Shown: positions 1 to 47,060 of the stretch, in pieces
Position numbering within the stretch: position 1 is the stretch's first letter
Layout of the letters: every line of letters starts with the position of its first letter
Assembly (NCBI GenBank): GCA_021818545.1
Contig: JAKATX010000001.1
Span: forward strand, 1-47,060
Length of the DNA: 47,060 nucleotides
From: Microcaldota archaeon
Lineage (GTDB): Archaea; Micrarchaeota; Micrarchaeia; Micrarchaeales; Micrarchaeaceae
Direction: 5' to 3'
Made by a program: the position numbers and the translations under genes
The notes under the pieces: model-generated
Databases searched by the model: none
What the model saw: only the letters and a program-made list of their open reading frames with translations
What the model was told of the DNA's origin: nothing

Positions 1-732
1 GCGAAACTGTCGAACACTATAGCGGCAAATTCCAATACCGTCATATACCTTGGATTCGCCGCTACATCGAACAACCTGCTCAACAGTTCGGGCACGGCAG
101 GCATAGGCGAGGCCCCGCAGTTCGCCGGTGAGCCGTCTTATGGAGCGTACGACGACGGCGCCAGCGTCTTCAGCTTCTATGACAACTTCGCAGGAACTTC
201 ATTGAGCAGCAAGTGGAACGCCTTAGGGATAAGTTATAGCGTTGATAATGGCATAACTGGTTTTGCGGGCACGTCTGACTCATGCAGCAGTGTGGGATTC
301 TTGGAATCGACAACCAATTTTAACACGCAAGGAACAACGATGGATTTCTATGGTTACCCTCCTGAGACGACCAGCGCTAACTGGGCAGCGTCCGGATACG
401 GTTATCACTCATACTTTGGTTGCGGTGCCGAGGGCAATGCCGCAGGCCAGGGCAGCCTTGGCAGCCCGCCATATGTATTGGTATCTGGGTCTGGTTCTAC
501 TAACACCAATTATGCGCAACAAACAGGAATCTGGACGATTGGCGGATATGGCACCACTGCTTATACGTTATTGAACTACACCAATGAATTCACTACGACG
601 CTTAATGTAACATCCACTTGGGTTGGATTCAACGAGCAGAATGCCGGCATTGGTGGCTCTGTAAAGTGGTTTAGGGTTAGGAATACTCCGCCTAATGGCG
701 TAATGCCAACTTACACGTTCCTTGGAGCTTGA
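1..732 (+). CDS. Secreted DUF2341-like surface protein, 5' end missing
   Basis: The reading frame is open from the first base of the window, so the N terminus lies outside. About 243 residues are visible. The segment around YGAYDDGASVFSFYDNFAG aligns by eye with LYGQYDNGVNVFTDYWNFSG in the pilin-like gene at 8404-10005. The protein ends in VRNTPPNGVMPTY, the same closing motif (VRxxPPxGVMP) as the pilin-like genes ending at 8404 and 14477. This is the C-terminal half of a DUF2341-type extracellular domain, a family that often caps archaeal class III signal (pilin-like) proteins. The N-terminal pilin segment is presumably upstream but cannot be seen. It converges on the aCPSF1 gene, with only 12 bp between the two stops. 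Its role is probably surface adhesion or pilus decoration (inference). Confidence 0.75.
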   Translation, partial: AKLSNTIAANSNTVIYLGFAATSNNLLNSSGTAGIGEAPQFAGEPSYGAYDDGASVFSFYDNFAGTSLSSKWNALGISYSVDNGITGFAGTSDSCSSVGFLESTTNFNTQGTTMDFYGYPPETTSANWAASGYGYHSYFGCGAEGNAAGQGSLGSPPYVLVSGSGSTNTNYAQQTGIWTIGGYGTTAYTLLNYTNEFTTTLNVTSTWVGFNEQNAGIGGSVKWFRVRNTPPNGVMPTYTFLGA

Positions 733-744
733 GGTTAAAGTGGC

Positions 745-2721
745 TCACTTCAGACGAGTCGTGTCGAGGTTCATTGGAGCCCTTGAATCCGCGTGTATTA
801 TCCTGCCCAGAGTCCTTGCGAGGTCTTCGCACTTCTGCTCCTCACCGTGCATAGTAAATAACGCCTTTGGCCTGGGCCGCAGGTTTTCTACGAAGCTCAT
901 GAGTTGCCTCCTGTCGCTATGGCCAGAGAATCCATCCACGGTCCTGATGCCCATGTTCACCTTTACCGGGACAAGCTTGCCGTCTTCATCCGGCAATGCG
1001 ACTTCGCTGGCGCCGTTCTGCACCCTTCTGCCCAATGAGTTCGGGCTGTTGTACCCTACAAAAATGAGCGAATTCTTAGGGTCTTCCGCAAGCCGCCTGA
1101 AATAATCGACGCTTGCACCGCCATTAAGCATGCCGCTGCTGGCTATTATCACTGCCGGGCCTCTTTCAAGCGCCTCCTCGCGCTCGCCTTTTATTATCTC
1201 GAAGATTTCGCTCTCAAAAGGCGACATGTTGCTAAGTATCCTGTTCTTGAGGCTCTCCTTCAGGTATTCTGGATATGCGGTGTGTATTGCACTTGCCTCG
1301 AGTATCATGCCTTCCAGGTATACCGGGACATTTATACCATACGGGCTGTTTGGGCCCATGTAATTCTCCAGCACGACTTGTATCTCCTGGCTCCTGCCCA
1401 CAGAGAATGCAGGTATTAACACCTTGCCGCCATTATTCACGGTCCTCTTTATTATTTCTATCAGATCCCTCTCGGCGTCATGCCTGTTCGGCGTGATGTC
1501 GTTCGGGCCGCCGTAGGTGCTTTCTATGAAGAGCGCGTCTATCCTTGGGTACTTCACGCTGGCAGGATCGAAAAGGCGGGTGAATCCGTACTTCATGTCG
1601 CCCGTGTGCACTATGTTGTACATGCCTTCGCCCACGTGCAGGTGAACTGTTGAGCTTCCCAATATGTGACCTGCGTTATGGTAAGTCAGCTTCAGCTCGT
1701 CTGTTATGTTTGTTACCTCCCCGTAGTCCCTGCATATCATGTGAGTAAGCATCTTCCTTATGTCCTTCTCATCGTAAAGTGGCGTGCCTCCGCTCCTTAC
1801 GACCAACTTCGTATAATCATTAAGCAGGAGCGCCATCAGGTCCCTGGTAGGCGGCGTGGCGTATACCGGCCCTTCGTAGCCGTACTTGAAAAGGTAAGGC
1901 ACGAATCCTGCATGATCCATATGAGCATGAGTCAATATCACTGCGTCAAGTTCGTTTATGGTGAAGTTCGCGCTGTCAAGATACGGGAATGCCTTGTTGG
2001 CGTCTGAACCCGCGTTTGCTTCGAGCCCTTTTATGCCAGGCTCCGGGCTTATCCCGCAGTCTATCAGCACCTTGGAATGGGGCGTCTCAAGCAGAAGGCT
2101 GCTCCTCCCGACCTCCCTGAAGCCACCCAACGAAGTCACCTTGAGCCACTCGCTCTTCATTATCGGCTGGTTTATGGCCTTGCCGATCTTTGTAAGGAAC
2201 TTCTTCCTGAATGTCCCTTCATTGAACATCAACTGCCTTACGCCTGTTATGGTGTCGCTGTTCATCGTAGGCGTCCTCAGCACCTTCGGAGACCAGTTCG
2301 TCTCCATCGCTATGCCCTTGAGCGTCATTCCGCTCTTCCCTATGACCAGGCCAGGCTTGAGCGCTTCTATGTAAACTTCGCTGAAATCCGGCATGAACTT
2401 TATGTTGGAGATTACGGCCTCTGGTGGCACCAGGTTCTTTATTATCTCCTGCGCCTTTTCAGGGTTCATCAAAGCGGAACTGTCGCTCCTTATTATGAGC
2501 TTCTTCTTTATGGAGGACGCTATGTTGCGTATTACAGTATCGTCCTGGTATATTATCTTTGGATTCTTCAGGTACACTATTATGTCCGGGCCTTCGAACT
2601 CTATGTGCTCGTAACCGGCCTCGCCAGGCAGCATGTCCCTTATTTTTGACGAAAGCTCCTCATTCCTCTGCTTCGCTATTTGCTCTTCGCTATTCCCTTT
2701 TTTCTCTTCCAAATAAATCAC
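745..2721 (-). CDS. aCPSF1, KH-domain β-CASP ribonuclease / transcription terminator
   Basis: This 658-residue protein is the archaeal homologue of CPSF73. About 190 residues of tandem KH-type RNA-binding domain come first, including GLVIGKSGMTL. A metallo-β-lactamase domain follows, with the zinc motif HAHMDH at residues 265-270, then a β-CASP domain and the late histidine motifs GFSGHSD and FTMHGEE. In archaea this enzyme cleaves U-rich RNA 3' ends and acts in transcription termination and RNA decay. Length and domain order are normal. The longest start is GTG at 2721. A TATA-like tatata at 2733-2739 would place transcription near 2711, so the in-frame TTG at 2712 is an alternative. It lies 92 bp downstream of the proteasome gene and may be co-transcribed with it. 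Confidence 0.95.
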   Translation of the reverse strand: MIYLEEKKGNSEEQIAKQRNEELSSKIRDMLPGEAGYEHIEFEGPDIIVYLKNPKIIYQDDTVIRNIASSIKKKLIIRSDSSALMNPEKAQEIIKNLVPPEAVISNIKFMPDFSEVYIEALKPGLVIGKSGMTLKGIAMETNWSPKVLRTPTMNSDTITGVRQLMFNEGTFRKKFLTKIGKAINQPIMKSEWLKVTSLGGFREVGRSSLLLETPHSKVLIDCGISPEPGIKGLEANAGSDANKAFPYLDSANFTINELDAVILTHAHMDHAGFVPYLFKYGYEGPVYATPPTRDLMALLLNDYTKLVVRSGGTPLYDEKDIRKMLTHMICRDYGEVTNITDELKLTYHNAGHILGSSTVHLHVGEGMYNIVHTGDMKYGFTRLFDPASVKYPRIDALFIESTYGGPNDITPNRHDAERDLIEIIKRTVNNGGKVLIPAFSVGRSQEIQVVLENYMGPNSPYGINVPVYLEGMILEASAIHTAYPEYLKESLKNRILSNMSPFESEIFEIIKGEREEALERGPAVIIASSGMLNGGASVDYFRRLAEDPKNSLIFVGYNSPNSLGRRVQNGASEVALPDEDGKLVPVKVNMGIRTVDGFSGHSDRRQLMSFVENLRPRPKALFTMHGEEQKCEDLARTLGRIIHADSRAPMNLDTTRLK

Positions 2722-2813
2722 AGTAGAATGCTATATATGCTGACAAGCATTATCCAGCCGGAGCCATGGCATTGAATCGAAACGAATCGATAAAAAACTG
2801 AAACGTCTGTTGC

Positions 2814-3464
2814 TTACTTCTGTCCGAGCGCCCTTTCCAGGTCTTTTCCCTGGTATTCCGTGTAACCGGACTTCGTTATAGTAGCTATTATCATGTTGTC
2901 CCCGGTTGCCGAGTCCCTCTTCATGGCTATGCCAAGCGCCTTAGCCACGTTCTTTATGGCGTCCTTGGCCGATATGCCTTTCTTGTACGCGTCCTCAACG
3001 TAACCCAGCGCAGTCAGAGAACCGCTGCCAGTAGCCGTGAACTTGCTCTCTTCAGTATAGCCGCCTATAGCGTCAAGGTTGTACAGCTGCGGGGTGTCGC
3101 CATCCAAGCCTGCGACTATGAGTTGGACATAGAATGGCATCATCTTGTTCTCCTGCAATATTATGGACAGAAGCGAGCATGCGCTTCTTGGGGATAGCGG
3201 CCTGCCTTCGTTCATCTTATAAAGCTCGTTCTGCGCCTTCATTATCCTTATGAGCTCCTGGGCGTCGCCCACCGAGCCTGCTATCGTAAGGCCGAGGTTC
3301 TCGTCTATCTTCCACACCTTCTTCGCTTCGGGGCTTGCGATGAATGTATCCATCGTTGCGCGCGTATCGGCCCCTATCACTATGCCATCAGCGCATATCA
3401 ACCCAACAGTGGTCGTGCCCTTCATATGTTCCTTGTAATTTGATTCGTTATACATCCAGATCAC
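2814..3464 (-). CDS. psmB: Proteasome β subunit
   Basis: This is the proteolytic subunit of the archaeal 20S proteasome, an N-terminal nucleophile hydrolase. A 16-residue propeptide ending in HMKG precedes the catalytic Thr (residue 17, start of TTTVGLICADG). In mature numbering Asp17 (GADTRAT) and Lys33 (PEAKKVWKI) are present, so the active site is complete. The mature chain of 200 residues is normal for the family. The longest ATG is used; it gives a propeptide of ordinary archaeal length. A TATA-like element lies upstream at about 3523-3537. No α subunit gene is in the window. Confidence 0.96.
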   Translation of the reverse strand: MIWMYNESNYKEHMKGTTTVGLICADGIVIGADTRATMDTFIASPEAKKVWKIDENLGLTIAGSVGDAQELIRIMKAQNELYKMNEGRPLSPRSACSLLSIILQENKMMPFYVQLIVAGLDGDTPQLYNLDAIGGYTEESKFTATGSGSLTALGYVEDAYKKGISAKDAIKNVAKALGIAMKRDSATGDNMIIATITKSGYTEYQGKDLERALGQK

Positions 3465-3673
3465 ATCGATTTAGTATGGCGGCCCCTCAAAGTCACTAGT
3501 ACAGATAGGCCACCGGTTAAATCATATATTTAAGCTAAACACTTAAAGCTGCACAGCGAACAGGTCAAGTCCGCGTTATAGATCAACGTGCAAATAAATC
3601 GAATTGATTATTTATTTGTCCATTAGATATATAAGGCTTCCTCAACGCTGCGCGCTGCCTCTTCCATCGACGC

Positions 3674-3943
3674 TCAAAGCTCAAGTGCGCTCCCATTTCC
3701 GATGAACTGCTTCTTTTTCTTGAGCAGCTCCGCAAGAGCGAACGTCCTGTGGACCTTGGTCACCTTTATGGCGTATATATTGCTTATACGGGTCCTGGCG
3801 TTGTTGATGAAGACTATGGTATTCCCTATCTTGCCTATGCCTTCACCGTGCGCACCCTTGGCGTCAACTTTTAGTTCGTACACTTCGCCTTCCTCTAAGT
3901 TCTCGTCTGCCATGTTTTTCACCGCTGCTTTTAACATGATCAC
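3674..3943 (-). CDS. Small TRAM-domain RNA-binding protein
   Basis: This is an 89-residue protein made almost entirely of one TRAM domain: EGEVYELKVDAKGAHGEGIGK, then a central FINNAR segment and a closing KVTKVHRTFALAELL. Stand-alone TRAM proteins are common in archaea and act as small RNA chaperones or tRNA-binding proteins. The ATG at residue 11 (MADENLEEGE) is a plausible alternative start that removes only a hydrophobic/basic lead. A second TRAM protein is encoded at 33230-33502. The 209 bp separating it from psmB hold the psmB promoter region and no further gene that I can see. Confidence 0.85.
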   Translation of the reverse strand: MIMLKAAVKNMADENLEEGEVYELKVDAKGAHGEGIGKIGNTIVFINNARTRISNIYAIKVTKVHRTFALAELLKKKKQFIGNGSALEL

Positions 3944-4113
3944 CTAAAGCCGATGCCGTTTGCGGAACGCTAGGGCATCGCTGGTCGCAAATTTCATTCG
4001 GTCGTTTAAGCGGTACGTGGACCTCGCCTCGGCCCATTTAAAATACCACAATTTTATCCACGATGGCAAGCTTATTAAATCTATTCTTCAGCCTTTGACA
4101 GTAGTAGAACTAG

Positions 4114-4551
4114 TCAGGAACGCCTGGTTCTGCGCTTCCTTGGCAGCATTATGAAGTATAACAGCGATACCGTAGCGAATGTTATCGCCAACATGATGTA
4201 CGTGGCTGCCGTGGAGCTGCCCTCGATGATTTTGTATTGCTGCGCCGCGCTGTCCTGCGCCATCTGCAGCAGCGCAATGGCGCCGGTGAAATTGCCCTTG
4301 CCGGTGGATGCATTAGCCTGCGCTGTAAGCGCGTAAGCGCGCGATAGATTCGGATAGAATATTAGGTATGCGCTCTCGTTCACATGCTGTATGTACGAGT
4401 AGGTGTAGTTTATCTGGTTGGCCACGCTGGAATTCATTGGCTGCTGCTGGGCTGCGTATGCGCACTGCGCGAATGAAATGGAAAAAATTAGCAAGGCCGC
4501 AAAAATAAGCGGCCTTGAAAATCCAAAACTGCCTTGAGCGACGCTGCCCAT
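4114..4551 (-). CDS. Small secreted/membrane-anchored protein of unknown function
   Basis: The 145-residue product has an N-terminal hydrophobic signal segment (residues about 13-33, ending near CAYAAQQQ), a polar ectodomain with several N-glycosylation sequons (NSS, NYT, NES, NAS, NFT), and one C-terminal transmembrane helix (AATYIMLAITFATVSLLYFIM) followed by a basic tail RKRRTRRS. The topology is therefore ectodomain outside, short basic tail inside. The helical middle (LSRAYALTAQANAS...LLQMAQDSAAQQ) could be a coiled coil. It begins 10 bp after the TFB stop on the same strand and is probably co-transcribed with TFB, although no functional link is evident. I do not recognise a family. Confidence 0.7.
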   Translation of the reverse strand: MGSVAQGSFGFSRPLIFAALLIFSISFAQCAYAAQQQPMNSSVANQINYTYSYIQHVNESAYLIFYPNLSRAYALTAQANASTGKGNFTGAIALLQMAQDSAAQQYKIIEGSSTAATYIMLAITFATVSLLYFIMLPRKRRTRRS

Positions 4552-4561
4552 GGAGACAACT

Positions 4562-5683
4562 TCAGAGGTTTACGTCTATCTGCAACTGCTCCTTGAGCTC
4601 CCTGTACCTGTTCCTTATCGTAACCTCAGTGACGCCAGCCACATCGGCCACCTCCTTCTGCGTCCTGCGCTCGCCAGCAAGTGCACCTGCTATGTAAACG
4701 GCAGCTGCGCTTACGCCAGTCGGGCTCCTGCCGGATACAAGGCCTTTCTTCATCGCTTCTTTGAGCAGTTCAATTGCCTTCTCCTGCGCCTCGCCGCTAA
4801 GCTTCAACGCGCTGACGTATCTCGGCACGTAGCTTATCGGATCCGTGAGCGGTATCTTCAGGCTGAGCTCGTGGGATATGACCCTGTAGGCCCTACCTAT
4901 TTCCTTCTTCGGAAGCCCAGATATGTTGGCGATCTCGTCAAGAGTCCTAGGCATCCCTGCCTCCCTGCAAGCCGCATATATGACTGCCTGCACCACTGTC
5001 TCTATCGGTCTTCCCCTTATCAGGTTGTTCTGCACACACTTCCTGTACAGCAATGCGGCGCTTTCCCTTATGTTGTCCGGCAAACCCAGGTAACTTGATA
5101 CCCTGTTCAGCTCGGGCAATGCAATTAGATAGTTCCTCTCGCTTGAACTCGCTATGCTGGCCCTCTTGTGCCACTTCCTCATCCTATACAATTGTGCCTG
5201 CCGCTTGGATGGTATCCTTACGCCCCTGATGTCCTTATTGTAAAGATCTATCTCGGTCACGAGGCCGCGATTTGGCTTTGTAAACTTTATTGGAGCGCCG
5301 GTCCTGGCCCTTGCGTTCCTCTGATCCGCATCAAAAGCACGCCATTCCGGCCCCGTATCCGTAACGTTCTCTTCTATTACCAGTCCGCAGCCGTTGCAAA
5401 CGAGCTCTCCCCTCTCGTTGTCGAACACGAGGTTCGTGCTTGCACAGCTCGGGCATTTCTTTACCTGTTCCTGGACGCTAGGGGCGCTGGCTTCCCTGAC
5501 CTGGAAATTGGGCCTGGCCACGCTCATCATAGGGGCCTCCCTCTCTATCGGGGCAACGGGCCTCTCTATGTCCATGCTTACCTTGCTCTCTTCAACGCTC
5601 TTGACTGTAACATGCTTCTTAGCGCTCTTTTTGGCTGCGCCTGCATTATTTTGTGATTTTTTGACGTTTGATTTTACCTTCAT
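4562..5683 (-). CDS. tfb: Transcription initiation factor B (TFB) with long N-terminal extension
   Basis: TFB bridges TBP-bound promoter DNA and RNA polymerase. The zinc ribbon (CPSCASTNLVF...CNGCGLV) is followed by the B-reader/linker (EWRAFDADQRNARARTGAP) and two cyclin-like repeats, ending in a recognition helix region VTIRNRYRELKEQL. An Ala/Lys/Ser-rich stretch of about 75 residues precedes the zinc ribbon, whereas most archaeal TFBs start within about 10 residues of it. The open frame extends to 5713. I chose the ATG at 5683 because GGGTGA sits just upstream as a Shine-Dalgarno; ATG at 5695 is also possible. A TATA-like element at 5738-5746 predicts transcription near 5716, compatible with all three. 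The stop is 10 bp before the small secreted protein gene. Confidence 0.93.
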   Translation of the reverse strand: MKVKSNVKKSQNNAGAAKKSAKKHVTVKSVEESKVSMDIERPVAPIEREAPMMSVARPNFQVREASAPSVQEQVKKCPSCASTNLVFDNERGELVCNGCGLVIEENVTDTGPEWRAFDADQRNARARTGAPIKFTKPNRGLVTEIDLYNKDIRGVRIPSKRQAQLYRMRKWHKRASIASSSERNYLIALPELNRVSSYLGLPDNIRESAALLYRKCVQNNLIRGRPIETVVQAVIYAACREAGMPRTLDEIANISGLPKKEIGRAYRVISHELSLKIPLTDPISYVPRYVSALKLSGEAQEKAIELLKEAMKKGLVSGRSPTGVSAAAVYIAGALAGERRTQKEVADVAGVTEVTIRNRYRELKEQLQIDVNL

Positions 5684-5737
5684 TTTTTCACCCATATATA
5701 AGCATAAAAGCATAAGCCCCTAGAAAAGAGAAAAAAG

Positions 5738-5746
5738 CTTTTAAAT
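5738..5746 (-). promoter_or_regulatory. TATA box of the TFB gene
   Basis: On the minus strand this reads ATTTAAAAG. It lies about 26 nt before the predicted transcription start near 5716 and about 60 nt before the chosen TFB start. Confidence 0.45.
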
Positions 5747-6026
5747 CTTTCTAGAATGAGCATTATTTTTATGACCGTCCAAATATATAAATCTTTCGGT
5801 AAATTCAGGATTGAAACTGCGTGTTTTACGTCGATAATCATTATTAATTCCAAAATAATGAAATATTGTTATTGGAGTTATTGGAACGACTGCCGTAATC
5901 TGCAATTTTACTTGAATTATTTTGCATAGTAGAGCAAAATTTATCTGAAATCTGGAAAGCTTTATAGTGTTTGCCGCCTAGATATCAAGATGTTTTATAC
6001 CTGCGGATAATTCTAAGCCACAAGGT
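5747..6026. other. Gene-free A+T-rich region upstream of TFB and tRNA-Glu
   Basis: No coding frame is convincing here. The stretch is strongly A+T rich and contains the TATA box of tRNA-Glu (ttttata, 5993-5999) and a perfect 7-bp inverted repeat, ATTTTGC (5919-5925) and GCAAAAT (5934-5940), separated by 8 nt. The inverted repeat could be an operator or the end of a transcript, but nothing identifies a ligand. Confidence 0.4.
5993..5999 (+). promoter_or_regulatory. TATA box of tRNA-Glu
   Basis: The sequence ttttata is centred about 31 nt before the mature tRNA 5' end, the usual archaeal spacing for a transcript with a short leader. Confidence 0.5.
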
Positions 6027-6101
6027 GCTCCTATCGTCTAGTCCGGCCAAGGACGCGGGGCTTTCAACCCTGCAACTCGGGTTCAAATCCCGATGGGAGC
6101 A
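6027..6101 (+). tRNA. tRNA-Glu (anticodon UUC)
   Basis: The acceptor stem GCTCCTA pairs with TGGGAGC (one G-U), and the discriminator is A at 6101. The anticodon stem CGGGG/CCCTG closes the loop CTTTCAA, giving anticodon UUC. The T arm CTCGG-GTTCAAAT-CCCGA has the standard TTCAAAT loop. There is no intron and no encoded CCA. The last 10 bases are repeated at 6688-6697 on the far side of the next gene, suggesting the tRNA may have served as an integration site. Confidence 0.95.
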
Positions 6102-6129
6102 AATCATCGACAAATTGACGTAAAAATCA

Positions 6130-6654
6130 GTGTTGGATATGGAATGGAATTATTATTTTGAACGTATAAACAAAAACACTATCCAAAGATATGATATAAC
6201 GCCATTGTTTGAAAATCCGGAGGTCTTCTCAAATTTGATTGAAGATATGCTTAAATCGTTTAAAAATACCGATTTCGATAAGATTGTTGGCATTGACGCG
6301 CTTGGATTCATTTTGGCAGGCGCATTGGCCTTAAAGACGAAGAAGCCGCTCATTGTTGCCAGAAAAGAGGGGAAGCTGCCATCAAAACCTGAAAACGTGT
6401 TGAAAGTCAAATTCACGGATTATACCGAAACAGAAAAAGCTTTTGAAATGAATAAAGGCGCTATAGAAAAAGGGGATAAGGTATTGATTGTTGATGAATG
6501 GATTGAAACTGGAGGTCAGGTTAAGGCAGCAATTGAACTAGTTGAACGACAGGGCGGCGAGGTTGTAGGCATTACAACGCTGGGTGCAGAAAAAAACCAT
6601 AAAACTAAAGTACTATTTGACAAATACAGATGTAGGCCAATCCAGGTGCTATGA
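6130..6654 (+). CDS. Adenine/purine phosphoribosyltransferase-like protein
   Basis: This 174-residue type I phosphoribosyltransferase carries the PRPP-binding loop VLIVDEWIETGGQVKAAIEL at about residues 116-135, and an upstream core strand DKIVGIDALGFILAGALAL that matches the APRT family. The expected reaction is base plus PRPP to nucleotide plus pyrophosphate, in purine salvage; the substrate cannot be told from sequence. The ATG at 6139 (MEWNYYF) is a likely alternative to the TTG at 6130. Codon choice is clearly more A+T rich than in the flanking genes. The gene sits alone between tRNA-Glu and a degenerate copy of that tRNA's 3' end, so horizontal acquisition is plausible. Confidence 0.82.
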   Translation: MLDMEWNYYFERINKNTIQRYDITPLFENPEVFSNLIEDMLKSFKNTDFDKIVGIDALGFILAGALALKTKKPLIVARKEGKLPSKPENVLKVKFTDYTETEKAFEMNKGAIEKGDKVLIVDEWIETGGQVKAAIELVERQGGEVVGITTLGAEKNHKTKVLFDKYRCRPIQVL

Positions 6655-6687
6655 ATCTAGATGGCACATAACAATATTGCAACTTCG

Positions 6688-6697
6688 GATGGGAGCA
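6688..6697 (+). repeat. Partial copy of the tRNA-Glu 3' end (att-like)
   Basis: GATGGGAGCA is identical to 6092-6101, the last ten bases of tRNA-Glu. The bases just upstream (TGCAACTTCG, 6678-6687) also resemble tRNA bases 6071-6079, as if the T loop had been deleted. It flanks the A+T-rich phosphoribosyltransferase gene on the side opposite the tRNA. Confidence 0.5.
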
Positions 6698-6788
6698 TAC
6701 TCCAATGCTTTAAGCGTATTATGATACGAGCTTATTAGCAGGGCTTTATTCATTAAAACAGGAAGTGCAGCAACTGAATGATTGATAA

Positions 6789-8021
6789 TTGCGCCTTTTT
6801 GTCATGCGGCCATATATGGATGATTCGATTATGGTACCCGAAATGTCTGAGAAGGCTCGCGCGCTTGCGTTTACTTCCATAGGCCACTTCGCCAATGACG
6901 GCGTCTTCCTGCTTTTCACTTTGCTGATAGTATATTATAACGGAGTTGGAGTAAGCGTGACGCTGCTGGGCACGCTCGCAATAGTGTACAACATAATAGA
7001 CGGGGCGACTGCGCCGAAGATAGGGGCCTTCGTTGGCAGGAGCGACAAGGCTGTGTACATGTCCCTCGGCATAGCGCTTGAGGGCATCGCGATAGCCGCA
7101 TTCGCCGCATCTTTTGCAGTGGGTGCGTACATGTACTGGCTGCTTATAGCAGGGATAGTTCTGCTAGGAGTGGGCCAGGCCTTCTATCACCCCATAGGCA
7201 GCTCTGTGCTCAGGCACGTATACGGAGATAAGGCGCCTTCGGCAATGGGGATAAACGGATCCGTGGGCAGCGTTGGCAGGGCCCTGTTCCCTTCATTGAT
7301 AACGGTCGCCGTGGTTGCATGGGGCGTATCAATAGGGCTAGGATCGATGGCATTGATAATGTTCGCTCTTGCGGTAATACTGTTCTTCGGATTAAGGGTG
7401 TTCGAGCACAGCAGTTACATCGTGAAGCACGGCAAGCCCGAAAAGAGCATGGACTATGCAACAACGCGTAAGGTCCATTCACACTTCATAAGCACGTTGA
7501 CCTCCATAACACTGCTTAAATCAATGTTCATGGCAGGCACCACGATATTCATAGGCGCATACATAAACAGCATGTTTCACTCGACAGTCATAGTCGGTAT
7601 ATTTCTTACGCTCAGCTTCCTGCCAGCGATACTTGGTCAACTTGTCTTCGGCAAGGTGACAGAGAGAATGGGAGGCAGATACGCGATAACTATGACGACC
7701 GCTTCGCTGGTACCCATATTCGCAATATTCATGCTCACGAACTATCTGCCATTCCTGATATTGACTTACTCTGCATACGCATTCTTCGCGTACACTGGCT
7801 TCCCGGTGATACTTGGATACATAGGTCAGGTCATACCAGAAAGACACATGACCGCGATAGGCGCGCGCATATGGGGCATAGGCACTGTGCTTGGAGGCGC
7901 CGCAGGCATAGCAGCGGCAACGGCACTGCTGGATATGGGCTTGAGCATGCAGCAGATGCTGTGGTCGATGATTATATTCGGAATAATTGCCACTGCGCTT
8001 TTGCCGAGACTGAAGCGGTGA
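6789..8021 (+). CDS. Major facilitator superfamily transporter
   Basis: This 410-residue polytopic protein has about 12 hydrophobic helices. The first helix begins near ALAFTSIGHFANDGVFLLF and the fourth contains GVGQAFYHPIGSSVL, which resembles the GxxFYHP signature of fosmidomycin-resistance-like and other drug-efflux MFS members. The central basic loop (EHSSYIVKHGKPEKSMDYATTRK) divides the two six-helix halves. The substrate is unknown; export of a small molecule is the best guess. The frame opens with TTG at 6789; ATG at 6804 (MRPYMDDS) and ATG at 6831 are alternatives. The gene stands alone, downstream of the phosphoribosyltransferase and separated from it by 134 bp that hold the att-like repeat. 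Confidence 0.85.
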   Translation: MRLFVMRPYMDDSIMVPEMSEKARALAFTSIGHFANDGVFLLFTLLIVYYNGVGVSVTLLGTLAIVYNIIDGATAPKIGAFVGRSDKAVYMSLGIALEGIAIAAFAASFAVGAYMYWLLIAGIVLLGVGQAFYHPIGSSVLRHVYGDKAPSAMGINGSVGSVGRALFPSLITVAVVAWGVSIGLGSMALIMFALAVILFFGLRVFEHSSYIVKHGKPEKSMDYATTRKVHSHFISTLTSITLLKSMFMAGTTIFIGAYINSMFHSTVIVGIFLTLSFLPAILGQLVFGKVTERMGGRYAITMTTASLVPIFAIFMLTNYLPFLILTYSAYAFFAYTGFPVILGYIGQVIPERHMTAIGARIWGIGTVLGGAAGIAAATALLDMGLSMQQMLWSMIIFGIIATALLPRLKR

Positions 8022-8403
8022 ACAGCTGCAATCGCACTTTCATCGCATCCAATATAGAAAGGATGGCACGATTTATGGCTGGATTAAGACGGCATCGCAG
8101 GATGAAGCGCTTATCCCAAGAATATGATTTTTATCGACCATTGCAGCTACAGCTACCCATAGCGTGATTATGTCAATCAAACCTAAATTGGGAATGTAGA
8201 CCGAAGAGTACTGCAGACCATGCCAAATTAAGGGCCAATCATATAATGAAAGGAACCAGAGCACGATGCACCTTCTCATCCGCTATGCATTCCACGTATA
8301 CTAAGTACGCTGCTATCCAAATTAGTGCATACGGCATTATCCACACGGACCCAAAGATTCATATGATAGGGAGCAGATAGGAGAGTTGGCGTTAATGCTG
8401 CAT
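8022..8403. other. Gene-free region after the MFS gene
   Basis: These 382 bp separate convergent genes. The short frames present have no family resemblance, no good start signal and composition unlike the neighbours. I see no RNA gene, repeat or palindrome of note. Confidence 0.4.
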
Positions 8404-10005
8404 TCACTGCACAGAACCGAAACTTGCGCTAGGCATAACGCCCGAAGGAGGATAGGCTCTGCTCCTAACCCACTGTACCTGCATCTGCTCGCCTCCGGAG
8501 CTGCCGCCGCCGTTATAATAGAATTGCAATGCACTAGTAGGTGAATTAGGAGGTGCATAGCTGAATGTGGCTGATGGCGAATCCCCAGCAAACCATGTTA
8601 TCACGCCGTTTTGCCAGATATCGCCTATTATCTGCCATGTGCCGGCGCTGATTTGGGTGGTGGTTGCCACCAAGTGCCCAGCAGTTATAGTATAATTTGC
8701 AGCATTTAATTGGGTGTTACTTGATGATTGCTCGCCCCAAACCGGCCCCAACTCTTCAGATGACGAATAGTAATACTGACTCCCCAATTGAGTCATGCCA
8801 GATGTTATGCCGGTCGCTTGGTTGGCGTATCCCTCAAGTATAAGATTCATGTAACTTGACAGTGCAGCCGTCTGAATATCGGAACTGGCTCCCGAAGGTA
8901 TTGAAACTCCATTATCAACAGTAACTGCAGCGCCTGAATTGGACCAAGACGATGGCAGGATAGTACCAGAAAAGTTCCAGTAGTCAGTAAACACGTTCAC
9001 ACCGTTGTCGTACTGGCCGTATAAAGCAGTAAGTTGCGGCGCCTCGCCTGCATGGCCAGTAGGGCCCGAATATTGGCCCATGCTGCCCGATTGCGGCTCA
9101 AAATATATTGTTATTGCGTTGGTTGTAGTGCCAGACGGAAGACCATTGGTCTTAATCCAGAATGTAGCACTTGTAGAACTTGAGGTGCACCCGCTCTCGC
9201 ACCAGCTATATAGCTCATTGCTTGGTGTCATGTCACCCTGATAGAAACGCAGGTTTCCCAAGTCCGATGCTTCATAAGCACTGTATTGAGATGAGGGATT
9301 GAATTGCAGAATCTGCTGGAATCCAGACGCTGCCGATCCGCCCGTACTGTCTAATGTTATGTTGACGTAGTTGATTGTTGTAGATGTGCTGGTGGTAGAG
9401 GTCGATGTGGTCGAAGTTACTGTTGTGCTGCTCCCTTTAAAAAATCCGCTGCCGCTGCTCTTCACGTTTATGGTGCCTACCTTAGTAAAGCTGGTAGGCG
9501 TGTTGCACCCTGGGGTAGTACAGTATCCCAACCATATGTCGCCTATGAACGGATAACCCACAGGCACGTTGGCAGTAGGTATGGCGCCTGCAGAAGTGTT
9601 CTTGAAATAAAAGGTGGTTGATTGGGTGGGTCCGAGTTCACCTATGTATTGCATATTGGCGGTATTTGAGGTAGAGAAATTGACTGGCAGCCCAGAGCTG
9701 CCTATGTGTTCACTCGACGACGCGACGAACACCCACGCGCCCAGGTAATACTGGCCCGAGTCCTGGCTGATCGTAGCGCTTATCCCGTTCGTGCCGTACG
9801 ACGGATTGGTGCATGAGAATCCTGACTGCGGTACGCACCCGCTCGGCGTGCCCGCGCCTCCGCTGAACAGGCCGAGAGCGAACAGGAGCGAAACTATTAT
9901 CGCGATGACCAATATGGCCCACCCATAAGTCATCAGGTACTCCATCGCTGACTGGGCCTTTGGTCTTCTCGAGGTTCTATCATCATTACCCAAACAATCA
10001 CTCAC
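8404..10005 (-). CDS. Type IV pilin-like protein with DUF2341-type C-terminal domain
   Basis: This is a 533-residue surface protein. Its class III signal is RRPKA followed by QSAMEYLMTYGWAILVIAI; the prepilin peptidase should cut between A and Q, leaving the hydrophobic helix as the pilus-assembly segment. A Cys-containing domain (SGCVPQSGFSCTNPSY) comes next, then a Ser/Thr linker (TSTTSTSTTSTSTT) near residues 195-210, then a DUF2341-type lectin/jelly-roll-like domain ending AYPPSGVMP. The GTG start lies 10 bp after the stop of the pilin at 10016, so the two form an operon. The first ~190 residues are nearly the same as in the protein at 14477, while the C-terminal domain differs. A probable role is pilus tip or adhesive subunit. 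Confidence 0.88.
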   Translation of the reverse strand: MSDCLGNDDRTSRRPKAQSAMEYLMTYGWAILVIAIIVSLLFALGLFSGGAGTPSGCVPQSGFSCTNPSYGTNGISATISQDSGQYYLGAWVFVASSSEHIGSSGLPVNFSTSNTANMQYIGELGPTQSTTFYFKNTSAGAIPTANVPVGYPFIGDIWLGYCTTPGCNTPTSFTKVGTINVKSSGSGFFKGSSTTVTSTTSTSTTSTSTTINYVNITLDSTGGSAASGFQQILQFNPSSQYSAYEASDLGNLRFYQGDMTPSNELYSWCESGCTSSSTSATFWIKTNGLPSGTTTNAITIYFEPQSGSMGQYSGPTGHAGEAPQLTALYGQYDNGVNVFTDYWNFSGTILPSSWSNSGAAVTVDNGVSIPSGASSDIQTAALSSYMNLILEGYANQATGITSGMTQLGSQYYYSSSEELGPVWGEQSSSNTQLNAANYTITAGHLVATTTQISAGTWQIIGDIWQNGVITWFAGDSPSATFSYAPPNSPTSALQFYYNGGGSSGGEQMQVQWVRSRAYPPSGVMPSASFGSVQ

Positions 10006-10015
10006 TTATGAAATT

Positions 10016-11527
10016 CTAAGTCGACGCCGGCGGCGATCCCGAATACTGATATACAAGAGTCTGGCCTGCCCCACCATTACCACCATCGACAGGAATGCCG
10101 TTGCTGGTATAAATACAACCTCCGAAAGAGCTGCAGTTGCCTCCACCCTGGCCGCCGATTGAATTGTAAGTGCCTGCAGTGTATGCGTAATTATAGACAA
10201 GCATTATAGTGCCGCTGCCGCCGCCCCCACCTGCCCCTCCATTGTACGTACCTGCGCTGCCGCCTACTGTATTTATTGTGCCTGCGTTTAGAGTGACCGC
10301 TTCTACAAATACGCCATAAGCATCATCTGCGCCTCCTGCTGGTGACGTACCAGCTACGCTTCCGCCGCCTCCGCCTCCTTCTAAGCAACTCTGCATACCA
10401 TTGTTGTAACATGTCTGCACAAGCAAAGCTGTCATAATAGGCGCGGCTGGGGTTGAGCCCGGTGCGCCCGGATCATTGCATGTCTGCATAAGGCCCCCTT
10501 GAGCGAGTGTGTTCCCACCTGCCCCGCTATTATCAGACCCGCTGCACCACCATTGACTACCACTGCCTCCAGAGCCCCCATATGATGACGGGTGTGAGAC
10601 CCCTGGACTTGCGGTGCATTGCTGACACGCAGCGCCACCAGTACCCGGGTCTGTGCCTGAATTTATGGCGCCACTATTAGTGAACACCGCACCTGAGACG
10701 AGAACATAGCCGTCAGTTGTCAACGTGACCGAGCTATCTATTGTTATGCTACCCTGCGTGATTATGTTACCGGACAGCGTGCCTCCTGTATCGAACACTA
10801 TGTTGCAACCTCCGGTGTAACCGGTATAAGGATCGGTCGGGCCGGAGCACGATATCGTGCTGGTGGTAGAAGTTGTAGTTGATGTAGTAGTGGATGAAGT
10901 GGAGGTGGTGGATGTCGACGTAGTGGAACTTGATGTAGTCGAAGTAGTTATCGATGACGAACCCGTGAAAGCGCTCGCACCAGAGAATTTCGTGTTGATG
11001 GTGCCTATCCTCGTGTAAGAGGTCGGCGCACCGCAGCCGGGGACAGTGCAGTATCCCAGCCATACGTATGCAGTCAAAGGCTGTCCCACCAGAACGTTAG
11101 CTGTCGGTATGCCGCCTGCATCAGTTTTCATGAAGTTTACTGTCGCTGTCTGCCCCGGCGTCAATGCGCCTATCGATATCATGTTAGCGACAAACGACAT
11201 GTTATCCGGCAGCCCGTTGCTATCGAGATGCTCTGAGGTAGACGCGACAAACACCCAATCCCCATAATAGTACTGCCCTGACTCCTGCCCTACAGTAAGG
11301 ACTATTCCGTTGGGAGTGTAAGAAGGATTGGAGCATATGAAACCGGTCTGCGGCATGCAGCCTTCGGGCAGGTTGGATGACGATTGACCGAACAGGCCGA
11401 GAGCAAAGAGCAGGGCAGCCACGATCGCAATGACCAATATGGCCCACCCGTAAGTCATCAGGTACTCCATCGCTGACTGGGCACTTTTCTTGCCAGTAAA
11501 GTCAGCGGATTTGAATCTAAATCGCAT
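10016..11527 (-). CDS. Type IV pilin-like protein with Gly-rich C-terminal domain
   Basis: The 503-residue product has the class III signal KKSA|QSAMEYLMTYGWAILVIAI, then a Cys-containing domain (EGCMPQTGFICSNPSY), a Ser/Thr linker of TSTT-type repeats (about residues 193-227), and a C-terminal Gly-rich region (GGGGGGSVAG, GGAGGGGGSG, GGQGGGN) that resembles a β-rich or collagen-like adhesive shaft. This C-terminal domain is unrelated to the DUF2341 domains of its neighbours. Its first 46 codons, start and promoter lie inside the 549-bp direct repeat copy A and recur exactly in the short pilin gene at 12667. A TATA box at 11558-11569 predicts a leader of about 10 nt. It is first in an operon with the pilin at 8404. 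Confidence 0.87.
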   Translation of the reverse strand: MRFRFKSADFTGKKSAQSAMEYLMTYGWAILVIAIVAALLFALGLFGQSSSNLPEGCMPQTGFICSNPSYTPNGIVLTVGQESGQYYYGDWVFVASTSEHLDSNGLPDNMSFVANMISIGALTPGQTATVNFMKTDAGGIPTANVLVGQPLTAYVWLGYCTVPGCGAPTSYTRIGTINTKFSGASAFTGSSSITTSTTSSSTTSTSTTSTSSTTTSTTTSTTSTISCSGPTDPYTGYTGGCNIVFDTGGTLSGNIITQGSITIDSSVTLTTDGYVLVSGAVFTNSGAINSGTDPGTGGAACQQCTASPGVSHPSSYGGSGGSGSQWWCSGSDNSGAGGNTLAQGGLMQTCNDPGAPGSTPAAPIMTALLVQTCYNNGMQSCLEGGGGGGSVAGTSPAGGADDAYGVFVEAVTLNAGTINTVGGSAGTYNGGAGGGGGSGTIMLVYNYAYTAGTYNSIGGQGGGNCSSFGGCIYTSNGIPVDGGNGGAGQTLVYQYSGSPPAST

Positions 11528-11936
11528 TGAAAAACATTAGTAGTATGTCAGAAAGGATTTAATATAAATGTCTTTGTTAGAGAACTCACGCCTACTGCCC
11601 CTGCCATATTAGCAGTAGCGTTATTCTTTTGCGCCGTGCTTTAGGAGCAGTGTCTCTATCTCGATGTAACCGCTCTTTCGTGCCAGTTTTAACGCGGTAT
11701 CCCCATCCTTATCCTTGACCAGTGGATCCGCGCCCCTTTTAAGAAGCAGATTGACTATTTTTGCATTGCCTGTTGCTATACCGTAAGTGAGGACCGTCTG
11801 GTCGCGTATGGTGCATGCCTTAACGTCGGCACCCTTGTCCAGCAGCTCTTCGACTAAGCCGATATCATTTGAGCGGGCAGCGTACATCAAAGCAGTAGTC
11901 CCTATTTCGGTCTTGGCGTTTACGTTGGCCCCCTTG
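11388..11936. repeat. 549-bp perfect direct repeat, copy A
   Basis: This is identical, base for base as far as I can read, to 12818-13366 (offset 1430). It spans the first 46 codons of the pilin at 10016-11527, its TATA box, the intergenic region, and the last ~105 codons of the ankyrin protein at 11621-12082. Identity stops abruptly at both ends: 11387 differs from 12817 and 11937 differs from 13367. Confidence 0.95.
11558..11569 (-). promoter_or_regulatory. TATA box of the 503-aa pilin gene
   Basis: The minus strand reads TTTATATTAAAT, centred about 36 nt before the ATG at 11527, which gives a leader of roughly 10 nt. It is duplicated at 12988-12999 inside repeat copy B. Confidence 0.55.
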
Positions 11937-12082
11937 ACCTCCGCTTTAAAAGCATCCACCTCCTCCAGGCTTTTGAATGAGATCGGCAAATCCGCCCTAC
12001 CGTGCTCATCTATTGTTATCCCATAAAGGGTTTTCCCCTCAACCAGCTTGAGAGAAGCCGGTCTTTCTGTTATATAAGACAT
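11621..12082 (-). CDS. Ankyrin-repeat protein, chimeric N terminus
   Basis: This 153-residue protein has about three ankyrin repeats in residues 50-153 (GANVNAKTEIGTTALMYAARS, GADVKACTIRDQTVLTYGIAT, GADPLVKDKDGDTALKLARKS). The first ~49 residues (MSYITERPASLKLVEGKTLYG...FKSLEEVDAFKAEVK) are not ankyrin sequence. The switch falls exactly at the right edge of repeat copy A, so this gene looks like a fusion created by recombination: its ankyrin part is identical to that of 13051-13419, which continues upstream with normal ankyrin sequence. Ankyrin repeats bind proteins; the partner is unknown. It is probably expressed, since GGTG lies shortly before the ATG at 12082. Confidence 0.8.
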   Translation of the reverse strand: MSYITERPASLKLVEGKTLYGITIDEHGRADLPISFKSLEEVDAFKAEVKGANVNAKTEIGTTALMYAARSNDIGLVEELLDKGADVKACTIRDQTVLTYGIATGNAKIVNLLLKRGADPLVKDKDGDTALKLARKSGYIEIETLLLKHGAKE

Positions 12083-12212
12083 TTTAACACCAGTAAATCT
12101 TTCTTTTGCTATATTTAATCATTAGTCTTATTCTGTTTGACTGCTAATCAGTGAACTATGCCTGTTGAATATTTTGGAAGGACAGGTATACAAGGAGCTA
12201 TCAAAAAGTAGA

Positions 12213-12662
12213 CTAGACGGTGCTACGCTTTAAAATCTGCTTAGGCCTTGTTTTGATATAGTATCCGAAACGTCTTGTTTTTCTATAAGGCCTAAAACCT
12301 AGCGAATGATAGAATCTCATGGCCCGCTTATCCCTAGAGGACACACCAGAATATATCCAAGGCGCTTTTTGAGCAATCGCCATAGATGCAATTTTATGCA
12401 TAAGTGTTGTTCCTATACCATTTCCTGGCTTGCTAGTGCAGATGAAGAGTATTGTGATGCTATTTGATCTGTTATGTCTGAAATTTGCCAGGCCATCAAT
12501 TCCTTTATTTGACCTATGTACCAAGCATGTTGTTTTACTGAGTTCTTCGGCTATAACGTTTTTCTCCATTTTTCCTTGCGGTATTTCCATGGCGAGCCCA
12601 TTTTGGAATAGCGTTACCGCCTCTTCCATGTCACTAGGTTTGAGTTTTTCTAGTTTCTCCAT
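12213..12662 (-). CDS. GNAT-family N-acetyltransferase
   Basis: The 149-residue protein matches the GNAT fold: the acetyl-CoA pyrophosphate loop is KPGNGIGTTLMHKIASMA (about residues 78-95), and the late motif SSRDKRAMRFYHSLGFRPY is the usual motif B. The substrate is unknown; proteins or small amines are both possible. It begins 4 bp after the stop of the short pilin gene at 12667, which implies coupled translation. It lies in the unique 881-bp segment between the two 549-bp repeats and is A+T richer than housekeeping genes here, so it appears to have arrived with that segment. Confidence 0.83.
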   Translation of the reverse strand: MEKLEKLKPSDMEEAVTLFQNGLAMEIPQGKMEKNVIAEELSKTTCLVHRSNKGIDGLANFRHNRSNSITILFICTSKPGNGIGTTLMHKIASMAIAQKAPWIYSGVSSRDKRAMRFYHSLGFRPYRKTRRFGYYIKTRPKQILKRSTV

Positions 12663-12666
12663 AGAG

Positions 12667-12957
12667 TCACTTGCCAGAAGCGGCAGTAGCTTGTGGCTGT
12701 TGGGGCTGTGGATTCGGATTGTAGACTAGCTCGCCGGGCCGGTATATTCTATCAAGCAGCAGTACGTTGTATGACAGTCCTGTTTTTGTGTCCAGAGCTA
12801 TGTGCCTTATCTCATTGCCGAACAGGCCGAGAGCAAAGAGCAGGGCAGCCACGATCGCAATGACCAATATGGCCCACCCGTAAGTCATCAGGTACTCCAT
12901 CGCTGACTGGGCACTTTTCTTGCCAGTAAAGTCAGCGGATTTGAATCTAAATCGCAT
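12667..12957 (-). CDS. Very short pilin with class III signal and Pro/Gln-rich tail
   Basis: Residues 1-46 (through ALGLFG) are identical to the pilin at 10016-11527 because both starts lie in the 549-bp repeat. After the repeat edge the sequence changes to NEIRHIALDTKTGLSYNVLL and a tail NPNPQPQQPQATAASGK, for 96 residues in all. Processing between A and Q would leave a mature pilin of about 79 residues, a reasonable size for a minor type IV pilin, so it may be functional rather than a fragment. It has its own promoter copy at 12988-12999 and is followed after 4 bp by the GNAT gene. Alternatively it is a truncated by-product of recombination. Confidence 0.7.
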   Translation of the reverse strand: MRFRFKSADFTGKKSAQSAMEYLMTYGWAILVIAIVAALLFALGLFGNEIRHIALDTKTGLSYNVLLLDRIYRPGELVYNPNPQPQQPQATAASGK

Positions 12958-13366
12958 TGAAAAACATTAGTAGTATGTCAGAAAGGATTTAATATAAATG
13001 TCTTTGTTAGAGAACTCACGCCTACTGCCCCTGCCATATTAGCAGTAGCGTTATTCTTTTGCGCCGTGCTTTAGGAGCAGTGTCTCTATCTCGATGTAAC
13101 CGCTCTTTCGTGCCAGTTTTAACGCGGTATCCCCATCCTTATCCTTGACCAGTGGATCCGCGCCCCTTTTAAGAAGCAGATTGACTATTTTTGCATTGCC
13201 TGTTGCTATACCGTAAGTGAGGACCGTCTGGTCGCGTATGGTGCATGCCTTAACGTCGGCACCCTTGTCCAGCAGCTCTTCGACTAAGCCGATATCATTT
13301 GAGCGGGCAGCGTACATCAAAGCAGTAGTCCCTATTTCGGTCTTGGCGTTTACGTTGGCCCCCTTG
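12818..13366. repeat. 549-bp perfect direct repeat, copy B
   Basis: This copy is identical to 11388-11936. It contains the start of the short pilin at 12667, its TATA box (12988-12999) and the last ~105 codons of the ankyrin protein at 13051. On its right side the ankyrin reading frame continues naturally, so this side may preserve the ancestral ankyrin junction, while copy A preserves the long pilin. Confidence 0.95.
12988..12999 (-). promoter_or_regulatory. TATA box of the short pilin gene
   Basis: Exact copy of the promoter element at 11558-11569, carried in repeat copy B. Confidence 0.5.
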
Positions 13367-13419
13367 CCTATTAGCTTCCTTACCTCTTCGGCATTCCCCA
13401 TTTTTGCTGCGGTCAACAT
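13051..13419 (-). CDS. Ankyrin-repeat protein
   Basis: The 122-residue protein consists of about three and a half ankyrin repeats, beginning MLTAAKMGNAEEVRKLIGKGANVNA. From residue 18 onward it is identical to the C-terminal part of the protein at 11621-12082, because that part lies in the 549-bp repeat. Upstream of the ATG at 13419 the frame stays open for 19 codons (ending ENESLNSL) and reads like natural ankyrin sequence, but no ATG, GTG or TTG is present before the stop. Either the ATG at 13419 is the true start or the gene has lost its 5' end. Its function is protein binding, partner unknown. Confidence 0.75.
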   Translation of the reverse strand: MLTAAKMGNAEEVRKLIGKGANVNAKTEIGTTALMYAARSNDIGLVEELLDKGADVKACTIRDQTVLTYGIATGNAKIVNLLLKRGADPLVKDKDGDTALKLARKSGYIEIETLLLKHGAKE

Positions 13420-13538
13420 AAGCGAATTTAAGCTTTCATTTTCCGAAATAAAACCACCATATGCTATTGAAATAAATTACGTTAGCGTGTGAACATAAGC
13501 CGTATTACGCAGCAACTGCATTAGTGATTGCCGTATAA

Positions 13539-14402
13539 TCAGACTAGCTTTGAATGTATGTAGTCAAGCCAAGCCATGTCCTCCTTGATGCTAAGCCATC
13601 TGTTCCATTTCGTGTCGTCCAGGGGGTCTATCAGCTTTACCCTGAAATCAGACGTTATTATTATGTTGCCGGTGTTCAAGTCACCATGGCCCAATCCATT
13701 GCGATGGAATTTCATTACAGTATCAGACAATGATTTCCATATCTTCTCCTTTTGTGCCTTGGTAAGCGTGCCGCTCGTTATAGCGTCTTCCAACGGAACT
13801 CCCCTGGTCCTTTCCATCAGATATCCTACTGTTTCGCTATTCTTGTTTTTAACCAGAGCTATGGCATCCGCCATGACGTCTGGGGCCATTTCGTGAAGCT
13901 TTTTGATATAAACGAACTGGTCCTCTGGTATGTGCCACATTGACTCGCGCGTATTTTTGTAGAATATCGAGGTATCCTTTAGTGATAGCTTGGATACGTC
14001 CTCCTCCATCACATATGGCAAGCCGTTAACGTCCTTATATGTCCTGAATATAGGATCGGCGTTATTTGTCATCAATTCTTTCTCTAACGCAGGGTTTCTT
14101 GGATTCCTTTCCTTGCCGTGGTTTATATACAACCCGGAATAATGCTTAATCTCGATTATCGGGTTCACATAAGTCGCAAGGAATACGATGGCACGTTCAA
14201 GTTCCCTTATAGCGATTTTTATATTGGAAAGTATGTTATCTTCGCCTGATTTTAGCTGCTTTGACCCGCTCTTTCCCGCATCCAAATTAGCCCCCTGAGC
14301 CGCTGAAGATGGGGCGCTGGCGTCATTGGCCTGATGGTATGCGACATCATTTTTATTTGCAATACTTTGCTTTTGAGTAGATGAAATATTCTTCTGCATC
14401 AT
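13539..14402 (-). CDS. Protein kinase-fold phosphotransferase
   Basis: The 287-residue protein has a clear kinase C-lobe: catalytic loop HGDLNTGNI (residues 239-247, with Asp241 and Asn246) and a metal-binding LIDP (Asp259) in place of DFG. The hinge/αC area is less clear; YLMERTRGVPLEDAI resembles the linker of RIO/Kdo/Bud32-like small kinases. No standard Gly-rich loop is evident, and the first ~65 residues are Ser/Ala/Gln-rich and likely disordered. The substrate could be a protein, lipid or sugar. It stands between an ankyrin gene and a pilin gene on the same strand. AGGTG lies a few bases before the ATG at 14402. The gene is A+T richer than housekeeping neighbours. Confidence 0.75.
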   Translation of the reverse strand: MMQKNISSTQKQSIANKNDVAYHQANDASAPSSAAQGANLDAGKSGSKQLKSGEDNILSNIKIAIRELERAIVFLATYVNPIIEIKHYSGLYINHGKERNPRNPALEKELMTNNADPIFRTYKDVNGLPYVMEEDVSKLSLKDTSIFYKNTRESMWHIPEDQFVYIKKLHEMAPDVMADAIALVKNKNSETVGYLMERTRGVPLEDAITSGTLTKAQKEKIWKSLSDTVMKFHRNGLGHGDLNTGNIIITSDFRVKLIDPLDDTKWNRWLSIKEDMAWLDYIHSKLV

Positions 14403-14476
14403 TACACCTAATTAGTCACTTATATAGTTAAGCAATAATGTATTTAATATAAATAGGTGAGCGGATTGCCTTTGCT

Positions 14477-16132
14477 TCAGGTGACTGAGAACGGTGATTG
14501 ATATGAAGGCATTACGCCATTTGGCGGATAAGTACGCACTCTGGCCCACTGATAGAATGCGGTGTTGCTTGTAGTCTGCAAAGCTATGTACCCGCTTGTG
14601 ATTGTGTACTGGGTCGACGAGGCGGCCATGCTTGAATAGTCATAACTTGAAAATCCTAAGGTGCCTGAAGGCGTTATTCCAATGCTGAAGACGTGTAGGT
14701 TGGCGTCTTCAGATTTCGTATTGCCTACCGTAGTCCATGGAAATCCTGATCCGCCATTCTGATAGCCATACACCGTAGCTGCAGTATTTGGATTACCAGA
14801 GTCCATTAGAGCATAGCTAGGCGACTGAAGGGAGGTGGTGCTTGTATAGATAAGCGATGTAAGAGCACCGTTATTGTTAGGCGCCGACTGAGAAGTAAGC
14901 GTTTCGAACACGCTGCCATCTGATGAAGTTGAAGTAGTCTCTGCATAATCGCCCCATGTGGGAGATGGCATAGTTTCAGTTAATCCATCAGAAGAACTAA
15001 CACTTCCGGAGGCTACTGCAGTAGTCCAACCGCTTGGCATAGACGAGCCAGTGAAATTCCAGTATTGATTGAATACGCTTTGGCCATTGTCATACTGGCC
15101 GTAAGTTGTCTGCATGCAATTCACAGCGCAATAATGCTGCGGTGCGTAACCGGTGTAGCCATCTGTGACAGGCGCATTGCTAGACATCGGCAGGAAATTC
15201 ATGTATATGGTCTGCGTCCCTCCTGCGGCTATCGCGTTTAGCCCCAGGTTCACCCATATCATTGTCTTTGATGCGGTGTTGCTGGTTCCGTTCTCTATCC
15301 ATGCATACAGCACGGTCCCGGTGTTTGCTGGCCCAGTAGTGAACTCTACGTTCGACAGGTTAAGGTTCTCGTATGACGCGCATGACGAACACGTGCTGGA
15401 CGTTATGTTGATCATCTGCTGGAAGTCCGTGCCTGTGGACGATGATTGCGAATTGGTCAACGTTATCGCAGCGTAAGGTATGGACGTTGTCGATGTGCTG
15501 GTTGATGAGGTGCTGGTGGTGGTTGTTGATGTGCTGGTCGTGGATGTCGATGTTATTGAAGTTACTATAGTGCTGCCTCCTCCGAACGATCCGCTGCCGC
15601 TGCTCTTCACGTTTATGGTGCCTACCTTCGCGAAACTTGTCGGAGAATTGCATCCGGGGGTCGTGCAGTATCCCAGCCATATGTATCCGGTGAACGGATA
15701 GCCCACTGGCACATTGTTGGTTGGTATGTCGCCTGCCTTAGTATTTGTATAATAGAAGGTAGTAGACTGACTAGGCGTAAGCGCGCCTATGTACAGCATG
15801 TTGTTCGCACTCGAAGCCGAGAAATTGACCGGAAGTCCGGAACTGCTTATATGTTCACTCGACGACGCGACGAACACCCATGCGCCAAGGTAATACTGCC
15901 CCGAGTCCTGGCTTATGGTCGCGCTTATCCCGTTGGTACCGTACGACGGATTCGTGCATGAGAATCCGGACTGCGGCACGCATCCGCTTGGCGTGCCGCT
16001 CCCACCGCTGAACAGACCGAGTGCAAACAATAAAGAGACTATGATCGCAATGACCAATATGGCCCACCCGTAAGTCATCAGGTACTCCATCGCCGACTGG
16101 GCCCTGTTTGAAGATTTGATGTGGCTTGTCAT
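14477..16132 (-). CDS. Type IV pilin-like protein with DUF2341-type C-terminal domain
   Basis: The frame is open to 16210, but the real start is the ATG at 16132 (MTSHIKSSNRA|QSAMEYLMTYGW): a TATA box at 16151-16161 is centred 24 nt upstream, so the mRNA is essentially leaderless. The product is 551 residues, with class III signal, Cys-containing domain (SGCVPQSGFSCTNPSY), a Ser/Thr linker (TSTTSTSTTTTSTSSTSTSTT) and a DUF2341-type domain ending TYPPNGVMPSY. The N-terminal third is close to that of the protein at 8404, while the linker length and C-terminal domain differ. It is an extracellular, likely adhesive pilus component that needs the prepilin peptidase. Confidence 0.88.
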   Translation of the reverse strand: MTSHIKSSNRAQSAMEYLMTYGWAILVIAIIVSLLFALGLFSGGSGTPSGCVPQSGFSCTNPSYGTNGISATISQDSGQYYLGAWVFVASSSEHISSSGLPVNFSASSANNMLYIGALTPSQSTTFYYTNTKAGDIPTNNVPVGYPFTGYIWLGYCTTPGCNSPTSFAKVGTINVKSSGSGSFGGGSTIVTSITSTSTTSTSTTTTSTSSTSTSTTSIPYAAITLTNSQSSSTGTDFQQMINITSSTCSSCASYENLNLSNVEFTTGPANTGTVLYAWIENGTSNTASKTMIWVNLGLNAIAAGGTQTIYMNFLPMSSNAPVTDGYTGYAPQHYCAVNCMQTTYGQYDNGQSVFNQYWNFTGSSMPSGWTTAVASGSVSSSDGLTETMPSPTWGDYAETTSTSSDGSVFETLTSQSAPNNNGALTSLIYTSTTSLQSPSYALMDSGNPNTAATVYGYQNGGSGFPWTTVGNTKSEDANLHVFSIGITPSGTLGFSSYDYSSMAASSTQYTITSGYIALQTTSNTAFYQWARVRTYPPNGVMPSYQSPFSVT

Positions 16133-16150
16133 TATTAAAAATTTTTGAGA

Positions 16151-16161
16151 AATTATATAAA
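16151..16161 (-). promoter_or_regulatory. TATA box deciding the pilin start at 16132
   Basis: The minus strand reads TTATATAATT-like sequence preceded by CTT. Its centre lies about 24 nt before the ATG, which implies a leaderless transcript and excludes the longer in-frame start at 16210. Confidence 0.6.
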
Positions 16162-16240
16162 GCTTGCCAATATGGAATGACAGTTCGATATATATTGCTA
16201 AAGCTAACAAAATGCAATTATTATAATAAAAAAAATAAGG

Positions 16241-16531
16241 TTAGCGTCCGGAGAGGTTTGAAACTTCCTCGGCGTTTTCGTGCTTCTGGCCCTGGCCTTG
16301 TCCTACTGCAGAAACCAAAACTACGTCCCCTATGTTCTTTATGTTCTTGAATAGTATGCTCTTCTGCTGGAGTATCCTCTTTACCTCCTCCTTGTCAGCG
16401 TTTTTCCATTCCTCCATAAGCAACCTGCTAACCTCGCCCTTCTCTAGGTCGACTATCGCATCTCTGACCTCGCCCAAATACTGGCCAGCATCGCTGTATA
16501 TGTCCATGTTATAAACTTCAGAGACTTTCAT
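16241..16531 (-). CDS. PRC-barrel domain protein
   Basis: With the ATG at 16531 the product is 96 residues: MKVSEVYNMDIYSDAGQYLGEVRDAIVDLEKGEVSRLLM is the typical PRC-barrel opening (xxxDxxGxxLGxVxDxxxD), followed by a helical KNADKEEVKRILQQ and VGDVVLVSA. Stand-alone PRC-barrel proteins are frequent in archaea and have been linked to RNA metabolism and to cell division (CdpB). A TATA-like tTTAAATg near 16563-16570 lies upstream of this start and makes the longer frame to 16627 unlikely. It diverges from the TPR-AAA+ gene. Confidence 0.85.
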   Translation of the reverse strand: MKVSEVYNMDIYSDAGQYLGEVRDAIVDLEKGEVSRLLMEEWKNADKEEVKRILQQKSILFKNIKNIGDVVLVSAVGQGQGQKHENAEEVSNLSGR

Positions 16532-16674
16532 TGGTACACCCGCTAGTATATCCAGTATCACATTTAAATAACTTGTGTTGTAGCATTCGAAGATACGATG
16601 AAGGATACATGTGTTATGGCGCGACAATCACTTTAAATAACTTTAATGGAATTTATTAGAAGGATGTGATATAA

Positions 16675-18207
16675 GTGCCAGAGCACCAGGTTGACCCTGA
16701 AGCCAAAGAGCATTGGAAAAAAGGCAATGAGCTATTCGAAGAAAGCAAGTTTGAGGAAGCGCTGAAGGAATACGGCAATGCAGTCCAGGTAGACAAGGAA
16801 TACGGGGACGCATATTTCAATAGGGCGTTGACTGAGAGGATTTTGCACGACTACGATGGAGCGCGCAGGGATCTTGAGACAGTCATAGAGCTACAACCGA
16901 ACAGCTCTGACGCGCTGCTGCTTATAGGAGATATAGCGGAGACCAACAATGACCTGCTTGGGGCAAAATTCTGGTACGAGAAATCGCTGGCATCCAATCC
17001 GGATTACACCGAAGCGAAGAATAGGCTCGAGCACATAGATTCCATGATGCATGCCGAGAAGGCGCCGCAGCAGCAGGCCCACGGCAATGCAAACAAGGCC
17101 GGCGGCAGCGCCAAGCAGCAAGCCGAGGTGCAGCTGCCCAAGTCGAAGGAGCAGGAGGAACAGAAGGAGGTCATAGAGGAAGGCCAGATAAAGAAGATCG
17201 CTTTTTACAAGTCGACAATGAAGTTCGACAAGGTCATAGGACTTGAAAAGGTAAAGAAATACCTTATGGACAACGTAGTGCTTGCGATACAACATCCGGA
17301 ACTTTTTAAAAAGTACGGAAAGAAGATGGGTATAGGACTTCTGCTATATGGCCCGCCAGGAGTGGGAAAGACGCATATAGTTAACGCGATAGCAGGCGAA
17401 GCAGGCGCTAATGTCATAATAGCCAGGATAAACCAGATAGTAGACATGTACACTGGAAACACGGAGAAGAACCTGCATGCGATATTCGAGCAGGCCAGGA
17501 AGAACACGCCATGCCTGATAATGTTCGACGAGGTGGACGCCTTAGGAGTTAAGAGGAGCGGAGGCGGCGAAGGCGGTGAGAGCTCAGCCATGAGGCTGGC
17601 GGTCAACCAGTTCCTAGTGGAGATGAACGGGGTAGAGGCCAATCCAGAAGGCATATTCGTAATAGGGACGACAAACCAGCCGTGGGATATGGACCCTGCG
17701 CTCAAGAGGAGCGGAAGATTCGGTGACAGCCAGTACATGTCGCCCCCCAAGTTTGGCGACAGGAAGAAGCTTTTTGAGCTGTATACCAGGAACTCGCCAA
17801 GGGGAAGGCTGCACTATGGCAGGCTAGCCAGGACAACTGCAGGCTATAGCCCTGCGGATATAGAGCGCATATGCGACAAGGCGAAGATGAGGCCCCTGCT
17901 GCATGAGTACTCTGCAAAGGCTGGCAGGAAGCTAACCATGGGTGACATGCTAGCTGTGCTAAAGGACAAGGACTACAGCGGCAGCTCCCTGGATGAATGG
18001 TACCTTATGGTCAAGAAGGACGTCATAAGCAAGACGGAAACTCAGATAGTGGACGGCAAGAAGCAGGAGATAGTCAAGGAGGGCAAGCTTGACGCGCAGG
18101 AAAAGATACTTTACAAGACAATGATAAAAGACATAAAGAGGAACACCAACGGCATAAGGATAAGGATGAAGAAAGCCATGCGTTGGTTCGCCCTGCACGT
18201 ATATTGA
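16675..18207 (+). CDS. TPR-AAA+ ATPase fusion
   Basis: The 510-residue protein begins with about three TPR repeats (residues 8-120), then a Gln/Ala/Lys/Glu-rich linker, then one AAA+ module. Walker A is GPPGVGKT (226-233), Walker B LIMFDEVDAL (Asp285, Glu286), sensor 1 VIGTTNQPW, and the arginine-finger region RSGRFG. The ring resembles the Cdc48/Vps4/proteasomal-ATPase group, but the TPR front is not standard for these. It is probably a remodelling ATPase that recruits clients through TPRs. The start is GTG at 16675, the only one compatible with the TATA-like ctttaaata at 16631-16639. It diverges from the PRC-barrel gene across 143 bp. Confidence 0.9.
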   Translation: MPEHQVDPEAKEHWKKGNELFEESKFEEALKEYGNAVQVDKEYGDAYFNRALTERILHDYDGARRDLETVIELQPNSSDALLLIGDIAETNNDLLGAKFWYEKSLASNPDYTEAKNRLEHIDSMMHAEKAPQQQAHGNANKAGGSAKQQAEVQLPKSKEQEEQKEVIEEGQIKKIAFYKSTMKFDKVIGLEKVKKYLMDNVVLAIQHPELFKKYGKKMGIGLLLYGPPGVGKTHIVNAIAGEAGANVIIARINQIVDMYTGNTEKNLHAIFEQARKNTPCLIMFDEVDALGVKRSGGGEGGESSAMRLAVNQFLVEMNGVEANPEGIFVIGTTNQPWDMDPALKRSGRFGDSQYMSPPKFGDRKKLFELYTRNSPRGRLHYGRLARTTAGYSPADIERICDKAKMRPLLHEYSAKAGRKLTMGDMLAVLKDKDYSGSSLDEWYLMVKKDVISKTETQIVDGKKQEIVKEGKLDAQEKILYKTMIKDIKRNTNGIRIRMKKAMRWFALHVY

Positions 18208-18347
18208 GACCGCATTACACACCAGTACATACAAGTGCAATTACGCTCTTGATGGCATAGTTTCCATTTTTCATTTTAGCGGACAGGCATGGATAGTAGG
18301 GAAGCAGCGGCTAATGTGTAGATACACTCTTAATGCATTTTGCCGGA

Positions 18348-18815
18348 TTATTGCTCTTCGACGCTTTCGTCGCTGCCTCTCTTCAGCTTGACAAGATCGA
18401 ATGCCTTCTTTATTTCTGCAGGAGCGTATGAGTCGAAAACCGAATTCCCTAGCTCCTTGATGGCATTCTTGAGACCCGTCTCCGGATAAACGTGGCTCCC
18501 GTCCTCTTCTACGACCACTGCCCCCACTCCAGCCCCATAAGCCGCCTGGGTGTCGGAGTTGTAGACTACCTTGATTGATAACATATCCCTTACTTCTTCC
18601 GGCAGAGCGGCGAAGCTCTTGGTGGCGCTGCTCATCGCAGCACCGAGATCATCTTTCATGACGGGGGTTATGAACCTGTACTTTTCGTCAGGAACGGATC
18701 CATACCAAATATCATTCACGAAACATATTGCCCATTCGCCATGGCTTATCCTCTTTATCAGCTTCTCTGTGTCATTGCTCTTACTTGCCATAGTTTTGCT
18801 GTTATATGCTGCCAT
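18348..18815 (-). CDS. Conserved-looking protein of unknown function
   Basis: The 155-residue protein is soluble, with no signal peptide or membrane segment. It has a mixed α/β pattern: HGEWAICFVNDIWYG, then a helical segment, a possible β-hairpin (AGVGAVVVEEDGSHVYPETG) and a charged C-terminal helix ending in SDESVEEQ. Composition and codon use fit the housekeeping genes, so it is likely a real gene. The ATG at residue 9 (MASKSND) is an alternative start. An A+T-rich TATA-like element near 18851-18867 lies upstream. I do not recognise a family. Confidence 0.65.
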   Translation of the reverse strand: MAAYNSKTMASKSNDTEKLIKRISHGEWAICFVNDIWYGSVPDEKYRFITPVMKDDLGAAMSSATKSFAALPEEVRDMLSIKVVYNSDTQAAYGAGVGAVVVEEDGSHVYPETGLKNAIKELGNSVFDSYAPAEIKKAFDLVKLKRGSDESVEEQ

Positions 18816-18987
18816 ACTAATGCACCTTTATATATACTAGTCGCATACACAAAATTTAAAAATCATCGCGTATGTAGGTGTAATTAACTACACATGCACG
18901 TAGCCGCGATGAATGCCATTGTTTTGCCTGCTTTGACATCGGGCCAGGTTTTGGATTTAGACTAAATGTCCTGCATCATTTCTCAAG

Positions 18988-19090
18988 TGGGCCCGGAGAG
19001 ATTTGAACTCTCGGCCTCCCGATTTCTGCAGTAAAGCTTCATTGAAGCTTATATCAGTCGGGCGCTCCAACCAGGCTAAGCTACGAGCCC
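18988..19090 (-). tRNA. tRNA-Ile (anticodon GAU) with intron
   Basis: The acceptor stem GGGCTCG pairs with CGGGCCC and the discriminator is A (complement of 18988). The anticodon stem CCCGA/TCGGG encloses CTGATA plus A with a 28-nt intron after position 37, the canonical archaeal site; the anticodon is GAU. The intron forms an internal hairpin (AAGCTTC with GAAGCTT) and CTG/CAG pairing provides the central helix of a bulge-helix-bulge. The T loop TTCAAAT is standard. CCA is not encoded. A TATA-like AATAAATA (19113-19121, complement) lies in the last codons of the upstream gene. Confidence 0.93.
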
Positions 19091-19111
19091 ACGGATTAGA
19101 TATTATAAGAC

Positions 19112-19762
19112 CTATTTATTAACTTTTTCTGGCTTGATGCCAGCCAAATCAACCTCTACTGCCTTGCCGCTCGGAGTCTCTTCCCGGAATACCTGGCTCT
19201 CGAATTTATAAAGCCTGGGATTGGGCAGCGTCCAGTAGTTTTCTGGCAGGCCGGCCTTGATGCATGTTTCCGCCAGGAATCTGGCCTCATCCCACCCTTG
19301 CTCAACAGGCACTATGGGCAGGAGTATGCCAGAATAGGCGCTGTATTCTATTATCAATCCGTCCCTGCCTACCTTCACCGAGGCGGCCCTATCGCTAGGG
19401 TTGCCCTCTATCAGTGTTGGGCTGGACAGTACGCTGATCTCTACGGTGATTGTGTCTAGCTCCTTTGCAGTTACGGGGGGGAATCTTGGATCTTCAAACG
19501 CGGCGCATAACGCGGCTTCCGGCAATGATTCCCGAACCGGCGCAACCGCCCTGGGAAAACCTACGCAGCCCCTAAGCGCCTTTGACGGATACCGCTCTAA
19601 TGTGACGAACAGGCCATTCATCTGATCAAACCCATTTGAGAGTACCTGCCGGGCATTTGCACCTGGTTTGTCGGATATGAAGCGCTGTTTTATGACTTCC
19701 CTTGCTGCCTTGACCAACGTCTGGCCCTGCGATAGCGCGTATACTTTTATTGTATCACCCAT
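19112..19762 (-). CDS. AMMECR1 family protein
   Basis: The 216-residue protein carries the family hallmark LRGCVGFPRA (about residues 63-72) and the later segments AAFEDPRFPPV, EISVLSSP and IVPVEQGWDEARFLAETCIKAGLP. Length is normal for archaeal AMMECR1 proteins. The biochemical activity is not settled; archaeal members are often found next to radical SAM (AmmeMemoRadiSam) partners, but none lies here. Its last codons overlap the probable promoter of tRNA-Ile, with 21 bp between the stop and the tRNA. Confidence 0.93.
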   Translation of the reverse strand: MGDTIKVYALSQGQTLVKAAREVIKQRFISDKPGANARQVLSNGFDQMNGLFVTLERYPSKALRGCVGFPRAVAPVRESLPEAALCAAFEDPRFPPVTAKELDTITVEISVLSSPTLIEGNPSDRAASVKVGRDGLIIEYSAYSGILLPIVPVEQGWDEARFLAETCIKAGLPENYWTLPNPRLYKFESQVFREETPSGKAVEVDLAGIKPEKVNK

Positions 19763-19831
19763 ATGGACTGCGGATTTATTTACGCTGTTATTTGCGCGCG
19801 CCTAATATAATATTTTGTTGGTAAATAAATC

Positions 19832-20287
19832 ATGGGTGGTAGGTTGCCCAAACTGGATATGGCAAACGCCAAGATTGATATTTACACTGATGGGGCTGCG
19901 CGCGGCAACCCCGGACCGAGCGCATCCGGGTTCATGGTCCTGGCAGATGGTGCGATCATACATGAAGAATCTGCGTATAACGGGAGGGCCACCAACAACT
20001 ATGCGGAGTACAATGCAGTCATATTGGCCCTGGAATGGTGCCTAGGGAACCTGAATGAAGCAGAGCGCATGGACATGGATCTTTACTCCGACAGCGAGCT
20101 TACAATAAAGCAGCTAAGTGGCCGCTACAAGGTCAAATCAAGCGCGCTGGCACCCATCAATGGCAAGGCCCTGGAACTAGTGCATAAATTCCATTCGGTA
20201 AAGCTCAACAACGTGCCGCGTGAAAACCCGAACATAAGCAGGGTTGACATGAAACTGAACATCCTACTGGACAATTTGAAAGCCTGA
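19832..20287 (+). CDS. rnhA: Ribonuclease HI-like protein
   Basis: The 151-residue RNase H fold shows the acidic active site: Asp in YTDGAARGNPGP, Glu in NNYAEYNAVI, Asp in YSDSELTIKQLSG, and a late Asp in RVDMKLN. The G-N-P-G-P and KQLSG signatures are typical of archaeal/actinobacterial RNase HI lacking the basic protrusion. It degrades the RNA strand of RNA-DNA hybrids. ATG at 19859 (MANAKIDIYTDG) is the more typical family start; the ATG at 19832 adds nine residues. It diverges from the AMMECR1 gene. Confidence 0.92.
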   Translation: MGGRLPKLDMANAKIDIYTDGAARGNPGPSASGFMVLADGAIIHEESAYNGRATNNYAEYNAVILALEWCLGNLNEAERMDMDLYSDSELTIKQLSGRYKVKSSALAPINGKALELVHKFHSVKLNNVPRENPNISRVDMKLNILLDNLKA

Positions 20288-20354
20288 CTAAGAAGACAGC
20301 GCTTGATGCGGCTCTTGCAGGGCGAATTCCCAAAAAGTGTCATTTAGTAACATT

Positions 20355-20363
20355 TTTATATAT
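20355..20363 (+). promoter_or_regulatory. TATA box of the 698-aa pilin-like gene
   Basis: The sequence tttatatat is centred about 33 nt before the ATG at 20392, so the predicted leader is under 10 nt. Confidence 0.55.
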
Positions 20364-20391
20364 CTGAGATAATTATCATATTAGAGCGCCA

Positions 20392-22488
20392 ATGGTGATG
20401 CATACGATCATAGGTGGCAAGAGTAGCTTAGGCAGTTCCTACACCGGGAAAAGGTTCAGCGCGCAGGCCGTGACTGAGTACCTAGTCACATATAGCTGGG
20501 TCCTTGCCATAGTCGCAGTCATACTTGCAGCCCTTTTCGAGCTCGGTGTGTTCAGCACCCCTAACGCCCCGGGCGCATGCATAGCAACCGTAGGCTACAT
20601 ATGCTCAAATCCAGTTTATACCGGGAATGGGATAACGTTCACTTTTGGGCAGGTGGCCGGCCAGAACCAGTATTATTACAACGACCACATATTTGTAGCC
20701 ACTGAAGGGCAACTGATAAACGGCTCGACAAACGTGCCAGTAGGCTTCAACGGTGGTGCGCAAAAAGTCGCAAGCGTACTAACCCCGGGCCAGACTGTCG
20801 ATGTCAACTTTACTAATTTCGCGTCAGGCAACATACCGCAGAACCCTTCTGTAGGCACGTCGTTGTATGGTTATGTATGGCTTTCATACTGCACAACGCC
20901 TTGCAGCGGCACCACTTATACGCATTTGGCCAAGGTAGCAACCATAACCGCGCAGGCCACGAAGAGCGGCACGGTCAGCCCGTATGGGAATCTATGCTCG
21001 GTCAGCGGCAATACGCTTACCTGCGACCTGAACAACCAGACCATAACATGCAGCCTTAATTCCAATTCGCTTGTAACCGGCTGCAACGTCCCGCCCACTA
21101 CCACCACCACAGCGACTACTACAATTTACAACGGGCCGAGCACCAAGATTTATGTGAACTCCACAGGCCAGTCAGGCATACCTGTAACGCTAGATAAGAC
21201 CCTGTACGTCACTAACACTACTGCTGATTTGCCATATCCTTCCAACTCAGTTCTATCGCTTAACTTCACTAAAACAGTATATGGCTACTTCGGTGGTTCC
21301 AGGGCGAATTACACCAACTCGACAGGCACAACGTGCACCATCAATAGCAATGGAACTGTGACCATAACCCCGGACTGCACCATAAAGCTCAATTACGCGC
21401 AGCAGTATGAATTCGAGATTCTGGAGCAGGTAGGATCGAGCGTACCGCAGAACACCACTGCTTATGGAGCCACATCCCTTCCAAGCGGCAAGAACATAGA
21501 ATGGTTCGCGCCGCACACGAATGTCTCTTTTTCGGTGGGCGCCAACCCAGGATATGAATTCACGGGCTTCACCGTAGGATACGGCAATGGTTATACTGGA
21601 GCAGACTACCAGAACCCTTACAAATATTCTAACAGCGGATCATTCTCTGAAAGCAACTGTTACCCTGGTTGTACTTTCCAACAGTCATACTCGCCTTCGC
21701 AGGCCGTTTACGCCCCAGGTGCGTATACCACAGAAGGTTGCGGAGGCTGCGGAGGCGCTGAAGCCTTATACTCAGTTTCCTATGTGCCTGCCCATGTCAA
21801 CATGACGGGTGCCATAGTCGAGGTAGCGCAGTTCAGCCAGACAAGCGATTACGTGCCTGCCGAGTCAACATCTATTTCGGTATCTTATAATTATCAGAAC
21901 TGCACTGATAACTATACTTCAAGCGTAAGTAGCAGCACCGGCTACTACAACGAGCAGGATCGTTATTACTTGTATTGCAACACCATAGGCAGTGGCACCG
22001 AATCAATTCCGGTAACAGTGTCATCGCCCGTAGCGAACTGGTCCAGCGGATTTGGAAGCGTCAGAATATACTACTACGGCAGCAATGAATGTTATTACTA
22101 TAATAATTATTATGGCAGCGGCTATGGCGGATGGAGCTTGTCTAACTGCTACAGCGCGAGCAATGTTTCGCTTGACAGCGTTTACCCGTTCAGCTTGAAT
22201 TCCACGGAAAGCGCGGCTTATTCTTCTATAAACAGCCAGATAAACAATTATATAGCGAACAATGCACCCACTGGTCCTGCACCTAATTTTCACGGAGGGC
22301 ATCAGACATGGTATTCGTATTCCTTCACTTATCTTGGCGTCACTACTACGCATTATTTCTCGATGCCAAGCAGTTCGTCGTATAGCTACTATGACTATGT
22401 CAGCAACAGCGGCAGCACCAGCGGAAGCTCGACTACCCAGATGGGCGCTACTTACTATGCAGGTTATATTTACGGCCTTGGTTCGTAA
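20392..22488 (+). CDS. Large type IV pilin-like secreted protein
   Basis: The 698-residue protein has a divergent class III signal, GKRFSA|QAVTEYLVTYSWVLAIVAV, then a domain recognisably related to the other pilins here (ACIATVGYICSNPVYTGNGITFTFGQ, with the same two-Cys spacing). A short Thr linker (PTTTTTATTT, near residues 235-244) leads to about 450 residues rich in Tyr, Ser, Asn and Gly with many N-glycosylation sequons and scattered Cys pairs (CGGCGG), suggesting a large glycosylated extracellular β domain. I do not recognise that domain. It is followed 10 bp later by a membrane-anchored Ig-like protein, probably in one operon. Confidence 0.85.
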   Translation: MVMHTIIGGKSSLGSSYTGKRFSAQAVTEYLVTYSWVLAIVAVILAALFELGVFSTPNAPGACIATVGYICSNPVYTGNGITFTFGQVAGQNQYYYNDHIFVATEGQLINGSTNVPVGFNGGAQKVASVLTPGQTVDVNFTNFASGNIPQNPSVGTSLYGYVWLSYCTTPCSGTTYTHLAKVATITAQATKSGTVSPYGNLCSVSGNTLTCDLNNQTITCSLNSNSLVTGCNVPPTTTTTATTTIYNGPSTKIYVNSTGQSGIPVTLDKTLYVTNTTADLPYPSNSVLSLNFTKTVYGYFGGSRANYTNSTGTTCTINSNGTVTITPDCTIKLNYAQQYEFEILEQVGSSVPQNTTAYGATSLPSGKNIEWFAPHTNVSFSVGANPGYEFTGFTVGYGNGYTGADYQNPYKYSNSGSFSESNCYPGCTFQQSYSPSQAVYAPGAYTTEGCGGCGGAEALYSVSYVPAHVNMTGAIVEVAQFSQTSDYVPAESTSISVSYNYQNCTDNYTSSVSSSTGYYNEQDRYYLYCNTIGSGTESIPVTVSSPVANWSSGFGSVRIYYYGSNECYYYNNYYGSGYGGWSLSNCYSASNVSLDSVYPFSLNSTESAAYSSINSQINNYIANNAPTGPAPNFHGGHQTWYSYSFTYLGVTTTHYFSMPSSSSYSYYDYVSNSGSTSGSSTTQMGATYYAGYIYGLGS

Positions 22489-22498
22489 GGTGTTTTAG

Positions 22499-23368
22499 AT
22501 GATATTTCGGCAGCATAGGCTACTTGCATTATTCTGTATGATCGCTGCGGCGCAGCTCTTTGCATGCGGATATGCCGCCAATAATACCCAGTATTCCGTT
22601 GCGGTTGCAACAAATGCATCGCAATATTCCGGGATAAAACAGGTATTGGTTACGGGCACAATATCGCCCACGCCGGCGCCATACTCACTGGTAAATTTTT
22701 CATTGATATCGCCGCAGGAAGCCATAATTTACACGTTTCAGGCACAGACATTGGTCAACGGTTCATTCAGGGCGGCATTCTCAACAGGCACCTCGCCCAA
22801 ATGGATGAATGGCACGTATGTATTGACTGCGACATACATTGATGTATCTTCAAACACTACTTTTGGATGGGACGGCACCGCAACGGCAAACACTACATTC
22901 CCTAAGTACGCCATAACTGGGCCGACCACGGCCAAGGGCGCTTACAACGGTACCGAAACAATCGCAATTAGAGGATCGGTAACCCCCGTATCGGGCATAG
23001 AAGCCAGCAGCACAGTTGTAGTCAGCGTAGCCGCGCCCGGGGGATCCCCTACGGACGTTTACACAGTTCCGGTAACCAGTGCTGGTTTATTCAACATTAG
23101 CTTCGCTGGAGACAATAATCCCAAGTGGGTGAATGGCACTTATACGGTCACTGCCAGGTACTATAATGTAACTAGCAATACGACATTCGAGTGGAAGCAG
23201 GTGCCGCAACAGACCAATATAATAAACAACACAATTGTGGTTCCTTCGTCCACCGCCCAGAGCTCATCGCTGCTAAAGTATGTGGGCGCGGTAGCCATAA
23301 TAGTTGTAGGGATAGCGATAGTTGTATTTTTGAGAAGAAGGTTCTCTAGAACAACTTCATACGCATAG
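22499..23368 (+). CDS. Membrane-anchored protein with two Ig-like repeats
   Basis: The 289-residue protein has a signal peptide (residues 1-26, ending ACGYAA), two repeats of about 100 residues each sharing the pattern TISP...FSTGTSPKWMNGTYVLTA and SVTP...FAGDNNPKWVNGTYTVTA, and a C-terminal transmembrane helix (YVGAVAIIVVGIAIVVFL) with a basic stop-transfer RRRFSR. The repeats look like Ig-like/MG2-type β sandwiches with N-glycosylation sites. It starts 10 bp after the large pilin stop, so it may act as its wall or membrane partner (inference from the operon). Confidence 0.82.
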   Translation: MIFRQHRLLALFCMIAAAQLFACGYAANNTQYSVAVATNASQYSGIKQVLVTGTISPTPAPYSLVNFSLISPQEAIIYTFQAQTLVNGSFRAAFSTGTSPKWMNGTYVLTATYIDVSSNTTFGWDGTATANTTFPKYAITGPTTAKGAYNGTETIAIRGSVTPVSGIEASSTVVVSVAAPGGSPTDVYTVPVTSAGLFNISFAGDNNPKWVNGTYTVTARYYNVTSNTTFEWKQVPQQTNIINNTIVVPSSTAQSSSLLKYVGAVAIIVVGIAIVVFLRRRFSRTTSYA

Positions 23369-23433
23369 ATGCCCATATGTATGCGATTTGGCATGACATA
23401 TGAAGTCCGCATGGCTGTACATAAGGGTACAAG

Positions 23434-24006
23434 TCATACGTTCGGTTCCTTTTGCCCGAACGTCAGGTAAGCAGTATGCCATACCCCTTTTGTAGAAGGC
23501 CTTACGCCTTCCTGCCGCACCAGCATGTCCCTGACTATCACTTCCATGGTCAGGATGTTGATGAATTTTAGCTTTTCCATCATGGAAACGAATGCCTTGA
23601 CCTGCTCCATATGCGGCAGATATCCAACAACTATGCCTCCGGGCTTCAGCGCCTTGTATGCCGGCTTTAGGGCTTTGTCGGAATCAGGCATGTCAAGGGT
23701 TATCAGATCGACGTCCGTTTCCGTTATGCCTTCGGTAACGTCTGCATTCTTTATTTTTAGGTTATCGAGATTTTCTATCTCCTTGTTCCTCTCAGCGATC
23801 TTTATGAAATCCTCCCTGATCTCATAGCTTGTCACTTCCTTGCATATCTTCGCAAGCGAGACGGCTAACCATCCGCTCCCGGTGCCGGCGTCCACGCACA
23901 CGCTGCCCTTACCCACCCCTGAATACGCCAGTATGATCCCTATGTCTTTCGGTAGTATCACCTGCGGCCCCCTTTTGAGCTTCTTGTAAGAATAAGGCAC
24001 TAACAT
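23434..24006 (-). CDS. tRNA (adenine-N1)-methyltransferase-like protein (TrmI family)
   Basis: The 190-residue Rossmann methyltransferase has the SAM motif VDAGTGSGWLAVSLAK (about residues 37-52), the acidic ribose loop SYEIREDF and the family end motif RPSTKGVWHTAYLTF, as in archaeal/bacterial TrmI that makes m1A57/58 in tRNA. TrmI proteins are usually about 250 residues with a small N-terminal β-barrel; here only KRGPQVILPKDIG remains before the SAM domain, so that barrel is missing. The start overlaps the topoisomerase stop by 7 bp, implying coupled translation. Confidence 0.85.
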   Translation of the reverse strand: MLVPYSYKKLKRGPQVILPKDIGIILAYSGVGKGSVCVDAGTGSGWLAVSLAKICKEVTSYEIREDFIKIAERNKEIENLDNLKIKNADVTEGITETDVDLITLDMPDSDKALKPAYKALKPGGIVVGYLPHMEQVKAFVSMMEKLKFINILTMEVIVRDMLVRQEGVRPSTKGVWHTAYLTFGQKEPNV

Positions 24007-26252
24007 CGTACCACTTCGCTGGACTTGCCGCTTGCTTTCCTGCTTTTTTTGGTTTTTGGCTTCGCTGCTTTTATTGATTTGCGTTTGGCTTTCTTTGGCT
24101 TGGGCTTTTGGGCCTCGGCCGGTTTTGGTGCCTCCTCTGCCTGGACCGGCTTCTCAGGCGCAGCTACTGGTTTTTCCACCTTGACTTCCTCTTTTGCATT
24201 AGCCTTCGCCGCATTGGACCTTGTGCCCCAGTTCTTCTTTGTCACGCAGCCCGGATCCAAGTCCATCTCGAATACACCCTTGCCCCTGCGTATAACCTTG
24301 ATTATCGGGGTGTGGCAGTGCTCGCAGACCTTGCCGGTGGCCACTATCTTTGCGTACTGGGGCAGCGAGTACGTCTGCGTGCATTTTGGATAGTTGGCGC
24401 ATGCAACGAACTGCTTGCCGGCCCTGGAATGTTTTATTATGAGGTCGCCGCCATCTGTGGAGCAGCTGCCCAAAACGTTTTCGCTCTTCTTCATCCCTAC
24501 GGTCATCGATTGGGCGATCTTATCCTTGTTCTTATCGAACTGTGTGATTGCATCGACCAGCATCCGCTTCCCCTCGTCTATGACTTCCTGCTCCGCCTTC
24601 TCGCCCTTGACTATCTTCTCCATATCTTCTTCAAGCTGCCTCGTGGTGGACTCGTCTATTATCATTGTGGCATTGTCCTTCAGGGCCTGATACACGCTCA
24701 TGCCGAAGCTCGTGACCGTTATACTGGATCCGTCTATATAGCCGCGCTTGAAGAGAGTGTCGACTATGGCGGCGCGGGTCGCCTTGGTGCCTAGGTTAAG
24801 CCTCTCCAGCTCCGCTATCAGGCTCGCCTTCATGTACCTTCTAGGCGGCTGGGTCTGCATCTCGGGCATCGACAGGTCCGTGAACGAAGCGCTGTCGCCC
24901 TTCTTAAGCTGCGGCAGCTCGTTCTGCTTCATAGTGGAATAAGTGTAAAAGTCCAGCCATCCCTGCTTAAGCACCTTCGCTCCGCTGGCGGAGTAGCGTT
25001 CCTCCCCGAAGGCAGCTACTATCTTGGTATTCTGCACTGTCGCCCACTCGGCGAAGCATGCCAGGAACCTGCGGGCTATGAGATCGTATATCTTGTCCTC
25101 TTCTGCCGTGAGCCCCTTCGGCGTCACACCTGTCGGGAATATTGCAGGGTGCGCATCGTCTATCTTCCTGCCTTCATTCGGCTTGAACCGCCTTGCAGTC
25201 ATGAGCGCTTTTGCAAGTGCGGCGTACTTGTCATTCTTTGAAAGCTGCTCTATTATCCTGGGCAGACCTAGAGTATATGGCAGCTTCTGCGATGTCGTCC
25301 TAGGATATGATATGTAAGATCTTTCGTATAACGATTGCGCTACTGCCAGCGTCCTTGAAGGGTCTATGCGGAATACTCTGCTTGCTTCCAACTGCAGCGA
25401 CGTAAGATCGAATGGCGGATAAGGAGGTACGTTCCTCTCTGCGCCATCCGCACTCTCTATCACGCCCGCATCTGACTTCGCATTGGTGGCATCCAAAGCC
25501 GCCTGGGCCGTATACTTTTCGAATACGTCGCCCCTCACGTTCACGAACTGCGTGCCGCTTATCATGGCTATTATGCGCCAGAACGGCTTGGGGACGAAAA
25601 TAGCTATTTCACGCTCCTTTCTCGCAAGGAGGGCAAGCGTAGGGCCCTGCACCCTGCCTATGCTCAGAGGGACCTTGAAGCCAGCAGACGACACCGCATG
25701 CATCAGCGCGCGGCTCAGGTTTATGCCCCAGATCCAATCCAGTATGTGCCTGGCCTCGCCCGCGCAGAAGTTGTTCATGTCCAGCGGCATAAGGCTTGCG
25801 TAGGCATCGAGCAGGTCTGGCTTAGTCGTCGTAGAGAACTTCATCCTCTTGGCGTTCACTTCCAGCGAGCCGTTATTCAGGAACTTTATTATGTTCGTGC
25901 CTATCACAGTGCCTTCAGTGTCGTAGTCGCACGCGTTTATGAATAGGTCGCACTTCGGGGCGAGAGCCCGAAGGACATCCAGGTAGTTCTTGGTGTAGCC
26001 GGCGAACTTGCTCACCTCATGCGATGGTGCCCAGCTTACGTCCAGTATCGGATAGTCTCTTGATGTCCCATTCTGCCTCACTGTGAACAGATGGCCCACC
26101 GCAGCCGCTATGAATATCGTGCCGTCTTTCGTGTCTATCCTGTAATAGCTGACCCTGTGTACGTCGGCGATCTTCTTTTGGGTCCCATCGCCCAATGCCA
26201 ATGCTAGCCTGAGTGCGACGCTGGGTTTTTCTGCTATTATGAGCGTGTTCAT
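24000..26252 (-). CDS. topA: DNA topoisomerase I (type IA)
   Basis: The 750-residue enzyme relaxes negative supercoils. The Toprim domain opens with LIIAEKPSVALRLALALG and contains the acidic NACDYDTEGTVIG; the catalytic Tyr is Tyr316 in ISYPRTTSQ. The core ends near residue 580, then come zinc-ribbon cysteines (CSTDGGD...CANYPKC and CEHCHTP...DPGC), and finally a disordered Lys/Ala/Pro-rich tail of about 80 residues that probably binds nucleic acid. Domain order is normal for archaeal TopA. It is co-transcribed with the downstream methyltransferase through a 7-bp overlap. Confidence 0.96.
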   Translation of the reverse strand: MNTLIIAEKPSVALRLALALGDGTQKKIADVHRVSYYRIDTKDGTIFIAAAVGHLFTVRQNGTSRDYPILDVSWAPSHEVSKFAGYTKNYLDVLRALAPKCDLFINACDYDTEGTVIGTNIIKFLNNGSLEVNAKRMKFSTTTKPDLLDAYASLMPLDMNNFCAGEARHILDWIWGINLSRALMHAVSSAGFKVPLSIGRVQGPTLALLARKEREIAIFVPKPFWRIIAMISGTQFVNVRGDVFEKYTAQAALDATNAKSDAGVIESADGAERNVPPYPPFDLTSLQLEASRVFRIDPSRTLAVAQSLYERSYISYPRTTSQKLPYTLGLPRIIEQLSKNDKYAALAKALMTARRFKPNEGRKIDDAHPAIFPTGVTPKGLTAEEDKIYDLIARRFLACFAEWATVQNTKIVAAFGEERYSASGAKVLKQGWLDFYTYSTMKQNELPQLKKGDSASFTDLSMPEMQTQPPRRYMKASLIAELERLNLGTKATRAAIVDTLFKRGYIDGSSITVTSFGMSVYQALKDNATMIIDESTTRQLEEDMEKIVKGEKAEQEVIDEGKRMLVDAITQFDKNKDKIAQSMTVGMKKSENVLGSCSTDGGDLIIKHSRAGKQFVACANYPKCTQTYSLPQYAKIVATGKVCEHCHTPIIKVIRRGKGVFEMDLDPGCVTKKNWGTRSNAAKANAKEEVKVEKPVAAPEKPVQAEEAPKPAEAQKPKPKKAKRKSIKAAKPKTKKSRKASGKSSEVVRC

Positions 26253-26269
26253 AAAAACAATGCATTTTT

Positions 26270-26536
26270 TTAGCTGGATTTTGCCTTTGACGCGCGCTTC
26301 CTGCGCGCGCTTGAAACTGTGCTGGAGGCAGGGTTGCTTTTTACCGAAGCCGCGGCCTCCCCATTGGCGACCTCCTTTGACAGCATATGGGCGTTTATCA
26401 GCCCTATTATTATGGTTATAGCGACTAACGTGTAGAACACCATACCCGCTCCGTAATATATAAAAATGACTATTGCGAATATTGCAAATAGCACTGTTGC
26501 CAGAGACATCCCTAGCTGGATTGAACGGTCATCCAT
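26270..26536 (-). CDS. Small two-helix membrane protein
   Basis: With the ATG at 26536 the product is 88 residues: MDDRSIQLG, two adjacent hydrophobic helices (about residues 10-55), then a basic, Ser/Ala-rich cytoplasmic tail ending in RRKRASKAKSS. The frame stays open upstream to 26689, but that part lies inside the divergent DMT gene and reads as non-membrane junk, so the shorter start is preferred. It lies upstream of topA on the same strand with a 17-bp gap and may share its transcript. Function unknown. Confidence 0.65.
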   Translation of the reverse strand: MDDRSIQLGMSLATVLFAIFAIVIFIYYGAGMVFYTLVAITIIIGLINAHMLSKEVANGEAAASVKSNPASSTVSSARRKRASKAKSS

Positions 26537-26555
26537 TTTGCTATCACGTGGTTCT

Positions 26556-26912
26556 TTGAGTATATATGTTGTTATATTTATAACACTTGTTGCGGCACTC
26601 GTCGCATCTGCGTCGCAACTACTATACAAGAAAGGGCTGAAAAAAGAGATCGGAGGTATGCATGACCTCCTTGCGCTTGCTAGGAACAAGACCGTAGTTG
26701 CAGGCGGGGTAGGATATATATCGAGCCTTGCGATATACCTTTACGCCATATCCCAGGCGCCCCTTTCAATAGTATACCCGACATTCGCCAGCTCGTTCAT
26801 ATTCGTCACGTTGATCTCGGTGGCCGTGCTAAAGGAAAAGGTCGGTGCAATGCGCATCGCTGGCGTTGCGCTCATATTCATAGGCATTGGGATAATAGCT
26901 ATAACGGCGTGA
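26556..26912 (+). CDS. Four-helix DMT/EamA-type half transporter, subunit 1
   Basis: Starting at TTG 26556, the 118-residue protein has four transmembrane helices; the last two (LSIVYPTFASSFIFVTLISVAVLKEKVGAMRIAGVALIFIGI) carry the EamA signature of a Pro in helix 3 and E-K after it. The longer frame from 26466 would overlap the divergent gene and adds non-hydrophobic sequence. Four-helix members of the drug/metabolite superfamily (SMR, ArnE/ArnF) act as dimers. The next gene, 3 bp later, is a similar four-helix protein, so a heterodimer is likely. Confidence 0.8.
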   Translation: MSIYVVIFITLVAALVASASQLLYKKGLKKEIGGMHDLLALARNKTVVAGGVGYISSLAIYLYAISQAPLSIVYPTFASSFIFVTLISVAVLKEKVGAMRIAGVALIFIGIGIIAITA

Positions 26913-26915
26913 GAG

Positions 26916-27263
26916 ATGAACGACGCGAAAAGGAGGAATCTTGCCTTCATATCAATAGCCACGCTGCTCGGCGCCTTCGGGCAGCTCTTCTTCAAGCTAT
27001 CTTTCATCCAGGGCAACACTGCAGTATTCGGCTACTTCGGCCTGTACCTGTCGCTAGGGTTGGCGGCATACATCATATCAAGCGCGTTCTATTTTTACGT
27101 CCTTAGCAGGGTCCACCTGAGCTGGGCATACAGCATAGGCGGCATAGGATACGTGCTCGCCGTCATATTGGCCGCAGTGATAGTGCAAGAGAGCATACCT
27201 CCGCTCAGATGGATAGGCGTGATCGCGATAACTGCCGGGGTATTTTTGGTAGGATTAAGCTGA
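26916..27263 (+). CDS. Four-helix DMT/EamA-type half transporter, subunit 2
   Basis: The 115-residue protein has four transmembrane helices, with the EamA-like end VHLSWAYSIGGIGYVLAVILAAVIVQESIPPLRWIGVIAITAGVF. The loop Q-E-S-I-P-P-L-R-W matches position for position the L-K-E-K-V-G-A-M-R loop in the preceding subunit. It starts 3 bp after subunit 1 and stops 1 bp before the convergent thrC stop. ArnE/ArnF-like pairs flip lipid-linked sugars and SMR pairs export cations, so the substrate cannot be fixed from sequence. Confidence 0.82.
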   Translation: MNDAKRRNLAFISIATLLGAFGQLFFKLSFIQGNTAVFGYFGLYLSLGLAAYIISSAFYFYVLSRVHLSWAYSIGGIGYVLAVILAAVIVQESIPPLRWIGVIAITAGVFLVGLS

Positions 27264-27264
27264 A

Positions 27265-28329
27265 TCAGACGTTCGCTCCGCTTATTATTGCAACTGCCTT
27301 ATTGCTGCGCCCCATGCCAAGCTTCTTTAGCGCCGCGATGCTGGCCGCTCCTCCGAGTTCAGCCACTATCCCGTATTCTTTGTATATCGCAGCTTTCGCA
27401 ACTTCCATCTCCATGTCCGTTACCGCTATTGCAGACCCTTTCGTCTCCCTTATCGCTTCCAAAGTCTGCATGCCGAACTTGGGAAGGCCGACTGCGATCG
27501 CGTCCGCTTTCGTATGCGGATGCTTATACTTTATGGTATCGCTGCCACTGTCGTAAGCCTCAACAACCGAATCGCTGCCCTTTGCCTGGACCGCTATAAG
27601 CCCGGGAATTTTCCTTGTTATTCCCGCAGAGCGCATCTCCTTCAGGGCCTTGAACATGCCGCTTATCAGGGTCGCGTTGCCCACCGGGACTATTATGGTA
27701 GTCACGCCATGTAACTGGCCAAGGATCTCATACGCCATTGTCTTCTGCCCTTCCTCCCTGTAGCAGTAATCGCCAGCAAGGAAAGCCTTGTGCCTTTCGG
27801 AGTATTTCTTGGCCGCATCCTCTGCCTTGGTGAAATCCCCTTTTATTATCTGCACCGATGCGCTGCCCACGGCCTTTATCATGCGCACCTTGTGCATGTT
27901 TGCATGCTCGCCCATGAGTATCTTGGCGCGGATCCCTGCTATCTTGCAATAATATGCAAGGGAGTACGCCATGTTGCCCGTAGAGGCACAGACTATCTCA
28001 TCGTAGCCGTATTCGAGGGCTTTAGCAATCTCTATCACGGAACCCCTGTCCTTGAACGACCTGGTAGGATTTTCCATCTCCAACTTCATGAAAAGCCGCC
28101 TGTCGGATTCGCCTTGGACAAGGCGTGTGCCCCCCACTATGTAGTGCTTGTAGTTTCCATCAGGCAGTACGCCGCTGAAATCCCAGAATGACTTGCCTGT
28201 TATGTCGAACTTTTTCGGGCGCGCGGCGTAGACCACTTCAAGTATGCCGTGGCATTTTGCACACATCTGGCTGTCGAAGTCGCTATCGTACTCCGCCCCG
28301 CATATCGTGCACTTAAGATGGTATCTCAT
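27265..28329 (-). CDS. thrC: Threonine synthase
   Basis: This 354-residue PLP-dependent enzyme converts O-phosphohomoserine to threonine. An N-terminal zinc ribbon (Cys7, Cys10, Cys23, Cys26) typical of archaeal ThrC precedes the fold. The PLP lysine is Lys93 in PTRSFKDRGS, the phosphate/PLP loop is CASTGNMAYSLAYY, and the late glycine-rich loop is VPVGNATLISGM. The end motif AVAIISGANV replaces the usual SGxG. Length is normal. It diverges from the Sua5 gene across 84 bp; no other threonine-pathway gene is in the window. Confidence 0.93.
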   Translation of the reverse strand: MRYHLKCTICGAEYDSDFDSQMCAKCHGILEVVYAARPKKFDITGKSFWDFSGVLPDGNYKHYIVGGTRLVQGESDRRLFMKLEMENPTRSFKDRGSVIEIAKALEYGYDEIVCASTGNMAYSLAYYCKIAGIRAKILMGEHANMHKVRMIKAVGSASVQIIKGDFTKAEDAAKKYSERHKAFLAGDYCYREEGQKTMAYEILGQLHGVTTIIVPVGNATLISGMFKALKEMRSAGITRKIPGLIAVQAKGSDSVVEAYDSGSDTIKYKHPHTKADAIAVGLPKFGMQTLEAIRETKGSAIAVTDMEMEVAKAAIYKEYGIVAELGGAASIAALKKLGMGRSNKAVAIISGANV

Positions 28330-28413
28330 TCAAGCGGCCCCTTACGTATTTAGATGCGCTAGACATCTTATTAGATTTTGCGAATACTCAATAATAATAA
28401 GAGTATGATCTAG

Positions 28414-29502
28414 ATGACGGAGATTATAAGGATAAATCCAATCAACCCCGAGATAAGGAGGGTGATGGAGGCGGCCAAGGTCATAAAGGATGGCGGCACC
28501 GTAGCATTCCCCACCGAGACCGTTTACGGCTTGGGTGCCAACTGCTTTGACAAGGACGCATGCGGCAGGATATTCGAGATAAAAGGCAGGCCGGCGGACA
28601 ACCCGTTGATATTGCATATACCTGGGCAGGGATGGCTGGGCAGGGTTGCCAGGGATGTCGACCAGCGAACGCTGGAGTTCGCTTCCAAGGCGTGGCCGGG
28701 GCCGATAACTTTGGTGCTGAAAAAGAACACCGATGTCCCGGACATAGCAACTGCAGGACTTGACACTGCGGCGGTAAGATGCCCTGCGCACAGGATAGCG
28801 CTTGAGCTAATTGAGTACAGCGGAGTGCCCATAGCGGCACCCAGCGCCAACATATCGACCAAGCCCAGCACAACTAGGTTCGAGCACGTGGTGGATGACC
28901 TTGACGGCAAGGTTGATGTGATAATAGACGGAGGCGACGCGACTTTTGGCGTCGAATCCACCATAATAAACATGACCACAAATCCGCCTGTGCTGCTAAG
29001 GCCGGGCGCCTTCACGGTGGAGGAGCTGGAGAAGTACATAGGCAGGATATCCGTGCCGGATACGGTAAACAGAACGGCCGCGCCGGATGAGGTCGCCATA
29101 GCGCCAGGAATGAAATACAGGCATTATGCGCCTGACAAAAAGCTCGTACTTGCGAGCGACGGCACCATACTGCGCGGGGCCGCAATGCTTTCTGGCGATA
29201 TGGAAGAGCCCCTCGCGATACTCTGCAGCAGCGAAACCGCCAACACACTTAAGACCACGATGAAGCTGCGCAATATATCAATGATAATATTGGGAAGCGA
29301 GGACAATCTCTATGAGGTGGCGAAAAACCTTTTCGACGGCTTCAGGGCGCTCGACGAGACGCAGGCGAAGCTAGGGTTGATACAGAAGTTTGACGAACGA
29401 GGGATAGGATTGGCAATAATGAACAGGATATCAAAGGCCACAGGGAATATTACGATAGAAAAGTTCGGCGACCTTCAAAGCATGCTAAAGCAGGAGGCAT
29501 GA
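28414..29502 (+). CDS. sua5: Threonylcarbamoyl-AMP synthase (Sua5)
   Basis: This 362-residue enzyme makes threonylcarbamoyl-adenylate from threonine, bicarbonate and ATP for t6A37 modification of ANN-decoding tRNAs. The YrdC domain (residues 10-200) shows GGTVAFPTETVYGLGANC, KGRPADNPLILHI, VPIAAPSANIS and the late FGVESTIINM; a linker with PGMKYRHYAP leads to the C-terminal Sua5 domain. It is a full-length Sua5, not a short YrdC. It diverges from thrC, the threonine-forming enzyme, which may reflect shared demand for threonine (weak inference). Confidence 0.95.
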   Translation: MTEIIRINPINPEIRRVMEAAKVIKDGGTVAFPTETVYGLGANCFDKDACGRIFEIKGRPADNPLILHIPGQGWLGRVARDVDQRTLEFASKAWPGPITLVLKKNTDVPDIATAGLDTAAVRCPAHRIALELIEYSGVPIAAPSANISTKPSTTRFEHVVDDLDGKVDVIIDGGDATFGVESTIINMTTNPPVLLRPGAFTVEELEKYIGRISVPDTVNRTAAPDEVAIAPGMKYRHYAPDKKLVLASDGTILRGAAMLSGDMEEPLAILCSSETANTLKTTMKLRNISMIILGSEDNLYEVAKNLFDGFRALDETQAKLGLIQKFDERGIGLAIMNRISKATGNITIEKFGDLQSMLKQEA

Positions 29503-29574
29503 CTGAAAGCTAGGTGCACCGGCAAACATGCTGAACATTGACAGACTTGGCATTGACAGATTTATGATAGTCGA

Positions 29575-30144
29575 TTAGCCTGCTATCTCGAGCTTCCTTA
29601 CTTCTACCTTGTTTATCTCCGTAATGTGCTCTAGCTTGCTCTGCAGCTCGGCCTGAAGCTTGCCTTCTATAACAGCGCTCATGACCTCGTTTGCGGTATG
29701 TTCCTTCAGGAAGTTGACCGCAAGTTCGTTCATCTCCTTCCTTATGCCGACCAGCTTTACATGGGTGGTGCGGCCCTTTGTTATTGCGATTAGCTTAAGA
29801 ACAACCGGAATGCTGTCCTTGGTGTTCATCGGGAGCACGGAATCTGATACGCTCTTGTACCTCCTTACAAGCGACCTCATGTAGCTGTACAACTGCTCTA
29901 TTGAGACGACCTTGGTATGAGCTGCGTCTCCCTTAACATCAACAACCTTGAGCACCACGTTCGTATAAGCGTGAGCCGGATTCTTCGTAAGGATGTCCAT
30001 GCTAACGACGACTTTCCTACCGGATGCTGCCTTGTCATCATTCGCGGGCATCTCGCCTATGACTGCATCGTTGAATATCGACGGAGCGTATACCGAGAAC
30101 CACTTCTTCATCTTCCACTTATCCACTGATCTTTGTGAAGCCAT
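29575..30144 (-). CDS. rps3ae: Ribosomal protein eS1 (S3Ae)
   Basis: The 189-residue small-subunit protein has the family opening KWKMKKWFSVYAPSIFNDAVIGEM, the segment VVVSMDILTKN, and a Lys-rich RNA-binding middle (SLVRRYKSVSD). eS1 sits at the platform near the mRNA exit and is found in archaea and eukaryotes only. It starts 4 bp after the uS15 stop and is surely co-transcribed with it, the usual archaeal order. Confidence 0.95.
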   Translation of the reverse strand: MASQRSVDKWKMKKWFSVYAPSIFNDAVIGEMPANDDKAASGRKVVVSMDILTKNPAHAYTNVVLKVVDVKGDAAHTKVVSIEQLYSYMRSLVRRYKSVSDSVLPMNTKDSIPVVLKLIAITKGRTTHVKLVGIRKEMNELAVNFLKEHTANEVMSAVIEGKLQAELQSKLEHITEINKVEVRKLEIAG

Positions 30145-30148
30145 TGAA

Positions 30149-30619
30149 TCACACCTTGCCCTTTATCAGGAGTGCTGCCTGCTGCGGATCGTACTTCCAC
30201 GTTGATGGGAGCGTCCCGGACCTTATGTAGTACTTTGAGAGGCGCCATATCTTTGACTCCGTCCTGCGCAGGTTCCTCTTATTGTGAACGTCCTGCCCAT
30301 TCTTGGCAAGATGCTCGTTTATCTTTACTGCCTTCTTCATAAGATCCATGAGATCGGAAGGTATCTCGCTTCCCTGTCCATTCTCCTTCAATATGACTGA
30401 GAGCCTCTTCCCCATGACCTGCTTTATGTATGGCACGCTGTGCTCCTTCTTCAGCCTTTCCCCTATCATCGCAGGGGTCAGACCTTGCTTTGAGTATGAT
30501 ATTATGGCATCGACTATCTGCTCCTTTGCCATGCCTTGGTTCTCCGGCACTGCGCTGGGTTCCAGCATAGGCTTCCTGGACTTTGACTTTCCACGCTTCT
30601 TTGAATGCATTCTAGCCAT
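30149..30619 (-). CDS. rps15: Ribosomal protein uS15
   Basis: From the ATG at 30619 (MARMHSKKRGKSKSRKP) the product is 156 residues, normal for archaeal/eukaryotic uS15, which carries an N-terminal extension before the conserved helical domain. The conserved block HNKRNLRRTESKIWRLSKYYIRSG contacts 16S rRNA helices 20-22. The GTG/ATG further upstream would add only four residues. It is first in a two-gene operon with eS1. Confidence 0.95.
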   Translation of the reverse strand: MARMHSKKRGKSKSRKPMLEPSAVPENQGMAKEQIVDAIISYSKQGLTPAMIGERLKKEHSVPYIKQVMGKRLSVILKENGQGSEIPSDLMDLMKKAVKINEHLAKNGQDVHNKRNLRRTESKIWRLSKYYIRSGTLPSTWKYDPQQAALLIKGKV

Positions 30620-30720
30620 GTATTTTAGCACCTATAAAAACGTCGTAGCGGCGCGATTTTGCTTTTATGCCGGCTGAATTGCCAGCAGCGCCACACGGCA
30701 AAATATATTTGCACAGTAAG

Positions 30721-33147
30721 CTATATATTAATAGCGACAGAATAGTCGCCACCCGCCTTTATGTTGACGCTCTTTATCTTGCATATATTGACCAGTTCCT
30801 TCTTGCAGTGCTCCACTGCCTTGGCGTACTGGGAAGGCACCACCACGTCGATAGAGCTTATCTCGTAATTCAGCGCAAGATGCTGCTTTGCCTTTGCCTT
30901 TCTGACCTCGCTTATTATCTGATTGAGGAGCGCGCCTGTGTCCCTGAAATCAACATCTATTATGTCGCTCTGGAATAGAACCCCGTTGATCGCATATCCT
31001 GCCTCGTGGGAGTCGTCCTTGTGCTCTGGGAAATGCGACTTGAACAGGTACTCGTTAGAGAACATCGAGTTTATCTCCTCGGCGGCATGCGGGATTATTG
31101 GGGCGATGAGCTTGAGCGAGTTCTCGAGGACGTACCTTAGGGTGAATGCTGCAGCATGCCTGCTGCGTTCCATTGAAGGCTCCTTCCCGTATATCCTGTA
31201 CTTGACGTTCTCTATGTAGAAATCGCAGAACTCGTGCCAATAGAAGTTTATTATGGCATTGGACGCCTCGTACAGGTTGTATTCGTTGTACGCCTTTTCC
31301 ACTGTTGCGACCAGCTCATTGAACCTGTGCATTATCCACATATCGAATATGCCCATGCTCTTGCTCGGCTCCGCCTTGGGTGCGCCGGCCTCGTCCAGCG
31401 CCTTCTTAACGAAAAGCGCCGAGTTGTACAGCTTGTTTATGAAATTCTTGGCGAAATCCATGTCCTTGTACGCGAATACCTTGTCCTTGCTTATGGCTCC
31501 GGACATTGAGACCCAGAGCCTCACGGCATCGGCAGTGTACTTCTGCAACAACTCTGAAGGATAAACGCCGTTGCCGAGACTTTTGTGCATCTCCTTGCCA
31601 TCCGTCCCAAGTATCATTGAGTGGGCTATTATGGACTCCCATGGCTTGCCACCAGTGAGCGCCCATGTCCTGAATATCGTATAGAAAGCCCATGTCCTTA
31701 TTATGTCAGTGCCCTGTATCCTTACCGAGGATGGCATGCTCCTGCTCTCATCCTTATTTGGCCATCCGCATATGACAAGCGGGGTTATTGACGAGTCTAT
31801 CCATCCATCGAGGGTGTTCGTCTCTCCGGCAAGCTGGCCGCCACACTTCTTGCATGCCTTTATCGGAGGCGCGCGTTTGAGCGTGTCGACCGGCAGCCAT
31901 TCTTTCTGGGCTGCGACTATCTCGCCGCACTTTTCGCAGTGCCAGAACGGTATCGGAGTTCCGAAAACCCTGTTCCTTGATATGGCCCAATCCCACTCTA
32001 TGAAGTTGCTCCAATCCTGGAGCCTCTGAAGCGCGAAGCCGGGGAACCAGTGAATCTCCCTAGCAATCTCGTTTATCTTTTCGGCCTTGTCCTTTATCTT
32101 TATGAACCATTGCAAAGATGAGATTAATTCTATCGGGGTGCCACACCTGTCATGTATCTTTATAGTATGTTTTATCTTCTCCTTCTTGACCAACGCACCA
32201 GAGTCCGCAAGCGCATCCACGATCTTCTTCCGCGCCTCCTTTATGCCCAGCCCGTTGAAATGCCCGGCGTTCTTTATGGCGCCGTTCTCGTCTATTGCGT
32301 CCACCATATCAAGCTTGTGCTTGTAGTACATCGTGACGTCTGCCTTGTCACCGAACGTACACACCATTTCTGCGCCAGTACCGAATTCCTTCTCCACGGT
32401 CTCATCGCCGAATATCTTGACTTCCTTGTCAAACAATGGCACTATGACGCTCTTGCCCAAGAATTTTGCGAACCTTTCATCCCCAGAATTTACTGCCACA
32501 CCGACACAGGCGTGCAGCATCTCCGGCCTTGTGGTCGCTATGGTCATTACTGCGTCGGAGTCCTTCAGCTTGAAGTTGACATAGTTCAGGTATGTATCTG
32601 ACTCCTTCTCCTCGGCCTGCTCTCTAGATATTGTAGTAGCGCAACTTACGCACCATTCCACCGGATGCGCTGCCCTGTAAACAAAGCCGTTGTCATGCAT
32701 CTGCAGCAGCGACAACTGGACCTTCGTGATGTAATCGTCGGATATGGTCAGATACTCGTACCGCTCGTCAAAAGAGGCACCCAGCCTCAGCATCCCTTCC
32801 TTCATCTTTGATATGTTGGCGGTTGATTCCTCCACGCACTTGTTGTAGAACTCCTCCCTGCCGAGCTTCTTGCCGTACTTCTGCTCCACCGCCAGCTCTG
32901 TGGGAAAGCCGTGGGCATCCCAGCCTTGCGGATATAGCACGTTGTAGCCCTGCATGCGCTTGTATCGCGCTATGGTGTCTATGTAACAAACCCAGAATAC
33001 TTGCCCCATGTGAAGCGCGCCGTTTGTGAACGGCGGAGGGGTGTCTATAATGTAGGTGGGCTTGTCAGACTTTTCATCGAAAAGGAATGCCTTGTGCTCC
33101 CTCCAAATCCCATCCCACTTGATTTCAGTATTGGAATCGTACATCAA
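30721..33147 (-). CDS. valS: Valine--tRNA ligase
   Basis: The 808-residue class Ia synthetase has the HIGH-type motif as HMGQ (residues 46-49) and the KMSKS-type motif as EMHKS (519-523). The editing domain shows ATTRPEMLHACVGVAVN and GTGAEMVCTFGDKADV, which separate archaeal ValRS from IleRS, then WDWAISRNRVFGTPIPFWHC with a zinc knuckle CEKC...CKKC. Both signature motifs deviate from consensus but retain key His, Gly, Lys and Ser. Length is usual for archaeal ValRS. It stands alone between the ribosomal operon and a TRAM gene. Confidence 0.93.
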   Translation of the reverse strand: MMYDSNTEIKWDGIWREHKAFLFDEKSDKPTYIIDTPPPFTNGALHMGQVFWVCYIDTIARYKRMQGYNVLYPQGWDAHGFPTELAVEQKYGKKLGREEFYNKCVEESTANISKMKEGMLRLGASFDERYEYLTISDDYITKVQLSLLQMHDNGFVYRAAHPVEWCVSCATTISREQAEEKESDTYLNYVNFKLKDSDAVMTIATTRPEMLHACVGVAVNSGDERFAKFLGKSVIVPLFDKEVKIFGDETVEKEFGTGAEMVCTFGDKADVTMYYKHKLDMVDAIDENGAIKNAGHFNGLGIKEARKKIVDALADSGALVKKEKIKHTIKIHDRCGTPIELISSLQWFIKIKDKAEKINEIAREIHWFPGFALQRLQDWSNFIEWDWAISRNRVFGTPIPFWHCEKCGEIVAAQKEWLPVDTLKRAPPIKACKKCGGQLAGETNTLDGWIDSSITPLVICGWPNKDESRSMPSSVRIQGTDIIRTWAFYTIFRTWALTGGKPWESIIAHSMILGTDGKEMHKSLGNGVYPSELLQKYTADAVRLWVSMSGAISKDKVFAYKDMDFAKNFINKLYNSALFVKKALDEAGAPKAEPSKSMGIFDMWIMHRFNELVATVEKAYNEYNLYEASNAIINFYWHEFCDFYIENVKYRIYGKEPSMERSRHAAAFTLRYVLENSLKLIAPIIPHAAEEINSMFSNEYLFKSHFPEHKDDSHEAGYAINGVLFQSDIIDVDFRDTGALLNQIISEVRKAKAKQHLALNYEISSIDVVVPSQYAKAVEHCKKELVNICKIKSVNIKAGGDYSVAINI

Positions 33148-33229
33148 AAACGCCTATAAGCTCCGCTATAGTATTGAAAACACAGAAATATAAGATTAAA
33201 GAAATAAAGTAAAAAATTAAAACTTAGGT

Positions 33230-33502
33230 TTATTGGATCAGCTCAGCGACCGCAGACTTTGCCTTTACGTCGACAATCCTAACCTTCACGTCGGCACCCT
33301 GCTGAGCACCCTTTATGAAGATAACGAAACCGTCTTTCTTGGCTATCCCGTCTCCCTTAGCTCCGACCGCCTCGACCTTTACCTGAAGTTCGTCTCCGAC
33401 CTTCACTGGCTTTGGCAGGAAGTAGCTTGGCTTTATCCTGTATCCCCCGTCTCTCCTTTCTTGATCCCCTCTCTCTCCGGAATCCATCTCTTCGTCATTC
33501 AT
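33230..33502 (-). CDS. Small TRAM-domain protein
   Basis: This 90-residue protein has a charged, disordered N-terminal tail (NDEEMDSGERGDQERRDGG) and a TRAM domain from about residue 30: VKVGDELQVKVEAVGAKGDGIAKKDGFVIFIKGAQQGADV and VDVKAKSAVAELIQ. It is the second TRAM protein in the window and, like the first, probably an RNA-binding chaperone. It has the more typical core of the archaeal family. The ATG at residue 6 (MDSGERG) is an alternative start. Confidence 0.88.
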   Translation of the reverse strand: MNDEEMDSGERGDQERRDGGYRIKPSYFLPKPVKVGDELQVKVEAVGAKGDGIAKKDGFVIFIKGAQQGADVKVRIVDVKAKSAVAELIQ

Positions 33503-33624
33503 TTTATCTATCTCATACGAAATTCTGACGCTTTATGCGCTTACTCCCGTATCTGTTTATATTACGTAGCAAAGGTTTTTAAAGTTTTGCAATATGCTCG
33601 ACGGTTATAGAAAACTGACATCCT

Positions 33625-33645
33625 CTCCTATCTGAAGGATAGGAG
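33625..33645. repeat. Subterminal hairpin at the tnpB 3' side
   Basis: An 8-bp perfect stem with loop TGAAG. In intact elements the RNA guide (ωRNA/reRNA) of TnpB covers this end, with the guide just beyond. Confidence 0.7.
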
Positions 33646-33673
33646 GTTCCTATTTGGTTCGGTGTCTCTGCGT

Positions 33674-34508
33674 TCATAGAGTTGCACCTTGGGGCGTATC
33701 AGTGCTGCCCTTCAACACATCTCTGTCTGTGCTGAATTGACCTATGCCATCACGTTTCGCTATATTGAACGATGCATTTACATCGGCATGATCAAAGTGC
33801 CCACACGACTGGCACACGAATTCTTTTCCTTGTCTTGTCCCTATGTTTCCGCACCTTGAACACTCTTGCGATGTGTATTTAGGCTCCACATAGGCAACTG
33901 ATATTCCGCATGATTTTGCCTTATATTCGATGAATTGCTGCAACTGGTAGAATGACCAACTATTTAGTGCAAAATTGAATGACTTTCTGTGTTTCCTGTT
34001 CTTCCTGATTCCTTCCAGTTTCTCAAGTTTGATGCCGTATTGATTCTCTTTTGCAGTTTCTACTATCTGGATTTCCAACAACTACGATATGTCCTGTTGT
34101 GTTTAAGTCTACACCTATGAAGCCTTTTGGTTTGAGTGCTTCTGGCTCTTCAATTGAAACAGAAACATAGGCATAAACAGAGTCAAATTCAATCTGGTTT
34201 ATCTTCTTGAAGTTATCTGGGAATTGGTATGGCATCTCAAGTTTGAGGGATGAAACTCTGATTATATGTTCTTTGATAGATATTCCCTGACTTGGAACAA
34301 TAAGATTCACATTTCCAACTCTCTTCAGTTTTCTGTTCCTTGCATACTCACGAAGTATTTGATTGGCGATAATTGACTTCAATCCGTATTGCTTCACGTC
34401 TGCGGTTGTCTGGGTTCTGGTTTTCATTGCGACTTCTGCAATCTGCCGAGCCTTCTTTAGTTCTAATGAGAAGTCTTTGTTATGCTTGATTTTATAGGTT
34501 AGAATCAT
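33674..34508 (-). pseudogene. tnpB: TnpB-type RNA-guided nuclease, frameshifted with internal deletion
   Basis: Two overlapping frames make up the protein. The N-terminal part (34508 down to about 34075) runs from MILTYKIKHNKDFSLELKKA through the RuvC-I Asp in [16 protein letters not shown]. The C-terminal part resumes at [23 protein letters not shown] (RuvC-II Glu), then a zinc ribbon (CSRCGN...CQSCGH) and Ruv[15 protein letters not shown]. The segment that normally joins RuvC-I and RuvC-II, roughly 50-60 residues, is missing and the frame shifts at the junction near 34065-34085. All three RuvC acids survive but not in one frame, so the nuclease should be inactive. Confidence 0.88.
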
Positions 34509-34648
34509 ACCTTCGCCTTCTTTATCAGCCTCCTTATCACATCAGAGTAGGTATCGCCAACTTTTTTCAATGATAGCAACTTATTTACAATGTCCTTATC
34601 GAGCTGCACTTTTACTTTATCCATATTATCTTTATTATCCATTGACAT
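34505..34648 (-). CDS. 47-aa ribbon-helix-helix-like protein upstream of tnpB
   Basis: Reading from ATG 34648 gives 47 residues with MDKVKVQLDKDIVNKLLSLK, then VGDTYSDVIRRLIKKAKV. The β-strand (KVKVQLD) plus two helices with a TYSDVIRRL second helix match small RHH/antitoxin-like proteins. Its TGA overlaps the tnpB ATG by 4 bp (ATGA), implying coupled translation. The ATG at 34642 is an alternative start. It may repress the element or be a stray antitoxin-like cargo; no toxin partner is visible. Confidence 0.72.
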   Translation of the reverse strand: MSMDNKDNMDKVKVQLDKDIVNKLLSLKKVGDTYSDVIRRLIKKAKV

Positions 34649-34671
34649 TTTTAAATACCTTTCGCATTCAT

Positions 34672-34692
34672 CCCTTATCTAAAGGATAAGGG
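34672..34692. repeat. Subterminal hairpin at the tnpB 5' side
   Basis: An 8-bp perfect stem CCCTTATC/GATAAGGG with loop TAAAG, matching the hairpin at 33625-33645 in spacing and loop. Confidence 0.7.
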
Positions 34693-34745
34693 CTTTCTGC
34701 TAAGCATTCTGTAAGGGAATTGGTATGTATGCACATCAGTATGCT

Positions 34746-35429
34746 TCACAGCGCCTTCCTTAGCGACTCCATGCTGTTGTAAATGCGCCACGGCCTTACC
34801 TTGGAAAGCCTCTCATAGCTCTCGACCCCGTTGGCCACCGCGCACGCCCTTACCCCTGCGTTTTTGGCGGCCAGCACATCGTCCACCATATCACATATGT
34901 ATACTACCCTGTTCTTGTCCTTATGCAGATTTAGGGCGTAAAGCACAGTATCTATTCCGGCTGGATTCGGCTTGAGCGCCTTTATCTCCTGGCCGCTGAC
35001 AACAACGTCGAAATAGTTCGATATGTGCTCCTCGGACAGCTCCCTAAGCGCACGGTATGGGTTGGCATCGGTAAGTAGTGCGATCTTTTTGTTGTCCTTG
35101 TACAGCGTGGTTATGACATCCTTCGCATAATCCTGGAGGTGTGGCTTAACGAACTTTAGGGATAGCTCTATCAGGCTTATGAGCATCTTGTTCTTGAACT
35201 CCATCGCACGCATCTCTACCGCGTAGCGCCTCTTTGTGTGTACTATGTTATACACTTCGGCGTCGCCTATCCTGAGCATCTGCCTAGTCCTTCGCTTCTT
35301 GTACCTCCAGCTAGGGTTGAGCATCTGGTTAAGCTTCCTAAGGAAGTGCATCTGGGTCAGCGTACCGTCCCAGTCGAATATGAAGACGTCGAATTGGCCA
35401 AGCAGACCTTTTTCCACCATTAGTAACAC
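34746..35429 (-). CDS. HAD-superfamily hydrolase
   Basis: The 227-residue phosphatase-like protein has all four HAD motifs: nucleophile DWDGTL, motif II LTDANP, motif III Lys in KALKPNPAG, and motif IV CDMVDDVLAAKNAG. An α-helical cap lies between motifs I and II, as in phosphoglycolate phosphatase/5'-nucleotidase types. The substrate is not evident. ATG at 35417 (MVEKGLLGQ) is an alternative start to 35429. It is next to the TnpB element, whose hairpin ends about 50 bp from its stop. Confidence 0.87.
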   Translation of the reverse strand: MLLMVEKGLLGQFDVFIFDWDGTLTQMHFLRKLNQMLNPSWRYKKRRTRQMLRIGDAEVYNIVHTKRRYAVEMRAMEFKNKMLISLIELSLKFVKPHLQDYAKDVITTLYKDNKKIALLTDANPYRALRELSEEHISNYFDVVVSGQEIKALKPNPAGIDTVLYALNLHKDKNRVVYICDMVDDVLAAKNAGVRACAVANGVESYERLSKVRPWRIYNSMESLRKAL

Positions 35430-35535
35430 GTCATTTGCACTACAGCCAAGGGGGGCAAATGCCGACTCTGGCGCACATAGGGAAGCTATGTGGTCACTAC
35501 CATATTAAATGTATCTGTAGTAACGTGACAACTTA

Positions 35536-38418
35536 TCAGGCCCAAGAGATATCGATGCTGGGCTTGTCGGGCATGGCCCTTGTAGCGCGTGGGGACTGCG
35601 ACTCGCTTTCGAGCTCTATGGAAACATCTGCTTTGAACTGTTTCGCTATGTAGTCCCTGCCCTGCCCGAACCCTTCCTTGACCAGCTTTGGGTCTATGTC
35701 CCGCACCTTGAGCAGCCCCCTTGCTTTCTTGGCCAACTGCGCCAGCACCTTTGCTACCTGCTCCTTGTTTTCCTTGGCGAACTCCGGCATGACCATTACC
35801 TTACCTATGTCCTTGCTGTCCACGAACGCGTTTATGGCCTTGGTCTTCCACTCCGATGCGATTATTATCCGTATTGCCCTGGGCTTCTTTCCCTTGTTGG
35901 CGTCCATCTTTGATGTAAGCTCTATGACGCTGGATATGTCGCTTATAACGCTGCCCATCAGCTCCTCCGTATACTCGGCATCGGCATTTATCATGCCCTC
36001 TTCCACGGCGGGCCAGCGCTCCTGCACGACCAGCGAAGTCTTGCCCATTGCATGCCAAAGCTCCTCTGCAAAATGGGGCATCACAGGCGCCAGCATCAAG
36101 GCCACGCTCTCCATGTAGCTGCCTATGGCTATCGCGCTGGAGCCACCCCTGGCGAAGTAGTACTTCAGTTCGGAAACAGAGTTGTAGAATATCTCGCCGT
36201 AGGCGCTCTTCAGGTTCAGGCCCTGCATTGATGCTGTTGCCGCCTTTATCTTCGAGTTCAGCTTGGAGTACAGCCAGTAGTCTATATGGCCCAGGCCCGC
36301 GGAGTTCATGTCGCCGAGGCCCAAAGCTGTCTTGTAAAGGAACTCGTTGCGATCCTTTATACCGTTTATCGCGCCGACCGAGAATTCTGTTACTGTGTCT
36401 AGGTCCGCGCCGGCTATCTCAACCAGCCGGAGGTTGTCTGCCCCGTACTCCTTTATGCCATCCAAGAGCGGTATTATGTTGCCAAGGCTCTTGCTCATCT
36501 TTTCGCCCTCGTAGTTGACCAGTGCATTTGCCACTATCTGCTTGGGCCAGTTCTTCTCCTGCATTATCGCGACTTGATTGAACAAATACATGGTGAGGTG
36601 GCTGGGTATGAGATCCGTGGCGGAATGCCTTGATGTGAACGCATACCAGTAATCGAAAAGGTCCCTGCACTTCTGCACTGCCATTATATCTATTCCAGTT
36701 GCGGATGAAACCGCTTGGACCGTGCCCTTAGCGTTTATCACGTAATCGAAGAACTCAGGCTTGAGCTGTTCTGGTGTTACCTTGTTGTTCCTGAGCACAT
36801 GCACGAATGTGTAGAAGCTCATGTATATCGTAGAGTCGGACAGCGATTCTATTATGTGCTTTGGATTGAACGGGAATGGCGTGCCAAGCCCCTGCGCGCG
36901 CTCCGCGGCGCGCTCCTCGATCCAGTCTATTGTGACTTCGTAGCTGCGCTTTGAGCCTTCAGGATATAGGTGCACCTTGGGCAGCAATGCTTTGACCTTG
37001 TCTTTCCAGCCCTTGTCGCCATAATTTATGAACCACTGGTCAGTTACCAATTTTATAAGCACCTTACTGCCGCACCTGCATATGACGGGTTCCTCGTTTC
37101 CGAGAATATATATCTGGAATGCATCGCTAGAGCTTATGAGATCGGCTTTCAGCGCTTCCCTTGCCACAGGCTCCTTGGACCCTTTGTACTTGCCAACGAC
37201 CATTACGCCCCAGTGCGCCTCTTCCCTGTAAACCAGTTTTGTGGCTACCTCTAGGGCGCTTTCATCTGACTGGTGATCCATCTTAAGTATTTCAAGATAT
37301 GCCAATGCAGGTATCTCCGGGTGCACTGCCTTGGCCGCGCCGGATGCTACTCCCTCTATTGATCTGCCTATGGTCACATTGTTGAGCGGCTCTATATCCA
37401 AAACTTTGGTGTATTCGAAATGCGGCAATGGATAACCACTGGCCTTGAGCCGCTCTAATGCGGCGTAATCGAATGGAGCATGAGAAGGCACACTCATCAC
37501 TACCCCTGTCCCGGTATCGCCCTTGACAAAGAAGCCGGGCAGTATAGGCACCAACTTTCCATCGATTGGATTTATGGCCTGCTTGCCTACCAACGATTTG
37601 CCGCTTACCTTAGATTTTATTTCCACCTTTGCCTGCTGCGAAAGGATTCTTGCTGCCTCTTCTGCAAGGTATAAGTCTGTCCCATCCACCGACGCCACTA
37701 CGTAGTCTATCGCATCGTTAACGAATATGTTCGTAACTCCGTATATCGTCTCCGGCCGGTATGTCGCGCAGCCGAAATATGCGCCTGACCCGGCATCCTT
37801 GAACTTTATTACGACTATACTGTCTATCTTCGGCTGAATGTCATGCTTGGTGTCATGCTGGCCCACGGCATTGCCTTCGTTCGTGCACCAGCCTACCGGA
37901 TGCGCACCATGAGTAAGCAAGCCAAGTTCCTTGAGCCGCATGAACTGCCATTCCACCATCTTGCTGTATATGGGATCGATAGAAACGAAGGATCTCCTCC
38001 AGTCTATGCTGTAGCCGGCCGCTTTCATGCCAGTTTCCATGGCCTTGGCAAAATACTTCGTTATATAAAGCGGATCCTCCATGCTAGATAACTCGGAGTC
38101 CGGCACCTTGAACAGCTTAAGTGTTTCCAGTATCTCGGGATCCCTTGCCACTATTCGCTTCGCTATGGCGAGTACCGGCGTGCCAGTAGCATGGAAACCC
38201 ATCGGGTAGAGCACGTTGTAGCCCTGCATACGCATGTATCTGGCGTACGTGTCGGCAGTACCATAAGTCCTTAGGTGGCCAATGTGCTGCGGCATGTCTA
38301 AGTATGGGAAGGCCGCGGTCACAAGTATGGATGGCTTGTCATTCGGCTCTGGTTCAAAGACTTTTGCGTTCTCCCACTCTTTCTGCCATTTAGCCTCTAT
38401 AGCAGCGTAATCCACCAT
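35536..38418 (-). CDS. leuS: Leucine--tRNA ligase, archaeal type
   Basis: The 960-residue class Ia synthetase has HIGH at residues 45-48 (PQHIGHLRTYG) and KMSKS at 640-644 (GEKMSKSLGNI). The editing domain contains the Thr-rich YRPETIYGVTNIF and GVVMSVPSHAPFDYAAL. The long C-terminal part with an anticodon-binding helical bundle and a final α/β domain is typical of archaeal/eukaryotic LeuRS and longer than bacterial forms. It diverges from the prepilin peptidase gene across about 108 bp. Confidence 0.96.
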   Translation of the reverse strand: MVDYAAIEAKWQKEWENAKVFEPEPNDKPSILVTAAFPYLDMPQHIGHLRTYGTADTYARYMRMQGYNVLYPMGFHATGTPVLAIAKRIVARDPEILETLKLFKVPDSELSSMEDPLYITKYFAKAMETGMKAAGYSIDWRRSFVSIDPIYSKMVEWQFMRLKELGLLTHGAHPVGWCTNEGNAVGQHDTKHDIQPKIDSIVVIKFKDAGSGAYFGCATYRPETIYGVTNIFVNDAIDYVVASVDGTDLYLAEEAARILSQQAKVEIKSKVSGKSLVGKQAINPIDGKLVPILPGFFVKGDTGTGVVMSVPSHAPFDYAALERLKASGYPLPHFEYTKVLDIEPLNNVTIGRSIEGVASGAAKAVHPEIPALAYLEILKMDHQSDESALEVATKLVYREEAHWGVMVVGKYKGSKEPVAREALKADLISSSDAFQIYILGNEEPVICRCGSKVLIKLVTDQWFINYGDKGWKDKVKALLPKVHLYPEGSKRSYEVTIDWIEERAAERAQGLGTPFPFNPKHIIESLSDSTIYMSFYTFVHVLRNNKVTPEQLKPEFFDYVINAKGTVQAVSSATGIDIMAVQKCRDLFDYWYAFTSRHSATDLIPSHLTMYLFNQVAIMQEKNWPKQIVANALVNYEGEKMSKSLGNIIPLLDGIKEYGADNLRLVEIAGADLDTVTEFSVGAINGIKDRNEFLYKTALGLGDMNSAGLGHIDYWLYSKLNSKIKAATASMQGLNLKSAYGEIFYNSVSELKYYFARGGSSAIAIGSYMESVALMLAPVMPHFAEELWHAMGKTSLVVQERWPAVEEGMINADAEYTEELMGSVISDISSVIELTSKMDANKGKKPRAIRIIIASEWKTKAINAFVDSKDIGKVMVMPEFAKENKEQVAKVLAQLAKKARGLLKVRDIDPKLVKEGFGQGRDYIAKQFKADVSIELESESQSPRATRAMPDKPSIDISWA

Positions 38419-38526
38419 TGCAACACTCTCATCCGTTTTGGATAATTTAGATAATATTAGACTACATGATTATAATTCTTGGGTTTCAAGATAATCATTG
38501 CAGATGCATATTTGTTTGTAGAGTGA

Positions 38527-39399
38527 ATGTTGATGGACGTAACGGCATTTAGGACTGTGAGCGTCATCGTCATAGCACTAGTATACATGCTATTCGACGT
38601 CTTCAACAAGAGGTCCATACCAAATGAAATCGTATATGCATCGGTTCTTTACGCTCTTTTCATTGCAGTTGTTTATTTCAATCCCGCCACTGTGACGAAT
38701 CTGGCAATAGCCGCCGTAGTATTTATCGCTGGCTATGCGATTTACAGGATAGGGCAGATAGGCGCGGCGGATGTCGCAGAATTCATAGTGATATCGCTAC
38801 TCATACCCCTACAGCCTGTGGAGTATGGCTTTGGGCCCGCAGTGCAGCTGCCTTTCATAATATCTGTTCTGATAGATGCCGGCATAGCGGCGCTCATACT
38901 GTTCCCGCTGTATTACATACCCAAGGGGTATGGCAGAGTCAAGGATCCCGTCTCAACCATACGCAGGAGGGACTTTTACAACGCTGTAATAATAGGGCTT
39001 ACTTATGCTTTCTTTATGGTTTTCCTGGTGTTGGTGCTCAACATAGGGATGGGCAGGTTCCTACTGTTGGCATTGATAATGCTGTCTTCCATATCAATAG
39101 TGCTATTCCAAAGGCTTATGACGCAAGCCATGGTAAAGTACGTGCCTGCCACGGGATTCGAGAGCGGGGATATGATAGCTCTTAATCTGATGGACCATGA
39201 TACCTTGACAAGGACCAAGACACGGGTTAAAAGCTTCGAAAGGCTCATTGACGATAAAATGATATCGGAGATGAGGAGGAAGGGGATAAAGACGCGCTTC
39301 CCTGTCTATAAGGAGGGAATGCCGTTCGCAGTTGCGATATTCGTAGGTACAATTATTTCCATATCCATAGGCAACTTACTGTTATTCATACTATTGTGA
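38527..39399 (+). CDS. Archaeal prepilin/prearchaellin peptidase (A24)
   Basis: The 290-residue membrane aspartyl protease has the two catalytic acids in family context: Asp24 in MLFDVFNKRSIPNE and Asp82 in GQIGAADVAEF, where GAAD stands for the GxGD motif (FlaK/PibD types often have GGAD). About six transmembrane helices are visible, plus a basic cytoplasmic insertion (TRTKTRVKSFERLIDDKM) before the last helix. It should cut class III signal proteins between Ala and Gln, so the pilins at 8404, 10016, 12667, 14477 and 20392 are its predicted substrates. ATG at 38533 is an alternative start. Confidence 0.88.
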   Translation: MLMDVTAFRTVSVIVIALVYMLFDVFNKRSIPNEIVYASVLYALFIAVVYFNPATVTNLAIAAVVFIAGYAIYRIGQIGAADVAEFIVISLLIPLQPVEYGFGPAVQLPFIISVLIDAGIAALILFPLYYIPKGYGRVKDPVSTIRRRDFYNAVIIGLTYAFFMVFLVLVLNIGMGRFLLLALIMLSSISIVLFQRLMTQAMVKYVPATGFESGDMIALNLMDHDTLTRTKTRVKSFERLIDDKMISEMRRKGIKTRFPVYKEGMPFAVAIFVGTIISISIGNLLLFILL

Positions 39400-39564
39400 G
39401 CAAACTTAAAGCACTGCGACACTATGCACCTCCTGCACAACACACGATAAGGAATATTATAAAAGGTTAAACTGTAAATTTGCTTTACGATTATGCCATA
39501 AAGATTAATAGCTCCAATTTTATTAGGCAACTGATTTATTTTGGACGTCCAGTAGGAGGATAAT

Positions 39565-40536
39565 TTGAACAAAACTGAAAGATTTGTGTGCAAGGTCTGC
39601 AATTGCAATGCATATTCTGAAATGATAAAGACAAAGGAGATGTTAATTGGGCTGAGGGAAACATTTTATTACGCGAGATGTAGGGATTGCGGATCCCTGA
39701 ATATGCTTAATGTCCCTAAAGATCTGTCCAAATATTATCCGGATGAATATTCGAGCGGGCATAAATTTTCTTCTTCTTTCATTGATTACGTAAACGCGTT
39801 GCTGTATAAGTTATATGTTTATTATCATGCAAAAATAGCCGTAACAAAGACGGCTTTTGGCGAAACTTACAACCCCCATTCGAATTTAGAATCTGTATGT
39901 CTGATGCTAAGGATATCTGGGAGGTCTTCGTATAACGGGTTGGCACTTTTAGATATAGGCACAAGAACTGGAACATTTCTCAAAAAGTTGCAGTTCCTAG
40001 GTTTCGATTCCCTTGTAGGAATAGATCCTTTTATAGACGAACCAACAAATCCCTCAAAGGATATAGAGATTCAAAAGAAGGACGTTTTTCACGTAAAACA
40101 GAAATTTGATTATATTGTTATGAACCATAGCCTTGAGCATATGAAAAATCCGCTAAAGGTCATAAAAAAGGTGAGAGCGCTGATCAAGAATGGAGGCGTG
40201 TTTCTAGTAAGAATGCCAGTAGCCGATTCTTATGCATTTGATAGATATAAACAGTTTTGGAATGGCTTGGATCCCTCTAGGCATTTGGTGATATTCACAC
40301 GTAAAGCCATGGAGATTGCTGCAAAAAAATCCCATTTTAGTGTAGTGAAGATGGTTTCTGATAGTACGGGTGATAATATAAAAGTGAGCGAACTATACAA
40401 AATGGGCATACCGCTATGGCATGCAAGCAAAAATATTTTTACGAAGGAGCAGTTGGCATATTTCGATAGCATAGCAAAAAAGTATAATGATACGGGTAGG
40501 GGTGACAGCGTAGCATTTTATCTTAAGCCAGTATAA
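39565..40536 (+). CDS. SAM-dependent methyltransferase with N-terminal zinc ribbon
   Basis: The 323-residue protein has a zinc knuckle (Cys9, Cys12, Cys39, Cys42), then a class I methyltransferase: LLDIGTRTGTFLKKL (the usual GxGxG reads GTRTG), GIDPF, and MNHSLEHMKNPLKVIKKV with the common HVLEH-like motif. Such zinc-ribbon methyltransferases often modify sugars in surface-polymer clusters. The TTG start is supported by AGGAGG 6 nt upstream. The gene is noticeably more A+T rich than its neighbours and stands alone, which suggests acquisition. Confidence 0.85.
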   Translation: MNKTERFVCKVCNCNAYSEMIKTKEMLIGLRETFYYARCRDCGSLNMLNVPKDLSKYYPDEYSSGHKFSSSFIDYVNALLYKLYVYYHAKIAVTKTAFGETYNPHSNLESVCLMLRISGRSSYNGLALLDIGTRTGTFLKKLQFLGFDSLVGIDPFIDEPTNPSKDIEIQKKDVFHVKQKFDYIVMNHSLEHMKNPLKVIKKVRALIKNGGVFLVRMPVADSYAFDRYKQFWNGLDPSRHLVIFTRKAMEIAAKKSHFSVVKMVSDSTGDNIKVSELYKMGIPLWHASKNIFTKEQLAYFDSIAKKYNDTGRGDSVAFYLKPV

Positions 40537-40586
40537 ACTTTATTTTTAGGAAGTATAGGATCTCAGTATATATGGTAAGGGTGCAT

Positions 40587-41486
40587 TTATGATCTCGAAC
40601 TTATGATCGTTATCAGCTCATCCTCGTTCTGCACCGCCCCTAGCTCATCATTCGTAAGAATCGCTATGCCGTTTACGCTCCTGTGTCGGCCGTTAGTTGA
40701 TATGAAGAATGGATAATCGTGTTCAAGCAGTTCTGCGATGCCTTTGTATAGCGAAGACAGTTTGTTAAGCGTCCTTGCATCTGCATATCTGCCTATCTCG
40801 TACCGATACGCGCGCTTGCCCAGCATTTCGAACGGGGCTCCGCCGGAATCCATGAAGAGCACATCGAGCTTGTCGTTGAGCCTCTTGTACTCGGACGCGG
40901 AACCCTTGTTTTCTATCGGGCGCGGGCCATCGCTGTACCAAAGCTTGCTCTTGAAAAACGATTCGAGCCTCAGCATGTATTCGCTTGTCGCGTACGCCTC
41001 GCCCCTCTCGTACCTGTATATGCTGTCCTTTGAAACGCCAACTGCTTCTGCAAGCTGCTTCATGCTCATGCCGCACAGCTTCCTCATCCTCCTCAGTGCA
41101 GCGCCGTCTATCCTGTACTTGGCGCCCTTGAACCTGTCGCTTTTTGCGAGCATCTCGCCCCCGGTAAGCGTGTATTCTAGAGCGCCGCCGGATATGCACG
41201 GCAAGCCACGCCTATACAAGCTTGATGTGTCGGACAACTTCTCGCCCTTGTGCATCGAGCCTATTATGAAAGTATCAGCTTCCAGGAACTTGCTGAGCTT
41301 TTTTAACGCTTCTATGGACTGGCCATTTACCGAATCTATGTTCTTTACTATCTTGAGAAGGACTATCCTGCCGTTCCTTTCAGCCATTATATCGAAGCAC
41401 GAATGCGTTTCGGTTACGTCTACCTGTGCAAAGCCGAGGCTGTCCAAAAGGGCGGAATTCTTTTTGACCATCGACTTCTTGTCCAT
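40587..41486 (-). CDS. XRE-family transcriptional regulator (archaeal TK0539/MJ0621-like)
   Basis: From the ATG at 41486 the product is 299 residues. The N-terminal domain (about 1-125) resembles a nuclease-like/restriction-type fold without obvious catalytic residues. A helix-turn-helix follows (LRRMRKLCGMSMKQLAEAVGVSKDSIYRYERG), then a C-terminal domain of unknown role. This layout matches archaeal HTH regulators of the conserved MJ0621 type. The frame is open to 41531, but a TATA box at 41508-41520 is centred 28 nt before 41486, so a leaderless start there is favoured. It diverges from nrdJ and could regulate it. Confidence 0.82.
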   Translation of the reverse strand: MDKKSMVKKNSALLDSLGFAQVDVTETHSCFDIMAERNGRIVLLKIVKNIDSVNGQSIEALKKLSKFLEADTFIIGSMHKGEKLSDTSSLYRRGLPCISGGALEYTLTGGEMLAKSDRFKGAKYRIDGAALRRMRKLCGMSMKQLAEAVGVSKDSIYRYERGEAYATSEYMLRLESFFKSKLWYSDGPRPIENKGSASEYKRLNDKLDVLFMDSGGAPFEMLGKRAYRYEIGRYADARTLNKLSSLYKGIAELLEHDYPFFISTNGRHRSVNGIAILTNDELGAVQNEDELITIISSRS

Positions 41487-41507
41487 GAATGTTATAACTT
41501 GACGAAA

Positions 41508-41520
41508 GTATTTATTAATA
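41508..41520. promoter_or_regulatory. Possibly bidirectional TATA box between XRE regulator and nrdJ
   Basis: GTATTTATTAATA on the plus strand reads TATTAATAAATAC on the minus strand. It is centred near 41514, about 26-28 nt from predicted starts on both sides: 41486 on the minus strand and 41537-41549 on the plus strand. Confidence 0.5.
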
Positions 41521-41536
41521 GCATGAATCATGTCAT

Positions 41537-44500
41537 ATGTTTATGGCGATGGGCATGCTGAAGAGCCTCAGGAAGCGCGATGGCAGGGTGGTCAGGTTTG
41601 ATGTGTCCAAGATAGTCAATGCAGTGCATGGCGCAATGACGGACGTTGGCTTTGACGATAAAGATATGGAAAAGTCAACAGCGATAGCAAAGATAGTGGT
41701 GGACAGGCTCGGGAAGAAGTTCGGGAACTCCACGCCTGGCGTTGAGGACGTGCAGGACCTGGTTGAGGAGGCGCTTATGTCTGAGAAGCTTCCGCATGTT
41801 GCTAAGGACTACATACTTTATAGGAATGCGCATAGGGAGCTTAGGCTATTAAAATCCATGATGGGCGTCTACAACGACGAGCTGAAGATGAGCCCGAACG
41901 CCATCAGTGTGCTAAACAGGCGATACCTTATCAAGGACAAGAACGGCAATGTGGCAGAGACGCCCACCCAGATGTTTTCAAGGGTGGCAGTTTCCGTAGC
42001 CAAAGTTGATAAAACGTACAAGGAGAACCCGGACACGAGCAAGAAAGCGTTCTATGACATGATGAGCAACAAGCTGTTCATGCCAAATTCTCCGACGTTG
42101 ATGAATGCCGGGACTGGATCGAACCAACTGAGCGCGTGCTTCGTCCTGCCAGTGGAGGATTCACTTGATGGCATATTTGATTCGATACACAAGATGGTCA
42201 AGATACAGCAGACAGGCGGGGGCACGGGGTTCAGCTTTTCGCGGCTCAGACCGGAAGGGGACTTCGTCAAGACAACGCAGGGCGTCGCGTCAGGTCCGGT
42301 GTCTTTCATAAGGGTATTCAATGCAGCAACGGAGGCCATAAAGCAGGGAGGGAAGAGGCGCGGGGCCAACATGGGAATGCTGCGCTATGACCATCCGGAC
42401 ATAGAGAAATTCATATCGATAAAGCTCGACAAGAGCGAGCTTACGAACTTCAACATATCGGTGAGCTGCGATGACAAGTTCATGGACGCCGTAGCACACG
42501 ACAGGGGCATAGAACTGATAAATCCCAGGACAAAAACGGCCGTGCGCAGCATAAATGGACGAATGCTTTTCAACACGATAGTGTCGAACGCGTGGAAAAC
42601 TGGAGACCCGGGGTTGGTCTTTATAGATGAAATAAATAGACATAATCCACTGAGCAAAATAGAACATATAGAGGCCACAAATCCCTGCGTCACTGGTGAT
42701 ACGCTAATAAGCACATCGGAAGGGCTTTTCACAGCGAAAGCATTGTATGAGATGGCCCGACCAATTACAATAATAGTAGATGGCCGCTTTGGGGCAGGCA
42801 CAAGGCAGATATCGTCACCAGTTATTCTAACCGGCACGAAGCCCGTAGTAAGATTGACAATGAAAGAGGGATTTATGATAAGATTGACCATTGACCATAA
42901 GGTTTACAGCGAAGAAAGGGGGTGGGTCGCTGCGGGCGAACTCAGAGATGGCGAGAAAGTACGCATATCAAATAGTGTAGGAGCTTTTGGAAGAACCGGC
43001 ACCGCGGCAGAGGGGAAAGTGCTTGGCTGGCTTGTCGGTGATGGCCATATAAACATGGGCGCAGGAAACGACTGCGCAGTCCTTTCGTTTTACGGCAATG
43101 ATATGGAGCTTGCAGAAAGTTTCGCATACGATGTCAATAGCGTTATAAGGCACACCAAGTCAAGTAATGGCATCAATAATGTTGGCATAGTTACAATTCA
43201 ACAGCTAAAGCGGAAGACTATTGCTTCGGAAAGATTGAAGGAATTCGCTTTAAGATACGGGCTTGGCGAGCAGAAGCTCAAGGTACCTGAGGCTGTATTC
43301 AATGGTTCAGAGGAGATGCAAAGGGGCTTCATGCAGGCGCTCTTCGAAGCAGATGGCACTATTGGAAAACAAAGCAAGTCCAGGAATACTGTAAGGCTCA
43401 CTTCGATAAGCGAGGAGTTACTTAGAGGTGTTCAACTCCTTTTACTCAACTTCGGCGTTAGTAGCCGAATATATAGAAATAGGAGGAACGCAGGCACAAG
43501 AATGATGCCGAGCGCAGACAGGATGATCCTGAAAGGATATAAGACAAAAGCAGCCCATGAGATTTCAATCAGTGGCCCGAATATTTTTACTTTTGCAGCA
43601 AATATAGGATTCATTTCGAAAAGCAAAATGGCGAGGTTAGACGAAGTCATTGATAGTTATACAAAGGGGCCTTATACTGATAAAATTAAATCTGCTGTAA
43701 CTGTCGAATCACTCGTAGAAGACGGAGTAGAGGATGTTTACGATCTGCAAGAGCCGGTAACGCACTCTTTCATCGGAAATGGAATAGTAATCCATAACTG
43801 CGGCGAACAGCCGCTCCTGCCTTACGAATCGTGCAATCTTGGCTCCATAAACGTCTCCAGAATAGTGAAGAAGAACGAAATCGATTGGGCCCTGCTCGAG
43901 GATGTGGTCACAACGGCCGTGCACTTCCTGGATAACGTCATAGACGCCAACACCTACATATTCAAGGAGATAGACTACAAGACGAAGGCCAACAGGAAGA
44001 TAGGCCTGGGCATAATGGGTTGGGCCGACATGCTCACTGAACTTGGCATTAGGTACGACAGCGCCCAAGCGCTTGGGATAGCTGACAAGCTCATGTCCTT
44101 TATACAGAAGACTGCCAAGGATGCATCCATGAATATAGGTATCAGGAGGGGCTCGTTCCCAAACTTTGAGCAGAGCACGCTCAGGAAGGGTTACAACGCT
44201 ATGAGGAATGCCACAGTGACCACAATAGCGCCTACCGGCACCATAAGCATAATTGCGAATGCTTCCAGCGGGATAGAGCCTCTGTTCGCCATAAGTTACG
44301 TGAGGAACGTGATGGAAGGCACTGAGCTGCTCGAGGTAAACGACGTGTTCAGGAACTATGCGAAGAGGAACGGCTTCTACAGCGAAGAGCTGATGAACCG
44401 CATAGCCATGACAGGTTCAGTGCAGGGCATGGCCGGTGTACCTAACAAAGCCAAGGAGATATTCGTGAGCGCCCTGGATATCAGCCCTGAATGGCACGTC

Positions 44501-44755
44501 AAGATGCAGGCGGCCTTCCAGAAGCACGTTGATAACGCCGTGTCCAAGACTGTGAACCTGCCGGCGGATGCGACTACGAAGGACGTGGCGGAAGTTTACA
44601 TGCTCGCCCACAAGTTGAAGTGCAAGGGCGTAACTGTTTATAGGTATGGCAGCAAGGAGAACCAGGTGCTCAGCATACACCCCGGTACGAATGTGCCGGT
44701 TGTAGCGGGTTCTGAATATGCAGGCGGCTGCCTGTATCCGTATTGCGAGCGCTGA
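41537..44755 (+). CDS. nrdJ: Class II ribonucleoside-diphosphate reductase with intein
   Basis: The 1072-residue precursor contains a 371-residue intein; the spliced enzyme would be 701 residues. An ATP-cone (KRDGRVVRFDVSKIVNAVHG) comes first. Active-site residues are present: reducing Cys201 (NQLSACFVL) and Cys766 (YESCNLGS), and the N-x-C-x-E motif NP|CGEQPLL, whose Cys755 carries the thiyl radical. The intein splits that motif. Sequence is of the adenosylcobalamin-dependent NrdJ type, and no NrdB-like gene is nearby. The C terminus is short, with a Cys pair (GGCLYPYCER). Several ATGs lie close together; transcription from the 41508-41520 box favours starting at 41537-41549. Confidence 0.94.
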   Translation: MFMAMGMLKSLRKRDGRVVRFDVSKIVNAVHGAMTDVGFDDKDMEKSTAIAKIVVDRLGKKFGNSTPGVEDVQDLVEEALMSEKLPHVAKDYILYRNAHRELRLLKSMMGVYNDELKMSPNAISVLNRRYLIKDKNGNVAETPTQMFSRVAVSVAKVDKTYKENPDTSKKAFYDMMSNKLFMPNSPTLMNAGTGSNQLSACFVLPVEDSLDGIFDSIHKMVKIQQTGGGTGFSFSRLRPEGDFVKTTQGVASGPVSFIRVFNAATEAIKQGGKRRGANMGMLRYDHPDIEKFISIKLDKSELTNFNISVSCDDKFMDAVAHDRGIELINPRTKTAVRSINGRMLFNTIVSNAWKTGDPGLVFIDEINRHNPLSKIEHIEATNPCVTGDTLISTSEGLFTAKALYEMARPITIIVDGRFGAGTRQISSPVILTGTKPVVRLTMKEGFMIRLTIDHKVYSEERGWVAAGELRDGEKVRISNSVGAFGRTGTAAEGKVLGWLVGDGHINMGAGNDCAVLSFYGNDMELAESFAYDVNSVIRHTKSSNGINNVGIVTIQQLKRKTIASERLKEFALRYGLGEQKLKVPEAVFNGSEEMQRGFMQALFEADGTIGKQSKSRNTVRLTSISEELLRGVQLLLLNFGVSSRIYRNRRNAGTRMMPSADRMILKGYKTKAAHEISISGPNIFTFAANIGFISKSKMARLDEVIDSYTKGPYTDKIKSAVTVESLVEDGVEDVYDLQEPVTHSFIGNGIVIHNCGEQPLLPYESCNLGSINVSRIVKKNEIDWALLEDVVTTAVHFLDNVIDANTYIFKEIDYKTKANRKIGLGIMGWADMLTELGIRYDSAQALGIADKLMSFIQKTAKDASMNIGIRRGSFPNFEQSTLRKGYNAMRNATVTTIAPTGTISIIANASSGIEPLFAISYVRNVMEGTELLEVNDVFRNYAKRNGFYSEELMNRIAMTGSVQGMAGVPNKAKEIFVSALDISPEWHVKMQAAFQKHVDNAVSKTVNLPADATTKDVAEVYMLAHKLKCKGVTVYRYGSKENQVLSIHPGTNVPVVAGSEYAGGCLYPYCER
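42686..43798 (+). other. Intein in NrdJ with LAGLIDADG endonuclease
   Basis: The intein is residues 384-754 of the precursor. It starts with Cys (CVTGDTLISTSEGL, block A), has block B LTIDHKVYSEERGW, two LAGLIDADG motifs (LGWLVGDGHIN and FMQALFEADGTIG), block F VEDVYDLQEPVTHSF, and ends in VIHN before Cys+1. All splicing residues (Cys1, block B His, penultimate His, Asn, Cys+1) are there. The two LAGLIDADG motifs retain the acidic Asp, so the homing endonuclease may be active. Confidence 0.95.
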
Positions 44756-44832
44756 TCGGTGTGCATACCGTGCCCGTGTTCTTGCGAAGCGCTTAAAAGC
44801 GTGGATACAACAGATATTACAGCGACGATCCC

Positions 44833-45753
44833 ATGAAAAACAGGTTTTCGTTTAATGACAGAGTGATGGGCCTTCTGAAGCTTACGCGCATAGAGCACAG
44901 CATAATGCTGGTGCTCGCGGTCATTGCCGCCGAGCTTGAGACCGTAGGCCTCGGCGGATTGCCCCAATTCGGCATCATAGCCCTCAGCATAATAACCCCG
45001 ATATTCCTCAGCATGGCCTCGTTCGCGATAAACGACTACTTCGACGTGGAGACGGACCGCGCCAACAGGCGCTTCGACAGGCCCCTAGTGTCAGGCGCAG
45101 TGAGCAAGAAGGCCGCTCTTTATACGGCCGGGGCAAGCTTCATCATAGGCGTAGCTGCAAGCTTCCCGATAAACTTCTACGCTTTCATGCTTGCCATAAT
45201 GTTCGGCGTGATGGCTTTCCTTTACAGCTACAGGCTGAAGGACACGCTGCTGCTGGGCAACGTCTACATAGCGCTGTCCATGGTTGTCGCTTTCATCTAT
45301 GGGGACTTAGTGGTATCGGGCTATATAGCGCAGAGCATCATAATAATATCCATAATAATATTCCTGAGCGGGCTGGCGCGAGAGATACACGGGATGATAA
45401 GGGATTATGATGGCGATGCAAAGGTCCGGAGGATGAGGGGGCTGGTCCATTACATAGGTGCGCCGAAGTCAGCCACTATAGCGCTGGTGCTCTACGCAGA
45501 GGCGGTTGCGATAAGCATATTCGCCTTCTTCTTCTACGAGCCGTTCCTTTATAATGCGCTTTACATGATACCGATACTCATAGCCGACGCTGCGCTCATG
45601 TACGTCGCAATAGGCTACTTCAAGCGCATCGAAGCTGGTGCCCTCAAGAGAAGCTCGCAGTTCTTCATCAGCGCAAGGAACATAAGCTTAGGCGCCATGG
45701 CCTTGGCGCTTGTGGCTTATCTTATAGCGCCGCTGGGCGCATTGCTGCACTGA
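44833..45753 (+). CDS. UbiA-family prenyltransferase (possible DGGGP synthase)
   Basis: The 306-residue integral membrane protein has about eight or nine helices and both Asp-rich UbiA motifs: NDYFDVETDRANRRFDRPLVSG and REIHGMIRDYDGDAKVRRMRG. In archaea the nearest role is digeranylgeranylglyceryl phosphate synthase, the second ether-bond step of membrane lipid synthesis; other UbiA roles (quinone or heme farnesylation) cannot be excluded. Length is normal. It begins 77 bp after nrdJ on the same strand. Confidence 0.88.
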   Translation: MKNRFSFNDRVMGLLKLTRIEHSIMLVLAVIAAELETVGLGGLPQFGIIALSIITPIFLSMASFAINDYFDVETDRANRRFDRPLVSGAVSKKAALYTAGASFIIGVAASFPINFYAFMLAIMFGVMAFLYSYRLKDTLLLGNVYIALSMVVAFIYGDLVVSGYIAQSIIIISIIIFLSGLAREIHGMIRDYDGDAKVRRMRGLVHYIGAPKSATIALVLYAEAVAISIFAFFFYEPFLYNALYMIPILIADAALMYVAIGYFKRIEAGALKRSSQFFISARNISLGAMALALVAYLIAPLGALLH

Positions 45754-45782
45754 ATCACATCCTAAGATGCGATATCGCAGGA

Positions 45783-46058
45783 TTAGCCTGAGGTTTCCTG
45801 TTGCTTCCTAGATGGAAGCATGGCCCATAGCAGGAGGTACAGCGCCACCAGAACCAGGATCACTGAAGATATCATAGGAGCCTGGGCCAAGAACGGCAGC
45901 ACCAGGTATACTGATACGGCGAATATTATGAGTAGCACGTATATGGCCCTGAGTATCAGGGGCTCTATACCAAGGTATTCGCCTATGCCGCCCAGCACTC
46001 CGCCCACTACCTTGTTTTTATGAGAACGGTAAAGCCTCTTGGATTTGCTTTGCTCCAT
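45783..46058 (-). CDS. PspC-domain membrane protein
   Basis: From the ATG at 46058 (MEQSKSKRLYRS) the product is 91 residues. The PspC signature is RLYRSHKNKVVGGVLGGIGEYLGIEPLILRAIYVL, followed by two further hydrophobic helices (VSVYLVLPFLA, VILVLVALYLLLWAML) and a basic tail. PspC domain proteins take part in envelope stress responses in bacteria; the archaeal role is unknown. It lies downstream of uS2 on the same strand, 29 bp after that stop. Confidence 0.88.
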   Translation of the reverse strand: MEQSKSKRLYRSHKNKVVGGVLGGIGEYLGIEPLILRAIYVLLIIFAVSVYLVLPFLAQAPMISSVILVLVALYLLLWAMLPSRKQQETSG

Positions 46059-46095
46059 AAGCAGCAACCGATTGCGAAATTAATATGAGACCAGG

Positions 46096-46716
46096 TTACT
46101 TTGGCGTCTCAAGCCTTGCTTCGAAGTCCTCCACCCTGTACTTGAACTCGTCGTCAGTCTTTATGGCCCCCTTGGCTTTCAGAACTTCCCTGGCCATGAG
46201 GTAGTATATGAACGCGAGCGACTTCCTGCCCCTGTTGTTGGACGGTATTATCAGGTCAAGGAACTTGGTCGAATTGTCGGTATCGCTCAGGGCTATTATC
46301 GGCATGTTGACCTTGCTGGCCTCCTTTATGGCCTGCTTCTCGTTCCTCGAGTCGCTTATCATGATCAGCTTGGGCTCTGTGAAGTCCTTCCTGTTCGGGT
46401 TTGTGAATATGCCAGGCGTGACTCTGCCCTTTATGAACTTGGCGCCTATTATCTCTGCGAACTTCTCGGCTGCCGCTATTGCGTAGACCCTAGATGCGGT
46501 CACTATTATGTCCTTGGGATCGTATCTTGAAACCATTGTTGCAGCAGTTCGTATCCTGCCGTCTATCGTCTTCAGATCCAGCAGGTAAAGCCCGTCCTCC
46601 CTAGTCTTGTAGATGAACTTCTTCATGCCCGGACTCTTCACCTTCGTCGCTATGTGTATGCCGGCCTCAAGGTAGAGGTTATGGTCCACAAGCAAATTCT
46701 CCTCGTTTTCTGACAT
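46096..46716 (-). CDS. rps2: Ribosomal protein uS2
   Basis: From the ATG at 46716 (MSENEENLLVDHNLYLEAGIHIATKVKSPGMKKFIY) the product is 206 residues. The conserved blocks GLYLLDLKTIDGRIRTAA, VTASRVYAIAAAEKFAEIIGA and FTEPKLIMISDSRNEKQAIKEASKVNMPIIALSDTD are those of archaeal uS2; the end differs from bacterial S2. GTG at 46725 is a possible upstream start. The tRNA-Pro gene lies in the 13-bp-spaced gap upstream, between this gene and rpoN. Confidence 0.95.
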   Translation of the reverse strand: MSENEENLLVDHNLYLEAGIHIATKVKSPGMKKFIYKTREDGLYLLDLKTIDGRIRTAATMVSRYDPKDIIVTASRVYAIAAAEKFAEIIGAKFIKGRVTPGIFTNPNRKDFTEPKLIMISDSRNEKQAIKEASKVNMPIIALSDTDNSTKFLDLIIPSNNRGRKSLAFIYYLMAREVLKAKGAIKTDDEFKYRVEDFEARLETPK

Positions 46717-46729
46717 TCTAAACACTCTT

Positions 46730-46820
46730 TGGGGCCGCCGAGATTTTCAGCCTCGTTGGCATTTGAACTCGGGTCGCTACCACCCCAAGGTAGAAGCCTA
46801 CCAAGCTAGCAGACGGCCCC
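46730..46820 (-). tRNA. tRNA-Pro (anticodon GGG) with an 18-nt T-loop intron
   Basis: Acceptor GGGGCCG pairs perfectly with CGGCCCC and the discriminator is A. The anticodon stem CTACC/GGTAG encloses TTGGGGT, giving GGG. The T stem CCGAG/CTCGG is interrupted inside the loop: TTCA (4-bp helix with TGAA), bulge AAT, GCC/GGC hairpin, TGAA, bulge AAT. This is a bulge-helix-bulge with two 3-nt bulges on opposite sides of a 4-bp helix. Cutting after the second base of each bulge removes TGCCAACGAGGCTGAAAA and restores the loop TTCAAAT. CCA is not encoded. The gene sits in the rpoN-rps2 operon spacer. Confidence 0.93.
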
Positions 46821-46848
46821 CGCTCTTTATTTACCATAATACTATTAA

Positions 46849-47049
46849 TTACTTCCTCCCGAACTTTATGAATTCGTCTATGAGCTCCACATTGCTTATG
46901 AACATTCGCCTGCAGCAGTACCTTTTGATTTCGAGTTGGTCAAGAACATTCGCAGGCTCCTCATGCTCCTTGTTCACCTTTTTGTCATAATCGTCCCACT
47001 TGTCCGCTATCACGGCGCCGCATGTGAAACATCTGACAGGTATCATCAT
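46849..47049 (-). CDS. rpoN: RNA polymerase subunit N (Rpb10)
   Basis: The 66-residue protein begins MMIPVRCFTCG, as in other archaeal RpoN, and has the zinc motif CFTCG...YCCRRM. It is a structural subunit of the archaeal RNA polymerase assembly platform. Length is normal. It is followed by tRNA-Pro and rps2 on the same strand, so the tRNA is probably processed from a shared transcript. Confidence 0.96.
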   Translation of the reverse strand: MMIPVRCFTCGAVIADKWDDYDKKVNKEHEEPANVLDQLEIKRYCCRRMFISNVELIDEFIKFGRK

Positions 47050-47060
47050 ATCAAAACACC

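Follow-up and report, generated by a model that had tools for sequence, protein, structure and literature searches.

How does a single gene come to lie between an intact tRNA-Glu gene and a short repeat of that tRNA's own 3′ end? The question is raised by positions 6027-6697 of the window, the whole stretch of 47,060 nucleotides analysed here (G000:C13:1-47060, from assembly G000 of 711 kb, whose completeness is put at 60%). The first-pass annotation of this locus read it as the footprint of an integration at the tRNA, followed by loss of the integrase. DPANN archaea have very small genomes and their routes of gene gain are poorly understood. The best explanation is that 6102-6697 is probably an old, decayed cassette, consisting of a promoterless phosphoribosyltransferase gene and a short recombination site that mimics the 3′ end of tRNA-Glu.

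The tRNA-Glu locus and its phosphoribosyltransferase gene

The tRNA-Glu(TTC) gene is placed at 6027-6101 on the plus strand by Rfam and at 6026-6102 by ARAGORN; it is the insertion target of the proposed cassette, and the crossover core would be its last 14 nt. Inspection of the sequence finds TTTATA 33 nt upstream of it (5994-5999, +), a TATA-like box that may act as the promoter of both tRNA and cargo. To the left lies a transcription factor B (TFB) gene (4562-5713, −). To the right, the cargo gene (6139-6654, +) opens with an ATG 37 nt past the tRNA, with an in-frame GTG at 6130, and a search for a single TATA-like pattern between tRNA-Glu and this ATG gave no match. It is followed by the putative decayed 37-nt cassette-end site (6662-6697, +), recognized by a tail match and a profile, and then, outside the proposed cassette, by a gene for an MFS transporter (6789-8021, +). 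The open reading frames of the window include no integrase frame between tRNA-Glu and the repeat.

The window contains two copies of GATGGGAGCA and no more, one at 6092-6101 and the other at 6688-6697, against a chance expectation of 0.18 matches. The ungapped repeat is 18 nt long, with 15 of 18 positions identical (83%) between 6084-6101 and 6680-6697 and the same final base. None of 4000 dinucleotide shuffles of the 1 kb after tRNA-Glu reached this score, and the best match to the tail elsewhere in the window, on both strands, is 14/18; the partial copy of the tRNA 3′ end reported at first pass is thereby confirmed. The same annotation took the wider block for the 3′ part of the tRNA with its T loop deleted. 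As a gapped alignment to the tRNA this reading was rejected, 462 of 1000 shuffles being as good, and since the alignment is no better than shuffles, the reading depends instead on the site family described below.

The gene product is a phosphoribosyltransferase by PF00156, and the nearest NCBIfam models are those of APRT, with scores below their cut-offs. The earlier description of a lone gene of foreign composition holds: GC3 is 0.38 against 0.61-0.66 in five neighbouring genes, and the GC of the frame, about 0.387, is matched or undercut in 4.1% of 1862 windows of equal length. The ordinary APRT of G000 is a separate gene at G000:C7, with 38% identity to the window gene. Matches at E 1e-25 were found in 11 of 295 genomes sampled from the phylum; four of them, all from this genus, carry the clade of the window gene (100, 100, 59 and 56% identity), and the other seven show 42-48% identity. 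The nearest records outside the phylum, from Nanoarchaeota and Woesearchaeota, reach 54-58%. The gene tree, built from 30 rows (row L223 was left out, its frame not having been found), joins the genus copies in one group (89/89, below the star level of the tree tool) beside a Woesearchaeota/Nanoarchaeota group (88/79), both set apart from ordinary APRTs. The phylogeny that the first-pass annotation had proposed as a check thus groups the genus copies, a result that vertical descent also allows.

Three species carry the gene in three places (behind tRNA-Glu in G000, near the MFS ortholog in G003 and near a contig end in G002). Its acquisition probably dates to the genus or earlier, with later movement or rearrangement; vertical descent with rearrangement is an admissible alternative history. 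Its GC is about 0.386 in G000 against 0.53-0.55 in G003 and G002. In G003 the gene and the ortholog of the window's MFS transporter gene are 4.6 kb apart, with neither tRNA-Glu nor the site nearby; tRNA-Asp is the sole tRNA within the 15 kb read around it, and a candidate tRNA-Asp tail ahead of the gene was rejected as weak (E 0.11). G004 is identical to G000 in the phosphoribosyltransferase gene and in 151 bases around tRNA-Glu; at NCBI both are classed under Microcaldota. G001, which is 96% complete, yielded the ordinary APRT alone and no gene of the window type. The G002 copy (L041:16673-17068, at the end of G002:C25) matches over its first 91 residues and then continues as unrelated sequence to the contig end.

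An empty site, the other check proposed earlier, was sought among the relatives, and none was found with this tRNA-Glu flank unchanged and the phosphoribosyltransferase absent; G001 and G002 share the left flank and hold other insertions. The MFS gene directly behind tRNA-Glu was considered as the empty arrangement and dropped, the stretch 3′ of the window repeat having no same-direction match among the loci compared. A close MFS ortholog occurs only in G003 and G004, and the remaining matches are at 41% or below.

Several further features of this genome were recorded. A second tRNA gene (18988-19090, −; 103 nt), probably intron-bearing, is called by Rfam and not by ARAGORN. The stretch 10016-13419 is a local duplication, in which two frames (10016-11527 and 12667-12957) open with an identical pilin-like leader (MRFRFKSADFTGKKSAQSAMEYLMTYGWAI) and two ankyrin-like frames (11621-12082 and 13051-13419) have one identical stretch in common. 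Another contig carries a 64-nt partial copy of tRNA-Glu, 98% identical (G000:C4:26799-26865; L034:9803-9866, minus), with no full tRNA in the surrounding 19 kb.

Insertions behind tRNA-Glu in related genomes

Comparison shows tRNA-Glu to be an insertion hotspot in relatives. Sequence upstream of the tRNA puts 42 loci in one similarity group and the downstream sequence is variable; the TFB left flank is common to G000, G001 and G002, and the sequence after the tRNA differs. The G001 insertion spans about 4.3 kb and includes an integrase, a ParA-like ATPase and a DDE transposase as well as a GIY-YIG-type gene; that of G002 spans about 7.1 kb and includes a restriction gene of the BsuBI/PstI type, a methylase gene, part of an integrase and an IS110 transposase. 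These elements close with partial tRNA copies in direct repeat, of 62 and 58 nt, respectively, and the G001 integrase frame crosses the tRNA tail, which is the split arrangement of the SSV type. Integrase relatives are present in 40 of 60 genomes. Nine genomes hold 24 tyrosine-recombinase (PF00589) matches in total, G000 has five, and the incomplete assemblies G230 and G245 have none.

Some side observations concern these loci. The SSV-type integrase frames of L032, L091, L093 and L099 contain T-arm-like repeats (GGGTTCAAATC) in their 5′ part, putatively extra binding sites. In L124 (G027) the 18-nt tail recurs without mismatch 6.2 kb downstream of the tRNA-Glu gene, and the 30 bases after this copy are those that follow the tRNA. 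Six assemblies end at tRNA-Glu or within about 120 bases of it (G040:C10, G040:C23, G042:C30, G045:C13, G018:C32 and G023:C19); such ends are expected if the tRNA is partly repeated elsewhere, so that counts of cassettes may be too low.

Beside the integrase elements stands a recurring class of segments that lack an integrase and repeatedly hold one or two genes. When the 2.5 kb downstream of each tRNA were searched for the tail, 15/18 or better was reached at 12 of 62 tRNA-Glu loci (six others with less than 1 kb downstream being excluded) and at none of 40 other tRNAs (best 13), which were taken from G021 and G034, two genomes whose own tRNA-Glu loci carry such segments. The reverse complement of the tail gave 0/62 at this threshold (best 14, twice), and at 14/18 the counts are 13/62 and 0/40 (Fisher p 0.0014). 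For the description of contents, L127 was removed from the 12, its match lying inside an open frame on the opposite strand, and L125 (14/18), L119 (13/18) and, from BLAST matches, L145 and L139 were added, giving 15 tail loci. In all 15 the first frame of 80 aa or more has the same orientation as the tRNA, against 23 of 40 loci without a tail (p 0.002), among which L109, with hicBA and no tail found, was kept; seven integrase loci were tallied separately (five co-oriented, two not). GC is below that of the surroundings in 14 of the 15, by 6.0 points on average, against a mean of 3.4 points at 38 loci without a tail (p 0.043), so that the lower GC just behind tRNA-Glu is partly general. The set of tail loci was fixed after their contents had been seen, which makes the orientation and GC tests descriptive, and the loci are not all independent: L115 and L119 are orthologous and three carry hicBA.

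Pfam assigns the tail-locus cargo to HicB/HicA, PIN (VapC-like), AbiEii with a weak AbiEi match, AAA_14/DUF4143 ATPases, HhH-GPD, pyrophosphatase, methyltransferases, serine hydrolase and ArsR-type HTH, and several genes are without a match. One insertion can be traced in G021. A gene that stands immediately after tRNA-Glu in G009 and G034 is separated from the tRNA by hicBA in this genome, and the tail after hicBA runs into the same bases as follow the tRNA in those two genomes. This before-and-after comparison shows hicBA in G021 to be an insertion. Behind the gene common to the three genomes, the tail itself scores 15/18 in G009 and 13/18 in G034 and is barely recognizable in G021, a picture of decay. 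Related hicBA genes stand behind tRNA-Glu in four genomes, with 79-86% DNA identity, and the tail was found in three.

The 37-nt site family and the window repeat

Three right ends with unlike cargo proved similar to one another upstream of the tail (17, 17 and 14 of 23 positions). A 37-nt pattern, with up to three mismatches, occurs at nine places in 7 of 164 genomes of the order, and the reversed pattern at none; six places are behind tRNA-Glu, two behind a partial tRNA-Glu copy and one behind neither. A narrower pattern finds eight places in the same seven genomes, and neither the strict 37-nt pattern nor the narrower one finds a site in G000 or its genus. The consensus is about RRGCAYTTAACTGGAATGCWACWTCCCGATGGGAGCA, and its 3′ half reads like tRNA-Glu from the variable loop onward, minus ten bases of the T arm. 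Among ten aligned sites similarity reaches about 40 nt further upstream; a tRNA origin of these 40 nt was rejected, 106 of 500 shuffles being equally good.

A profile scan of 893 kb, mostly tRNA-Glu regions, returned 14 sites with at least 28 bits, the next best scoring 15.6; 13 of the 14 had built the profile and the G040 site alone is new, and the genome-wide placement comes from the pattern search. The consensus fold of ten sites has four pairs, none changed on both sides, and the folds of five single sites are near those of shuffles (z −1.8 to 0.4), so that no conserved fold was found. Viral contigs searched with exact patterns of the site and of the tRNA tail, and with the gene, gave no match.

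Arrays, taken as at least two sites within 4 kb with small genes between them, exist in four genomes; the window, with one site, has none. The array of G052 holds four sites and reads tRNA, methyltransferase, site, AAA_14 (reversed), site, methyltransferase, site, short frame, site. The other three hold two sites each: G245 reads tRNA, a 230 aa frame, site, YfbR-like HD, site; G140 reads partial tRNA copy, alcohol dehydrogenase, site, NUDIX, site; and G224, whose array is on the other strand from a tRNA-Glu(CTC) about 1 kb off, reads site, HhH-GPD, site. Single sites follow a SnoaL-like gene in G230, HhH-GPD in G016, AAA_14 in G043 and an APH-like kinase in G040, where about 60 nt past the site match the sequence after the intact tRNA-Glu of integrase-element loci. 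The cargo of 37-nt sites thus includes NUDIX, YfbR-like HD, HhH-GPD glycosylase, methyltransferases and AAA_14/DUF4143 ATPases, to which the related tail-repeat loci add hicBA, a PIN (VapC-like) gene and AbiE. The ends of these units can be exact. The HhH-GPD cassettes of G016 and G224, genomes of different families, are 91.3% identical over 941 nt; the homology starts at the 14-nt core, which is tRNA in one and site in the other, and ends in both at the last base of the site, and the flanks do not align.

Set against this family, the right end of the window segment agrees with the three right ends compared above at 13/23, 13/23 and 12/23 positions (p 0.006 and 0.019 each). A profile of 13 sites built without the window copy matches 6664-6697 over model positions 3-37, with 10.6 bits and E 0.027 for 47 kb, at the place the model expects, behind tRNA-Glu and past one co-oriented gene. 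The score is weak beside the 28 bits or more of the 14 strong sites. The tRNA-Glu tail itself scores higher on the site profile (12.4 bits), one of 61 decoy windows outscores the window copy, and the profile hit and the 15/18 tail match are not independent of each other. We infer that the window repeat is a decayed member of the 37-nt site family, the score being weak when taken alone. The window gene appears to represent, in worn form, a set of cassettes with precise ends that mostly hold one gene and are inserted after this tRNA in related archaea.

Proposed mechanism, alternative explanations and known systems

The tRNA is kept whole and the cassette site lies on the right, which implies a crossover within bases common to both. 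A circular cassette would recombine with tRNA-Glu inside the roughly 14 nt that the site shares with the tRNA 3′ end; the crossover would restore the tRNA on the left and leave the cassette's own site on the right. New entries would push earlier insertions downstream, and arrays would then arise through repeated entry at the tRNA. The distance and orientation of the genes suggest that the cargo shares the tRNA promoter and is transcribed from it by read-through. The enzyme would most likely be a tyrosine recombinase acting in trans, perhaps supplied by SSV-type elements at the same tRNA.

The foremost alternative, close to the first-pass view, is that a virus or plasmid with an SSV-type integrase entered at tRNA-Glu and was reduced to one gene and a worn attR. 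Such elements do sit at this tRNA in G001 and G002, each with a partial tRNA copy (62 and 58 nt) at its end, and integrase relatives are common, in 40 of 60 genomes and with five matches in G000 itself. We nevertheless consider this origin unlikely, for right ends behind unrelated cargo share a 37-nt site that differs from the attR of integrase elements, one cassette has identical ends in two hosts and the integrase-free segments repeatedly hold one or two genes. Integration at the tRNA, as first proposed, gains from the hotspot, the footprint recurring in relatives, the hicBA comparison and the foreign GC3, and nothing shows that an integrase was once present here and later lost. Because integrase-free segments recur, one of them with identical exact ends in two hosts, we prefer the word cassette to that of an element that has lost its integrase.

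A less probable account does without insertion: rearrangement would have carried an old resident gene to its present place, and the repeat would be a coincidence. The single tree group of the genus copies would fit, as would the 4.6 kb between the G003 gene and the MFS ortholog, which also counts against the cassette since gene and transporter may be old neighbours; so would the longer gapped tRNA match, which is not significant, and the decoy that outscores the window (1/61). It has to explain, however, a 15/18 repeat that 4000 shuffles never produced, the absence of scores above 13 at 40 other tRNAs and a GC3 of 0.38 amid a stretch of 0.61-0.66. Gene delivery by homologous recombination between scattered partial tRNA-Glu copies, with no site-specific enzyme, is very improbable: partial copies do lie away from full tRNAs, as in the 64 nt at G000:C4:26799-26865, and the incomplete assemblies G230 and G245 lack a PF00589 match, but site and tRNA share only about 14 nt, which is short for homologous recombination, and the 37-nt site is common to unrelated cargo.

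A decayed cassette thus remains the preferred reading, and a broader proposition can be built on it. Micrarchaeota may own a separately arisen, integron-like system of gene capture, with tRNA-Glu as entry point and promoter, mostly single-gene cassettes, a site of 37 nt (perhaps about 77 nt) that imitates the 3′ end of tRNA-Glu minus some of the T arm, and a recombinase acting in trans, the window holding a decayed cassette. We regard this as a tentative proposal, somewhat short of an even chance, and have slightly lowered its standing because no strict-pattern site occurs in the genus and the GC contrast is partly general. If it is true, these archaea would have a concrete route of gene gain, in which a tRNA gene is both the loading dock and the promoter of exchangeable single genes.

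attC sites are built around two boxes, R″ (RYYYAAC) and R′ (GTTRRRY). Of 14 sites in the present family, 12 have RYYYAAC at the same position and only 1 has GTTRRRY, searched from 100 nt before to 60 nt after the site; identity with integron attC was rejected for want of the R′ box. The integron-integrase model, run on 10 of the 24 PF00589 matches from nine genomes, gave a best score of 59 against a cut-off of 265. CIMEs are cis-mobilizable elements, decayed conjugative elements; the window segment, with att-like ends and no integrase, resembles them in this respect, and in G003 and G040 integrase-free segments between att-like repeats stand in tandem with integrase elements as in CIMEs. Unlike CIMEs, the segments hold one or two genes and have a site of their own that is shared across unrelated cargo.

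Integration at archaeal tRNA genes and suicidal integrases have been reviewed (Badel et al. 2021, PMC8371274). Like SSV-type elements, the window segment lies at the 3′ end of tRNA-Glu and has a repeat at the far end, and an SSV-type element with its integrase frame through the tRNA tail is present at the same target in G001; unlike them, the window segment has one gene and neither an integrase nor a split integrase gene, and its repeat is an imperfect one of 18 nt where theirs measure 58-62 nt. Integrated elements of thaumarchaea are reported with short att sites (median 17 bp) and as multigene except for IS-like ones (PMC6563490). Among the literature titles and abstracts searched, none concerned tRNA-bounded single-gene cassettes in DPANN archaea.

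IntI and attC figure in the published account of archaeal integrons and CALINs (Ghaly et al. 2022, PMC9668308), whose main text has no words beginning with tRNA or Micrarchae. As described there, integrons and CALINs share with the present loci arrays of mostly single, mostly co-oriented genes with a repeated site between them, a fixed entry point with a promoter at one end (the promoter being putative here) and accessory cargo. They differ from these loci, whose entry point is formed by a tRNA gene and whose sites resemble the 3′ end of a tRNA, with neither an attC R′ box at the junction nor a conserved fold. The cassette family therefore appears to have a layout like that of bacterial integron cassettes and a different joining site, and, if the proposal is true, it would represent a second way of arriving at integron-like cassette arrays.
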